Positions 1 through 64,000 of a stretch of DNA of 64,000 nt are shown one piece after another. The stretch covers positions 14,295,058 to 14,359,057 of the forward strand of contig CM036631.1 in NCBI GenBank assembly GCA_020746105.1, in the 5' to 3' direction. Within the stretch, counting starts at the first letter, position 1. Every line of letters begins with the position of its first letter. The translations under genes and the position numbers were made by a program. The notes under the pieces are model-generated. The model was not told the origin of the DNA. It searched no databases and saw only the letters and a list, made by a program, of their open reading frames with translations. Source of the stretch: Trogon surrucura. Taxonomy: Eukaryota; Chordata; Aves; Trogoniformes; Trogonidae.

Positions 1-3000
1 GTTAACAGAGCACTCTACCTCCCTCTGATACCTCACACTGCAAAACAGCTTTGAAGGCCTAGACTGAATAATGAAGGAAACAAGGGCATCTGGGGTCCAT
101 TATTTACCCCATTTCATAAGGCGCTTCTACAAAGTCTGCTGCCTGCCTTTTCAGATCCATGACAGAAATAAATACAAAGCCTGGAAAGAGCGAGCAAGTC
201 AGAGTTGTCTGCTGCCCTCTCCACTGCCCCCCTCCCCTTTTCTTCCTGTTTCACAGGACACATTTGTTTCATCTCAGCTAAGTGTAGTTCTCTTTCTGCT
301 CAAGACACTTGTTCTTTCCCCTTCACAGATTATTTATTCCAAGGAACTCCTTTTCACTTGGGAAGACATCTCAAATACCTTTGCGTGTTTCTAAAGGAAA
401 TCGGTGTGAAGCTACTCAGATTTTTTTTATTATTTTTTTCCCTTGTCAAACTGACGAAAACTTGAAGACCTGAGTTGTGACTATGGCTTCGTTAGGAAAA
501 CACACGTGAAATGTTGGTAAAGTGATTCCCATCTCCGTGTGCTAATTCACAGCTGGCACACAGGGAAAAAGTTGTGGAAATTCGTGTAAAATCTAGAGGG
601 TCTGAGTGTTTTTAAAAGGGCTGGCCCAAAATGCCTCTACATTTCTTGTGAAAATAAATGCCCTGCAAAGCAGGCTTTCCAGTGAAAACCTGTCAGAATG
701 CTCAGCCAACACCAGGGCACTTTCTCTAAGCACTTAGTATAGGTATAGGTAAAGTGTCTGAGTGGCTACACAGTCACAGAGGAATTTTAAGCTGCAAAAA
801 ATTAATTTCACTTTTTTTTCCTATTTTTTTTTTTGTGACTAGAAGACAATTCTTATTAATTTATTAGCTGCTACAGTTTGTTGTAGCTGTCAGTACAAAT
901 ATTTGCACCTGTGACTTCTGTCTACAAACTTTCTAATGGTTATCAAGGGGAGAGCAATTATTTGCAAGCTAAACCCTGCTCTTATTAAAGTCCTTTGCAA
1001 GAACTATCAATAAAATCCTATAGTTTTTTTTTTAATTTACTCAGATAGGACATTGCCATTATATGCTGCTTCGCCTTTGAATTAGTTGAACGGATCAAGT
1101 TCATTTCGTAAGTAAAAGAATGTCTTCAGTCCATCTGAAATGCACCTTCCTTTTGCAACAATTCAGAGATTATTATAAGGGTATTAACGCGTCAAAAGAG
1201 GGATAGAATAGGATGAAAACAAAACAAAACCAGGAGAGCTTTGGATAAGTAGTTTTTTAGTATACTCCTAAAACTAGTCCTAATAATAAATTTTTGTCCT
1301 AGATGAGTGTCCAGGTTTGAACAAGAAGCCTAGACAGTGCACATCCCGAATTTTAGGGTGCTACAGCTTCTGCTGTTTAGTCCCAGCCATTCAAGCCATG
1401 TTCAGAATGAGACAAGGTTTGGGTTTCAGTCTCCCTGCCTATTGTTCAAGGAGTAAATGATCTTGTGTTCTTTAGGTTGGGATCAACTTTACTGGAATTT
1501 ACATGCCTGAAACGTCATCCAGAATTAATCTCTGAGGTGCAGAGGCTGTTGCTGATTTCTTTAAGGTGCACAAAGCTTCCTGGTTATATTTATAAAACTA
1601 TGGGTGATTTTTTTTGCCTCTCAGAGAAAATGATAAATCTCAGAGTTCACCAGCACGTGTCTCACGGGCAGTTACCAATCTGCCATCATGTGCATATCAT
1701 TTAAACAAGAGAGAGAAAACTCTCCCAGAAACAGCATCAGCACCATTTATCTTTCTACCATAATAATTTTAGCTTTGGCCAACAAAGCATCTCGGAGGAT
1801 ATTTAGCTGACAGCCCACATCACCAGCCTCTGCGGAATCATTGTCATATTATGTGCAGTGTTCCTTTTTTTCTTTTCTTTTTTTTTTTTAAATATTAGAG
1901 AGCACATCATTTTTCCACTAAAGTAACTGCCAGGCTAAACCATGAACAATTAGAGAGAATGAAGGGGGGGAAAAAAGAGCAAACTGAAAACTTAGTTTTA
2001 AATTTCTTAGTTGGCTCTCAAGCTTCTGAGGTGCCACATAACGATTTACCTGTCTTCGGCAACACGCTATCCACCAGCCACTCTTTCTTTGTGACAAGAA
2101 GCCCCGACGAGAACCCAAAAAAACCGTAATGCTTTCTGCTGAACAGTTCTCCCTGTTGTGATGCCCAGATTTCTCACACGGAAAAGAGAGGGGCGGAAGA
2201 TTTACCAAATGCTTGTTCTTAATAAAAAGCTTCTTCTTGTACTTTTGCTACTATTTTGGAGGTATGTGTGAAGGTTATTAACGTGAGCTATGTGAGGCGG
2301 ATCTAAGACCCTGTTAGTCCATTTCTTGCTACAGAAGTTAGAAGAATGTCACAGGCTGCAAATTTTCTATTTGCATGGAATTTTGCCTCTTCTTCACCCG
2401 ACTCTTTTCGAAGTCAAAAGATATGTGAAAGTGAGTGAGTGATTATATGAAAGGCTCTGTGGAAATGCCAGGTGTCATCCCCTTGGTTGAAACCTGGTGG
2501 ATAGCACAGACGGTTAAATCAAGGTGACGGTTGCAGTCTGGCTGTAGTTACGTACTTCTTGCTGGTCTGACTTCTCTATGTATCCCCTTGGGTACAGCAC
2601 TTGTTTGTTAGGTCGAAACTCTGTGGTGGCGAGTACTGCGTACTGTTACACGCTTTGGAGATGTTATTGCCTGGTAATTGCAGTTGCTAGACTTTGAAAC
2701 CAACGGGTTAACTAACTCTCAAGGGAGCTGAGGGTGTGTGGTATCCTGCTGTCTCACAGCCTTGAAGCTGTTAAGCGTACATGTGCTATGGTGTACAGTC
2801 ACTTGGATTTCCCTGCAGCTCACAGCCTCCGTTTGCTCTTTGGTGCTTGCTTCCTCTCACATTAGTTGCCCAAACTTTTTGTCCATTTAATGCCAGTTTC
2901 TGAAATAACTTGGTTTTTGTCATTGGATTTCAGCATGATCCTTACTTCTTTCCTCGTATTTGCTGTTGTGCTTCTTGTCCACTGTATGTTTCTCTCTTCC

Positions 3001-3836
3001 TTCTCTTTTAATTTTAAATGAACTTTGTAGTTGTAGTTTGAGCCTGCTTTTCAGACAAAAGAGTAATGGGCTACTGACTAAGTTCTGAAAGTTTTTAGTT
3101 GTGTCAATAATTCATCCTGATTAACTGTAAGGTGTGAAGTGAACAAAGAACAGTTACAGCCCTAAGATGTTATGACAATTATCTATCTCACTTTGAGGTA
3201 CTCAGGTAGGAACAGCAGTATTATCAATCACTATGGTCAGGGAATAGTGCTGAGAACTTATCTAAATCCCTGCTTTGGGAATTAACTTTCCCTTTGTTGT
3301 AGTTGAATTGTTCAATCTATTAGTCTTAATTTTCTTCCATGTTAAATGGAGGAAATACTAATTGCTTAGTTATCTCATGGAGTGTTCTGGCAACTAATTA
3401 GTGCTTGGATGTGAAAAGATGTTGTTTAAACACCATGGGGACCAAGAGATGGAACAGTGAAATTGGCTGGATTCATCCCAAAAGTGATGGTTTCATCCCA
3501 TTTACCTACGTGTTTTTCTGTGTCCTTTCATCTCCGGAGACATTTGACTAGTCAGCTTGCTTACCAGTCTTGGTGCGCGTTGATACAGGTGGATCGAAGG
3601 TGAGGAGAGAACTAGGAGAGAACTTTTATAAGTGGCCAGAAGAAGAAAGGGTTTACCCATCTGTCAAATTAGTGATACCCAGTGTGGTCTGAACTCTTGT
3701 GCATCCTCCTTCTCTCACAACACAACTGATTTTTCCTTGCCATAGTGATATGTGTTTAATTTTTTTCTTTTTAAATAGATAAATAAAGCTGCAACAATGA
3801 CACAAGCTGTTACTGGAGCTATTTTTAAACTTCCTC
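1..3836. other. AT-rich noncoding stretch, no gene seen
   Basis: I see no coding exon, RNA gene or recognisable mobile element. Several T-runs and A-runs (for example near 810-835, 1,023-1,032 and 1,865-1,890) are simple low-complexity sequence. Short open frames at 71-465, 1,465-1,704 and 1,918-2,208 have no recognisable domain and are treated as chance. The part around 2,010-2,200 is somewhat richer in CpG than its surroundings but shows no definable element. Confidence 0.6.
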
Positions 3837-4740
3837 TTGTCCTTTTCCTTCATGATGTGCCTGCCTGTTCCATTTTATCTCAGCCTTCTGTATCTTTCCG
3901 AACTACACATACATCACCCTGTCCTTACAGTTTCCCTGTCCTCTTGCCCATGTCCTACTCTTCATCCCTCTTCTAGCATTTTCCACTTCCAGGCTAGAGG
4001 TTTATCTCATGACTCCAATCACCCTACATGTCCTTATGCCTCTGTCTCCTCCTTTCCTTGCAGAGTCATACAGTGTGATGCATTCATCACCCATCTCCTA
4101 ATCTGCTCTTTACCCAGTGCTTCAGGCTTGCTGAGATAGTATCTGACTATTTTAGACTTGGAGATATTGGATGCAGGATTAGCTAGATGGCTGAATGATT
4201 AATGAACCAGGCTCACAACCGCAGGAGTTTATCAAATCCGTAAGGAAGTTGCTCAAATTCACTCTTGTGGATCATTTTTCCTTCCTTAAAAGGAACCCTC
4301 TCACCTTGTTGCTAAAATGTTTATTACCTGATCATGTTCTACCTGGTCTCCTGCATCTTCTTGGTCTACTTTAATGGCCAATTTCATCATCATGGCTGTA
4401 TATCTCTCTTGAATTTTTGTGGTGTTTTTGCTCTTCTTCACCAAAGAAAGACCTGCAATATCTTGGTCTAGTTACAGTTACTTCTAGCTCCCTTTCAAAT
4501 TTTCTCAGGCCTATTTCTTTGCTTTCCCTTTTGCTGTGGTCTCTCTCTCCTCTTTCAACTCTCCCTTTGGTGTCTGTCATTTCTCAGCTGTCTTATCCCC
4601 TCTCTGTAAAATTTCTTTTTCTTAGTGTTACCTTGGAACCAATACCTTCCTCAGTTTTTCCCTCCCATTTCATTGCTCCCTGGTAATCTCCACAGGCTTC
4701 TTTCTCTGAATTCCTGTGGCGTGATCTGTCTTCTATTCTG
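3837..4740. other. Pyrimidine-rich stretch on the + strand
   Basis: The + strand is strongly biased to C and T over about 900 bases, most clearly at 3,840-4,060 and 4,400-4,700. Purines appear mainly as single bases between T/C runs. Open frames arise here (3,837-4,139 and 4,417-4,686) because stop codons need purines, so they are not evidence of a gene. There is no clear repeat period, so this is not a simple microsatellite. It may be a degraded old repeat or a naturally skewed region. Confidence 0.55.
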
Positions 4741-6808
4741 TAATAAACTCTTGCTCATGTAAGTGGTTCTAGTAAATGTTACACCTACAGCCTGCAAAAT
4801 CCTGATGCAAAGAACTGATTTTGCAACATGTGTACACGTATAAAGTGACTATGTACATCATTTGCAGGTCCTGGCCTGTATAATATAGTTAAACACATGC
4901 GCCTGCCTAAGTGTAGCTTTACACCTGCCTCTCAGCTATGATTCCTGTGAGCATTTAGTAAGGATTTGAATTCATCACGTGTGAAAGTGCCCTTTAGTTC
5001 CAAGGTCTGTGTCCTGGCTGTGTGTGTTGAAGGTAACACACTCTTACCTGTGTGAAAGGAACCATAAACTCAACTGTGTTACATAACAAACCTTTTATCC
5101 TCCTCTGAATATTTGTGTGAAGACAGTGTGCACAATAAAGAGAGAATATAGGATAATTATGGACTGGAAATAATGAGAGCACCAACTCGCTCAGGTCGGA
5201 GTCCCTGCAAATCCATGGAGGTAGCCGTGTAGGTGTTCAGCAGTATGAGGAGGATTGTGCAAAGCAACCAAATATCCCCGCGTGGAAGGATACCTGCATG
5301 TGCAAGCTGTGAACTGTTACGAATAATTCTATTACAACTGACAGCAGTTACCTGCAGCGAGTAGGATTCTTATGTCTGTAATGAGTTGAAGCAGGTATGT
5401 AGTGAGCAGGTGTTTTCCTATAGGCACATCTCGCATGCAAGCATGTGTTACTGGATGTGCCACAGACCTGACATTCTTCTTAGTGAGCTTGGGAGAAGAA
5501 TGAGGTGGAAAAGGGAGGGGGAGCAGAAACCAATCAAAGAAAGCAATACTTTTTATCAATCATATTTGATGCTATTCTTTCTCTCTCTTTCATCACTTTG
5601 ATCTCTCGAATAAAACTGATACTTTGGCCACTTTCCAAACTCTTAGCTCTGCAGTCTGAGAGGGCTCTGGGTTAGCTGCTGAGGGTATGTGTTTGCAATT
5701 ATGCATTTGAAAGTATTTTCCCCTCCGCTGAGATAACATTCTTTTTGTGTTACCACACACTTCTGCTGTCTCGTTTTTCTTCTCCCATGGCACTGGAGGC
5801 TGAAAGGCCTCACTGCGCTCCCCCTCCTCCCCTGATCTTTGCAACTGATATCTGAATAAAATACTTTACTCTGCTGGTATTTAACCTGCTGAGCCTTTCA
5901 CTTTCTAGCTGTGAAACAGACAAAAAGGTATCATGCAGAAACATCCTGGCAGTTTCATTTCTTAATATGCCTCCAAGGTAAGGCAAGATTGAACAGGGGT
6001 GGGAAAATTTACACTAGCCTTAAAGATCTTCAGAGTTTTGTTTAGAGATTAACGTTCACTGAAAACAGCTTTACATTTAGTTTTCCAACCAATAGTTTTC
6101 CACATAGGAAAACAAATTTGGAAGCTCTTCTTTTATTGTTTGTCTGGCTGTCATTCAGTGGGTCAAGTTTGTAGGAATAACGATCTGTCTTTTATGGGAT
6201 AGATTTTTATTTCATTTTTTTTAGCTGATAAATTTTGCCTTCACAATAATGGATTTATGTCAGTTATTAGCATAAGATCAGTTCTTTTGTGTACCCTGAC
6301 AGAAAGCCAAATTTCTTGAGTTGAATAGCAAAATTCTGCATCACCCTATGAGCCCTGTACGCTGCAACCTGTTCTACCACACTTGGTTTGTTTCACCTTG
6401 GACTTGTTCATTGTGGTCAAGAAGGAAACACTATGTCTTCAAAAAACATATTACATTCAGTATCAACAAGGAACATTATATAAGTGTAATTTAAACCTTA
6501 TAGATGGAGCACAGCATTCAATAGGTTTAAAGTGACTAGGGGCAATAAGAATTTGAGCACTACTATCTCAGGTCTGATGTAGCGTATTTCATTCTACGTC
6601 TCTGTGAAAATTAAACATGTGGGGTCCAATCCTATAGCAATCCTTCCCTCCCACTGACTTCGAAAGTTGGTTATATGAACTCTCTCCTTTTTCCAAGCTC
6701 ACACGTGTGTGTGCTTGCAACCACATGCAGGATTTTAAAGGGGTAGCTGCTGCAGTGAGAAGAGACATGTCCTGGTTTTTTTCTGTCTCATAAGAAAGAG
6801 TCCTGTAG
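4741..6808. other. Noncoding stretch, nothing recognised
   Basis: No gene, RNA or mobile element is recognised between the pyrimidine-rich block and the first SINE. Overlapping short frames at 5,332-5,844 on both strands carry no recognisable motif. Confidence 0.6.
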
Positions 6809-6961
6809 GATGGTGCTGATAACACCAAGGTCGCGGGTTCGATCCCTGTTCAGTCCCCATGTGTTGCCTGATCTAGTTGAGAGGCGTCTCGGCCCATGAC
6901 AGGGAGGTTGGATTAAATGATCTCTATGGTCCCTTCCAGCCTAGGACATTCTAGGATTCTA
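6809..6961 (+). mobile_element. tRNA-Ile-derived SINE with CR1-type tail, 5'-shortened (copy 1)
   Basis: The head keeps the anticodon-arm part GATGGTGCTGATAACACC, close to a vertebrate tRNA-Ile, followed by a T-arm with an RNA polymerase III B box (GGGTTCGATCCC, 6,836-6,847). The middle is a unique segment. The tail (about 6,900-6,961) reads GGTTGGATTAAATGATCTC and GGTCCCTTCCAGCC and ends in CATTCTAGGATTCT, which is the 3' end of a CR1 LINE. The tRNA 5' arm with the A box is missing or unrecognisable, so this copy could not drive its own transcription in the usual way. The two other copies at 11,691 and 32,853 align over the whole shared length. The type resembles TguSINE1 of passerines, but the family name is an inference. 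Confidence 0.88.
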
Positions 6962-8080
6962 CAGTGCTTGGAGAGAGGATTTCTTCCAGGTGCTTAGCAC
7001 TGAAATGCCTACGTGTTTCCTGGTTCGGCTAAAGCCAAAGCCTTTCCAAAATCTCTCTGGATTTTAGTAGGATGCAAGAAAGGATTTTGCAGGTCTGCAG
7101 TTACCTGGGACACGATATAGACTTCTCCATTCTTTTATTTTGTGAAGAACTGACAGGGGGCATAAGTAAATGGGTGAAATAAAACTCCTATTCCAAAAAG
7201 AAGTTCCCAGCTAAATATCGCTGATGCTAGTGGCAATGTACATCCTAAATGAGGGACAACGGTTCTAAAAAACTTAGACCTAATGCTAATTAGACCTTGT
7301 TGCTAATTATTCCCAAGTTTGTTTTTTGACCCTGATAAATTCTTGATGTTTTTCAGAGATCTGCATATACCCTTACATCAGTTCTTACACTGAAATGTAA
7401 AGGAAACGTAGATCTTGTTGATTTAACGCAGGTCTGCAGACCAGCTTGGCGTAAGGATTGTTCATGTAATTGTCTTCAGGACTTGGACCCAAACACAGTG
7501 ATTTAGGGTGGAAAAATTTAAAAATAAAATTCTAAATAGATGGCAAGGTGAACTCTGAAATATTTGTAGGACATGGAAACGGCAGTTAAGTAAAATGTAA
7601 ACTTTTACTTGGTCATCTTTCTTCTACTGTTTCCAACCAAGTTGTGACATGCTTCACTGCTGGTAACATCTTATAATTCTTATCTGAGTGGGGTGAATCC
7701 CTCTCTAGCCAAAAAGGTGCTTCAGAGAACTAAGGGCAGCCTGGCTTGGGCCTTGGAGCCTGATCTTTGTGAGGTACAGACTGGATTCAGCAACCACTGA
7801 CACTCATGGAAATGTCTCCTGTTTCCACCGAAGTTCAGAGTTGGTCTAAATTGCCTTAAGCAAAACACAAGTGGCTGAAAGGGAATCAACAGCACTGAGT
7901 ATCTGGTAGCATTTGGTCTTAAAAGGTAAGCTTCGTGTGGACAAAAATGTCTTGTTTTCCATGTTGCTCAGTCTTGGGTGAAAATACAATACGAGACAAG
8001 TAAATGCCAGGCATTGTGCGTTAGTATTTCACAGGGCTGGTTAGTCACCTCTGCTAAAAAGCCTAGACTTGCTCTGCAGT
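6962..8080. other. Noncoding stretch, nothing recognised
   Basis: No gene or repeat is recognised. The stretch lies between SINE copy 1 and the CpG-retaining block. Confidence 0.6.
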
Positions 8081-9030
8081 AAATCGGTGTGCTCAAAGGA
8101 GTTACGCTGACTTGCAATAACGAAGGCTCTGTCTTCTTGCGTGAACCTGCAACCTATTTCCGCTTGCTCTCAGCAGTGCGGTTGCATTTCGGGTCTGCCA
8201 CATGATGAAGGACACAACGCTGGGTATCACCGAGCCTCCCCTCCCCCTGTTTCTGACTAATGTCTTTTCAGTGTGGGAGCAGAATCCTGATACGCGTGAC
8301 ACAAGCAGACTACGTGGGAATTAGTTCCATTAAAGCCATGCCATATGGCTCGCAGGGTGCTCTGTGATACCGCTATGCTGCTTGACAGTCTTTCCCTATG
8401 GACGGGATCAGCACATATTCCCTGATTTGCACTCTTTTTTCGCGTATCAAACAGGGACAGACTTTTAATTAAAAATGACATCATCACGCTGCTGCTAGCT
8501 CGTTGCAGGCAGTCCACATATTAATGCTGCTTGTTTCAGTTTTCAATGATCCTATTATGAATTGTAACCTCATTACACAAACCTTGCTATACAGTGGAAT
8601 TTCAAATGGGGTTTTGTGGTTTTTAGAACTTAAACAGCTAGAATAAGCACAAAGGCAGTTGCGGTCAGGCAGCTTCCTCTCTTACCGCAGCAGTTGTGGA
8701 GATGCCATTCCAGTGACCGCTGTTTCTACAATGAGTCAGTTTCATTTTTAACAATCTGACTCAGTTCTCTTCAAAGGGGGCAGCATGTTATTTCTGCATG
8801 ATTTTTGTGTGCATGACTCTGTACAGAGGGGTCAGTGCCAACTTAACCCTTGGCGATCCAGCCTCCAGCAGCAGCCTGCATTCCTCTGGCTGCGGGGAGA
8901 TGGGCTCCCTACCCGCCGCAGAATTTGGACAGCTGGGCATACATCTGTTTGGCCAAACGTGCCCCATGTTTTCAGCCACCAGAAAACATGATGTTAAGCC
9001 CAGCTACTTCCACCGGTGAGTCAGTGCTCT
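8081..9030. promoter_or_regulatory. Candidate regulatory block: CpG-retaining, three AP-1 sites
   Basis: This block differs from its surroundings. I count about 18 CpG dinucleotides between 8,101 and 8,520, far more than in the neighbouring AT-rich DNA, where CpG is scarce. It contains three perfect TGAGTCA/TGACTCA sites (8,732-8,738, 8,757-8,763, 9,017-9,023), the binding sequence of AP-1 (FOS/JUN) dimers, and TGACATCATCA at 8,476-8,486, which is CRE/AP-1-like. A homeodomain-like TTTTAATTAAAA lies just upstream of the latter. CpG retention is usual for sequence that is unmethylated or under constraint. I infer an enhancer or alternative promoter; conservation has not been tested. No TATA box or classical CpG island is visible. 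Confidence 0.4.
8827..9015 (+). other. Possible 189-nt exon (speculative)
   Basis: A segment of raised GC content is preceded by a T-rich run ending in CTGTACAG (acceptor AG at 8,825-8,826) and followed by GGTGAGT (donor GT at 9,016-9,017), close to the 5' splice-site consensus. Its length is 63 codons exactly, so skipping it would keep frame. The frame entering at 8,828 (residues G-V-S-A-N-L-T-L...) is open throughout; the other two + frames meet stops inside the segment. The encoded peptide is rich in Ser and Gly near its start and matches no family I recognise. A 63-codon open run at this GC content is not rare by chance. The segment could equally be an untranslated alternative 5' exon or a non-exonic conserved element. 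Confidence 0.22.
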
Positions 9031-10130
9031 AGGTGAGCACCGTTGCACCCTGCAGGAAACGGAGGTTAAACCGTTGCCTTTTTGAAACGAAAGCATGAAA
9101 TAAAAGTGCATAGATCCTTCAAAAAGTTATCATAGTAATAAAAAAAGAAAAATGTTTAAATAGGGGGGGCCGGTGGCAAGGAGGAGTTCGGTTGCTTCTC
9201 TGCATGGTGTGTTCTGCAAACTCCTGCTAATATCTGCCATTAACCTTCCAGAATCAACGATTAAGTAAATAGGAGTTTGTGGAAGTTCAAGCTTTACCCA
9301 ACATTCAGCTGCAAGCTCTTAAAGCTCATTCATGTAAATTTTACAAACAAGGAATGCAACAGTTTTCAACCTTAATGAAATATAAGAATGTCTTTTTCGT
9401 TCCATGTGACTCACAGTTTCGTTTTGAAGTTTTTGAGCGTCTCTCAAGGTTATGGGGTGGTCAAGCGAAGCGGAACAGGGTTTTTGAAATCAGGAAGCCT
9501 GGGCGCTGTTTCATTCAGAAAAAAAAAAAAAAGAGGGAGTGAGAGAGGGAGGGAGGAAAAAAAAGCCCTATTCCTGTGTTTGATTGAAAAATAAAACTGC
9601 TGCTCTCAGTGAACCTTTGAAGTCCCCCAGCCCAGTAATTGTTTCACGACATTTGCAGCTTGAGGCAGCAAGAATGTTTGTGGTTGTTTTAAAGGCATCT
9701 GAGTGTGGATTCCATATGGTTTATTTTTATTTTGGTTTTTTCTAATTTTTTCTTCCCCACTTGGAGCCTCAAGTTCTTGCGCATTGCCCGATAGCCTGTC
9801 TCAGCCTACTCTGTTTCTGCAGGAACTGTCTGTGAAAGAACTGAGTGAACGCATTGTAGCCCAGAGATTCAAGCGTGCTTAATTCAGACAAAATCTGTGG
9901 GTGCACGTTGAGGCAATAGTTGATTTTAGCTGTGCTTTATCGATACTATATTTGGAGTGTGGCTTACTAGACAGTGTACGGTTTGCTTTCCTGAACAAAA
10001 GACCTCTTCATATGGCCTATACTTAGAGCATGATACTCCAAATGCTTACTATAGAGCATAGTGCTTGCTGTCATGCTTTCAATAGGTAGTTTGCAGTAGG
10101 CCTGATAGTAAGCCATTGGAGTCAGATAAA
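9031..10130. other. Noncoding stretch with short low-complexity tracts and one imperfect inverted repeat
   Basis: The tracts are an A-run followed by a GA-rich stretch at 9,520-9,565 and a G-run near 9,163-9,169. An imperfect inverted repeat has arms at 10,036-10,052 (CTCCAAATGCTTACTAT) and 10,105-10,121 (ATAGTAAGCCATTGGAG), 15 of 17 positions complementary, with a loop of about 52 bases. It may belong to an old foldback element together with the adjacent palindrome at 10,131. No gene is recognised. Confidence 0.5.
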
Positions 10131-10210
10131 GGGCCTGATTCACCACTGTGTTCCTCCGGTCTTAGAGCAGTGAAACTGTTTTGTTCAGTGGAACAAGCTG
10201 AATCGGATCC
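10131..10210. repeat. Palindromic (foldback) ancient repeat fragment
   Basis: The left part GGGCCTGATTCACCACTGTG and the right part CAGTGGAACAAGCTGAATC (ending near 10,205) are imperfect reverse complements. The motif GGGCCTGATTC with its mirror is typical of short palindromic MITE-like repeats found across sauropsids. The copy is degraded, and the family assignment comes from memory of such motifs and is uncertain. Confidence 0.4.
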
Positions 10211-11690
10211 AAAACCTCTGAAAATATGTGCTGTAGAAACCAAGGAAATCTAAAGTCAATTTAAGACATTAACTTGAAAGTGTCAAGCATATTTGCAACT
10301 CCCTCCTTTCTTCCCTTCCACAAAAGACTGCCCATTAGATGCAAAATAATAGGTAACACTGTATGCATTAATTGTGTATTGATAGGGTTTATTCCTGAGC
10401 TAATTTATAAACAACTGTTTGCAAGTCATCTTTTTTACTTTGCAAGAGAGAATGCAGGAGTAGGTTATAATCAACCAAGTGCAGATTTTGCAGCTTGGGT
10501 GGCAGTTGTCTCTGCTAACGGTGGGATGCTTTCATTTATGATCAGAAGTTATACTGAAGACCGGCATTAACCTTTTAGTCTGGTGTGGAACCAGTTGTAG
10601 CAACAGAGGAACTGAACCTCCTCTGTTCTGAAGAGGGAGTCAAACTAGAGGGCACTACAGGCCTCATCCAGAGCCATCCTTCACTTCCTCAAAGTGACTA
10701 AATTACTTCCAGCAATTAGAGTTTGATCCGCTGAGCTGTGCAGTTACAGCAATCTCATGGATGTGATACCAGTCCACGGGGACTGAGAGCTATTAGTACT
10801 CAGGCTTTGACGCTATGGGCCTGCAAGTGAAGGCTCTGTCTGTACTAGCATGTAGTGCCACATCTTCAGAGGACCAAGCTAACGACGTTGCAGGTGTTCA
10901 CCTTCGGACTGGCCGTGGGTGGGACCATTTTGTGGGCTGAATGTCCACTGTCGGCTGGGGGAGCATTTGTGCCCCTTCAGTTTTGTTTCAGCTGAAAGGA
11001 AGTGAGTCCCTGTTCTTAGTGTGATGTGTGCTGGGAGTTGAAGTGTGGTAATTGGGGACATTTGAAGGAGGAGGTTCCTTCAAAAGCATGCCTCCAGCTT
11101 TGACTTGAACACTAATACCCATACTCTGGAGAAAGCTGGTGCAAGTAATTTTAAGTAAAGAGAGTTTTCACCGTGTATTTTCTATAATGGAGTGATTTGG
11201 TTGAATAAAGGATATGCATTTTCTAAGAGAGGGAAGATGTCACAGAGATTATGTCTATTAGGAAATAACATGGCGCTGGTCAATATTCCTGTTCTCCTGT
11301 GGTGTTACGTTGTTGTAATGATCCCCAGCATGGTTTAGGTCAACTTATGCTTTAGACAATTCCTAAGTGAGCCAGAGAGATAAGACAAGCTGTGGGCTAT
11401 CCCTAGTAGGCAACTGGAAGTGGCCAGCCTGTTTCGGAGAGTAAAAAGTTTTAATAGTATTAGAGTGGCCAAACTGTGCTGGTTGACATAAATGTCAGGG
11501 AAGGAGTCCTGGTACTGTTTAGTGTGAAACCGTGGATGGTAGCCTGAGTGACCGTAAATAAAGTAAGAATAATTGCCTACCATAATGAATATCAGACAAA
11601 TAAAGTAGTCAGGTATATGTTGACAAAAGAGACATGAACATGAAAGTTCTTCAAAGAAAAGTGTTGTAAAAGCAAATTGCTGTTTATACA
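10211..11690. other. Noncoding stretch, nothing recognised
   Basis: No gene or mobile element is recognised. A 118-codon minus-strand open frame at 11,335-11,691 ends against SINE copy 2 and shows no domain. Confidence 0.6.
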
Positions 11691-11866
11691 ATCACAGAAT
11701 GACCTAGGCTGGAAGGGACCTTAGAGATCATTTAATCCAACCTCCCTGTCATGGGCAGAGATGCCTCTCAACTAGATCAGGCAACACATGGGGACCCAAC
11801 AGGGATCAAACCTGTGACCTTGGTGTTATCAGCATCACGCTCTAACCGAGTGAGCTAACCAGTCCC
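11691..11866 (-). mobile_element. tRNA-Ile-derived SINE with CR1-type tail, near full length (copy 2)
   Basis: On the minus strand the element starts near 11,866 with a complete tRNA-like head. GACTGGTTAGCTCACTCGG gives the A box, TGCTGATAACACC gives the anticodon arm (GAT, isoleucine-like), and AGGTTTGATCCC gives the B box. The middle segment, containing GTGTTGCCTGATCTAGTTGA, is shared with the other copies. The tail (11,691-11,755) contains GATCTCTAAGGTCCCTTCC and ends in ATTCTGTGAT, the typical CR1 octamer. This is the best copy for defining the family. It has the two boxes of an RNA polymerase III promoter, which is how such SINEs are normally transcribed. I see no target-site duplication, as is usual for CR1-mobilised elements. 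Confidence 0.92.
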
Positions 11867-14800
11867 TCTCCTGTTTACTACGATTAATGTCCCTTATTCA
11901 CGGCTATCTGTTAGACAGAACTCTGCTGTTGTTTTATGCTTTCACCATACATATGCTGTGTATTACCTTCATTCTAGTCATGCTGTCCTATTTAGTGAGG
12001 CCTAGAAAATTTAATTATAAAATAGCGGAGGAGCCTCTTAGAGTGAATCAGATGATCCTCAGAATCAATAGCGATGGCTGGTCTCAAATGATGAGTCTCC
12101 ACTGTAGTTAATGGTGCTTGGATGCCTTTGTCAATGAGCTAATTTCTAAGTGCAATCATGTTACTAACAAGCCTAAACTGGAGGAAAAAAAAAAAAGGAG
12201 ACTTTGAAGGGACAGCTGGTTTTCCTCTTCACCACTTTACTTCTGCATTTGCCAAAATTAAAATCTACTGTAGATAAAGTATGATAGTGTTTCCACTACC
12301 AAGCATGATCCTCTCCATCAACAGACCTCAGAATACTCAATAAGTATCAGTTAATTAAGTCTACCTCACCCCTGAGTGGACAGATTAGTTACTGAGTAAT
12401 AACTTACCTGTGTAACTGGACGGAGAATATGTCAAGAAATTTACCCAAGATTACACTGGAAAATTCTGAAATACTGCTGACTTGAAAGATAGACTGGAAC
12501 CTTTAAAAAAGTGATCACAGTTTGGCTGTGCAATTATGAGAAGTGGTTATGTTATGAGAAGTAGTACACAGCTGTGCTAAAAGCATGATCCCGGAATCAG
12601 ACATGCAAGGGAAGAACTAGATTATCGTAACAGTAAATTAGGATCCAGGACATAACAGGACTAAATCTTCATCAGAAGGAAAGCGCTGGAGTTGTAACTC
12701 AAATTACAAACAAGTTTGGCCCAAAAGAAATAGAATATTTTTACTAATAATACTTGCTTCATGTGGAATGTGGTAGGAAAAAATAGCTCTTGTTTTAAGG
12801 GTTTTCCTTCTACTATTGCCAATCATACACTTTCTACAAATGATAGGTTAAAAACTACACTGGCACTTGCAGAACGGATATTCACGAAGGTCTGAAGGGA
12901 AAAGTCTGGTGCAGCCACTGGGCAATCAAATGGCCGATGTTGACGCATTGTGGCGCTGCTGAAGAGGTACTAGTTCAGTGGGCTAATGTAGTCTTGAAGA
13001 GTAGAGTAGTTTGGAGACTTCTGCTAATTACAGGGCAACAGTCTCATAATTGTATGTCTGACTTATGTGCAGAGGAAGAACATGTATTTGTCCTATTCAA
13101 AAGAATTCATCTTGAAGTTCTCTTCCTCCTCTTTTTTGAGATATAATATTACTTTTCTGTTCTGCATGGCTTCCAGTGAGCCACTTGATAGAGAGTAATG
13201 CTTTATAAAAAAGCCCTGGAAGTCACATTCATTTTAATTGGTGTGGTTTAATTATTCTGCTGTGCTCTAGGATAATCTAGCTACCCTGGAGAGTAGATCT
13301 GAAAAAGCTGTGGGGGCTCCATTGTGGTTGGGCAAGCTAGGAAATGTCTTATAAAAGGCACACTGTATCTGACAAGACTAGACTACATTTGTTTGGTATT
13401 TTAAATTTCACTAATTTTTGCATGCCTTTGAATTAATTATTCTTTTTTTGACATCAAAGGGAAACAGAGGACATTTTTACTTTTAACAGTTATGTGCTAT
13501 AATAATTATTCTATTACTTCAATGACAAGATTTCATTCTTCCTATGGTTCTGAGATTACACGAGGAAATGCAGCTAGTTATAGTTTGATAGAAATTACAG
13601 CTTTGGTTCTTTATTTCCTCAGTGGTGGGTCAGGCTCTGCAAGGTGCTAAGATTCTAATGGCCATTGATTACATCTGAAATTGCTGGGGAGTTGAAGACA
13701 CCTTCCAGAATGTCTTTGGAAACGCTTATTGATCTTGTTTCATCACGTGAGCCTAAATGTATATTTACAGAAATGGGTTTCAATGAAGACCTTCAATTAG
13801 AGAACTCCCAACTCATGAATTTTTGGTTCTACATGCAGATGTTGTAGCTGACTTCTTTCTCTATAGTGGGCCAGGCGGGATGACAGCATTTTCTTTAACG
13901 CAGGAAAGTTACCTTCAGTTCCAGTTCACCTTCTCGCAGTTCAAACCTGATTCTACTGAATAGCAATTTTTCACCCTTCAGAAACCATGATGATTCGTTT
14001 ACGTGAAATATTTTGATGAGCACTTAGATTTAAGATGATTCCTTTGAATTTCAGGCAGCTCTCCATGCCTCAGTCTCTCTGCTGTTAGCACAGCTACGTT
14101 ATCCTTTTCCTTCAAATCCTTTCATAAAACTTCCTTCCTTCAGTTAGCATTTCAGCATCAGTTTCTCCTAATCTTATTATGAGAGGGCTCCAAAACTGAA
14201 CCTTTAGAAACGTGAGAAAAACCACCAACCACCATGAAATTATACTTTTTTTCCTCGTCTTTGTGTTGACAGAGTGAGAACTCATGTCATTTTATCTTCT
14301 TTAACTTTCCTGTGGCACTCTAGTCCTCTCTTCCAAGTTAAATGAAATTGATTAAGAAAGAAAAAATAAATTCTAACTATGTATGCGCAAGTCTTTGGAA
14401 GTTAGGAGTGCTGAACAGGTTGTATGTATAATGTAGATAAGTTATTTCTTTTTTAATTAATTATTTGAAATAATATAGTAACTGCAATATTCAGGCATAT
14501 CCATTTTTTCCTTTTTTTCCTTTGAAGCCTTTCTATACGAGAAACCTCATCACCATGATTATCCACTGTATTTCTCATGTACTAGAGGTGGTCACCTGAG
14601 TTTTCCCTGCCCCATTACTCAGCCTTCTGTCATCTCTATGAGGGTCATAACCTGACGTCCTTGTCAGAGATGGATTTTTGCCTTGCCACACTGACTGCTT
14701 CACTGGTTTCTGCTTTTCAAAGCTCACCAGGCTATTTGGGGACTTGTGTGTCTTGATGTGAAAGGTTTGAGAGCGTGGGCAACAGGGTAGGAGGCAGCAG

Positions 14801-17800
14801 GTACTGGCTACTCTTTTCCTGACCTTGATCAATCTGTGTATGAGCAGCAGAGTCCGGGGCTTCCTGGCCCTGACAGCTGCACCCTGGACAGTAGCAAAAA
14901 GAATGATAGAGCTAGAGAAGTCCAGAGAAGGAAGTTTATGCAATATGGAAGAGTCATATCCTGAGGAAATTGAGTGGAATATGTGTGTATAACTATATAG
15001 ATAAATATAAACTTTTATTTTTAAGGAATTAAGAGCCTTAAGTAGAAACAAGAATAGGTCTGAAGAGGGGGGAAGATGCAAGAAACAGTGACAGAAAGCC
15101 CAGGGTGACTTTTTCTGAAGACAAGGAAATGAACCTTAAAGGACCAGGGAATCATGAACAAGTATGTTTTCTATGAAATTTTTATTTTCTTTTAATCTTC
15201 AACTAATTTTCAGCCATAAAGTTAAGCATACTACTGGTCTGTATCAACCCTGGGTTTAATCTGTTTTGTTCCTTTACTTCCATATCCCCTTTCAGTGTGA
15301 CTGTAATCTCAGATTAACCCCCAAACCTGCAGCTCGGCTCCGTGTAGAGGCCTCTGAGCTTCAGCTGGGGCTGAGGTGCCTTCACGTGGCAACACAGCAG
15401 AAGCAAGAAGGCAAATTTCTCATGGTACAGCTCATGACTCCCCGTGTGTTTGCACAGCAGTTGGCATATGAGCACTGAGACTCTGAATGGCACAATTTGG
15501 CACTATGTGATAATATTAATAACAATAGTAAGGATAAACAAGCATGTGCTATGAACTCATCCTAAAAGAAAGTTTTTTACTCTGTGAAAGCTGACAGGCT
15601 GTGTGCCCAAGGCACAAAGCAGAGCCTCTTGCAGAAGCAGTGAGGGGGAGCTGTTGGTGGAGCGTTTGCCAGCTGAGAGCTCTCTCCCATGCGTTCTTGT
15701 GTGCGCTGACTGCTGTTAGAGGAATGTGGTTGCTGCAGCTTTATCAAATATGTCACTTGGATTTCAGCAATAACCTATGATCTTCCTTCCTTTTGTGGAG
15801 CACAGCTTGTCCTTCCCTTCATCAGCATTATCTGCCTGAACTCTTTGACATCCTCCTGCCAAAATGCGGCACAAAATCATCTTTCTGTGCCTCCACTTCA
15901 ACAGACACCGCACACCTGAGTCTGGCATTCTGCAGCCGAGAAATGTAGTTAACGGCTTGACTGTTTGCCAGCACGGTGTTTTACAGCATGCCTGGTGAGT
16001 TGATGTAGGAGGTCACTAGGCCCAGTGTGGGACTAGGGCAAACACAGGAGACCACAGACACAAAATTACTTGCGCATGTTGTGGCTTATAAAGTTAGGTC
16101 ATGTACATGTATGAAAAAAGTGACATGGAGACTGGAAATGGAACATGTTGGGCTGAACTGCGAAATGCAGGAAGACGTTGCTGGAAAAACTGTTTCAACC
16201 ATAATTATTGCAACTGCATCTTGTTGTTTCTTTCATTACCTGAGGACGTTTGAGTGTCTTGCTTAGGTCCACAAGCTCTTGGAGGCTTCTGTGCAAAGAG
16301 TCCCCAAGAAACTCAAGCCTGTGTTAGTCAGAAGGCAGCGTTAGGTGTGTTTGTACATTTACTCTCTGACTTTTAGCAGTTCTGACACATCAACAAAAAA
16401 CCAAAAATCACTCTGATTGGGGTCATATCTGTCTAGTAGTAGGAATTTCATTCCTAATTTGAAGGAAATTTTTTACAGCTAGTCTTACTAGTTTAGAGAG
16501 ATTTTTTTATAATGCTTGATCCAGGATGTCTTTGCTTCAAGATTGTTTCACCGTCACCGATTAGATTTTCATTATTCTTTCTGAATAACTGGGAGTAACA
16601 GATTGCTTTCAGAAATTTGTTGTGGTAAACCCAAAGAAAACTCCCTGGTGAAAACAGAGGAGGAATAATCTTTTGATGATAATTTTAAGGCTGGTCTCAG
16701 CTGAACCGATGTGAACCGTGAGTAGAATTATTGAAGCCATTAGAGTTCATTCAACGTAAAGCCGTAAGGTTGGGTCATCGTCTCAGCGCCTGTGTACGTG
16801 CCAAAAGACAATATGGTCTGAGCATTTCTTGCATTTTTTTCAAAAACATTTGAAACTGTAAAAGTTCTCAGAGAAAACTGCTGAATGAAAATAATTTGAG
16901 GAAGGAAATCTGCAGTTATAAATTGCAGAACAATTTACTCCTCATGGTTCCTTTTCAATTATAAACGCTCTTGACTATCTGGGGTATTCATTTCCAAGGA
17001 TGCATTTTTCTCTGTCTGATAGACGGTCCTGAAATCTTAAAAGTGGAATATTGCAAGTGGGTAGACATGAGAAGACAGTGAAGTATTTAAGTGTGGAGGA
17101 ACTGGGAAGATTTGCAATAATTTTATATCGTTTTAGCAACATTCTCTCTCAGGATGTCTAGGAATTAAAGAAATGAAATATTTACATTATAATTACATTT
17201 CTGTTTATTTAATTAAGTTATTAAGCAGATCTGGCATACAGAAGCAACTCCCTTTAGTCCTAATTGTTTCTCCTGATGTTGCAATTACAGCATTATTGAA
17301 AGAATTCAGCGAAGAAAAGCCTGCAATCTCTGTCAGGATGCAGCAGGAGGGCTGGGGGGAGATTTGTTCCATGGGAAAGGGAGGCAGTGAAACGGATTGC
17401 TCAGCTGCCTCCTCTGAAACAACACAGCAAATCAGTTTTACGAAACGAGACAGGAGTCTGCAAAGGGTGGGGGGAGTGGGGAAGACGGCTTCTGTCTGAA
17501 AACTCTCTCCCTAGTTATTAAACAGTTTACATAGCTCTACATACGAGGAGCTTTTTTTCCAGTCCTTCCACAAAGCCTTCTAGAATAGTAATTTTTATGT
17601 CAGGGATATTTACATTAAGAAGCCCACAAAGCCACAGTCTACTTTCCATACACGTAACTTGCACAGATCCATATATAAAGTTTCCATTAAAAAAAGCACC
17701 AAGTGTTACATTTACTGTTTAGGCTTTAATTTCTATTTAGTTAGTTATTTTTCTGTTACCTTTTTTCTAAAGATCACAGAGTCACAGAGTGACATCATAG

Positions 17801-20109
17801 TGAAGAAGAATGTGAGGGTAAGAGCAAAAGAAATATGCAATTATGGATGTCAAAGTATTTACACTAATGTGTTTGCGCAGTATTTCACTTTTTTAAAGCA
17901 AATTTTCTTTGATAAAATGGAGAACTATTTTATATATATATATATGTTTATGGATTTTTCAATGCTTTTATGAATCCTGGATTGTAGAATCAGATGTATG
18001 GGCTGCCCATGTTTCCTGGTGGCTGAAGATCTCTGAAACCTAATGATACACACCCCTCTGACTGTCTCTCTATCATATTAGATCAAATCACTCAGTTATT
18101 TTCGTGTTAAAGTCGGAGCTTCTCATGGATAATTCAAAGTTTTTAAAGGCTACTGGTTTAATGCCCTTCCCACCTTATCCTAAGGCATTGAAGAATTTCT
18201 GTTCATTTTTCTGAAAGTAAGCAGCTGCTGCTATTTACCAAGTAGTAAAGATAAGAGGAATATTTGTCAGTATTTCTTACATCTTTTGAATCAAACGAGA
18301 TACGATAAACTCACAAATAAATAAAAAAAATAAATGTCTTCAATGTAAGGAGGGAGTTCCACAGAGATTAGCTTCTGGAGTTGTTTTTAGTGGCTGCATG
18401 GAGAGTTCATTTAAAGAGCTGGAGACCCTCTTTCACTGTCATGTTTTTCCTATTTGCTGAAGAGGAGCATCAGGGAAAAAATAGAAGGGCATTGACAGGA
18501 CTGCATCTCACTGCGGTGCCTCCAACCAGCTGAGCCCCACCTCCCTTCCCCCAGTGAAGAGCAGTGAGCCATGTTGTCCCTTTGGGTTTAAAACAGGAAT
18601 CCAGTAGGAAGCCACGGCTGTAATCTGTTGAGTATCATCAAGGCCATGTTTTTTCATGTTTCTTATGCTTTATTCACATGCTGAACCAAGAGTAGGTGAA
18701 ATAAGGTTCCGCCAAGGATTATTAAATTGTTTTCCTGATATTCAGCCAGACGTTTGACAACCGCAGCCTGAGGAAAGACTTGACGACCTATAGCAAAGTC
18801 ACATCATGGAGTAACCGTAGAGGACAGAGAATCACGCCCACCTCTGCCTGTTTCACTTCCCTGAAATCCCTTCCCAGATACAGCACGTAGTGCTAATAGC
18901 ATCAGGTGCAAATGCACATCCAGTTGTATTCTGACATTATATACAGCTTCAAGGTGGGGGTGATGCCTCAGTAGCTCTGGCTCAGGAGACTCTTCAGGAA
19001 GGCAGAGTGAGCCTCTGGTTCAGCTTTCCTTCACCCTCTCCTGCCATAGGGAGACTGGGCCGTGCCAGGCTGTTTTCTGTTGAGCCCACACAGCGGGAGA
19101 CAATCCATGTTCTCTCTTTGACTCAGCTGGGTTGAAGGTGGCGGAGCCAACTGCTGTGCCCTTTCCCTTCTCTTCTAGTTTAGTGCCTGTTTATTAAAAC
19201 ATCTTGCGATCTGTAACCATATGCAGATTAAAACTCATGTAGGATTTAAAACCAGCAGGGAAAATTGTCGTAAAACCATGTGTTAACTTTGTGAAATGCC
19301 AAACATTGCTCTGTCTTGAAGAGGCCTTTAGTCTCTCTTTCAGTGAAGCTGAGCCCATCCCTGAGACGAGGGGTGTGCAATAACTTTTTGGTCCAAGTGT
19401 TACACCTTCCTTGGGCTCCAGCTCCTGTGGTATGGAGAGGGAGTTGGAAACTCAGAGACAAGTGCAAATGCATTCTTCCAGGACTGAGCTTTGCTCACTT
19501 CTCCTGTTGCGGGACTTTTCAGTCACTTTAGGATGAGCATAAGGGACTGGACGTAAGGGTTTGGCATTTATGCAGCTTTGCCGCCACCCAAGCTGACAGC
19601 TGCCCGCTTGGCTAAGAGTGTGGCATCTAGTAGTAGGAGAAACTTCTTGTTCCAGCTGGCACTTTCTTATCTAACAGTCAGAGCTTTGTGAGTGTGGACA
19701 GCTGCAGTTTCAGAAATTGGCTCTATCTGTATCAATTGGATTTGTGAAGTCAGTGAAAGGGCATGAGGCAGATTCATGGGATTTCCTGTTAGTATTAGTA
19801 AAAGGAATCTACTGCAGAATTTTAAAAGAATAGGAGGCTCAGTCAGTGATGCTTAAATGAGGCCTGTGGTTAGGGAAGGCTACCAAAAAGAAAAATCACT
19901 GTCCAGTGAATACGCTGGCTGTGATGGGCATGGTTTCCAGAAATCTTAAATCATCTTGAAACAAAGACAAGAAATAGCTACAGTGTCTGTTTGTTCACCC
20001 TGGATGGCGAAACAAGCAGGTGGTGTGTTGAGTCGGATGGTCAGCCTGTGATGCAGCAACATTTCAGGTTTTAAAAAGTATGTGCAAGGAATGGCAGGAA
20101 TGTGGAGTC
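11867..20109. other. Long noncoding stretch, nothing recognised
   Basis: No gene, RNA gene or mobile element is recognised across about 8.2 kb. A TA microsatellite lies at 17,930-17,945. The largest open frame (14,575-15,081, minus, 168 codons) has no recognisable domain or matching splice structure. The text near 17,775-17,802 (GATCACAGAGTCACAGAG) is similar to a CR1 tail octamer run, but no CR1 body follows it. Confidence 0.6.
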
Positions 20110-20310
20110 TTGTAGGGGTTCAGCAGCGGCTCTGTCGGGACCTGTAAGTTCTCCTCCCACCTCCGCCACTGGTTTGCTGCGTAGCCGTGAGCAAGTCACA
20201 TACCTTTTCCCTGTCTCCGTTTCCCAGCCTACAAATGGGTTTGATCATGCTGAAAGTGGGAAGAACTCTGCGAAGGCAAGGTGCAATTATGTAACAGCAC
20301 AGAAATAAAA
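20110..20310 (+). mobile_element. Ancient MIR SINE fragment
   Basis: The core and tail order of a MIR element is visible. CTCCGCCACTGGTTTGCTGC is followed by the conserved-core text GTGAGCAAGTCACATACC, then CTGTCTCCGTTTCCCAGCC and ACAAATGGG, matching the MIR pattern 'gccactnnctngctgtgtgac..gggcaagtcac..cctcngtttcc..ntctgtaaaatggg'. MIRs are tRNA-derived SINEs moved by L2 LINEs and are old in amniotes. The copy is diverged and inactive. Boundaries are approximate. Confidence 0.8.
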
Positions 20311-23300
20311 GTGTCTGCGGAACTTCCACTCCCTTTTCTGCTCCTGTGGGATGGGGGAGGGAAGAAAGCAATCAGATGTTTCTGGTTGCTCCTTAAGTAT
20401 TTCTACAGGTACTATATGGGATTTCCCCACATTGTACCAAAAGGACTGTGAGAGAAATCATTGTCAATGCATTTAACTTCACTGGGGGTTTCCTAAGTTT
20501 CAAATTTAGTGTAATGTCAGCAGTTCACAATGGTTTCTCTTCACGTTCACTTCGCTGCGCCTAAACTGCTGCAAACCCAGTACTGCAACACCAGAGGTTA
20601 TTCATACCAGCACAGATATTTTCCTGGTAATGAAGTGGGGGGGGTGGGACAGACAACTGACTTTTGCATTTGTTATTTGAATGTCTGGCTGTAAGAAAGT
20701 CGTTTCACCTCCCGTGAGACGTGGAAATTTGCACACGAAAGAGAGATTGCCTGTACAAAAAAGTCCCGTGTTAATTCGACGGGCATGTTTAAGGCGTCAG
20801 TTTTTCCTACCCTCCATTATGCCTAAACCGTGGCAAAAGTTCATCCTCCCTGTTCAGGACAGCAGACCAGATGTGTCCCTGCACCTACCCTTCCAGCAAC
20901 AGTTTGGTGAAAGCAATGAACAGCAGTGGCTGAGGTGCCAGGGGAGGTTCAGTTCTCCTGGCTTTGCCCGTAGGGTGGGAACAAGGCACAGGTGGAAAGC
21001 CAACAGCAGAGGGGAGTCGTGTCTCCAAACACCGCAAGCTAGGCTTATTTTTAGAGCTGACATCTGTCAGAGCCCCTACTTCATAAATTAGTGGTGAGGA
21101 CAATCATCTGAGAGGTGGAAAATATCAGGTCTGGTCCCATGGCTGATTCTAAGTTCCATCCTCTGGTTCTGATTTGATTATAAGATTCCCTTTTTGTAAA
21201 ATTTGAAGCCCCTGAGTATTAGTAAGGACAAAAATCTCTGCTGTGTGGAAGCCTGCTGTCAACAGTAATCATGGAGGGATTTGAAATTCAACTGATGTAA
21301 TTCTACTTCGTTCTATCTATTGTTTGATTATTTTTACAATGCTGGCACTTCTTCTGAAACCACATCATGTGATTTTTGCATGACTTGTTACTTCCTAACA
21401 AAATGACACAGTTGTTTCTATAGGATGTCACAACCCCTGGTGGTTGCCTGGCAGAACCCTTGCAGGCAGCTAGTGGCTGTAGTCCCTGTGGACTCCACCA
21501 CCTGAACAACACTGCTAATTTTTTTTTTTTTTTTTCCTAAATGCAACGGTGTGACCTCTTATGCATTGATATTATAAAAGTCATCATCTCCCATCAATTC
21601 CATAGAGCTGTAAGATAAGTTTACCTTTTGGTCTTCACATAGGAACAGAAAGGATACTTTTAATCATATGATTAACCAGTGTCGAGAATTTTAAGGGGTA
21701 TTTAATCAACAAAGAGGAAGTTACTATCAGCATATATTTTGTTTTTTAAGAACTGGAGAGTTTCATAGGACTATATGTTCCTCTTTGCATGAAGGCTGGT
21801 GTGTACAAGTTTAGGATCTGCAAAATGCAAGCTTAGAAAATTGCTGCACAGTGTTCCCAGGGCCAGTGAGAAATCATACAGAAAGAGTAGCCGTCAAACC
21901 TGTGGGGTGGAGAACCCTGAGCTACCTGTTGTCTACATGATTAAGGTGATTTTTACAGGGCATATGAGCCTTCCCTTACAAAAAAATACAATAAAGGTGT
22001 CAGCACATGCCTTTAAGCTGGACTGAAACCTTTCAATCAACAACTGAAGCACAAAATCTTATCAATATCAGCTGGACTTTCTCCACATGAGAGGCCTCTG
22101 GCACATTTATATTTAGCCCCAGTGACATGCATGTGATTATCATTTGCATTGCATTTCTTGCGATAATCTAATCATATATAGTATTTTCCTGACCAACACC
22201 ATCTGTACCATTGTCTGTACACTACCATTTTTCTCTTCAAGCTTTCTTTGGCATGATACCAAGTAGGAGGTCTCCCACTGTTTGGGCTTTCTAGGTTGTA
22301 TTTGGAAGAATATACTTTTCTTACAGCACAGTAGTGTCGAGGCTGCCATACAGTGGGAAGGCTCACTAAAAAGAGCAACCACTTGCTGTCTGACAGAGAG
22401 ATCTTTATTTTAGAATCATTACGGCCAGAAGGCAGAAAGAGCAAAAGTCTATGTGTGGGGGGAAGAAGAACTAATGCACAGTCTTTATCTGCCAACCTCT
22501 GTGCCTAAAAAAAAATGACAGTTGCTTGTGTGGATATTAGACACTCAGAAATTTAAACATGCAGCATACGGAAAAGAAAATACGTGTTTTATAGCTACAT
22601 CCGTGATTGGCAGGTGAATAGGAAAGATTGCTTTATATGCCACATGTGCTACATATGGCCCAGCACTGCAAAACCTATATTCTTCACATACTTACATTTT
22701 GGGCAGGTTTGTTACATACTTATCTTTTTTTCTTTGAAAATGTGTTAATCTGTATTTAAAAGTACCCTAAGTGTAGAGCTTCCAGTCAGCAGGAGCCTCA
22801 GCACTCTTGATTCCAGTCAGACTCAAGAGTTAAAGACATGATTAAATTTTAGATCAATTGAGCTGCTCATAAACTTAAAGTTCAGAGCATGTGTAATTAC
22901 TCTGTTGGCTCCAGGGCAGGATGCCGAGCATCCATTACAATCAAGTTCCTAAAAACTTGAGATATCATTGCTTTCCGTGGGAAAGCACGAGACTAGCCCA
23001 AACTGTTCCTTCTATCCCAGGAGACAGCTCCAAGGATTGTGTGGGAGCCATCCTTGCATACGGCTGTGTGCTGAGCCTCGCTACTGTGATCTCATCTTGC
23101 ACAATTCTTGTGCTCGGAGTTTTCCCTTTAATGGGTAGGTTTTCTTTTCTACCTTGTCTGAAATTTAAAAAGGGAAAGGAAATTAGCCTGTATTCATTGA
23201 AGGTAAATACATAAACCAACCTTAGCTGTCAAGTTTACAACCCAGTCTTTTGAGAAAAATGTGGTTAAAATTTTGTTTGCAACACAATTCAGAGCATAAT

Positions 23301-26300
23301 GTTTTTTATATTTTGGTGAGATCTGGAGCGAATATCTTGTGTAGATCTAACATCAAATCTAGCTGCTCCTGAGATGGAGTTTGTGTTTGTGCTATCTATT
23401 CCTACCCTTGCACAGAACTGACATGGATGCCGTGAACCTGAGCTGAGCTGGCAGCCAGCCAAGTGACAGTTAAGCATCAGACATTCTTTTATCCAGTAAA
23501 GCTTTGCTTTTTTACTTTTTTTTTTTTTTTTTTTTTTGGTGATATGATTAGGGAAGCTCCTTTTTTGCAACTTATTTCCTCTGACTTAGTGCAGCCCTTG
23601 GCTGTCTCCTGAGCTAAAAGCTGCAGCTAAACAGACTGTTTTTCGTGCTGAATAGCATGTCTCAACGTTTTCCTCTCAACCACCGTGTAGGTCTAGTTGC
23701 ATTGTTGATTCCCATTACATGTCTGCTGGGATGTAAATTATTTCAATTCCCCCACACCCCGCCCTTCTGTTCTTGTACTTTCAAGGGGTTTAATCCGTGA
23801 AGGGGACTACTTCAAAGCTCTCGCAAGAAACTCATTTCTTGATGGATAGAAGGGCCAATAAAATGAAATTAGAGTTTTATCTCATTGTCTCTATAGGAAT
23901 GAAGTATAATAATTATTTCAGGCAAATACATGTTGGAGACAATAATTAAGATCACTATCATGTCTTTAAGAACAAGCAGATTCTAAAATAAGCATTAGTA
24001 ATGGGATTAAACATTATTGCGGTGCCCTGGATCTCAGCACTGCCAGAGTGCCTAGCACGTCTGAGTGTATGAAGCTTGCTTATTAGAACAAAAAGGAACA
24101 AAAAAGTAATTCTGTATTTTACAGAACCCTTCTGGCTTTTGACCCAATAAATAGCTGAGGCTTCAATCTGCAGGAAAGTCTTGGGTGCCTAAAGGAAGTG
24201 GAAATGAAGTGGAATTTAGTCTCTGTGTCATCGCCTCGGTCCAGAAAGCCTACTGCTTCATGGGTTGGGTGTCAGCACCTTTGCCAGTGAATACCGCTCC
24301 CGAGCAAAAGTGTCAGCTTCATGGCAGGGCAGAGTGGTTCGTTACTGAAGCTTGTCTGGGGTCCACAAATTAGGCGTCCCTGCCTCTAAGTCTCTGAAGG
24401 ACTGCCATGACAGAAGACTTGATTAAATCACGTGACAAGCTGACCCTCAGTGCGGCAGCTTCCCGAGTAAACTTTGGGCAGTTTCTCTTCTCCAAAGATT
24501 CATCCTTTTCTACTTTTTCCTCTTAATTTGCCTGCATCCATTGTCTGTGATGACCCTTGTCTGTGCCATTCCCTCACAGAATTTCCTTCCGCCTGTGTTC
24601 ACTGCCATCACTTCTCTAAGTCAGAGAGGAATTTTGACCTGTTTCTGCCTACGTCCATTTTTGTGTGAAAAAATGTTCAGATTGGACCTCGTTAATTTTA
24701 GACTAATTAGCTGCTCAAAACTGAGAAGCCGCCTGTGGAAAGACAACAGACTGCTGTGCCCTGTTAGTGCCTAACACTCAGTGCACACATTTGAACCATC
24801 TGGCTAGTGGTATTAGCTTTGATTTATGGTAATATATCTTTACCGTACCAAACACCTAGGGGTTTGACATGAAATGAGGGAGGATTCTGCAGTCTTGTTT
24901 TTCAGCTCTTATTTTCTTTCTTTCTAATGAACATCAGTCACAGCTGCAATAGCAGGTATCAGCTGTCATCCTAAAATCTGGCTTTTTACTGTAGCTTTGT
25001 GATGTTTTGGTTTTGGTTTAAAAAAGTAATTTCCACCATTATCAACAAACAAACTACCAATAATTGTCCTGGCATGCTGTAAAGTATAAAACTCCAGAGG
25101 CTGAACTTGTTTCTAAGTTGTTTGGGACAAAATAATTGGAAGCAGCTTAGTTGCCCCTACCAGCCAGCTCATCCCCACTGTGAGTTTCTTATTCAGCCAG
25201 ACCTTCACACAGGACAGAAATAAATAAATACTGCTAACCAGCCTGACCTGCTATCCAAATGCATTTGGTGAACTTTTTCCAAATAGTTTAAAATTAATAT
25301 AAGTGGTAGCACTAAACAACATTCTAACTTCAACACTCACATCTGTCAACAGAGCCCACTACCACGTCTCCTATCTGGCTTGTTTAGAAGACAGCTATGG
25401 CCTAGGGGAAGGGGAAGGGCATGCACTGGACTGACTTGTTACAAAACATAACATTCATTCAGTGCCTGTTCTACTTAGCTCTTTGGAATCAAATAGCAAA
25501 AAGGAGGGAAATTAATTAGCAGGTAGAAGTCCATGCATGGTAGCAGCTGGAGCAGTCCTGCATTGCCACAAAGCCAGACCTCCCTGGCTTCGGTTAGTGA
25601 ATCTCCCACTCCATTCTCTCTCTGAGGTAGTATTTGTTTTGGTTTCTCCTCTTGATCTTCATTTCATAGGAGCCCTAGGACAATCAGGGTTTAGAGTCTT
25701 AATAGCCAAATCAATTCCCAAACAAGGCTCCTGGGGAATTTGGCCCAAGAGCCATAATAACAGAAATACTTAGCTGTTGCAGTACGTAGCTGCGGGCTTC
25801 TTCAAAGCACGATGCAAAAGGTGAGTGTGCCAAATGTTGTACTGTTTCGTCAGGATAACTATCTTCTTTCTGCAGGGGGATTCCTCCATGTTTGTACCGA
25901 GGGGTTAGAGACTAAGTAGAATGAAAAGGACTAAAGCTCTAGGAAAATGAGATCAGTCATGTATGCTGGAGGAAGTGCCAACACACAAGAGATTGTTTTG
26001 ATTCACTGAGAGGTGAGAGAATAATATTTTGCCTTTAAACTCCACTCACAGCAAAAGCCATAGTCGCTGGTGCTCTGGTGATAGTCCTGACAGCAAGATC
26101 AGTCTTTATCTTGTTGGATCTGTTCACCCGTCCTGCTGATATCAGTTTCCCTCCAGTACATGTAGAAATTGTGGCCAATACCCACAAGCCTAGGCTCAGT
26201 GGCTGGTGGTACAAGACTGCCCGTCCACAGCAGATCTTGTGGGACTGTGCCATCGAGCTGTGAATGGTGCAGTAGCTGACTTGGTTTAACAAGCTGCCTT

Positions 26301-27519
26301 GGCATGTGTAGAGCAAAGATTATCAGGGCCACAGAACAGGTTTCTTATGGTATGTGTTGCACCTGCTAACAGCCAAGTACTATTTTCTCCCAATCTCTCT
26401 ACTTAGCTTGGATACAAAGCGTGAGTGAAACTACGTCAACAAGTTACAGGTCAAAATTTTTCTGGGACAATTTGCAGTGATATCAAACTGCATACCTATA
26501 AGATAAGTAGACAGTATAAGAACTGCACAAAGAAGTCCTCTTTTATATCCTATAATAGTCCAGGTAGCTTAAAATTATTTTCTGGATAATCTGAAAGGCT
26601 ATTTTTCAAGAGAAGCCCAGAAATACCTTTCTGTTCATTAGATTGTGATTATTCATAGAAGTATGATAACTTTTCCTTTGGCATCAGGTTTTAAACTAGC
26701 CTGAAGTATGTAGCAGCAAAAGGACTGGTATATCCAACTCTCTGAGCAGATAAAATGCAAGCAGAGACTGAGATGTGACACATAAGAGTCACAGTTCAGA
26801 AGTTGGCCAGCTTCAGAGCCAGCACCGTGCTGGATTTTATCTGCTGCAATTTACAGGTTGCTAATCCTGACTCCTGTTTGATTTGAATGAATGAATGAAT
26901 GAGGGAGGACTGGCAGAGCTCAGGATGCTTTATGTGCTCATGAATAGTGGCAGGAAAAGATCCCTTCCCATAGGAATGGGAGAAATGTTCTGTTTCTCTT
27001 TGCCATCAGTGCAAGATAAGAGCTTGGACTTATACCTACTGATGGCTGAGCTGTTAGCGCTGAAAAAATTGTGTCCATCTCCCATGTGCCAGCCTATGTG
27101 AAATGAGAGAGACGGTTTCAGTCTCATTTCCTGGCAAACATGTTTTCACTACCTGAAACCCACAACCCCTGATTTGTGCTTGTTACCCGTCATGTTAAGA
27201 GGGTCAGTGGCTAAACTGGAGGAAGAGAAAGAGTTCTCTCTTTTCCCTGACTAGTAAGTGCTGTTGCTTGGTTTGGTGAAAATCTGTTCCATTTTAGAAA
27301 TTACTACACATGTGATTCCCTCTGTTGTTTGGAATTTGTTCACATTTACAAGCCTGTGAAAAGGAGAATCTCCTGCCAGAAAATACAATCAAGAAAGCAG
27401 CAGTTGCAAGTTTCAAAAAGGAATATGACAAGAAAAACAATCAATTCATCTTACTTTACACAATGAGGTGATTTTTGAAAACGTACTTAAAAGTGCGTAA
27501 ATTGAATTATCGGATAAAT
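20311..27519. other. Long noncoding stretch with poly-T tracts
   Basis: No gene is recognised over about 7.2 kb. Simple tracts are T17 at 21,519-21,535, T23 at 23,516-23,538 and a four-unit GAAT repeat at 26,884-26,902. A segment at 26,040-26,320 is less AT-rich and open in one frame on each strand, with a plausible acceptor (CTTTAAACTCCACTCACAG) at its left edge. Neither translation is recognisable, so I do not call a gene. Confidence 0.55.
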
Positions 27520-27635
27520 AATTAAAGCACATCATCTAGTTTGAGCTCATATAACAAATACCATAACATTTCAGCCAGTCCTTGAGGCTGCCTGAACCAC
27601 ATCTCCTGAACAAGCATCTTGAGCTAAAGACTTCA
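27520..27635 (-). mobile_element. Ancient CR1 LINE 3'-end fragment
   Basis: Read on the + strand, this stretch shows the antisense 3' end of an old sauropsid CR1 of the kind abundant in turtles. CATCATCTAGTTTGAGCTC corresponds to the 'gatcatctagtctgacctc' motif, followed by CATAACATTTCAGCCAGT and TTGAGCTAAAG. It is highly diverged and only about 115 bases are recognisable. It is a dead fossil, and the subfamily cannot be set. Confidence 0.55.
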
Positions 27636-28550
27636 ACTTCTACGTTTCCTTTGGAAGCTTTTTTTATTAGTTGATTGCCATTGTTAAAAAAGGAAAAAAA
27701 ACATGTAACATTTCTGCTTTTGCTTTATCTGTATTTAATTTTCAGTCATTCTGAAGAACCTCTTCAGTACTCAATTTCTTTTCCCTGTAAATGCAATTAT
27801 ATTCCATAATCAAAGCACCTATGGTATTTATTTTGTGTGACAGTACTATGCAAATTGAACCCCTTAACCCCCCCTTTCACCAAAGGACTTTTTCTAAAGC
27901 TTGCTGGAGTTTTGGGGACTTCCTGCTGCTATCAGTGGGTTTTGGACAAGGCCTAGAAAATGGCACAAATGGGGCTGTATGTGAATAAAGTCTGTAGAGT
28001 CAGGTCCCTGATAAAAGCAGCTGGCACCCTAATCTTTTGGTTTGGTATCAGATCTAAGGGAGCTGTTTCATCAATATGTGCTGAAGAGAACTGAAAAGAT
28101 TTGGTGGCGCCTTTGAACATACTAAGGATTTTGAGAGGGCGAAGTGGGGGAAAAATAGGGACAGCTGGAATTTGTTTTGTTGGTTTTTTTAATACAATTT
28201 AAGGTTTTTGTTTATTTTTTTTAATAGTGTGAATGTAACGCTCATGAAAATGCTCGCTGTACACTGAAATCTTCTATGAATCAACAAAACATGTACCAGC
28301 AGTACAAACTTCACCTTGCCCAAACAATGTACGTCTCAATTCCGACTTGAAAAGACCACCTGTAGGGGAAAAATGTTAGTTCGGTATCCAGGGGCCATTC
28401 ATTCCTTTGCCACTTTGCTGAGACTGCCAATTAGTGCCAACTTGTGGTGGCAGATTTTGTGATGTAGACACATGTTCTCTGGAAAGTGGGCTGAGATATT
28501 CGACTCATTTCACATGGGGCACAAAGAATTATTTGCTCTGTGCTATACAA
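27636..28550. other. Noncoding stretch, nothing recognised
   Basis: AT-rich with several T-runs (for example 28,180-28,225). No gene or element is recognised. Confidence 0.6.
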
Positions 28551-28980
28551 ATGAGAATTGTCCAAAGCTTTCCTCTGTGTTAGCCTCTGTACGCTTACTG
28601 AGTGTAAATACAGGGGAAATCGGTGTTATTGCAAGGACAAATTAGCACCAGAACTGAGCTGTATTTTTTTAAATGCGCTGCTAATTGTGCCCAATTTGTG
28701 CTGGAGTACTCACTCAAATGCAAAAGCACAAAACCGACTGAACACATTTCAGGGTGCCAAAGAGAGCTCGCACTTTTCTCTCAGCAAATTATCCTTCTAG
28801 TTTCACACTGCAGCAAGTGCCAATTGGTCCCACTAAGACTTTTATCTAGAGTAATCAAATTAGCACTGCATGTTAGCAAATTAGGTTTCATTTACAATGG
28901 TTTATATTTGCTGCAAGTTTTAGCATTAAAAGAAAGCATTTTCTAAGCTTTACTTTAAAATTTCTTATACGAATGACACT
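28551..28980. promoter_or_regulatory. Candidate conserved noncoding element
   Basis: This stretch combines balanced base composition, little low-complexity sequence and a dense set of homeodomain-type ATTA/TAAT cores (for example CTAATTGTG at 28,681, CAAATTAGCAC near 28,857 and AGCAAATTAGG near 28,876). Blocks of this look in vertebrate gene deserts are often deeply conserved developmental enhancers. That is an inference from composition only, since I cannot compare species. Overlapping open frames at 28,558-28,946 have no domain and are not called as genes. Confidence 0.25.
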
Positions 28981-31900
28981 GATTCTATCTGTGACTTTTA
29001 AAAAGAGCGCACTGCTGAAATGGAAGAAACGAGGAAAAATCGTGGTTTGTTTTTCACTTCCAGAAAAATGTGGATTAGGAGTTGCAGAAGTTTCTAATGT
29101 TTAAGGTAGAACTGAGCAAGCTGGAAGAAGTCTATTCTTGTTTTCCTGGTAGGTTCATTCTTCCCTTTGGTTCACAGTGGGCCAAAGACGTGCTGCTGGT
29201 TGTAGCCAGGAAATCACTGGGGCTACTTGGCTACTACAGAGGGTAGGATTTGGCTCAGTACGGTCATCAGGCACAACCTGAAATTTACTTCTGCCAAAAG
29301 GTATGCGGCTGACAGAGTGGGAAATGCAAAATGCTCCAAACGCAGGCGTGAACAGGATTGACGAAAGGAAAGAGAAAGATAATCTTAGGTTATATTTCTC
29401 TCTGACACATACCCACAAAAGTCATCAGAGTTTTATCTGGGCTGAATTTCACCAGCTAAGATTAATTAATTTGTGTTCGTACCATCTGAAGATTAATAAT
29501 GTAAATGTTAAATATTATTGAGACTTCTGCTTTCAAGATTGTCTTTTGTTTGAAGCTTGCAAAACTGTTCCAAAGTTAGGTTATCCTTTATGAGTCTGGT
29601 TGGGAGAAGGCAGGGAAGTGTAAAACACGGAAGTGGATCTCCCAGTAGGCGCTGTTGCCTTCCTGCTTTTAGCTGGGGGTCTTACAGAAGTGCAAGAGCT
29701 GATCAGAGTGGACGCTTTAGCAAATTCTGTTATAAAAGGAGGTGCAGGAGTTCTCCAACCAAATGAGATGTCCAGAGGCACTGGCTGTGTGGTTGCCTTG
29801 CTCAGTGACTTAAGGACACAGTAGCCCGAGTCATTATATTTTGTTGCCATTAGGTATAAGAATTTATCTGGGCACAAAATTCTGCAGGATCTGTAAAATC
29901 CGCAAGTGGAGACTGAAAAGCCTGGATTTTGTTCCTAATTTTGAAGTCTTGGCCCAGATCACTCGTTTCCTTATGCAGTGCCATAAGAAGTTTGTGCATA
30001 TATAATTTCGAGCTGTCGCGCACAGCTATCGCGCACAGCAATCCAGAGAAACATATAAATCAGGAAGTCCCCAGATTTTTAACTTCGAGAAATTGCAAGG
30101 AAACTGAGGACGGGAAAAAAAAAATTACTTTCTACATGCCCTGGTTTTTATACTCTTTGGCTAAACATCATCCAGTGACAATGGCTGGGGATGGGGTATG
30201 GGTTTACTTACAGTTTTGGTCTGAGCCAGTGTGGTCATTATGTTCTTACAAGATACTGTTGCCATCCTCTGATTACATCCACAGGAATGGATCATATATA
30301 TAAAAACGTATTGCACAATTAAATAGGACCACAAGTTCTGAAGGACAGAATAAGCGCTTTAGGTTTGCTGAGCTGGATTTGGAGTGAAAAAAACATTTTT
30401 TCAGAACAGTCTCTGAAGTTAAGCCCCCTCCCTGAAGTTTATTCCATGAGCCCAGAGAGTCCATTCTTTCTAACAATGCCCTTTCAGCTACTTTGATGCT
30501 AAAAATAAAAAATGTTTGATAGCTATCCAAGCAAAGAAGGTGAAAACAGTAATTTCCAGCTTTTCTAAAGCTCTTTGGCTATATACATTCGACAAAACCC
30601 CAGTCACCAACAGAAGAAGTCAGATTGCTTTTTCCTGCTTTGTATGCCTATAAACTCCCTTTCACTGCTCTGAAGCTCAGAAATAACAAGTCAATTGAAA
30701 AATTAACTGAAAATGTCTGCCCATTAATAAACGTGCAGAGCAACACTGTGTTTTCAGTAGAGATAATGCCTATTGCTGATAGGTACTGAAATTTATGGTT
30801 TGGTTAAGTTTATTTTGTAGCTGCCAGAAGAGTGCCTAGCCTGAGGACAATTACAAGAACTCTTTTCTCAGTGTTGCCAATCACACATTACCCTTTTAAG
30901 ATAAGGCTGGGGAAAAATCTCATGAAACCCTCTAGTCATTGATTTATAGAAGTATTTTTCCTTGGGATCTGATTTTGCAGCTCCAGCGACAGGGTTGTAA
31001 TGGAACTGAGAAGGAGGGTTGCCGGTGCTTTTCAGTTCTATGAGATGATGTGGGAAGTGTAAGCAATTAAACCAAATTTAATTTACTTTTGTTGCTGTTG
31101 TTGGAACTGTTTCTTTTGTCGGGCTTTGGAAAAGGGAATTCTTTCAAACAGAAATGCATTTACAATTTTGCTCAAGTGCAGCATTTTGAAAATGGAAGCA
31201 TTGGATGTCCTGCATTTGACCACTATAGTGCTGTAAAAGAGTTCTGCTCTGTCTCGTCTCATTACCCCCTTATGAGTGAGGCTGCCCAGGAGGTGTCGTT
31301 TCTAAAGACACACAGTGATCCTTGAATCCCTGAGCCATCTCCCCTGGCCACGCATGGAGGTGGTAGCGTGTGAGGAAGGATAAACTCTTGTCCCAGAGCC
31401 CTGTTCAAAGGAGGCTGCTGGTACAACACACAGCAGGAATATCTCCAGTGTCTAAAATGTCAACTTTTCTTAGGAAAAATGTGTTATCATTTTCTACAGT
31501 AGTAAAAAAATCCGCACAACTTCCTATTTTCCAGGCAGCTCTATTTTAATAATTTTAACTTTTACAAGTTTCTTCTATATACTTAGCTTTGTTAATATCG
31601 TCAATAATATTGATGCTCTGAAAAACAAGCCCTGCTAGCATACCAGGCAGGCAGTGTACGTGCTTCTCTTGCTGACAGGCAAGTCTCCAGTTACTCTAGA
31701 CTGAGGCTTTTCCTGCCAGATGAGTGCTGGCTGCTGCACTAAATTTTTGATGGGTCAGTGATGATAAATAACTTGTGCTGACTCAGATGGAGGCTATCAC
31801 ATTTATTTTTCCTTCTTATTGAGTAAGAATTGAATCCCAAGTCTCTGGGAGCAAACTGCTGTGTATTTACTCTGCTACTAAGATCCCTTTTTCTAAATCC

Positions 31901-32852
31901 AGTATTAGTAGCAGAAAGTATAGCCAACATAGCAATTGTAAAGATTTTTCTCATCTCAGAAAGATTATATAAGGTCTCATCCTCTCTACAGAAAATATAT
32001 TGCACCTTGGAATGAATGCTAATGTAGAAAAATAGGTCTGCATTCCAGAAATATCTAGTTGCTGCTAATAAGTGGTATTTGCCCCTTGTATGCATTATTA
32101 TGACAAATTGCTCAAAGTTGAGGAAAGATGAAGTCTATGTAGGCTAGAAATAAAGCCTTGAATATTGTCCTTCACACATTTTTTTACTGGAGATTTCTTA
32201 CTTAAAGAGGACGCTCAAGCATTATAGAGGATAAGCAAAGTGTAAATCATACATGCAGAAGTTTGGGATGATTTAGTGATAATTTTCAAGAGGTTTACAT
32301 TTTAAAATTAAATAGATATTTTTGAAAGTAGGGATGAGAAGTGGTCTTTCAGCCACCTCACCAAGGTGCTCTGAGTTGATCTTAGGAAAGGGCTGCTTCT
32401 TTTCATTGACTGTAAGGGAAATACTGAAGACAAGCAACAACACGAGGTAGCACTGGGTATGTTGTGCGCTCCTCCCTGCTGGCAACAACAGTTGCTATTT
32501 TAGACTGAAAAATTCCTTTTTTCAGACTGTTCACTTCAGTTACAGTCTAACTGGCTTTTGAACGCGGAATTTAGATGCCCGAGTTGTTTGAATGTCTACG
32601 TTACTATTTGTTCTCTTTACTTTGACCTAGCCTGTTTTGTTCTGGGGACTCTTTGAAAGGTTGGAGGACTAGTGGGATTAAAACAAGTCATTGCATTAGG
32701 GAAATGGAATCTCATTAAGAAGGCAGTTGTGATTCTCTAATCCCTCCCTGTGAGTCCCGCCTCTGAGCCAGCACTTGGGTTGACTGAAGAAATGAGGAGG
32801 TCAAACGGGCTCAACTTCCCGGCACCACTGTGGTGGGGAAGGACATCCAGAA
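28981..32852. other. Noncoding stretch; short CpG-rich tandem duplication at 30,016-30,041
   Basis: No gene is recognised. Two adjacent 13-bp units (TCGCGCACAGCTA and TCGCGCACAGCAA) lie at 30,016-30,041. The segment 29,624-29,877 is open on both strands (66 codons + and 98 codons -) without a recognisable protein. Confidence 0.55.
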
Positions 32853-33033
32853 GGCTGGTTTAGCTCAGTGGATTGAGCATGATGCCTGAAACACCAAAGG
32901 TCGCGGGTTTGATTCCCGTTCGATTCTCACGTGTTGCTTGACCTAGTCGAGAGGTGGTGTCCCTGCCCACAACAGGGAGGTTGGATTAAAATGATCTCTA
33001 AGGTCCCTTCCAGCCCAGGCCATTCTATGATGA
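32853..33033 (+). mobile_element. tRNA-Ile-derived SINE with CR1-type tail, full length (copy 3)
   Basis: The head starts with GGCTGGTTTAGCTCAGTGG (A box) and continues with GATGCCTGAAACACC. This departs from the tRNA-Ile anticodon loop seen in copies 1 and 2 and suggests small insertions. The B box GGGTTTGATTCC follows. The middle segment GTGTTGCTTGACCTAGTCGA and the CR1-derived tail (GGTTGGATTAAAATGATCTC, GGTCCCTTCCAGCCC, CATTCTATGATGA) match the other copies. This is the second near-complete copy and the only intact-length one on the + strand. It is not a working tRNA gene, because the cloverleaf arms are broken and the sequence continues into a SINE body. Confidence 0.92.
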
Positions 33034-33396
33034 TCCACAACCACGACTTTGTGGGTCTGAACACAGCGTTATTAATTTGCTGCTCAGAACCTGACATGTA
33101 AATAAATTCACACCCTCGGGATAATTTACTCAAATCGTAATTTGATGCCTGGTGCCAGCTACGGGTGCACTCAGCTCCAGCACACATTCGTTACTCTGCA
33201 GGAAACACAGAGAAGAAAGGGTTAATCCAGATGCCTGCCTGTAGGAAGGTTACTCACCTCTTCTGGGATGGACAGACTGCAGAAGTGTCAGAAGAGGGAA
33301 TGGTTAGTGAAAGGATGGTTTAATTTCCCAAATTCAGATCAAGAGTCTGAACCTCACGGTGGTTTTGTGGTTTACTCTGTCCTAGGAATGTGAAAG
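33034..33396. other. Noncoding spacer, nothing recognised
   Basis: Short spacer between SINE copy 3 and the palindromic tRNA-like repeat. No gene is seen. Confidence 0.6.
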
Positions 33397-33500
33397 TAGC
33401 TCACCTAACTCAGGGCATTCAGGTGGGAAGCGTGGGTTCAAACCCTCACACAGAGGAGGGACTTGAACATGTCTCCCACGCACTGAGCAAATAACAGCTC
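33397..33500. repeat. Ancient palindromic tRNA-like repeat
   Basis: The left half reads like a tRNA-derived head (TAGCTCACCTAACTCAGGGC, then GTGGGTTCAAACCCTC, a B-box-like motif). The right half is its imperfect reverse complement (GAGGGACTTGAACATGTC, CTCCCACGCACTGAGC, ending ACAGCTCA). The symmetry centre is near 33,453. Head-to-head tRNA-like palindromes of this kind occur as old repeats in sauropsid genomes. The copy is degraded. It is distinct from the tRNA-Ile SINE 360 bases upstream, with which it shares only the generic A/B box pattern. Confidence 0.55.
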
Positions 33501-36500
33501 ACCGAAGGACCTCCTTGATCATCTCTCATCTCCAAAACCTTCACATACACGGGCACTTGAAGGAAGACTAAAAAAGTGTTATTTTTGTTTTCAAACAGTT
33601 TTAAGTTTGTTTGTGAGTAGGGTGGGAAGATCCTTTTTCATTTCAATAGCAGGAACGGGAAGAAAATGTGATTTCAATCAAGCTGATTTTGGACTGACTT
33701 TTTTTTCTTTTCTTCGTATTTCACTAACAAAACAATTATTATACAGCAAAACTTTTCTGAGTCATACACGTGAAAAGCTACTAGGGTTCCCTTCATCACA
33801 ATAGGCATCAGAAGAGCCTCCTACTCTTGTATTATCTTTGTGAGGTTAGTTTTAATGAATATACACGTACAAAACCAAACAAAAACAAACCAAAGCTGTC
33901 CTGAACCTGGTTTAAAGGCTTAAATTGTCCCTGGTAATAGGGAAGTTCTATGGATGAAGAAATGCTCCAGAGCTTGTGTGCTAGCTCAGATTTGCCCGGG
34001 AGGCTTGTTCCTTAGCAGCAGTCTAAGCGCACACCCTCAGCTTGTGATAACGAGTAAGGCTCACAAAGGAGAGCTTAAAGTAAATCGCATCACTATCTGA
34101 TGATAAATGCAAAACCTTGTATTTTGGGGGGTGAGCAGAGATAGTGGGACTTCTGAGAATGTTCAAGAAAAGATTATCATATAATCCAGTTTACACCAAG
34201 TGTTGAAACAAAAAGCAGGGATTTGACTCGTTTCCATGATCAGTTCCAAGCACTGTGGCAGGTCATGACAGGACTGATCAGTTGATCTATATGTCTATAT
34301 GACAGCATCCTCAGTTCACATTAAATAACAACTTTTGTCAACCTGTGCAGGTTTTTCAATTGCTTTCTGAAATCCTAGCAGCAAATGTGTTTTAAGTCTT
34401 TCCTCCCACCCCCCTGACCTAGTTTACTCCTCTTGTTCAAGCTTTAGAGATCATTTCCTGAATACTATTTACATTATCAAGATTTACTTATCTTTTTTTT
34501 TTCCATTGAAACACTAAGCAGCTCTTACATCAATGTAGGTGTGTTTGAGAATTATGAGAGCCTTCAATTCTCATACCAAACTACACCCACACAAGTCAAT
34601 TCCAGTTCCAATGACTAAAGGTCATGTGAATGGCAAAAAGTAACAGGTAAGAACCTCATTTTGCTATTAAGAGTAACTGAATTTGCAGTTATGGTTTATT
34701 AGAGAAAGATGCCATGAGCTGTAAGTCCTTTCCCTATCCCTACTTTTTATTTGATGGTGTTTGTTCCCACTATTCCTGTTGTTATTTTTAAGGACAATTC
34801 TAATGGAAAAATAAGAGCATGATGTGTGAGAACAAAGATTTGGTGGAGGAGGATGCCCACTTGCCTTCAAACACACGGGTCACCATGAGAGGCAGTGGTG
34901 GGCTAGCTCCTGGCCAAGGGAGAGGGAGCATTCACTGTGCAACTACTTCCACAGGCTTTGCTAACAGCCAGCGTTCAAGTAGTGGGAATTGTCAGCTTCC
35001 CTGAGGCTGATGGCCTCCGGTTCGTCCATTATATCTTTCCCAGGATGACATATTCATATTTCTTAGGTTTAACTGAATTCTCACACTAATTTAGTGGTTC
35101 TAGTTCTTAGAACTGTACTTTGTCGTCTTTGAACCAGAGATTTCCTCAGGATAGTGGTCTCTCTTTTTATTTATTCTTCCCCCAGACCGTACCATACCTG
35201 TTTTTAATAATGTTTCATCTGTGCTGCCCACCTGAGTGATTTGTTAATCTATGGGCTCTGAAGACCAAAGCAATGAAGCCTCTGCAGAGACTACGTGCTC
35301 TAAGGGTGGTCTCAGAGATGTTGCCAGCCTTAGAGATTTTCACCAAAGATACAACCCCTGAAGTGATAGGTGATTTCTCTGATTTCACTCATGTGTGGGC
35401 CATTGGCCTTCACTATTCCCCTCAACATTACCTTTTGCCAGAGTACAAAAAGTTACACTGGGTGGGAAGTCTAGTTATAGTTGCTGGGGGCAACATGAAA
35501 ATATCTTCCAGGAATTCAGGGGTGAAGAGAGTGGTTATGGGAGATCACTTTATTTTTTGTTTAGGAAAGTACTATGTGTTAAGGGTCTTGGCTAGTCTTG
35601 CAAATTACTTTTAGTAGAGTGAGTTTAAAGAACAGGAAGAAAATTCCATGTGTGGACATCTTTCTTCTAGAATAAAACCCTCTCTTCTCCTTGGAATCAT
35701 TCTTGACAAAGCAGGACCTTAGATTCAAATAATGAAAAGCTCATAAATGCTTGAGAAATTATCTTCGGATTATTAACAGCCTTGCTTTCTTTGGTCTCTC
35801 TCTTTCTTCTGCTTTTAGCTGTATACTGAAGGGGAGAGTCAGTGACATTCAGAATGGTGTGATTGATACTGTTTCTGTGTTTCCAGTAAAGTGTTATCTG
35901 ACAATCCTAGTGAGCGGAGTTCAGTTTCTCTTTAAATTACAGCCTCTAGACTTCAATTTTCCTTTCTAGAATAAGGTAGGACTTGCTGTGATTAGGACCG
36001 TACGTAATTGTCTGGACAGAACGAAGTTATTCTGTACCTCGTCCTTATTATTTGTGGCTCCTACAAAGCTCAAAGGTCAGACTTTTTTTTTTCTTTTTTT
36101 CCTCCTGGCACAAGACTTGCAGTAGATTAAGCTGTGTGTTTAGGGTAATTGCGAGCAGGCTAGTGTCATTCTACCAAATAGACTGAGCTTGCTTGACAAG
36201 GCATGTGGTTTTCTCAGTTGCTTGCCTGCATTATATGCCCACCTTTTCCAACTTGCATTGTTGAGAATTGGAGTATATTTAATGCCATTGCACATTTTGG
36301 CGGGGTTTTTTGTTTAAATCCATTTTTTAGTCTAATACAAAAGGTTATCATAATATTCTGTCTGTGACAGAGTCTCACCATTCAGACTGGCAAAATCAGG
36401 AAGAAACACAAAGGACATCAGGGAAACACAGGGATGGCAGAGATAAACTTCGAAAGAAGGACATGAAATTGCAAAGAACTTGCGTCCTCCCCAAAATTTG

Positions 36501-39500
36501 GCTGGAACACGTAGTAGAGAGTGTATGTTGCAGACAATGGTGGCTTTAACGAAGGAACACACCAAAAAGTAAGCAACTGAAAGTGCAAGGTTACATAAAG
36601 CTATGTACCTCACAGTGAGATTTGAAGGTAGTGTCACATCTAAATTTGTACCTTGGTTTATTTGTTATGATCTGGTGGGTATCTCTCTGCATTTTGGTAT
36701 CTTCCAGTTGGAGAAAGCATTCAGATCCTGCCTGCAACCATTGCAATGTGTATTTTCTCTGTCTAACTGTGACTTGTTAGACCTAAACAACAACTTATTT
36801 GGAACAGCTACATGCAAAGCTCGCTCCTAGTTTCCAGCACAGTTCTCAGCCTCCTGCCATGTTTATCTAAACTTCCTTGGTGGTCTTGTCTGTGCTGGTG
36901 GCATGGAAACCGATAGCTCCCCAATGGCTGCCAAATCCACGCAATTGGTGTGGTGCTACCAGTAATTACATATCTGTCCTTAGGCCCCAATGCTCCAGTG
37001 ACATGAGCATTAAGTTGTTGTTTTGAAAGAAAATAAAATTTACTGAATTTTTGGTCGGTACAGATGTACAAAGTTGCCTTCATTTAGCTAATCAGCAGCA
37101 TTAATAAATAATAAAATCATTATTGTTAACACAAGACCTGATAATATTTTCTGAGATAGGAGGAAATACCAGTCCTTTCTATTATAAAAATTAGTGGATT
37201 AAGAGTTATAACTTCATATAGGACATAGGGAGAACTGTGATCCTTCATCCCAATCTGAGTGTCTTTCAGTCCTTCACCGAGCTAACCAGTTAGTAGCCCG
37301 TGCTTTCAGAACGCAGGTGAGTGAGGACGTGTGCAGCAAAAGGAGCAGCAGCAATGCCAGAGTTGACAACTTCTTTCCAACGCTCTGGCAAAAAAAAACT
37401 TCAGACAATCTGATATCAATTGCAGTTGAGGATCTAATTGATCATCGTGCTAGGAATTCTCCTTTGATGCTTATTAAGTTTCAGTTTCAAGTTGTCAACT
37501 TGTCTGACAAAGTTACCTGATGCTTTCCACTCATACTCTAGAAAGTCCAGAAATGAGAAGGTAGCCTTTCCTGAGACTCCTCAGACATCTCAAGGAATGC
37601 AGTCATTCAGAAACTCTGTTTGCTTAATAATTTATAAGACTTCTTACTTTTTCTGATAGTCTTGGAGCAGCGGGAAGAACCACAGTAAAATAATTAAGAT
37701 GTAAGGTGTTATCTTCTTTTTAGAAAGAAAAGCAGAGCTGGAATCTACTATGGGGGTGGGAAGAAAGGAGCATTAAACATGGACCAAACGAAAGTGATAA
37801 TTTAAAATAAAGTCCCTGATGCAGGCTTCCATGTTGTGTAAAGCACAAGATTAAATGTTATCTGCTGGTGTTTTTCAGACCAGTTTCTGCATCAAGCTTC
37901 AGTTAAATGCAAAACAAATCGAAGATACGTTAGAATTTTACTGGGTGGGTCGGACTGTTGTTTTCAATGAGCAGTGGTAAAACCCCTGCTGTGGTTTAAG
38001 TATGGTTTAAAGCCCCTTTTTTTACTGTTTGCAGTGATTAAAAAAATAGCATGTTTGATATGCTTTTGAATTATGTGAATGCTTCTGTTTTAAATAATGG
38101 AGAAAATTGTTAACAATAGGTTAATTTTTTGTTTGTTGCTCAGACGGAATGTTTTAGTCCCTGAAATTGACTGTTAGTGTAAATCACTGTCTCCACAGGA
38201 CTGGTAAATTTGCTTTCAGAAGAATTTATGTTAAGGTTTGGTTTTCTTTTTCTTTAATCTCATATGGGTTTATAATAGAGCCCACACCAGAGTCTTCAAC
38301 TGAACGAGGCAAGTGTAGCCGTCTTCTAGCTCATGTCTCAGCAGCTGCATTGTACCATCTCACAGCAGATTAGCTTTGTTTCTTAGGTTTTTGGATTTAA
38401 TTCAATTGGTCCCACTTTGCATTTTTATTCATGGTAAAGCACCATTAGTTCAAGACCAATAAAAGAAAATGTGTGGAGAAAACCGTATAAAGAAATGTGT
38501 TCCACTTGGTTCTCCTTAGACCTAACTTCGTGAAGATTTGCTTGATTCTCTGCTTAACTCTGTGAAGCCTCTGAATAACATATATTATGTTTTGCTCAAC
38601 CTTTCAGTTAACACAGTGAATAGTGAAATATTCCAGCGAGGTCAGTAGAGAGACTCTTGAATTATATTTATGTAGCTTAATATCTAGCCCACAAACTAGG
38701 TAAGAACCCCATTACCTTTTAAAAATGTAAATAAAATAAACTAACACTTATAAATGCTAGTAAAGAGCAAATTGTCTTCATCAATGCCACAAAATATAAG
38801 CTAGTAGTTTGATACCTGCTCTATTTTTATTTACAAATGAAAAATAGAGATATCGCAGTATAAATACATTTCATTTTGAAAAATATTCACTGAAAAGCCC
38901 TGATGTTCATTTGAAAACTCACTGTAAGAAGTTTGATCCTAATGATCCAGGGGCAGGTGACCAATATGGAGAAGTTCATCACAGCGAGTCTTCTCACGCC
39001 CCCACGGGATTCTGCAGAGATCCTGTTTTGTGCTGCCATGAGCCTTTTGTTACCTTCACAGATGAATCAGTGCAGGAGCTGGTTCCTTGACACTGATTAT
39101 TCAGGTCATCTTATCTATCTTTCTACCTAACCCTTTGAGCTCTTTGGGTGGAGAGCACACTGCAACAGGAATCTTACAGAGAAAGGAAGACTAGCTCTCA
39201 CATTTTTGTTTGCTAGTGTTTCTGGCACCTTGCAAGAACTGAATTACCAGAAGCTGATGAAAACTTTGGGTTAAAAGAGTCATGACTGAAATGTCCCAGT
39301 GAGGGCCAACACCATCATAATATGAGATTATCATCTCCAGTCCTGGAGGGAAGTTAATATATGGATTCACTTTTACAAATACTTGTGTCTAGATGTCCAA
39401 CAAATAGTTAGATCTTGGTTCATTGACACCCTGAATGGCAGAAAACAATAGCAAACGAAGCCACCGCAGGAGCCAGTTATATTCCAGGGGGCTTCAGTAA

Positions 39501-41459
39501 GGGGTGCAAAATATCTACAAATCCGGCTCGTATCGCTTTGTTCAAAAACCTGATGGTTTTATATGCTGTGATGGCAGAGGCTCAGCTGTGGAACAACATC
39601 AAAACCATTGCATGAAAGAAATATTGTGAGAGTCACTGACCAATGAAGCGGTCTGTCATCAGTAATTGCTTTTGACAAAGTAGGGCGGTAAATGTGTACG
39701 GGAGGAGGAAAACCTAAGTCAAAACGAAACCTATACCTCAGACTGAGGTGCACTTGTAAAGAAATACTGTGCTGTGCTTCTGGTCTTTAAATTTATGTGT
39801 GTAGATAGGAAGAAGTTGCGTCTATTTCCATTCGGAAAATGGACGTTGGACTCTTAATGCACTTTCTGAGCTGAAGTTAAATAAGTGGAGAGGGCCAAGC
39901 TAGTAACAGTATAAGCAAATATACCTCTATTACGTCAATCAAGTTGTGGTTATTTATTTTAGAGCTGATTTTGGCTAGTGTATTGTACTCAATATATTGC
40001 ATTATGGAACAGTTTGACTGTGCTTCAGATTACTCCTCTGGAATATGCGGTGAAAGTATTCATGCAAAATATGAACCTGAGCGTGGTTCCCTTGTGTTAC
40101 AGGAAGGTTGCTCACTGCAGTACCCCGCAGACTGCTAAACGGGTTTGCGTGCAGCACAGCCAAAGCTTGCTCTCCCAAAGACAGCTCTTGCAATGGAAGT
40201 GTGGTTTATACTATTGAAAAACACTTTAAAATGGTATGGCTTGCATCAGGTCCATCAGTGAAACAAGCTACTTCAGCAAAAACAGTTCTGTGTGCGTATA
40301 ACCGCGTTTAGGGCTTTTGTTCGTATGGAAAATCTAAATTAGGAAATGAATCTGCTGAATGATTAGTACTGTGTCAGCAAAGGTTTCTACAGTTAACCTG
40401 ACCTCAACCAATTCTATGGTGAGGTTGTAACCACAGGGAAACGAACCTGGGGGTACCTTTCAGCAGTTTGCTGGGTTGAGAGACAAGCAAAGCAGAGGAT
40501 TTCCCACCCAGCCTCATTTAAAGCATGTGGCATATCAGTATCCATATGGGATGTTTCACGATTAATCATCATGGAGATTTGTCTCTGTGGAAGATGTTTC
40601 ATTTAGCCCAGGACTGAAAAACAAAGGATATGTTGCTGCCACACTAATCAAAAACACAGAAAATCTGCTGTTCATATGTGCCAATTGTTGCTGCAGTGTA
40701 GTGTAAATGCACTCAGAGATGAGAAAAATAATTACAGGCAACCATTCTGTAGAAAGTTTACAGGAATATGGACTCTTTAGGAGGACACGTTCAAGTGCTT
40801 AAAAAGCCTTTCACCGACTTAATTCTGGTTACTGAGTTCTTTTTGTGCTTGCTGTTGGTAAGTTCATCAGACTGAAACACCTGAATTGAAAAACTTCCAA
40901 GCATAAAGCAAAATTATAGTCATGGGGTGAGGCAGGTCAGTGGAAATTTCAAACTTTAGGTGGTTTTGTCTGTTGCCGTGGTAAGACTACGCACAAACAC
41001 AAAACCTGACTTGAATCCCAGAGAATCACCTTTATTTATAAAGGTGAACGTGTTAAGTACATCTGTGCGTATACTGCTGCTCCAGTTACTTTCCGGAAGT
41101 TTCCGAGTATCAGAAAAGTGTAAGCGTTGCCACTGCAAAATACCTCGTAGAGAAATGGCCACTTCTGTAAGTTGAATGCTGTCACCTATGGGTAGATTAT
41201 ACCTTTGAATAGTTGAGCAGTGGCAAGATCTCTTTAGTTTTGTTCAGCAAAGTTTGAAAATTTATTTTGTAATGTTATCAGTTAATACTTGAGGCTGTTG
41301 CTTAACTGAGGTTCAGGTCATTATAGCACGAATAGATATTTCTATAGCCACTGTTACAGCAAGAATTGTACTTCCTGCAGTTTCAACAGGTTTTTCTCAC
41401 TTCTTGTCCCAATCAGCTTGGGCTGTTGAAGAGTTCCTTCTATGTCATTCTGCAAACCC
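33501..41459. other. Long noncoding stretch, nothing recognised
   Basis: No gene, RNA gene or mobile element is recognised across about 8 kb. Short open frames at 34,819-35,004, 35,273-35,614, 36,332-36,637 and 39,944-40,311 have no recognisable domain and overlap antisense frames, as expected by chance. Confidence 0.6.
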
Positions 41460-42056
41460 ACACTTCACCCAGAGCCTGAATGAATACCATGTGCAGTGCA
41501 GGTCTCTCTACTGCAATAAGAAACAAAATAAACTCAAAAAGGCACAGAAAAGGACAGCGAGAATTACTAAAGGTCTGAGCAAGAAGCGACTGAACTACTT
41601 GGGATTCTTCAGCTCAGAAAACAAATGAGTGAGATGGGATCTGAGAGAAGTCTACAAATCACAAGTGGCATTGGTGGGTGGATAATGGTGACCATCTCTT
41701 ACAGTAAAAGATCTAGGGGCTGTCAAATGAAGTTACTAGGAATCATACTCAAAACAAAGAAATGTAGACTTCTGGAAGTAGACTTCCTCCCAACAGATGC
41801 TTTGGACGCAGAAAATGTCTGCATGGCTTTAAGGGGAGACAGGGCAAATATCTGGGAGGGATGGCTCTGTTGAAGGTTGCTAAATGGCCACACTGATCTC
41901 AGGAAGTGTTCAAGCTTAAAATAATTACAGACTGGAAAAGTACTCAAAGTATCGTATATGTTTGCCTCTGTTCTTAACTTACATAAGATCTGCTTATGGC
42001 CATTGTTGAAGACAGGATGCTGAACCAGATGGCCATTCTGCAGCTCTTATATACTT
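41460..42056 (+). mobile_element. Ancient CR1 LINE, 3' portion of ORF2 and 3' UTR
   Basis: The first part (41,530-41,680) encodes a decayed CR1 C-terminal region. KAQKRTARITKGL and RLNYLGFFSSENK correspond to the '[14 protein letters not shown]...L.LFSLEKRR' segment after the reverse-transcriptase domain, followed after a stop by a remnant of the 'LREVYK' segment. Further on, TCTTACAGTAAAAGATCTAG and GGGGCTGTCAAATGAAG match the conserved 'tacaagaactaggggccatccaatgaa' text of old sauropsid CR1s. The 3' end GGATGCTGAACCAGATGGCC matches the typical 'gggctagatggaccattggtctgaccc' terminus. Several stops and frameshifts show it is long dead. It is clearly older and of another subfamily than the CR1 at 43,628. 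Confidence 0.8.
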
Positions 42057-42939
42057 GTCTGCTATAGGTAAGGTTTTGCCAAGATATTTTAACCCTAGAT
42101 ATCTGAGACCTTGATTTTTTTTTCCTTACTTGGTCTTACAGGTCCCAAATTTAGTGCTGATATTTTCATACTTCCAGATCATTTTGCTAGTGGTATCTGG
42201 AGAATCAACACAGTGGATTTTGGTGTGATGGGAGCAGGACTTTTGAAACAAAAATTCAGAAGGTATAGGTCTTTTTTCCACCTTTCAAAGTATTATAGTA
42301 AAAATGACTGTAACTTCCTTTGTTCCCATCTGTTGTTTTGGTGGCAGCACATTCCCACATATGCTGAAAAGGACTGTGGACTATATGTGTTGGCTGTTAC
42401 TCATACGTTGCTTTTGCTACTCATCCCTAAACATCTCTCTTAAACTATCTTTCTCTGGACATATAAGTCTCGGTTTCCAAACTGAACTTCATTTAGTTAT
42501 TTTTATCACAATTATTAACCACCAGTTTTGATTGCTAGCTCTTCTGGGGCTTTTTAGCGTTTCACAAAGGCCAGAGAAGACCATCATTTGGGAATCTTAA
42601 GCCAAACTTTTGATCCGTGATAAGCGTGATACAAGAACAGTGCAAGTCCCATCTTTGACGGCATACAAGGCGAGTACATAAAATACTTCCTTGTTATAAT
42701 GCTCAGCCGTAAGTGTTGCTATTAAGTCATCAGCTAATTTCTAATTCTGTGAAAGAAGCTTGTTTTGGGCAGAAATTTTCAAGGCCTAGGTTTGTTACAA
42801 AGTAGATTGTTTGCCGAATAAAAAGCTTTTAAGCAGACAGACAGCTGAAAGGCCTGAAATTCAACAGTTGCAGTTTGCATGGAAATTGTCTTTATTGTGG
42901 AGTTGTCTATAGGTTTTTTGTTTTGGACTTCAGTTTTAG
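42057..42939. other. Noncoding spacer, nothing recognised
   Basis: No gene or element is recognised between the old CR1 and the candidate conserved block. Confidence 0.6.
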
Positions 42940-43260
42940 TTGTCTCCTTTGCGCTGCCGCAGCCATCTTGTTTAGTCTTTGCCGTTAGAAAACAATCAGA
43001 AAACCAGTGTTGCCAAGTACAAACGCATCTCATTTTTTAAAGTTCAGCTGTTTTTCCCTTTTATCATGAATTTTACAGCGTGACTGCTGCATGATACCTG
43101 TCAGATATGGCCAGCTCTGCCAAAACTAATGAAAGGAGCGTTTTGGCCAGACGTTGTTGCTGCCATTACAAGTTCCGCCATTGCCAGACCTTTTGGGCTA
43201 AATCGGCACAATTTTCTGCTTTCATATTTAAGGGACTAACTGGCATATAAAAAAGAAACC
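42940..43260. promoter_or_regulatory. Candidate conserved noncoding block with YY1-like motifs
   Basis: It contains GCCGCAGCCATCTTG (about 42,955-42,969), close to the YY1 consensus GCCGCCATCTTG, and TTCCGCCATTGCC near 43,173, which also has a CCAT core. E-box-like CACCTG/CAGGTG sites are not present. The text is complex, not low-complexity, and holds a few CpGs. This is a composition-based suggestion only. The + strand also carries a TATATTTAAGG-like AT motif (TCATATTTAAGGGAC, near 43,222), but no transcription start is implied. Confidence 0.22.
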
Positions 43261-43627
43261 TTGCATCTGTCTAGGTGCACAGCAGAAAGAAGCAGGTGCA
43301 TGCAGAGGCTCTCAGTAACAGAGAGGCAGCATCGTGAAGTAGAGCTGAGAAATAACTGTAAACTAGATTGTGTGTCAAAGGATAGAAGAAATTTAGCAGA
43401 TTATGGAAGATCAAGAAGCAGAGGTCAGTTCTATGTGAAAGACCAAGCACAACTGGGAAGCTTAAAGGAAAGCAGAAGCGAGTACAGAGGTGTGCAGACT
43501 TGATCAAGAAGGTGTCAGTGTAAGGTAGAAAGCTAAAAATTTGGTTGGTGGCAATTAGTAATTTTTTTAGGTGTTCTAATTCCCTAGCAAGCCATGATGC
43601 TGGGCCTTAGCTGAACATGCTTAGTGG
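43261..43627. other. Noncoding spacer, nothing recognised
   Basis: Purine-rich spacer between the candidate block and the CR1 3' end. Open frames on both strands (43,261-43,507) have no domain. Confidence 0.55.
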
Positions 43628-44507
43628 AATCACAGAATCACAGAATGTTAAAGGTTGGAAGGGACCTCAAAGATCATCTAGTCCAACCCCCCTGCCAGAG
43701 CAGGATCACCTACACTAGAGCGCACAGGAACGCGTCCAGGCGGGTTTTGAATGTCTCAAGAGATGGAGATTCCACAACCTCCCTAGGCAGCCTGTTCCAG
43801 TGCTCAGTCACCCTCACAGTGAAAAAGTTTTTCCTCATATTTTTCTGGAACCTCCTGTGTTCCAGCTTCCACCCATTGCCCCTTGTCCTGTCAGTGGACG
43901 CCGCTGAAAAGAGCCTGGCTCCATCCTCCTGACATTCCCCCTTGACATATTTATAAACATTGATGAGGTCACCCCTCAGCCTCCTCTTCTCCAAGCTAAA
44001 GAGATCCAGCTCCTTCAGCCTTTCCTCATAAGGGAGATGCTCCACTCCCTTCACCATCTTTGTGGCTCTACGCTGGACTCTCTCAAGCAGCTCCCTGTCC
44101 TTCTTGAACTGAGGGGCCCAGAACTGGACACAATATTCCAGATGCGGCCTCACCAGGGCAGAGTAGAGGGGCAGGAGGACCTCTCTTGACCTACTTGCTA
44201 CTCCCCTTCTAATACACCCCAGGATGCCATTGGCCTTCTTGGCCACGAGGGCACACTGCTGGCTCATGGTCATCCTGCTGTCCACTAGAACCCCCAGGTC
44301 CCTTTCCCCTGCACTGCTCTCCAGCAGGGCAGTCCCCAACCTATATTGGCACATGGGGTTATTTTTTCCCAAGTGCAAAACTCTACACTTGCCCTTATTA
44401 AACTTCATAAGATTTCTCCCCGCCCAGCCCTCCAGCCTGTCCAGGTCTCTCTGAATGGCTGCACAGCCTTCTGGTGTGTCAACCACTCCCCCCAACTTCG
44501 TATCATC
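43628..44507 (-). mobile_element. 5'-truncated CR1 LINE, relatively young
   Basis: This is an avian-type chicken-repeat-1 element inserted on the minus strand. The 3' end at 43,628 carries two and a half copies of the diagnostic octamer (AATCACAGAATCACAGAATG on the + strand), preceded in the element by the short 3' UTR with GGACTAGATGATCTTTGAGG and GGTCCCTTCCAACC. The body is the C-terminal part of ORF2. The 5' break falls at 44,507, immediately at the Asp-Asp of the reverse-transcriptase catalytic motif, so most of the RT domain and the whole endonuclease are missing. Without these it cannot move itself. 5' truncation is normal for CR1. No target-site duplication is seen, as usual for this family. 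Confidence 0.96.
43710..44507 (-). pseudogene. CR1 ORF2 C-terminal fragment (reverse transcriptase end and thumb-to-C-terminal region)
   Basis: The frame is open for about 265 codons from the truncation point to a TAG at 43,710-43,712. The first residues are [14 protein letters not shown], where DD is what remains of the RT catalytic [FY]ADD. Then come [19 protein letters not shown], a region around [51 protein letters not shown] and, near the end, [20 protein letters not shown]. All are hallmarks of CR1 ORF2. In an intact element this protein is the endonuclease/reverse transcriptase that copies CR1 RNA, and CR1-tailed SINE RNA, into a chromosomal nick. Absence of any stop or frameshift suggests a fairly recent insertion. 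The fragment has no start codon of its own at the break and no known promoter, so expression is not expected. Confidence 0.95.
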
Positions 44508-46339
44508 GAAATAACACCTGTCTTAAGTCATCCTATAAAACAGGCTTCTGAAAAGGGTTCTGAAGTTGATTAACTTTGTTCCCCCACCCACTTTGCTTTT
44601 CAAGCATGTTCTGGTTTCACTCAGGGCTGGAAATGAGAGTTGTCAGGAAGGGATAGCTTTGTGGTACACGAGGAAATGCAAGAGTTTGGTAATGGAAGCC
44701 TTTGTCTAGTAAGATTTTTTTAAAAATTTATTCATATAAATGCAAGGAATGGGCCAAAATAAGTCAAATTCCTCATTCATTTTGTGGTGCACCAGTGAAG
44801 CTTTACATGACATGACAACCTGGGGATGATACAGAGTATGTTTGCAATTAAAGTAAGTTGTCAAAAAACAAGCTGTAAGACAAACAGCACTTCCAACATT
44901 TGTGTCCCCTCTCTGAGACAACAACCTGTAGCTGTTAGTTGGCAAGGTAGACCAAAAGATGGCAGAGTTTTTGACTCTGTGTGTGCTTTTGGGGGAGATT
45001 CATTATCTTTTCCTATGTCTTCTCTGCACCTGGTTTCAGGGAGTCAATATTTTTTTAAGCTGGCAAGACGTGCTTTTTCTTTATTGCCAAACTGGTGAAA
45101 TGGCTTCCAAGTCAAAAGAGATCAGGGGTTATTTTGGTTTTCAAAGCTTCCTCTACTATTTTTTTCCCATCTCTCCACATCCTTTGCGCTCAGCAAACAA
45201 GATGGTCGGATTCAAAAGAAAGCGTGCTCAGAACTCAGTCTCTTTTGCAACAGTTGTAAGTGAAAGTACAATCCAACTGTTGGCAAATCACAACCTCATT
45301 GTTTTGGCAACACTGTTTCATTTACTTTTTTTTCTTTTATGCTAACTTGTTTGCTCAGGTATTGGAATTCAGAGTTTTTCCTTCTTTTCAGAAATTCACA
45401 CCCTTTCTGGCAAGGTTTGAACTGATTTTATTGCTTACAATTATACCTACAGGTAAAATAAATACTTTCCCACGGATGCACTGGAATCCAGCATGATTAT
45501 AAGCTGATGTAGCTGTAAGAGCTGAGTTGTACAACTAGTATTTCTGCTGTTCTGTCTTCTCTTTCCGACAGTTCTTAAAGACACAGGACTCGAATCTGTT
45601 CTTGCCCTTGAACAATCACAGCAATTATTCTTAAAGCTTGCAGGGTCTCCTCCATGCAAAGTTGGTGGAAGGAAATGAGAAAAGAACCAAACGACTTGTA
45701 GAGAAAAGAAGTCTAAGAGAAATCTAATGTGACTTTGCCACACAAATATTGCTATGGCCTTTAGTGCATAACTGAGCAGAGCTCTACAATGTGAACACAA
45801 AAATGACATGGAAAGAGCGGTTTGATGTCACAAAGAAAGGCATCGAAAAGTTAGGAAATGCCCTAATTAAGGTTGCCTGTGCAATTCATTATGATTCATT
45901 TTTTAATTATCCGATCACATACTATTTTTTCCGCAGAGCTCTCTACCTCTGTGCACAGGATGTTCGGAGCACTCTTAATGAGTAGTTTGCTTTATCTTCA
46001 TTGTTCCATGTGTGGCCCAAGACCTTATTTACTGTGTGCTATTAAATCCTGTTTTGAGCGCTAAATCTGTAAAAAGGCTTTGGCTTGGTGACCTTGTGTG
46101 CCGAAGTATCTAACTTTTCGGCACCCCGCTGCCTAGTGTCGAGAGGTTGAGTTTATGACCCAGGTGTACTGTCGCAGCTGTATTGCCATCAGAGCAGGGC
46201 TGGTTCTCTGGCCCAGTACTGCAGGGCATTGTGTGGATGTGCCAGTCCCTGGCTCAGGTAACTCCAGCAAGTGCATGCCATTCTGTGGTATCAACCTACC
46301 GTTATCCAGAATTCAAATAAGCATCTCCTTCCATTACAC
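44508..46339. other. Noncoding stretch; one weak exon-like segment
   Basis: No gene is recognised. At 45,194-45,255 a 62-nt segment lies between an acceptor-like TTTGCGCTCAG and a good donor (TTGTAAGTG) and includes an ATG with open frame (M-V-G-F-K-R-K-R...). This is speculative, because such pairs occur by chance. No mobile element is recognised. Confidence 0.5.
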
Positions 46340-46510
46340 AGTTAAACAGGAGGCTAGGATTTCTGACTCATGCATCCTGTTTTCAGCAGTGCCACTTACA
46401 TGTTAGGAAGCCTTGGAAAAGCTGTTTGCCAGTTGTGACCCAACTTGCCTCTCTCTAGGATGGGAACAATGACACAGGCAAAACTATGTCACGGTGTTCT
46501 CTGGCTCCAA
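46340..46510 (+). mobile_element. Probable MIR-like SINE fragment
   Basis: The order of motifs follows MIR: AGGAGGCTAGGATTTCTGAC, then AGCAGTGCCACTTACATG, AGCCTTGGAAAAGC in place of 'ccttgggcaagtc', then CCTCTCTCTAGGATGGGAAC in place of 'cctcagtttcctcatctgtaaaatgggga'. It is strongly diverged. The assignment is moderate and boundaries are approximate. Confidence 0.45.
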
Positions 46511-49500
46511 TGGTTCAAAGTCCTTCATAGTCTTGGATACAAAACATTAGGGAAAGAAAATATGTTGCTTCTTCATCCAAAACTGAAGGTCGAAGTTCTG
46601 GAAGTATCACCTTGTCTCATTGCCTGAACAAGATTTACATTAGAACTCTCGGTGATTCATTCTTTCCATAAGAAAATAAACTACTTCCAATTTAAGGAAA
46701 ATTGGGATCTTCAGAGTCATCCCAGAAGCACCACCAACTTCTTCAAGTAATTACACAAGAGATTGCAAAGCATGTAGTTTTCTACTCAATTTGTTATGCC
46801 CGTAGACTAACACAATGAGCCATGGAGGATTCCTTAGCCTGGAGATCAAAGAACACGGAATGTCTCATCTCTACGGCTCAGCTCACCCTTCTCCCCTTCC
46901 AAAAAGCCAAGTTCCCTTGGCCATGCTGCCTGGTGGAAACAACTGATGACCTTTGCCGTCTCTCAGATCATGCTTAGGCAAATCTGAGAGAAGAGTATCT
47001 GGCAAGAACCAAACCCATATTTGCGTGGAGGCTAACAATGGGGCGGACAACCCTAGGCCAGAGCTGACTAAAATCCTGTGATGTGATGACAGTAAATCCC
47101 ACAGTCTTTGGTAGAGTTGTAGGAATGTACCAATTCCAGTGTTTCATTTAGGAGATATTTTGCAACATAAGAATGTAGTTTTTGATGGGTAAATGAAGAA
47201 AGGTTTTCCTCTTTACAGAATATCACTGAGTTTTTATATTTCAGAGAGGGAGGAAAGGTCAAGTAGCTACTTGAACATGTATCTCTTAAAACTTAGGATG
47301 ACATACAACCGTGGAACCCCTTGTTGTGTGCTTACTTTTCTGTTCTGTTGTTTGGCAGTAAAGGTGGCACGGATGGTAATTTTCTGTTTCTAGAGGAGAA
47401 AAAATGTCAAAATATTATTAGAGTTTTTCCTTAATGGGATTTTGATGATATTTTCAAGGGCAGAGAAACAATTTGCTGCTTATTTCTACCCTGAGGCCCT
47501 GCCAGTGTGACCTCATGTTCATTTGCAACCAAAAGCTTCATTGATTTTCTGCATTGATTTTCTTTCATTTATATTTAATCCAAATTCAAAAGCATATAAA
47601 TGATACTTGAATTGTTCCTCCTGTGCTAACATATTGGAAATTTTCATTGCATTGACTAAGAATGTGCTTCCAAGCATATGCATTCACATAGCAAATCAAA
47701 TAGACCACAATTAATGTATGTAATAAGAACAGATATGCAAGGATCAGGCTTGCTTGTCCAAATTGAGCATAAATTTCTGGAAATAAAACTCTTCTGCCAC
47801 TCAGAGCCTGTTTGCTCTTTAATTTAATCCTTGATGGGTCAACACATGGGAAACAAGTTACATAGTGGGGAGCAGTGTATACCAAACCTCGGATTAATGC
47901 AGGTTATTGTATAATTTATCTCTACAGAAGGATAGATTTTTTAATTTTTTTTTAAATTTAACCAAGAAACAAAAACTGTCCAAAAATCTATCTTAAATCC
48001 ATTTTTCAGAAAACAGGACTTGGGTCTTAATTAAGTTGTACTTGACTTGTGTCATTTCTCTCTGAAGTCCCTTGTGCTTTGCCTCTGACTCCTTCCTTCA
48101 GACTGATCGGAAGTGGATTTTGGTGTCGCAGGCGCTGACCATGCCCCTGTTTTCGTGTTGTTTGATGAATCTGATTTGGTCTCCAACGACTAGTGCTATG
48201 TTCCTGATCTTTATTCAAACTGTTCTGAAGCTCTTCGGTTTTTATAAATGCAATGATTCAGCCTGACTGGATCCTTGTTGAAGGCTATGACACAACTTGG
48301 GTTAACTTCAGAATCAGCCCTGCTGGCAGAACAGACTTTCTTGTGAGATTTATAGTACTTCCTGCTTCTAGCTGGGCTGCAAATAGAACAAGAACAGCCT
48401 TTCTCATAGTATCTTGGCACTGCTCCTTCCAGAGGGAACCCAGAACAAACAGGATACAATGAAAAATACCAAACTTTCATGAACTTCTTTTAAAAAAAAA
48501 AAAAAAAAGCCTTTGCTTGTGGTTGGATTTGGTGGACTTGGGTTGTTGCATACTTTATTCATGCCAGTTCACTCACCATTAATTTTTATGAAAGTACATA
48601 CAGTGAATACGTAAAGTTCTGTCTCTATGGACTAGATATAATTCAAGTTGCCCTGAAAAGGTGATGTTTTGGTGCATCAAACTCTTAATGCTAGCAACCC
48701 ATTTGCTTTTCTTAGGGTTTCGTTTGCACTGTCACTTTTTGTACTTGGATCCATCACTGAGTGCCTTTTACCAGTGACCTAAACCTTTAAAACAGGCAGT
48801 CCCTGTACATCGGCCTGAGACAGATTAACGGCGATGAACATTAAAGTGACTCGCTGAAAAATGCAAAAAGGGGGGAAAAAAAGGAGCAGAAAATCAAGGA
48901 CTCCCAAAATCTTCTGTCAGGTTTAAAAACAGGATGCAAAATCAATTGAAAGGAGTAGATGTTGGTTTTGTTAACTCCATTAGACTTGACATAAAACTCT
49001 GAATATCATGCATGACTATTTTTCTGGTGAAACATAACTTCATACTTTTGACATATGGGCAAAGAATTTAAATCTTGAGCTGAAAACTGTGTTGATGTGC
49101 ACCATGAATAGTTTCAAAATAATAAGTATTACATAAAAAATATTATTACCTTAGCTAGCCTGAACTTGTGTTAAAATTGTGTGCTGCCCTTATATGCATT
49201 TTAGTAAAACCAGTAGCTAAATAGGTTAATCAAAATCACTAAAGTCCCAAAGTATTCAAGTTTAAAACCTGCTAACACTATAAATACACTCTTCAGTTCT
49301 CCACCTGATACAAAAGCCCATGTAAACATGCAGACCTTGTCTAATAACAAATGCAGATGTTCAAAGATAGTGCTTGTATTTCCAGTCATGAGTCTACGTT
49401 TCTATTTACAAACCACCTTCTTTCTTTCCTGACATTTCCTGGATTTTTTTAAAAAACATAATCTTTCTAAAGCCTCCATGATCCCGGCTGATCTCCAGCT

Positions 49501-51041
49501 CCTTTTAATATAATCTAAGTGAAGTTCCTTCTCATTCTGCTAAGATATTTATAGCTCTAGGTCTATAATTATGAACTGTAAAGTTCCTTCCTTCGCTTAT
49601 AGACAGCTACATGTATGCGTGTAAGTTTTCCTTACACCCAATTGGTGGTCTATTTTGTCTGCTTGAGAAGAGAAGTTCTCCTTTTGTTCTCACCTTTGCA
49701 TGTGATTCTTGAACACCAGTGAACAAGCAAGTCAGAGGATGATCAGACAGGTGAAGCAGAAGACTGGTGGAAAGTCAGAATGAGGAACCAGGAGTTCAAT
49801 TGCCTCATTCCTGGAGGTGTTCAGCGGGGACAGTGCACATGAGTATGATTTGAAAGACCAGGCTTACTGCATGAAAATGTCCATCCACTCTGTATACCTC
49901 AGGAGGACTCAGTATTCTCCCTTAATCCACCCTTTTTTACCCTCCTCTGCAATAAGCAGAAATACTGCCATATGACAGAAACCCCATATATATATAGATA
50001 AAAAGAATTTAATAGGGACAAATAAATCCTAAATCCCAAATGAGAACAAATATTCAAGAACAAATTGCAGACAAGAAAAGAGACTTGCTGTTTTTATTGT
50101 ATTTTTCCATCAAAATACCCACTTGCAAACAAATATTTGTCAAAAGGACCACTCCAACAGGCCAGGCAGTGTCAACTCCATAACCCCATAACAACTTAGC
50201 CTTCGGGTGGCTGAGGACACTCCACCTCGAGCTCTGTGTTTCACGGTGCACAGGGCATGCAGCTTTGTGACACCACCATGTGTCCTGCTGTGCCTCATGG
50301 CCCACTTGGCACACTGTTCCTTGTATTAATCAACTATTTCCTGTAGCTCTCTTTTCCGTTTAAATCCTGGTCTTCAAGCACCTCTTACCTGTTGTAACTT
50401 CTCAAAAGGCAGTATCAAAAGGGATTAATTTGCTGTAAATCATATGCTCAATTTTTGTTTATTGTTGTATTCATAAGTGAGTAACAAATGGACACACTGT
50501 GGAGAAATCAATATAAATAGACTGCTTTGTGATTGTTATTAAAAAAATGCATTTGTTTTATTAGTCTTAAATTTTACGCAGTATAATTGTGGCAAGGAGG
50601 TAACAATTAAGGGACACCCTAGTAACATGCTCATTAAAAAAACATGGTTTTGTTTTAACGTAATAGGCGTGGAATTAATGACTGTTACAGCTATTTGGAT
50701 GTAACAATAACATCCAGCTCTCCTTTGTAACTGCTAATGGATTTCTTCTCCAGTATGCCTGGGAGGAAATTATTTTCTTTGCTTTAGTGAGATGAGACTC
50801 AGAAAAGCTGGGAATCTGTATGTCTTTTCTCATACTCAGATATAAGTCAGCTAGATCATTCTTCAAGCCAATGGAGTTAAAGGCGGGTTTAAACTGTATT
50901 CCTGAGATATGAGGTTTTGCAGACAGTTACACGGCTGCCCTGAAGGGTCTTTATCATCTCGTGGTACAAAGCTGGATGAAGAGCCTTCACAGCAGCTGTA
51001 TGGTAGCCAGAGAAACCCTTAGTAAGAGTCTCGGTATAATG
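46511..51041. other. Noncoding stretch with A-run
   Basis: No gene is recognised. A17 lies at 48,492-48,508, preceded by about 450 bases of moderately complex sequence (48,030-48,480). A short TA repeat lies at 49,986-49,997. A weak resemblance to old CR1 text at 47,085-47,150 (CAGTCTTTGGTAGAGTTG) is too short to call. Confidence 0.5.
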
Positions 51042-51130
51042 CAGGGGTTCCCAAACTGCGATGTGCATACCATTGGTGGGACACAAACCATTCCCAGATG
51101 GTAGATGAAGGCAGCTTCTCCATTCCTATG
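51042..51130. mobile_element. Terminal fragment of an old hAT-type DNA transposon
   Basis: CAGGGGTTCCCAAACTG at 51,042-51,058 matches the terminal inverted repeat style of hAT transposons (CAGNGGTTCNCAAAC). It is followed by GTGCATACCATTGGTGGGAC, which resembles the subterminal 'gtacgcgtaccnctggtggtacgcg' text of amniote hAT nonautonomous elements. The matching right end, and the 8-bp duplicate of the flanking GTATAATG expected for a hAT insertion, were not found within the next kilobase. This is therefore a solo left end or a badly decayed element. Confidence 0.5.
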
Positions 51131-54100
51131 TGAAGCTGCTTATAAAGCTGTGGGGTAAGTATTTCCACACAGTTACTGTAAGTCATCCCGTGCCTTTGTG
51201 CAGACACCCTGTGGCACAAATCAGTTCCTGCCTGTATCGGTCAACTCCAGTAACGGGCAGTGTGGAGGTGCTGACCCGAGCTGTGAGTAGGTGCACAAGC
51301 AGTGACCCACCCGGTAGCTGGTGAGGATGGGCTGTAGGTGAGTGAATGCCGTAGGGGGGCTGTGCTGGAGATGGAGCTTCCTTATGTTATGGGTGTGATG
51401 CGGGCATGAAACCGGGAGCTGCGGTGCCATTACCTCTGCTGATAGCCGTGCCTACTGATGGCATTCATTCAAACTGCGTTAGTAAACCCTCAGCACATTG
51501 AGTTAATAAGCTCTTGGCACAGAGGATTGATCTGACTGGAAAATAAGATGCTAGAGCACTTGTGCATTAGATTCATAGGACACTGGCTATAGAATCTGAT
51601 CTGACTGTGCTCTCAAATGCAGGTAAAGTGCCTGTCTGTAACAGCTGTAAAACCACTTTGGCCTCTCATAATATTTTTACTTATGCACCAGAATAAGGTA
51701 ACTGAGACAGAACATGAGACCTGAGGCTTTAGCCTAGATGTCTGCCTGTGCATTGCTGTGTCTGTAAGGGCTTCTTACTGACTGGCATGAAGGGGTGTTC
51801 AGTGATGCCTGAGCTAGCGTGGAGTGGAGCTAGACAGACACAGTGTGGCTGTGTCAGTTTAGGGCAAAGACTGAGCTGGTTAACCTGGCAGAGAGGCTTT
51901 TGCCAGGGAGGACCTCGTTTGGCGGTCTGCAGGATCAGGATGGGTTTTGCCAGTTGTCATTGGTGCATCCAGTAGCTGGTTATCACTACACACCGGCTCA
52001 CCTCAGCCAGGGCTCTTCCTGGGATTTCCTGCTGATCCTTGCACTTCCTCTCTGTTAACTCATGCGATTCTCCTTTTCTTCATGTGAGGAAAATTTTCTT
52101 TTATTTGTCAGCTCATTTTTAAACACTTTTCCATGGCAACACAGTGTACTTCCTGTGAGAAAAGGCTACTTAAGACAGCTTTCTAGATATACCTTTGTAA
52201 ATTTATAAGTAGTGTTGTGGACTGTCCACGATACCATATCAATTTACTGATCTTGTACTGATTTAGTGATAGTTGATTATGGCAGTGATGCTATTCTTTC
52301 AGCAGGAGTATACACAACACAGTTTTAATTTTTGGAAAATGTGGACATTCAGACATTTCAGAGATAATGTTTTTCAGCACTGATCTGACAAAGAAGTGAA
52401 GTAAACTATGATGGAAATGTGTTTGTCTCAGCAGTGATCTTGGCTGGCAAGTGATGTCTAAGGTATGCATGACAAAATTCAGAATATAATTAAGTGAAAT
52501 ACGTTTTGCTTGTAACAAGCGTTTCTTAAACCAAAATATCTCTGGAGATTTGGTGATCAGCAAGATCACTGTTTTACATCTCATTGGTACATTGCACCTG
52601 AATGACACAGATCTCCCACACCACTGGCTTTTGACTAAGTCTGTGGAAAGCTTACTGCTGCTAACTGTACAATAAATATATCTTCTTTATTAGAAACCTC
52701 CCAACGTGGTTTTTAGGTTGAGCCAGTTTGCATATTTTCCCATTGATTGATTCTTCAGCCATGAAATAATTAGCATCTCATTTTTTATGAAAGCCCACCA
52801 CTTTTTTTTTGGTGTGTCTACTCTTCCTTTAGTCTCCCATCAAAGCTCTAGGCCTAAATCAAGAACATTTTCTATTGTACTGCTTCCTAGCCCAGATCAT
52901 TTCTCACACCCGCTTTTCTGCTGTAGTATCGGAATCCTTCCCAGTAGTGAGTTAAGCAACATGACTAACATCTGTCACGTGTGGTTTGTTCTCTCTCTCA
53001 TCCTCCCTCCAGGGAGTCTTTCCATTGACTTCAATGGGTTTTAGAGCAGGCTCTAAATTAGTCTGAAGACTTTGGGATGAGTGTGGGTTTGGGTTTTGTT
53101 GTGGTTTTTTTTTTTCTTCATTTTTATGTCTACTAACTTTGCCAACAACCAACAAGTGGTAAAGTCAACTAGAAAAGGAAAAGAAAAATAAAAAGAGGAA
53201 CTTGTTGCTAGGATTGGGACTATTAGATGGAGAGGGGGTTTTTTATAACTTCTTGCAGCTGCAGCAGTTATTACTGATGCTCTAATACTGCCCTTTCTCT
53301 GCTTTTCTGTCTGTCTCAGATGGCAGGGAAAGCAGACTTGTACTTCTGTCTTCTGGAAACTCTTCCCCACAGGAAGAACAGTAATCATATATTTTTCATA
53401 GTGGAAATGAGTTTGTGGTTATTAATTTCTATTTGTTCATCTGTGTCTTTCCATCAGCACACTGGTTGGGCTCATTTTCCTTAAATTACTTCTTTCCATA
53501 TCTAATTTCTTTCTTTTACATCCATTTGAGCTTCCTATATGGACATAACCTCTGCACGTGTTTTTTCAACCACATTCAGTGGAGCAGAAGGAATGGTTTA
53601 TAGGTGATCTTTTGAAATGCTCATTGGGTGAATGCAGGGACGACGCTAACGTTTGTCTCTCAGTGATATATACTGCAGCAGAGCAACTGGACCTTTTTTA
53701 AACTGAAAAGCCACCTAAATTTTTTAGGGGTGGAGGGGAGGAATCGATCCCCGTATAGAGTGTTACCGTAATAGTTTTCTTCTGCAACCAAATAAAAAAA
53801 AAACTTTGGGTATGTCTTTATAACTTCTCACATTAGCCATCTGGTGGGAATGTATAAGTGTCTCTGTTACATCTCTCTCTCTCTCTCCAGCTAATCTCTT
53901 CCAAGTATTGACCTTACACACTGTACAGGATGTTGTGAGCTCTAAGCTGCTTCTTGCTGAGAATTTTGCAAGTTTTGGAATACCAGTTACTGATCAGCTT
54001 GAGCTGGCTGTCACTTTAAAAACAATTGAAATCTCTGTTGAAGAATGAAAGCAATTCTTGCCACAGTTTCTGACTTGTTCACAGCTTTTGCACAGTAGCC

Positions 54101-55499
54101 CTAGCGACAGCTGTGAACTCCCAGGCTGTCAAGGAATCCTTCAAGAATGGAAAAAATTACATATTTTTTCCATGCTCTAGCGAACATTGTGAGAATCATA
54201 GAATCAGGTTTTCATTGTTCATTTTTGCAACACAGCCCATTGCGTTTTACAGTTCAGATTTTCACATGACAGCGTGTTTCAGCCCAGAAAGCTTCTATCC
54301 ACAGATAACAACTTGTATACACCGAGACTACAGAAATTCCAGGTTCTGTCCTGGCCTACACGTTGATAGGTGTCGGAAGCATAGTTTAATAAAACTAACA
54401 ATTGCACAATATGTAGCTTTTGGCCTTGTTGACAGAGCGATAGATTTTCCCAGTCAGTAGGAGTTATGAATGTAAATGCACAAGGATGAACTATTTGCGC
54501 TTCATAGAACAGTAAATTTGTCCAAAAGAGACCTTCATTTCATAGTTGGAAAGAACTGTAAGTCAGCAGGTACATATGAGAAATATGCAGCTGAAATTCT
54601 GGCCAGTTGTAGGAGTAAGGTTGAAGCGTTTCAGACTCAGGAACAAACATAGCAGAAGCTGTACGTAACCTCTCTCTCCATAGCGACACACTCTGAACCA
54701 TTCTTCAGGCAATCACCTCTCAGTTGTGGGTTATGAAAGATGTTTGCAAACAAAAAAAAACCTGATTCTGCACTCTGGTGGATGTGAATCAGGAGCTACT
54801 CCGCCAAAGACTATTTTGGCTGAAAGGAGATGGAGGCCCCATGAGATGTCACAGTTGGGTCAGCAACGGCTGAAAGTCCTCCTGTTTGCGGTCAGTCTGG
54901 ATAGGTTTGAACACCTCCACCTTACTCATCTCGTTTATCTGTGTTTATTGCGGTTGCTAGTGTGGTAGTTGATTATTTGAGTCATTTGCTGATCTGTGTG
55001 AACCTGTAGCACGTTTCTGTTTTGAAACGCTACTTGCATTAGTGACATCATGCTTGCAGGGAGGAGTGTTAGCTCCGCTGCAACATCGAGATGGGTTTTG
55101 GTAACTGAATTGACTGTACTGAGAATTTCAGTGTTGCTTGCTGGGATGTTATCAACAGAGTTCCTCTTGGGGCACTTTGGCATACAGGAGCAATCTTCCT
55201 ATCCTGTATCTCCCAAAGTTATTTTCGGTATTTATTTGGAATAATTTTCTCTGGCTTTACCATAACACATTCACTGGATAAATAATATTGATAAATTAAA
55301 TATGCATAACTTGTAAGAAAGGCTTAATTTCCAGAAGTCGTCTGGGTCAGAGACTTGAGTTTTTGGAGAAACGCCTCTGTAAGTAGTTGATATATCAATT
55401 TTTTTCCAGATTTCTCTCTCGAGAAGAATTACCTGGAGTCTTCTGGAAGAGTTTTATTTTGCATAGTTACTTGGGTTTGCATTAGTTTGGTTTTGGAGA
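51131..55499. other. Noncoding stretch; short tracts and one palindrome fragment
   Basis: No gene is recognised. 51,200-51,480 is GC-richer and could be the decayed interior of the hAT element. A CT microsatellite lies at 53,872-53,888. At 53,022-53,037 the near-palindrome CCATTGACTTCAATGG followed by GTTTTAGAGCAGG resembles the core of short palindromic MITE-like repeats common in sauropsids. GAGAATCATAGAATCA at 54,190-54,205 resembles a bare CR1 tail. Confidence 0.5.
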
Positions 55500-55640
55500 G
55501 GTTAAGTCCAGGGGTCTGAGCCCAGGATGCAAAGCTGGGAGTCCCAGGCATCTCCCTAGCACTGCTATATTCTGCAACCTCTGAATATCACTTCAAGTCT
55601 CTGCCTCTCAGCATTGTTATTTTTGTAGTGGTGAGTGACA
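55500..55640 (+). mobile_element. Possible MIR-like SINE fragment
   Basis: AAGCTGGGAGTCCCAGGCAT, TAGCACTGCTATATTCTGC and CACTTCAAGTCTCTGCCTCT follow the MIR order (gggagtcagg..ctgccact..caagtcacttaacctct..gcctcag). Divergence is high and there is no clear tail. This could be chance. Confidence 0.35.
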
Positions 55641-55724
55641 GTCCTTACATTTCAGACTGAGCATTCAGGGCTGGTGTCAGCATTGAACAGTTAATGTTTG
55701 TTGAGAGTTTGGCAGATACGAAAT

Positions 55725-55800
55725 CCCATATTCTCAGATGTATAGATTATACAGCCAGGAGGGACCATTGCTCATCAAGACCGACTTATTTCTTGGAGGT
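55725..55800 (-). mobile_element. Ancient CR1 LINE 3'-end fragment
   Basis: On the + strand, GATGTATAGATTATACAGCC then AGGAGGGACCATTGCTCATC and AAGACCGACTTAT match the antisense terminus of old sauropsid CR1s ('tagattctaaggccagaagggaccattgtgatcatctagtctgacct'). About 75 bases are recognisable. It is a fossil with no coding part visible. The pattern is the same as the fragment at 27,520, though they need not be the same subfamily. Confidence 0.65.
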
Positions 55801-56990
55801 GGGCCCCAAAGTCTGGGGAAACTCACTTCTGAATTCTGATCTGGATGTGTGTGAGCCTCATGGCTCAGGCCCATCTCTGTAAACACCAGACAGGAATACA
55901 AACAAACAATTTTGAGTATAGGGAAAGCTTGGATCCAGAACTGACCTTGTTCCAAACTGTTCCAACCGCTATAATTAGGTTTCCCATATCTCCAGTTATA
56001 AAACTCCAGAAGTTCAATTATTTTAGTGAAGCTTGCACATCTGCACAGAACACTGTCCCTATCAAGGTTACGGTAGCAAGTTGACGAGAATTTGAGCCTC
56101 AGGGTGCTGGTCAAAATCTGGAAAAGCTCCATTACCTTTTGTGTTAGAGATTAGGATCTGTGTCTCGCTCCTGCAGCCTGTTTGTGTCTCCTGATTTTAG
56201 TAAACAAGAAGGGAAGGAGAGAAAAGGAAGGAACTCATCATGGACTTTGAATGATGCAAACAGTTTAATTAGGAAATAATGTTAGATACCGTTTCCCTTC
56301 CTTTGCTGTTTTTCAAGCAGGATGCATCCTTAGGAAACAATAATAGAACTAAGGATTACAAAGGCTTTGTGTGCGTTGCAGCCAAGTGGCCACACAGGAA
56401 AGTGATACACGGACAGGCGCTTGTGTAACGTGAGCGGAAGTTATTCAACATTCCTTCAGGAAGCATAGGACTAACTCTTAGCTTCAAGACAAATATTCCT
56501 GTCAAGCTGAAAGGGAAGATAATGCTGGACACCATTTTATATTGTTTCTCTTTGTGAAGTTCGCTGATTTTGTCTCGCTTGAGCCTGGCTTCAAAATAAA
56601 AGCATGAACTAAAAATAACTACACATTTGGGCCTTAAAATGTCCCTGTGACACAAGGTCAAACAGTAATGGGCATTTCCTACTCTTTAACCTCTGTAGCA
56701 GGCAGAAGGAAAAGTGTTCAAAAGGGGCACTGCTGTAGAGGTCAGCCTGAAACATTTGACCCTGAACTGTTCGTTCTTAAATTCGACATCCAGGAGAAGG
56801 TATGGGGAAGCCTGTGGGACATCAGTTTTTGACTTCTGTATCTTGAATTTCTCTCAGTACTATTTAAAACTATCATGATGTTTTGGTGCATAATAACAGT
56901 GTTTGTAAACGCTTGTGCAATTAAACCTGAACTCTTGTGAGCCAGATCCTAAAAACCAGAGTCCAAGGTGCAGAAAGCCCTCATCAACCT
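55801..56990. other. Noncoding stretch, nothing recognised
   Basis: No gene is recognised. A 132-codon minus-strand open frame (55,734-56,132) overlaps the CR1 fossil and has no domain. Confidence 0.55.
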
Positions 56991-57160
56991 GAATAAGTTT
57001 GGTCTGTAAATTGCTGTGATCGTGGCTGGGAGTCAGAACGCCTGTGGTCCAGCCCATCTCCCCGCTGGTGGGCTGTGGAAGGTTAGAAAGGTGCCCTGCA
57101 CTTCTGAACCTCAGTTTGCCTCAGTTACTACCAAGTTCCTGAAATGATGGGAAATTGCTT
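56991..57160 (+). mobile_element. Probable MIR-like SINE fragment
   Basis: GCTGGGAGTCAGAACGCCTG, TGGTCCAGCCCATCTCCCC and the end CTGAACCTCAGTTTGCCTCA follow the MIR consensus order (ctgggagtcaggannnctgggtt..ctctgccact..cctcagtttcctc). The core 'gtgaccttgggcaagtc' is badly eroded (GGGCTGTGGAAGGTTAG). Fossil; boundaries are approximate. Confidence 0.5.
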
Positions 57161-59121
57161 TCAGAAGGCACACTTAAAAATCCTTGTAGTTTTACACTGG
57201 GTTTCAAAAGAAATGAAGAGCTTTCTAGAATTTTCAAGTGTCATTCTTCTTCTTCCTCAATAAAATACTTTCGTTTTCCTGCTTTTGATTGTGGGAAAAG
57301 CCAATTTAAGGATAATATTAAACAATATGCCTAAAATACTGATTCTTTTTTCCTCTCTGTACAGAGCTCTTTTGAAATGAAAACTCTTTATCTGCTTGTT
57401 TTCTCCTTTTAGTCTTGTAGTACTGAATTTCTTAGCTCCCTCAACAGAATGCATGTCTTACTCTGATGATATATGCTTAACTCACCAGTCTGCCCACAGC
57501 TACTGTCTTTGAGCCCTGCAGAGGCTCTACCTTCAACCTAGTCTTTTGCTTTTGAGACCCTGCATGACTTAGAGGTACTCTTCCCTCTTGGCTTATCATA
57601 AAAGTGATTCTTCCCACTCATTATCTTTTGTATTTTCATACAGCTTCATCTGGAATGCAAATATCCACCAGGAGCCCAAATCTCCCTTTGAATTTCCTAG
57701 TATCACACGGAGGGTGGTCGGAATTGATTTTGAGCAGAGAAAGGGGTTTTTGACTAACTGACATTTTTCATGGAAAATGCTGTGAAATGTAGAGCTTCAT
57801 CTTTTACTTAGAAACCCAAAAATGAAGTTTTCTAGGCCAAAATGAGGAGAAAAAAAAAAACCAAAACAGCCAGCTAACAAATCCTTGAGGCTTGGGTGCC
57901 TTTGTTTCTTGTCCAAATCCACGTTTCTTCTCTTTACTTTCACAGATGCGTTTCTTTGGTCTGTATTTCTACTCGGACTTTTACCTCTTTAGGACATCTT
58001 TAACGAACACTTCAGCAGGTAGGCGGTTCACATCAAAAGAAGTCCTTGCCCACTGCTGCATTTCTGCTGATCATTCTGCTCACCTTCTCAGTCAGTGCAC
58101 GTGCCTGGATATGAATCACTGTGTGCAAACCACTTTGGGGTTCTTTTAACATCAAAGGATCCATAGAAAACCAAATTGTTCTGTTCCCTGTCATGAGCAC
58201 TGAAAAATACTTTGGCAACAGTTTGGTGGGGTGTAAACAATTTATTAAACACAAACCCTGATGCCAAGTGGTGTGTATGGAACAGATTCTCTCAGGCTTG
58301 GGAGTGTGAAGGGAGAGCGCAGCTCTGACGCTGTGAGCAGCTCGAGGCGAGAGTGACCAAGCCTCTCACCCAAAGAGAGAATTGTCACCTCGGGACCAGT
58401 GTTGTGGGGAGGAAACACTGAAACGAGCAGCCCCGTCACACAACAGTATGACCAAGGGGCTCTTGCAGGTGCAAGTTCTTCTGTTTCGGACTCTGTATGG
58501 GGCATTATGACCTCGTTTTGCTGGAGACTCCAAAAGTTAGCTCTGTACAGCGCTCCCAGAGATTAAATAAATTCAAAATGACATGCCCTGCATCCTTAGG
58601 CGTCGTACCATTATGCATACCATTTTGTGCAGAACATTTGTTTATGATTAGATCTTTTATTGATGGCATCATTAGTATCTAAAGAGAGAGTGAAGATTGA
58701 TTTGCTTTGACAGATCGTCAAATATTTTTGTTAGGGTGTGAATGCAAATTATTGTCCATGCAGAGAACTGTAGAAAAAAATTAAAAATATATTACATAAA
58801 CCCCCCACTTTTTTCAAAAAATATAATCTTTAAAAAGTGGAAACAATTGCTTGGAACCAAATCTGCTGAAGTTTGAAGTAAGTTTGTAGTTTGAAGCACA
58901 AATAATGAATGAAACCACTACTTTGATTTCTGACTCATTAAGGAAAAATAGTTCTGATACAATTCTGAAAACAGAATCTGAGTTTATTTCAAACTTGACA
59001 AATACAGGCTTATTGGGACAGCTACACATAGGACTTCAGATACTTCTAAATCTATCTTTATATGGATGACAGCATAGGTTTTTTAATATTTATGTTATGA
59101 TAGTAGATTTTTAATCCTATT
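57161..59121. other. Noncoding stretch, nothing recognised
   Basis: AT-rich, with A-runs near 57,850 and 58,770-58,830. No gene or mobile element is recognised up to the left target-site duplicate of the LINE fragment. Confidence 0.6.
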
Positions 59122-59190
59122 ATCAGTAATTTGAATCATTTTTTTTGTCACCCCAAGCTATACTTCAGAGAGTTAGTTTTCCTACTTCAG
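59122..59190. repeat. Left copy of long target-site duplication (69 bp)
   Basis: It begins ATCAGTAATTTGAATCATTT and ends TTTTCCTACTTCAG. It matches 60,038-60,104 with only three base differences and a two-base change in a T-run. It marks the left edge of the LINE insertion. Confidence 0.93.
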
Positions 59191-60037
59191 GAAGTCTCCC
59201 ATCATCCCCACGTCTCCAAAGGCAAATCAGAGCTTAAGTCCCCCCAGCAGTGCACCTATCTAGGAAGTATCATTTCCTCGGATGGTAAGACTGACAAAGA
59301 GGTAGACAACAGGTTAGCAAAGGCACACAGAGCTTTTGGAGAACTCCATAAAAGAGCCTGGTGCAATAAACACCTCAAGAAAAGTACAAAGATCAGTGTC
59401 TACAGAGCCATGGTACTGTCTGCTCTTTTACATGGGTCTGAATCATGGGTCATCTACTGCCACCACCTGCGACTCCTTGAATGCTTCCATCAGCGCTGCC
59501 TCTGTACAATCCCACACATCCACTGGACTATGTGACTAATGTCACTGTCCTTGAACAGGCAGGGGTCACCAGTACTGAGGCCGTGCTGCTGAGGATGCAG
59601 CTGCGCTGGGCAGGGCACATCTCCAGGATGGAAGATCACCACCTCCCTCAGGTTGTGCTCTGTGGTGAACTCGCCACCGGCTGCCCCAACAGAGGAGCCC
59701 CAAAGAGGAGATACAAGGGCTCTCTGAAACAACACCTCAGTTTTGGCCATATTGACTACCAGCAGTGGTCCACCCTGGCCTCCAATCAGGAAATGTGGAG
59801 ACCCACCATCCATAACGCTGCTACCTCTTTTGAGAACGCAGTAGAATTAGTCCGGAGGAGAAAAGGCAATGCAGAAAGAGCCGTGCCTCGCCAGTACCGC
59901 CTAAGGAGACTTTCTGCTGTGCCTTTTTCCAACCGGACTTGCCTATCCCGCATCGGCCTTTTTAGCCATCAGTGCGCTTGTAGCAAGTATGGGTAGAGCC
60001 CTTCCCATATCTTTGTTCACAAAACCAAGCCATGATG
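59191..60037 (+). mobile_element. 5'-truncated non-CR1 LINE insertion (RTE-like features), 847 bp
   Basis: The insertion sits exactly between two near-identical direct repeats (59,122-59,190 and 60,038-60,104). It contains the end of a reverse-transcriptase ORF and a 3' UTR of only about 40 bases after the stop at 59,994-59,996, ending in CCATGATG with no poly-A tail. Its protein is unlike CR1. A very short 3' UTR, a short trinucleotide-like 3' end and a long variable target-site duplication are features described for the RTE clade, so RTE affinity is my inference; other clades are not excluded. The element is 5'-truncated and frameshifted, therefore immobile. Non-CR1 LINEs are rare and patchy in birds (AviRTE is a published example). 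Confidence 0.85.
59192..59996 (+). pseudogene. LINE ORF2 C-terminal fragment, one frameshift
   Basis: The first frame (to a stop at 59,533-59,535) reads CTYLGSIISSDGKTDKEVDN, then RLAKAHRAFGELHKRAW, a KISVYRAMVLSALLHGSESW segment and LECFHQRCLCTI. This is the thumb-like region following the RT domain of endonuclease-type LINEs ('YLGS.IS.D...EI..RI.KA..AF..L....W....L...TK..VYRA.V...LLYGSE.W'). Around 59,515-59,535 the similarity moves to another frame (a net change of one base) and continues: VLEQAGVTSTEAVLLRMQL, RWAGHISRMEDHHLPQVVL, GELATGCPNRGAPKRRYKGS, then CLSRIGLFSHQCACS at the end. That last motif looks like a decayed C2H2-type finger. Apart from the shift there are few visible defects, which suggests moderate age. 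The RT catalytic part and the endonuclease are absent. Confidence 0.88.
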
Positions 60038-60104
60038 ATCAGTAATTTGAATAATTTTTTGTCACCCCAAGCTATACCTCAGAGAGTTAGATTTCCTACT
60101 TCAG
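60038..60104. repeat. Right copy of long target-site duplication (67 bp)
   Basis: It begins ATCAGTAATTTGAATAATTT and ends GATTTCCTACTTCAG. Differences from the left copy are one C/A, one T/C, one T/A and two fewer Ts in the T-run. It marks the right edge of the insertion. Confidence 0.93.
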
Positions 60105-61670
60105 AATCTTTTTGTATCATTTCCAAACAGTATGGGAGTTAGTTGAGGTGGAGAGAAGAGGGTGTACGTCTTTAATGATGAGTTAATTTTATCAGGCAAA
60201 AATGGTTTACATTTCCTCTACAAACCCAGAGTTTGTCAGCAGAAAAGTGTGTCCACAACTTTGTTAAACATAAATTTGAAATCTGAATTTCTACATTTGA
60301 AATGGGGTCTCATGCAAAGACTCCCGCTCTTTTGTAGTTCTGGATTTTGGAGATTTATACGTGATAAATTCCATGTAAATAATTAACTTTGTGTGAATGA
60401 ATGGTTTAACCTAGTGTGGAATATTATATTTTTCCTTTTTAAAAAGAAAACCGCTAGTTATTTAGACATGTTGAGGCAGTTGTTTGGGTTGTGCAAGAAA
60501 GCGCTCTCTTCAAAGCTGGATTATTGGCCCTTGGGGCTACGCAGAGGAGATGGTGGAAAGGTGACAGGGGTATATGCCATGACTGAGAAAAATATACATT
60601 AACACTGTGCTGAAAATGCCTGAATTAGGATTTTTGTTTATTCTGCCAAGATTGTCCCCTGATTTAACGAATATATCTGACTCATACTGACTTGAATTTT
60701 CCGTGAGCGCAATCCATCTCATTATTTTCACCACACATTTCTTTCACAGGGAGAGTAAGTGTTGCTTGTTGTTATGGGATGACATTGTTCGGGAAAGCGA
60801 GGACTTTTAGCAGCTCTTGCTCATGACGAAGTTTTCTGGTGGTTACGTTTTCTTTGGGAACAAGGGTAGCTCTTCTACTCATGGGGAGATATTCCAACCA
60901 AGTCCACCCTAGTGGACTTCATCCTAGTACTCTCTCTAAGTCAAGTCCTGTGAATTACTGATTTGCTCTACAGTGACCTTGTCACCTCTTGGACTAATGA
61001 GAGTTGAGGGTACTACATATCAGTGAAAAGATCCTCAGCATATTGCGGTATGGATGCATCTTGGCTTTTTGGATCATAGATTTTAATTTCCTTGTGGGCT
61101 GCCAGTTGAACCACATCATGGTAGTTTTTCCTTGGCAATATTTTTTTTCATGGCAATTTTTCCTTGGTTTGTACTAAACAGCGATAGCACATACCTGATC
61201 TTCTTATCTCCCTGTGGAACAGTAACGAGGACGAGGTTTCAGGATCAATCTTGTACTAAATGAAAATGACCTGGCGATATTCATTTGCCAGATCATTCTC
61301 ACATATTTCAAAACGAAACCAAACAAAAACTCCCACCAGTGAAACACTTAGTTTATCCCTGGGGAGATGATGAGAAACAAACAACACGTGACAGTTTTTA
61401 ATCACATTGAGTAACATATTACTGGAAGGCTCTCAGACACTGCAGCGAAGGGCTTAGTATTCAGAACAGAAGAGAGTGACTTTGATCTGAGGTTCATTTT
61501 GGGTTATGCTGTGGAAAAAAAAAAAAGAAAAACAACAACCCCCAAACAAATCTTGTGTTACAAGAAGAAAAATGACTAAAAGCTTTACAGTGAACTTTAT
61601 GAACAGGTATCTCATTCAATGCTAGGAACATGCAAAACCCGAGTAGCAGCGGTTAGTATGACTCTGTTAA
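60105..61670. other. Noncoding stretch, nothing recognised
   Basis: No gene or mobile element is recognised. An A-rich tract lies at 61,514-61,545. Confidence 0.6.
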
Positions 61671-61850
61671 AAGCAAATTAATAATTTGCAAATTCCACAA
61701 TACTCTATTATACATTCATTATTATTCATTGTATATAATAAACTAGATTTATTATTAATTCATTAACTTTTCTTCACCGCTTGTAATTAGAACACATTTT
61801 CACATGCAGTCAATCTATCTAGAGTGACAGAAAATGTCATTGAGGAGGCA
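61671..61850. other. TAAT-dense AT-rich block
   Basis: Many TAAT/ATTA cores are packed together (AATTAATAATTTGC, TCATTATTATTC, TTATTAATTCATTAAC, TGTAATTAG). It could be a homeodomain-bound conserved element or simply AT-rich sequence. A second similar cluster lies at 62,365-62,450, so the pair flanks the old CR1 at 61,920. Confidence 0.25.
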
Positions 61851-61919
61851 CCTCTGGTCCTGTAGTGCCACTAGGACTAGGTCCAGTTAGAGCAAGATGA
61901 TCAGGGGCTAGTTGGGTCT

Positions 61920-62090
61920 TTCTGAGGGTGGAGAGTTGCCAGCCTCTTGAGCTCCTGCTCCAGGCTCTGATCATTCTTCTGGTAAAAAGTTATTCTATCT
62001 TGTCTGAATTTCCCACGTTGCAGCTTGTGCCCACTGCCTCTCATTCGAACCATGGGCACTTCTGGAGAGAACCTGGCTCTGTCTTACAGG
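61920..62090 (-). mobile_element. Old CR1 LINE fragment (end of ORF2)
   Basis: On the + strand the text runs parallel to the younger CR1 at 43,760-43,915. GGTGGAGAGTTGCCAGCCTC matches the 'tggagattccacaacctc' position, GGTAAAAAGTTATTC matches 'gtgaaaaagtttttc', GCAGCTTGTGCCCACTGCCT matches 'cagcttccacccattgcc', and GAGAACCTGGCTCTGTC matches 'aagagcctggctccatc'. It is diverged and without an open frame. It is an avian-lineage or older CR1, inserted in minus orientation. Confidence 0.72.
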
Positions 62091-62990
62091 TTCTGTACAG
62101 ACCACTGATCTCGTATTGGATTTTATCTGGAGCCAAATTACCTGTTATTTGGCCCTTTTGTTTAAAAGACACAGACTTTTCCAGTTTCTTCCCATATAAC
62201 ACAACTTTCTACATTATCTTCTTTATACCACTACTACAAAGCACTTTTGATGGGGGAGTTATGAAGCCTATAGAAAAACTAAGCCTGAGAAATGAATGAT
62301 ATAGGCCACCTTCCAAAACTGACTGCATGATACTCCGGAGCACATCGATTACGATTCTACTACTAAATCACTTTTAATTGATTTAATATAATAACTGCAA
62401 CTGTCATGTGAGCAATACACTTCAATTAAGTCATTAATGCTTCACAAAAAAATGTTATTCTAACAAATTTCTGACTGGGCTAGCATTTTCCAAAAAACAG
62501 TATTGTTTTAGATGTTACATATTCCTAAAATGCGAAGAGCTTCCTTTGGGAATTTTATATTGGTTGATTATGAGTATTACTCTTTTTTTTCCCCTCTGTG
62601 GTTGTGGCTACCAAAGCACTCTTGAACTTGAGATTCATTTGCCATTAGAGTTTTAGAAGATTAAGTCCAGCAGTGCTCTTTGAAAATGTGCTGTACGCTG
62701 CAGGAGGTAGGGCACAATCCTGCCCTTGGTGAGGGGTATTCGCAAGATTACGCATGCACCAGGACTTTCATCTTTCATTTCCCTATTTCTTGGATGCTCA
62801 AAGGTGGGAAAATACACAGAGGTAGGAGCCTGGGGCAGATGACCATCGGTTACAAGCCAGGAAGCCCTCGCCTCGTTCTTTGCCAGTGCTGCGGTGGGAG
62901 ATAGATGGCAGTGCAAAGCGAAACGAAGAAACATAATTTCTCCCTGCTTTCATTTGATCTGCTTCCTTTCTCACATCTCTGTGTGTGGGT
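62091..62990. other. Noncoding stretch, nothing recognised
   Basis: Includes a TAAT-rich cluster at 62,365-62,450. Open frames on both strands at 62,653-62,934 have no domain. Confidence 0.55.
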
Positions 62991-63036
62991 CGAGGGGGAG
63001 GGGAAGGAGGGTGAGGAGGGGAGGACGAGGGTGGGA
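62991..63036 (+). repeat. G-rich tract with G-quadruplex potential
   Basis: Six runs of three to five Gs (GGGGG, GGGG, GGG, GGGG, GGG, GGG) are separated by loops of 1-7 bases. This meets the usual pattern for a G-quadruplex-forming sequence on the + strand. It is an isolated purine tract in AT-rich DNA, and nothing nearby identifies it as a promoter. Confidence 0.7.
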
Positions 63037-64000
63037 GTTTCCTTCATGCTTCAGCAGTGGTGTTGAATGTGAAGGAAACAATAGTTGGTCTGATTCCAGG
63101 CATTCACTTGGGCAAGGATGTTTGAGGCGTGAGCGCAGGCTGGCGATTCTCACAGGTACCCTTGCCAGTGGCTGCGTTACCTGGGGGGTACACAGCAACA
63201 GATAGAAAAGTAGTATGCAGTTAGGGAGCTGCCCTAGATTTCATTTTTTTAGGAAAGAGATTATTTTTTTTAACCTCTGGACCAAGCGCTCGTTTTCAAA
63301 ATAAGGGTTAACACTCAACTGTCAGGATGACACTTTCTCTCCTTAAATGATAGTCTTCATTTGATCTGGAGGTACTGAGAGTGCACGTTGCTTTCGTGTG
63401 CTTGAGGGCAACATGGAAAAAAAAGACTGAGCGTTGTCACAGGAAGAAATATGTTCCACTGGAAAGGAAAGAAATGTAACCAACTTGCTGGTAGTTGCAC
63501 CACAAACCGAGCGAGCACCACGTTGCTTTCTCTTTTGCTAACTATGATTAAGGGGCTTGAATTAAAGATAACTGCTTCGGAAAAATGCTAGGGCAAGCAT
63601 CCACTGAGCAGTGTAGGCAAAAGAAACCAATGGCTCTTTACCAAAATATAATTACTGCCTACCTCTGCCTGACAGGCAAACTTTGTGAACAGCTGTTCTC
63701 TTCTCTTTTCCCATGCTTTTTTTTTATTTTTTCTCAGAGAGATGAGCTTGCTTCCTAGGCAGGGGTTGTGATTTACGTGGGGCAAAATCATGCAAAGCCA
63801 TGTCATGTTTGAACTTACTACATTTTACGTTATGCTTTATCTACTGAAGGAAACCTTTTATAGCGAAAGGGGTTTTATAACTACTGTGACTAGACTACAC
63901 AATTTCCTATGGCTTAGACGTGAACATAATAGTCTAGATACTGTCAAATCTCATTTGGACTACCCAGGCAGTCTCCCACCTGCAGAATGGGCTCAGGTAG
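63037..64000. other. Noncoding stretch, nothing recognised
   Basis: No gene or mobile element is recognised up to the end of the window. Confidence 0.6.

Follow-up and report, generated by a model that had tools for sequence, protein, structure and literature searches.

The window, i.e. the whole 64,000-nt stretch of Trogon surrucura DNA that was analysed (C18:14295058-14359057 of genome G000), contains a fragment of the LINE AviRTE that is bracketed by what is most likely a target-site duplication (TSD) of 69 bp. With high confidence, this locus is attributed to a dead, 5'-truncated AviRTE copy that integrated by target-primed reverse transcription, with a distant break of the second strand and an annealing-type joining at the 5' junction.

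The 5' copy of the repeat is found at 59122..59190 (+, 69 bp) and the 3' copy at 60038..60104 (+, 67 bp). The two differ by three substitutions and by two nucleotides in a run of T. Local alignment of one flank against the other gave a score of 114, and the highest score among 300 dinucleotide shuffles was 36, which rules out a chance repeat. The initial annotation, in which direct repeats of 69 and 67 bp were described on either side of 847 bp of LINE sequence, is thus confirmed. The alignment of the repeats ends at both outer edges with no extension beyond. The protein homology to other copies opens at 59185/59188 and the 3' untranslated region (UTR) of the element ends at 60039, and these positions are the inner edges of the 5' and 3' repeats, respectively. 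The position of the TSD edge is uncertain by 2 nt, as AT is common to the element tail and the target, and that of the 5' junction by 4 nt, as TCAG is common to the target and the element. The three substitutions (n = 68) amount to a divergence of 4.4% (95% 0.9-12.9%). At assumed substitution rates of 3.3-1.5e-9 per year this translates into an insertion age of ~7-15 million years, an estimate too loose for use.

The distribution of the repeat was followed across the Trogon genome (G000; 1,165,559,148 bases in 164 contigs), using a repeat search that leaves out very common words. A query comprising the 5' copy and its upstream flank (59040-59190, 151 bp) returned two matches from two candidates, namely itself and, for query positions 80-151, the sequence beyond the element. 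The partner copy is the sole other genomic place detected for the 5' copy, and other copies of the TSD sequence or its upstream flank were not found in this 1.17-Gb genome. As the repeat was detected at these two places alone, neither a repeat family nor a segmental duplication elsewhere in the bird's own genome is indicated. This confinement also bears on the idea that a host tandem duplication of the 69-bp sequence predates AviRTE, which would then have landed between the two units. The idea draws on the order of events being unproven without an outgroup. Still, we consider it extremely unlikely: it requires a landing exactly between the units, with both element ends at unit edges, and no further genomic place was detected for the repeat or for its upstream flank.

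The insertion between the repeats spans 59191..60037 (+), with an edge at up to 60039 if the target-shared AT is assigned to the element. A remnant of the AviRTE ORF C-terminus accounts for 59191..59996 (+), including a TAG stop codon at 59994-59996, as judged from the list of open reading frames and the tblastn frames. According to tblastn, it is read in frame 1 to ~59530 and in frame 3 thereafter, and is out of frame at ~59834-59960. The 3' UTR follows at 59997..60039 (+, 43 bp) and has a short GAT repeat at its end. Comparison of its last 19 bases with the published primer AviRTEfull-4R shows 17/19 matching positions. For the other nine AviRTE primers a close match is lacking in the window, the best placements having 4 to 7 mismatches, as expected if they are sited upstream of the truncated copy. 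The endonuclease and reverse transcriptase domains are absent from the window copy, and a second AviRTE piece was not found within the window, neither with the 124 protein hits (tblastn) nor with the 3'-end word, which gave one exact match.

Two ORF pieces at the locus, 59107-59532 and 59481-59993, resemble LINE C-termini. Protein matches at E <= 0.001 were obtained for 30 of 45 and 98 of 147 candidates, respectively; a Pfam search with both pieces and a PDB search with the second piece gave no hits. The best named matches stem from the suboscines Pitangus, Manacus, and Willisornis, followed by two fragments from a parrot (Amazona). Below these bird fragments rank a handful of named invertebrate sequences and numerous unnamed ones. 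The frame change at ~59530 resembles the loss of one short-repeat unit, and Pitangus fragment P0001 starts with nearly identical out-of-frame residues. A frameshift common to the window copy and P0001 may reflect either recurrent slippage or shared descent.

For the family assignment, a tree of 107 rows and 103 columns was calculated. A 103-residue piece was matched by 114 of the 124 protein hits, and the tree holds the 106 that matched over at least 60 residues plus the window. In this tree, in which 62 of 103 inner branches fall under 80 and five rows represent invertebrates, a branch with an SH-aLRT value of 99 unites the window with 37 suboscine and two Amazona rows and holds zero invertebrate rows. 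None of the bird rows is labelled as AviRTE, and their identification relies on host and kinship: the branch is assigned to AviRTE because this is the RTE reported from those hosts and because of the primer match. Within the branch, the window row shows a weak affinity to Amazona and to a single Willisornis row (82, open fork). The copies from the Trogon genome show median identities of 75.2 and 73.8% to the Amazona fragments. The corresponding medians for suboscines are 74.2% (Pitangus P0001), 74.2% (Manacus), and 65.6% (Pitangus P0017), and the 11 Willisornis fragments compared fall at 63-76%. The Trogon copies are thus about as distant from the best parrot fragments as from the best suboscine ones, which would be compatible with a third host lineage. 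A Branchiostoma fragment, P0090, has a median identity of 67% to the genome's copies and of 73% to the window copy over 79 residues; the latter value lies above that of several bird fragments, which were aligned over longer stretches. In the tree, P0090 is placed outside the bird branch.

CR1 identity was considered as well and is ruled out. Using tblastn with 120 CR1 protein hits, no CR1 match was detected at the insertion locus, and the tail is a GAT repeat, not the CR1 3' microsatellite. The initial annotation had proposed a LINE other than CR1, of the RTE type and possibly AviRTE, and both parts are borne out, the first by the CR1 search and the second by the tree, the 43-bp 3' UTR, and the primer match. 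AviRTE belongs to the RTE clade, has been described in birds and filarial nematodes, with horizontal transfer, and comprises a ~0.8 kb 5' UTR, a ~3.2 kb ORF, and a ~40 bp 3' UTR (PMC4844689). It is published in seven bird clades, hummingbirds included, and not in the sister groups of those clades (PMC4844689). Judged by its sequence, the fragment is the 3' end of AviRTE, and as an element it is an ordinary one. The overall reading of the initial annotation holds for the non-CR1 identity, for AviRTE, and for the overlong TSD, but was overstated, given that AviRTE in birds and its horizontal transfer were already published (PMC4844689).

CR1 does occur elsewhere in the window. A CR1 copy at 43634-44654 (-) includes a 270-aa open stretch and is closest to swift and hummingbird CR1 among the matches listed. 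Its ORF (43713-44522, -) shares 88% identity with Chaetura and 87% with Calypte over 89-90% of the ORF, and other named matches reach 82% at most among the best 120 of 8000 scored, a list ordered by E-value that may lack short fragments from other lineages. The 3' end of this CR1 copy resembles, at 80-82%, the tail of a SINE that is present in the window in three copies, at 6804-6965 (+), 11682-11875 (-), and 32850-33034 (+). Each combines a tRNA-Ile head with a CR1-like tail; in the second, ARAGORN places a tRNA-Ile at 11790-11865. The same build is known from TguSINE1, which has a reported origin in Eupasseres (PMC5729268). CR1-mobilised SINEs are present in only some birds, and those in the window may represent a further one outside passerines.

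AviRTE itself is a multi-copy family in the Trogon genome. The element search yielded at least 40 scored matches (best 40 of 799 first-look candidates), of which the 39 other than the window copy show 88-91% identity. Moreover, a 19-nt word from the 3' end has 192 exact genomic copies, and its reversed control has none. The window's exact 18-nt form of this end occurs once in the genome; the 192-copy form has one base changed and is one longer. Further analysis was based on 41 copies, comprising the window copy and 40 fetched ones (39 from the element search, one from the 3'-end search) that span most of the query, copy L041 from query position 40 on. Element lengths range from 847 to 4048 bp, with 8/41 at 3.4-4.05 kb. 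In terms of length, copies of this genome thus attain the published size of ~4 kb, the longest fetched copy having 4048 bp. On average, the window copy is the one least similar to the other copies (mean identity 0.907, the rest 0.909-0.940), suggesting that it is old or fast-diverged, although this ranking is a rough guide, the other copies having been chosen by their likeness to the window copy. At C7:17466639-17595314, at least five same-strand AviRTE 3' ends with a spacing of ~30-34 kb were noted among the matches listed; this array is suggestive of a tandem segmental duplication whose unit includes a single AviRTE copy.

To compare TSD lengths, repeats anchored at both element ends were scored with a cut-off of 18, which was reached by 0.7% of 1771 swapped pairs (maximum 21). 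For the four longest TSDs, the gapped score and length were substituted for the ungapped values. A TSD passed this cut-off in 17 of 41 copies, window included, and nothing passed in the other 24. The detected lengths are 10, 10, 10, 10, 11, 11, 12, 12, 13, 13, 14, 14, 15, 25, 26, ~58 (copy L015), and 69 bp (window). With 13/17 at 10-15 bp and the window's value the longest, 69 bp is an outlier for AviRTE, about five times the usual length. The norm is here defined by 17 copies from a non-random set, in which elements of at least ~850 bp were ordered by their likeness to the query. The earlier suggestion of a duplication far above the LINE norm is accordingly upheld for the AviRTE copies of this genome. 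A wider local scan, covering up to 400 bp upstream and up to 300 bp downstream, separated the four longest TSDs (scores of at least 37) from the other 37 copies (at most 28); in 328 swapped pairs, the 99% value was 28 and the highest score 43. A TSD of more than 50 bp is present in 2/41 copies, one being the copy that prompted the search. The five near-full-length copies with a detected TSD all show 10-14 bp, and all TSDs above 20 bp belong to truncated copies (4/12 vs. 0/5; one-sided Fisher P 0.21, by hand).

The left edge of the TSD carries the signature of an ordinary nick. The TSD opens 10 nt downstream of the end of a T5 run (59108..59112, +), and the T|A step at 59121/59122 makes its first base an A, which together form a Tn-TA signature. 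T|A was read at 13 of 17 detected TSD starts (12/16 minus the window), relative to a TA dinucleotide background of 6.7%. This tally may be inflated, because the GAT tail shares AT with the target and can shift the called start onto A. Still, T|A in combination with the T-run makes the first-strand nick look ordinary. The same edge is relevant for endonuclease-independent insertion, in which AviRTE RNA would be copied at a pre-existing staggered double-strand break and fill-in would give the long duplication. A TSD of atypical length, the 5' truncation, and microhomology at the 5' junction (see below) are all in line with such an event, but the T|A step with T5 10 nt upstream, recurring as T|A across most detected TSD starts, speaks against it, as does the complete 3' tail of the window copy. 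Endonuclease-independent LINE insertions are often 3'-truncated. Endonuclease-independent insertion is therefore regarded as unlikely.

At the 5' junction, target and element share the 4-bp microhomology TCAG (59187..59190, +), which by itself is weak evidence. The element side of this match is conserved, with CTCAG at the junction point in 32 of the 33 longer copies compared, the exception being L039 (CTCTG). Two further copies read CTCAG (L036) and CTCGG (L020) at this point, and L041 is broken there and was left out. For L015, the copy with the ~58-bp TSD, microhomology comparable to the window's TCAG is not evident in the alignment.

These features are most simply accounted for by target-primed reverse transcription with a distant second break, as follows. 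The endonuclease would nick the bottom strand at T|A, ~10 nt downstream of the T-run, and the element RNA, with a GAU repeat at its end, would be copied starting from the nick. The top strand would then break ~69 nt downstream, where 10-15 nt are usual, and the long 3' overhang produced in this way would end in ...TCAG. This overhang may anneal to CTCAG in the element cDNA and prime second-strand synthesis, so that priming at CTCAG would set the 5' truncation point. Filling in the gap would finally duplicate the 69 nt. We infer the order of these events and annealing as the joining route, and the distance of the second break is deduced from the insertion product alone. Joining of the annealing type has been described for 5'-truncated LINE inserts (PMC4245944).

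Five of the 41 copies (the window copy at 59191, L015, L022, L028, and L042) start within ~15 bp of CACCTCAGGAAG. L022 has a short tandem duplication at the common start point, and zero fetched copies begin in the ~110 bp upstream of it. A 5'-truncation hot spot near the window start point is possible, although recognised post hoc and with copies truncated further downstream invisible to the element search. These starts touch on the proposal that long duplications reflect a separate mode of integration linked to a single truncation point. The window copy (69 bp) and L015 (~58 bp), which have the longest TSDs, are truncated within ~4 nt of each other, with L022 and L028 starting within ~15 bp and L042 ~10 bp downstream, and the ~110 bp without a fetched start adds to this pattern. 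However, the pattern is post hoc and involves five copies, with no TSD passing the cut-off in three of them (L022, L028, and L042), and the element search is blind to copies truncated further downstream. Upstream RNA folding is unremarkable as well (z 0.04 to 1.26, four stretches), and a distinct mode of this kind is judged very unlikely. The same four folds argue against an RNA hairpin having set the truncation point, an idea that was rejected. A second AviRTE integration mode, in which the second strand would break 50-70 nt downstream and truncation would favour one point of the element RNA, thereby linking TSD length to truncation point, seems very improbable.

Taking target-primed reverse transcription with a distant second-strand break as the preferred reading, the first-strand cut looks standard even with a long duplication, which locates the anomaly in the cleavage of the second strand, the half of LINE integration that is poorly understood. 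The 41 copies from one bird genome describe AviRTE TSDs as typically 10-15 bp long, with rare values of 25-69 bp.

Among other RTE-clade elements, TSDs of 10-12 bp are known for SR3 and of 10 and 7 bp for HzRTE-1, and two RTEs from hagfish have TSDs of 16 or 18 bp and 6 or 19 bp. RTE-1 from C. elegans is said to have long TSDs. For APE LINEs in general, 10-20 bp are given (PMC6895275). The window copy resembles published AviRTE as an RTE-clade bird LINE with a ~40-bp 3' UTR and the 17/19 primer match, and further in its broken ORF and in the ~4-kb copies of the Trogon genome; it differs in that the published insertion in the suboscine ornithine decarboxylase gene has a TSD of 13 bp, as compared to 69 bp here (PMC4844689). 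Bov-B from squamates and ruminants is distantly related to AviRTE (PMC4844689). It shares the RTE superfamily and a short simple-repeat tail with the window copy, and its TSDs start with an A after T, ~10 nt downstream of a T-run, which is the same Tn-TA signature (PMC13295347). The Bov-B survey described there took perfectly matching TSDs of 10-49 bp, so that the window's TSD would escape it, and another TSD survey covered 5-30 bp (PMC2912911). Cases like the one in the window are thus uncounted in surveys with such ranges.

Very long TSDs are on record in other LINEs. R9 from bdelloid rotifers has a very long TSD like the window's, with 126 bp between its two cuts (cited in PMC6895275). R9 is rDNA-specific and known for its exceptionally long TSD, whereas the length in the window is an exception within AviRTE. 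For human L1, PMC2912911 cites Gilbert et al. for TSDs of 10-17 bp in full-length inserts and for extremely long TSDs as outliers among 5'-truncated inserts, similar to the window. L1 belongs to another LINE clade than AviRTE, and these data derive from a HeLa cell assay. The view of the TSD as unusual in the initial annotation stands in so far as 69 bp is an outlier for AviRTE, with L1 and R9 as precedents among other LINEs. In view of these precedents, the insertion in the window is most probably an uncommon result of an established process.
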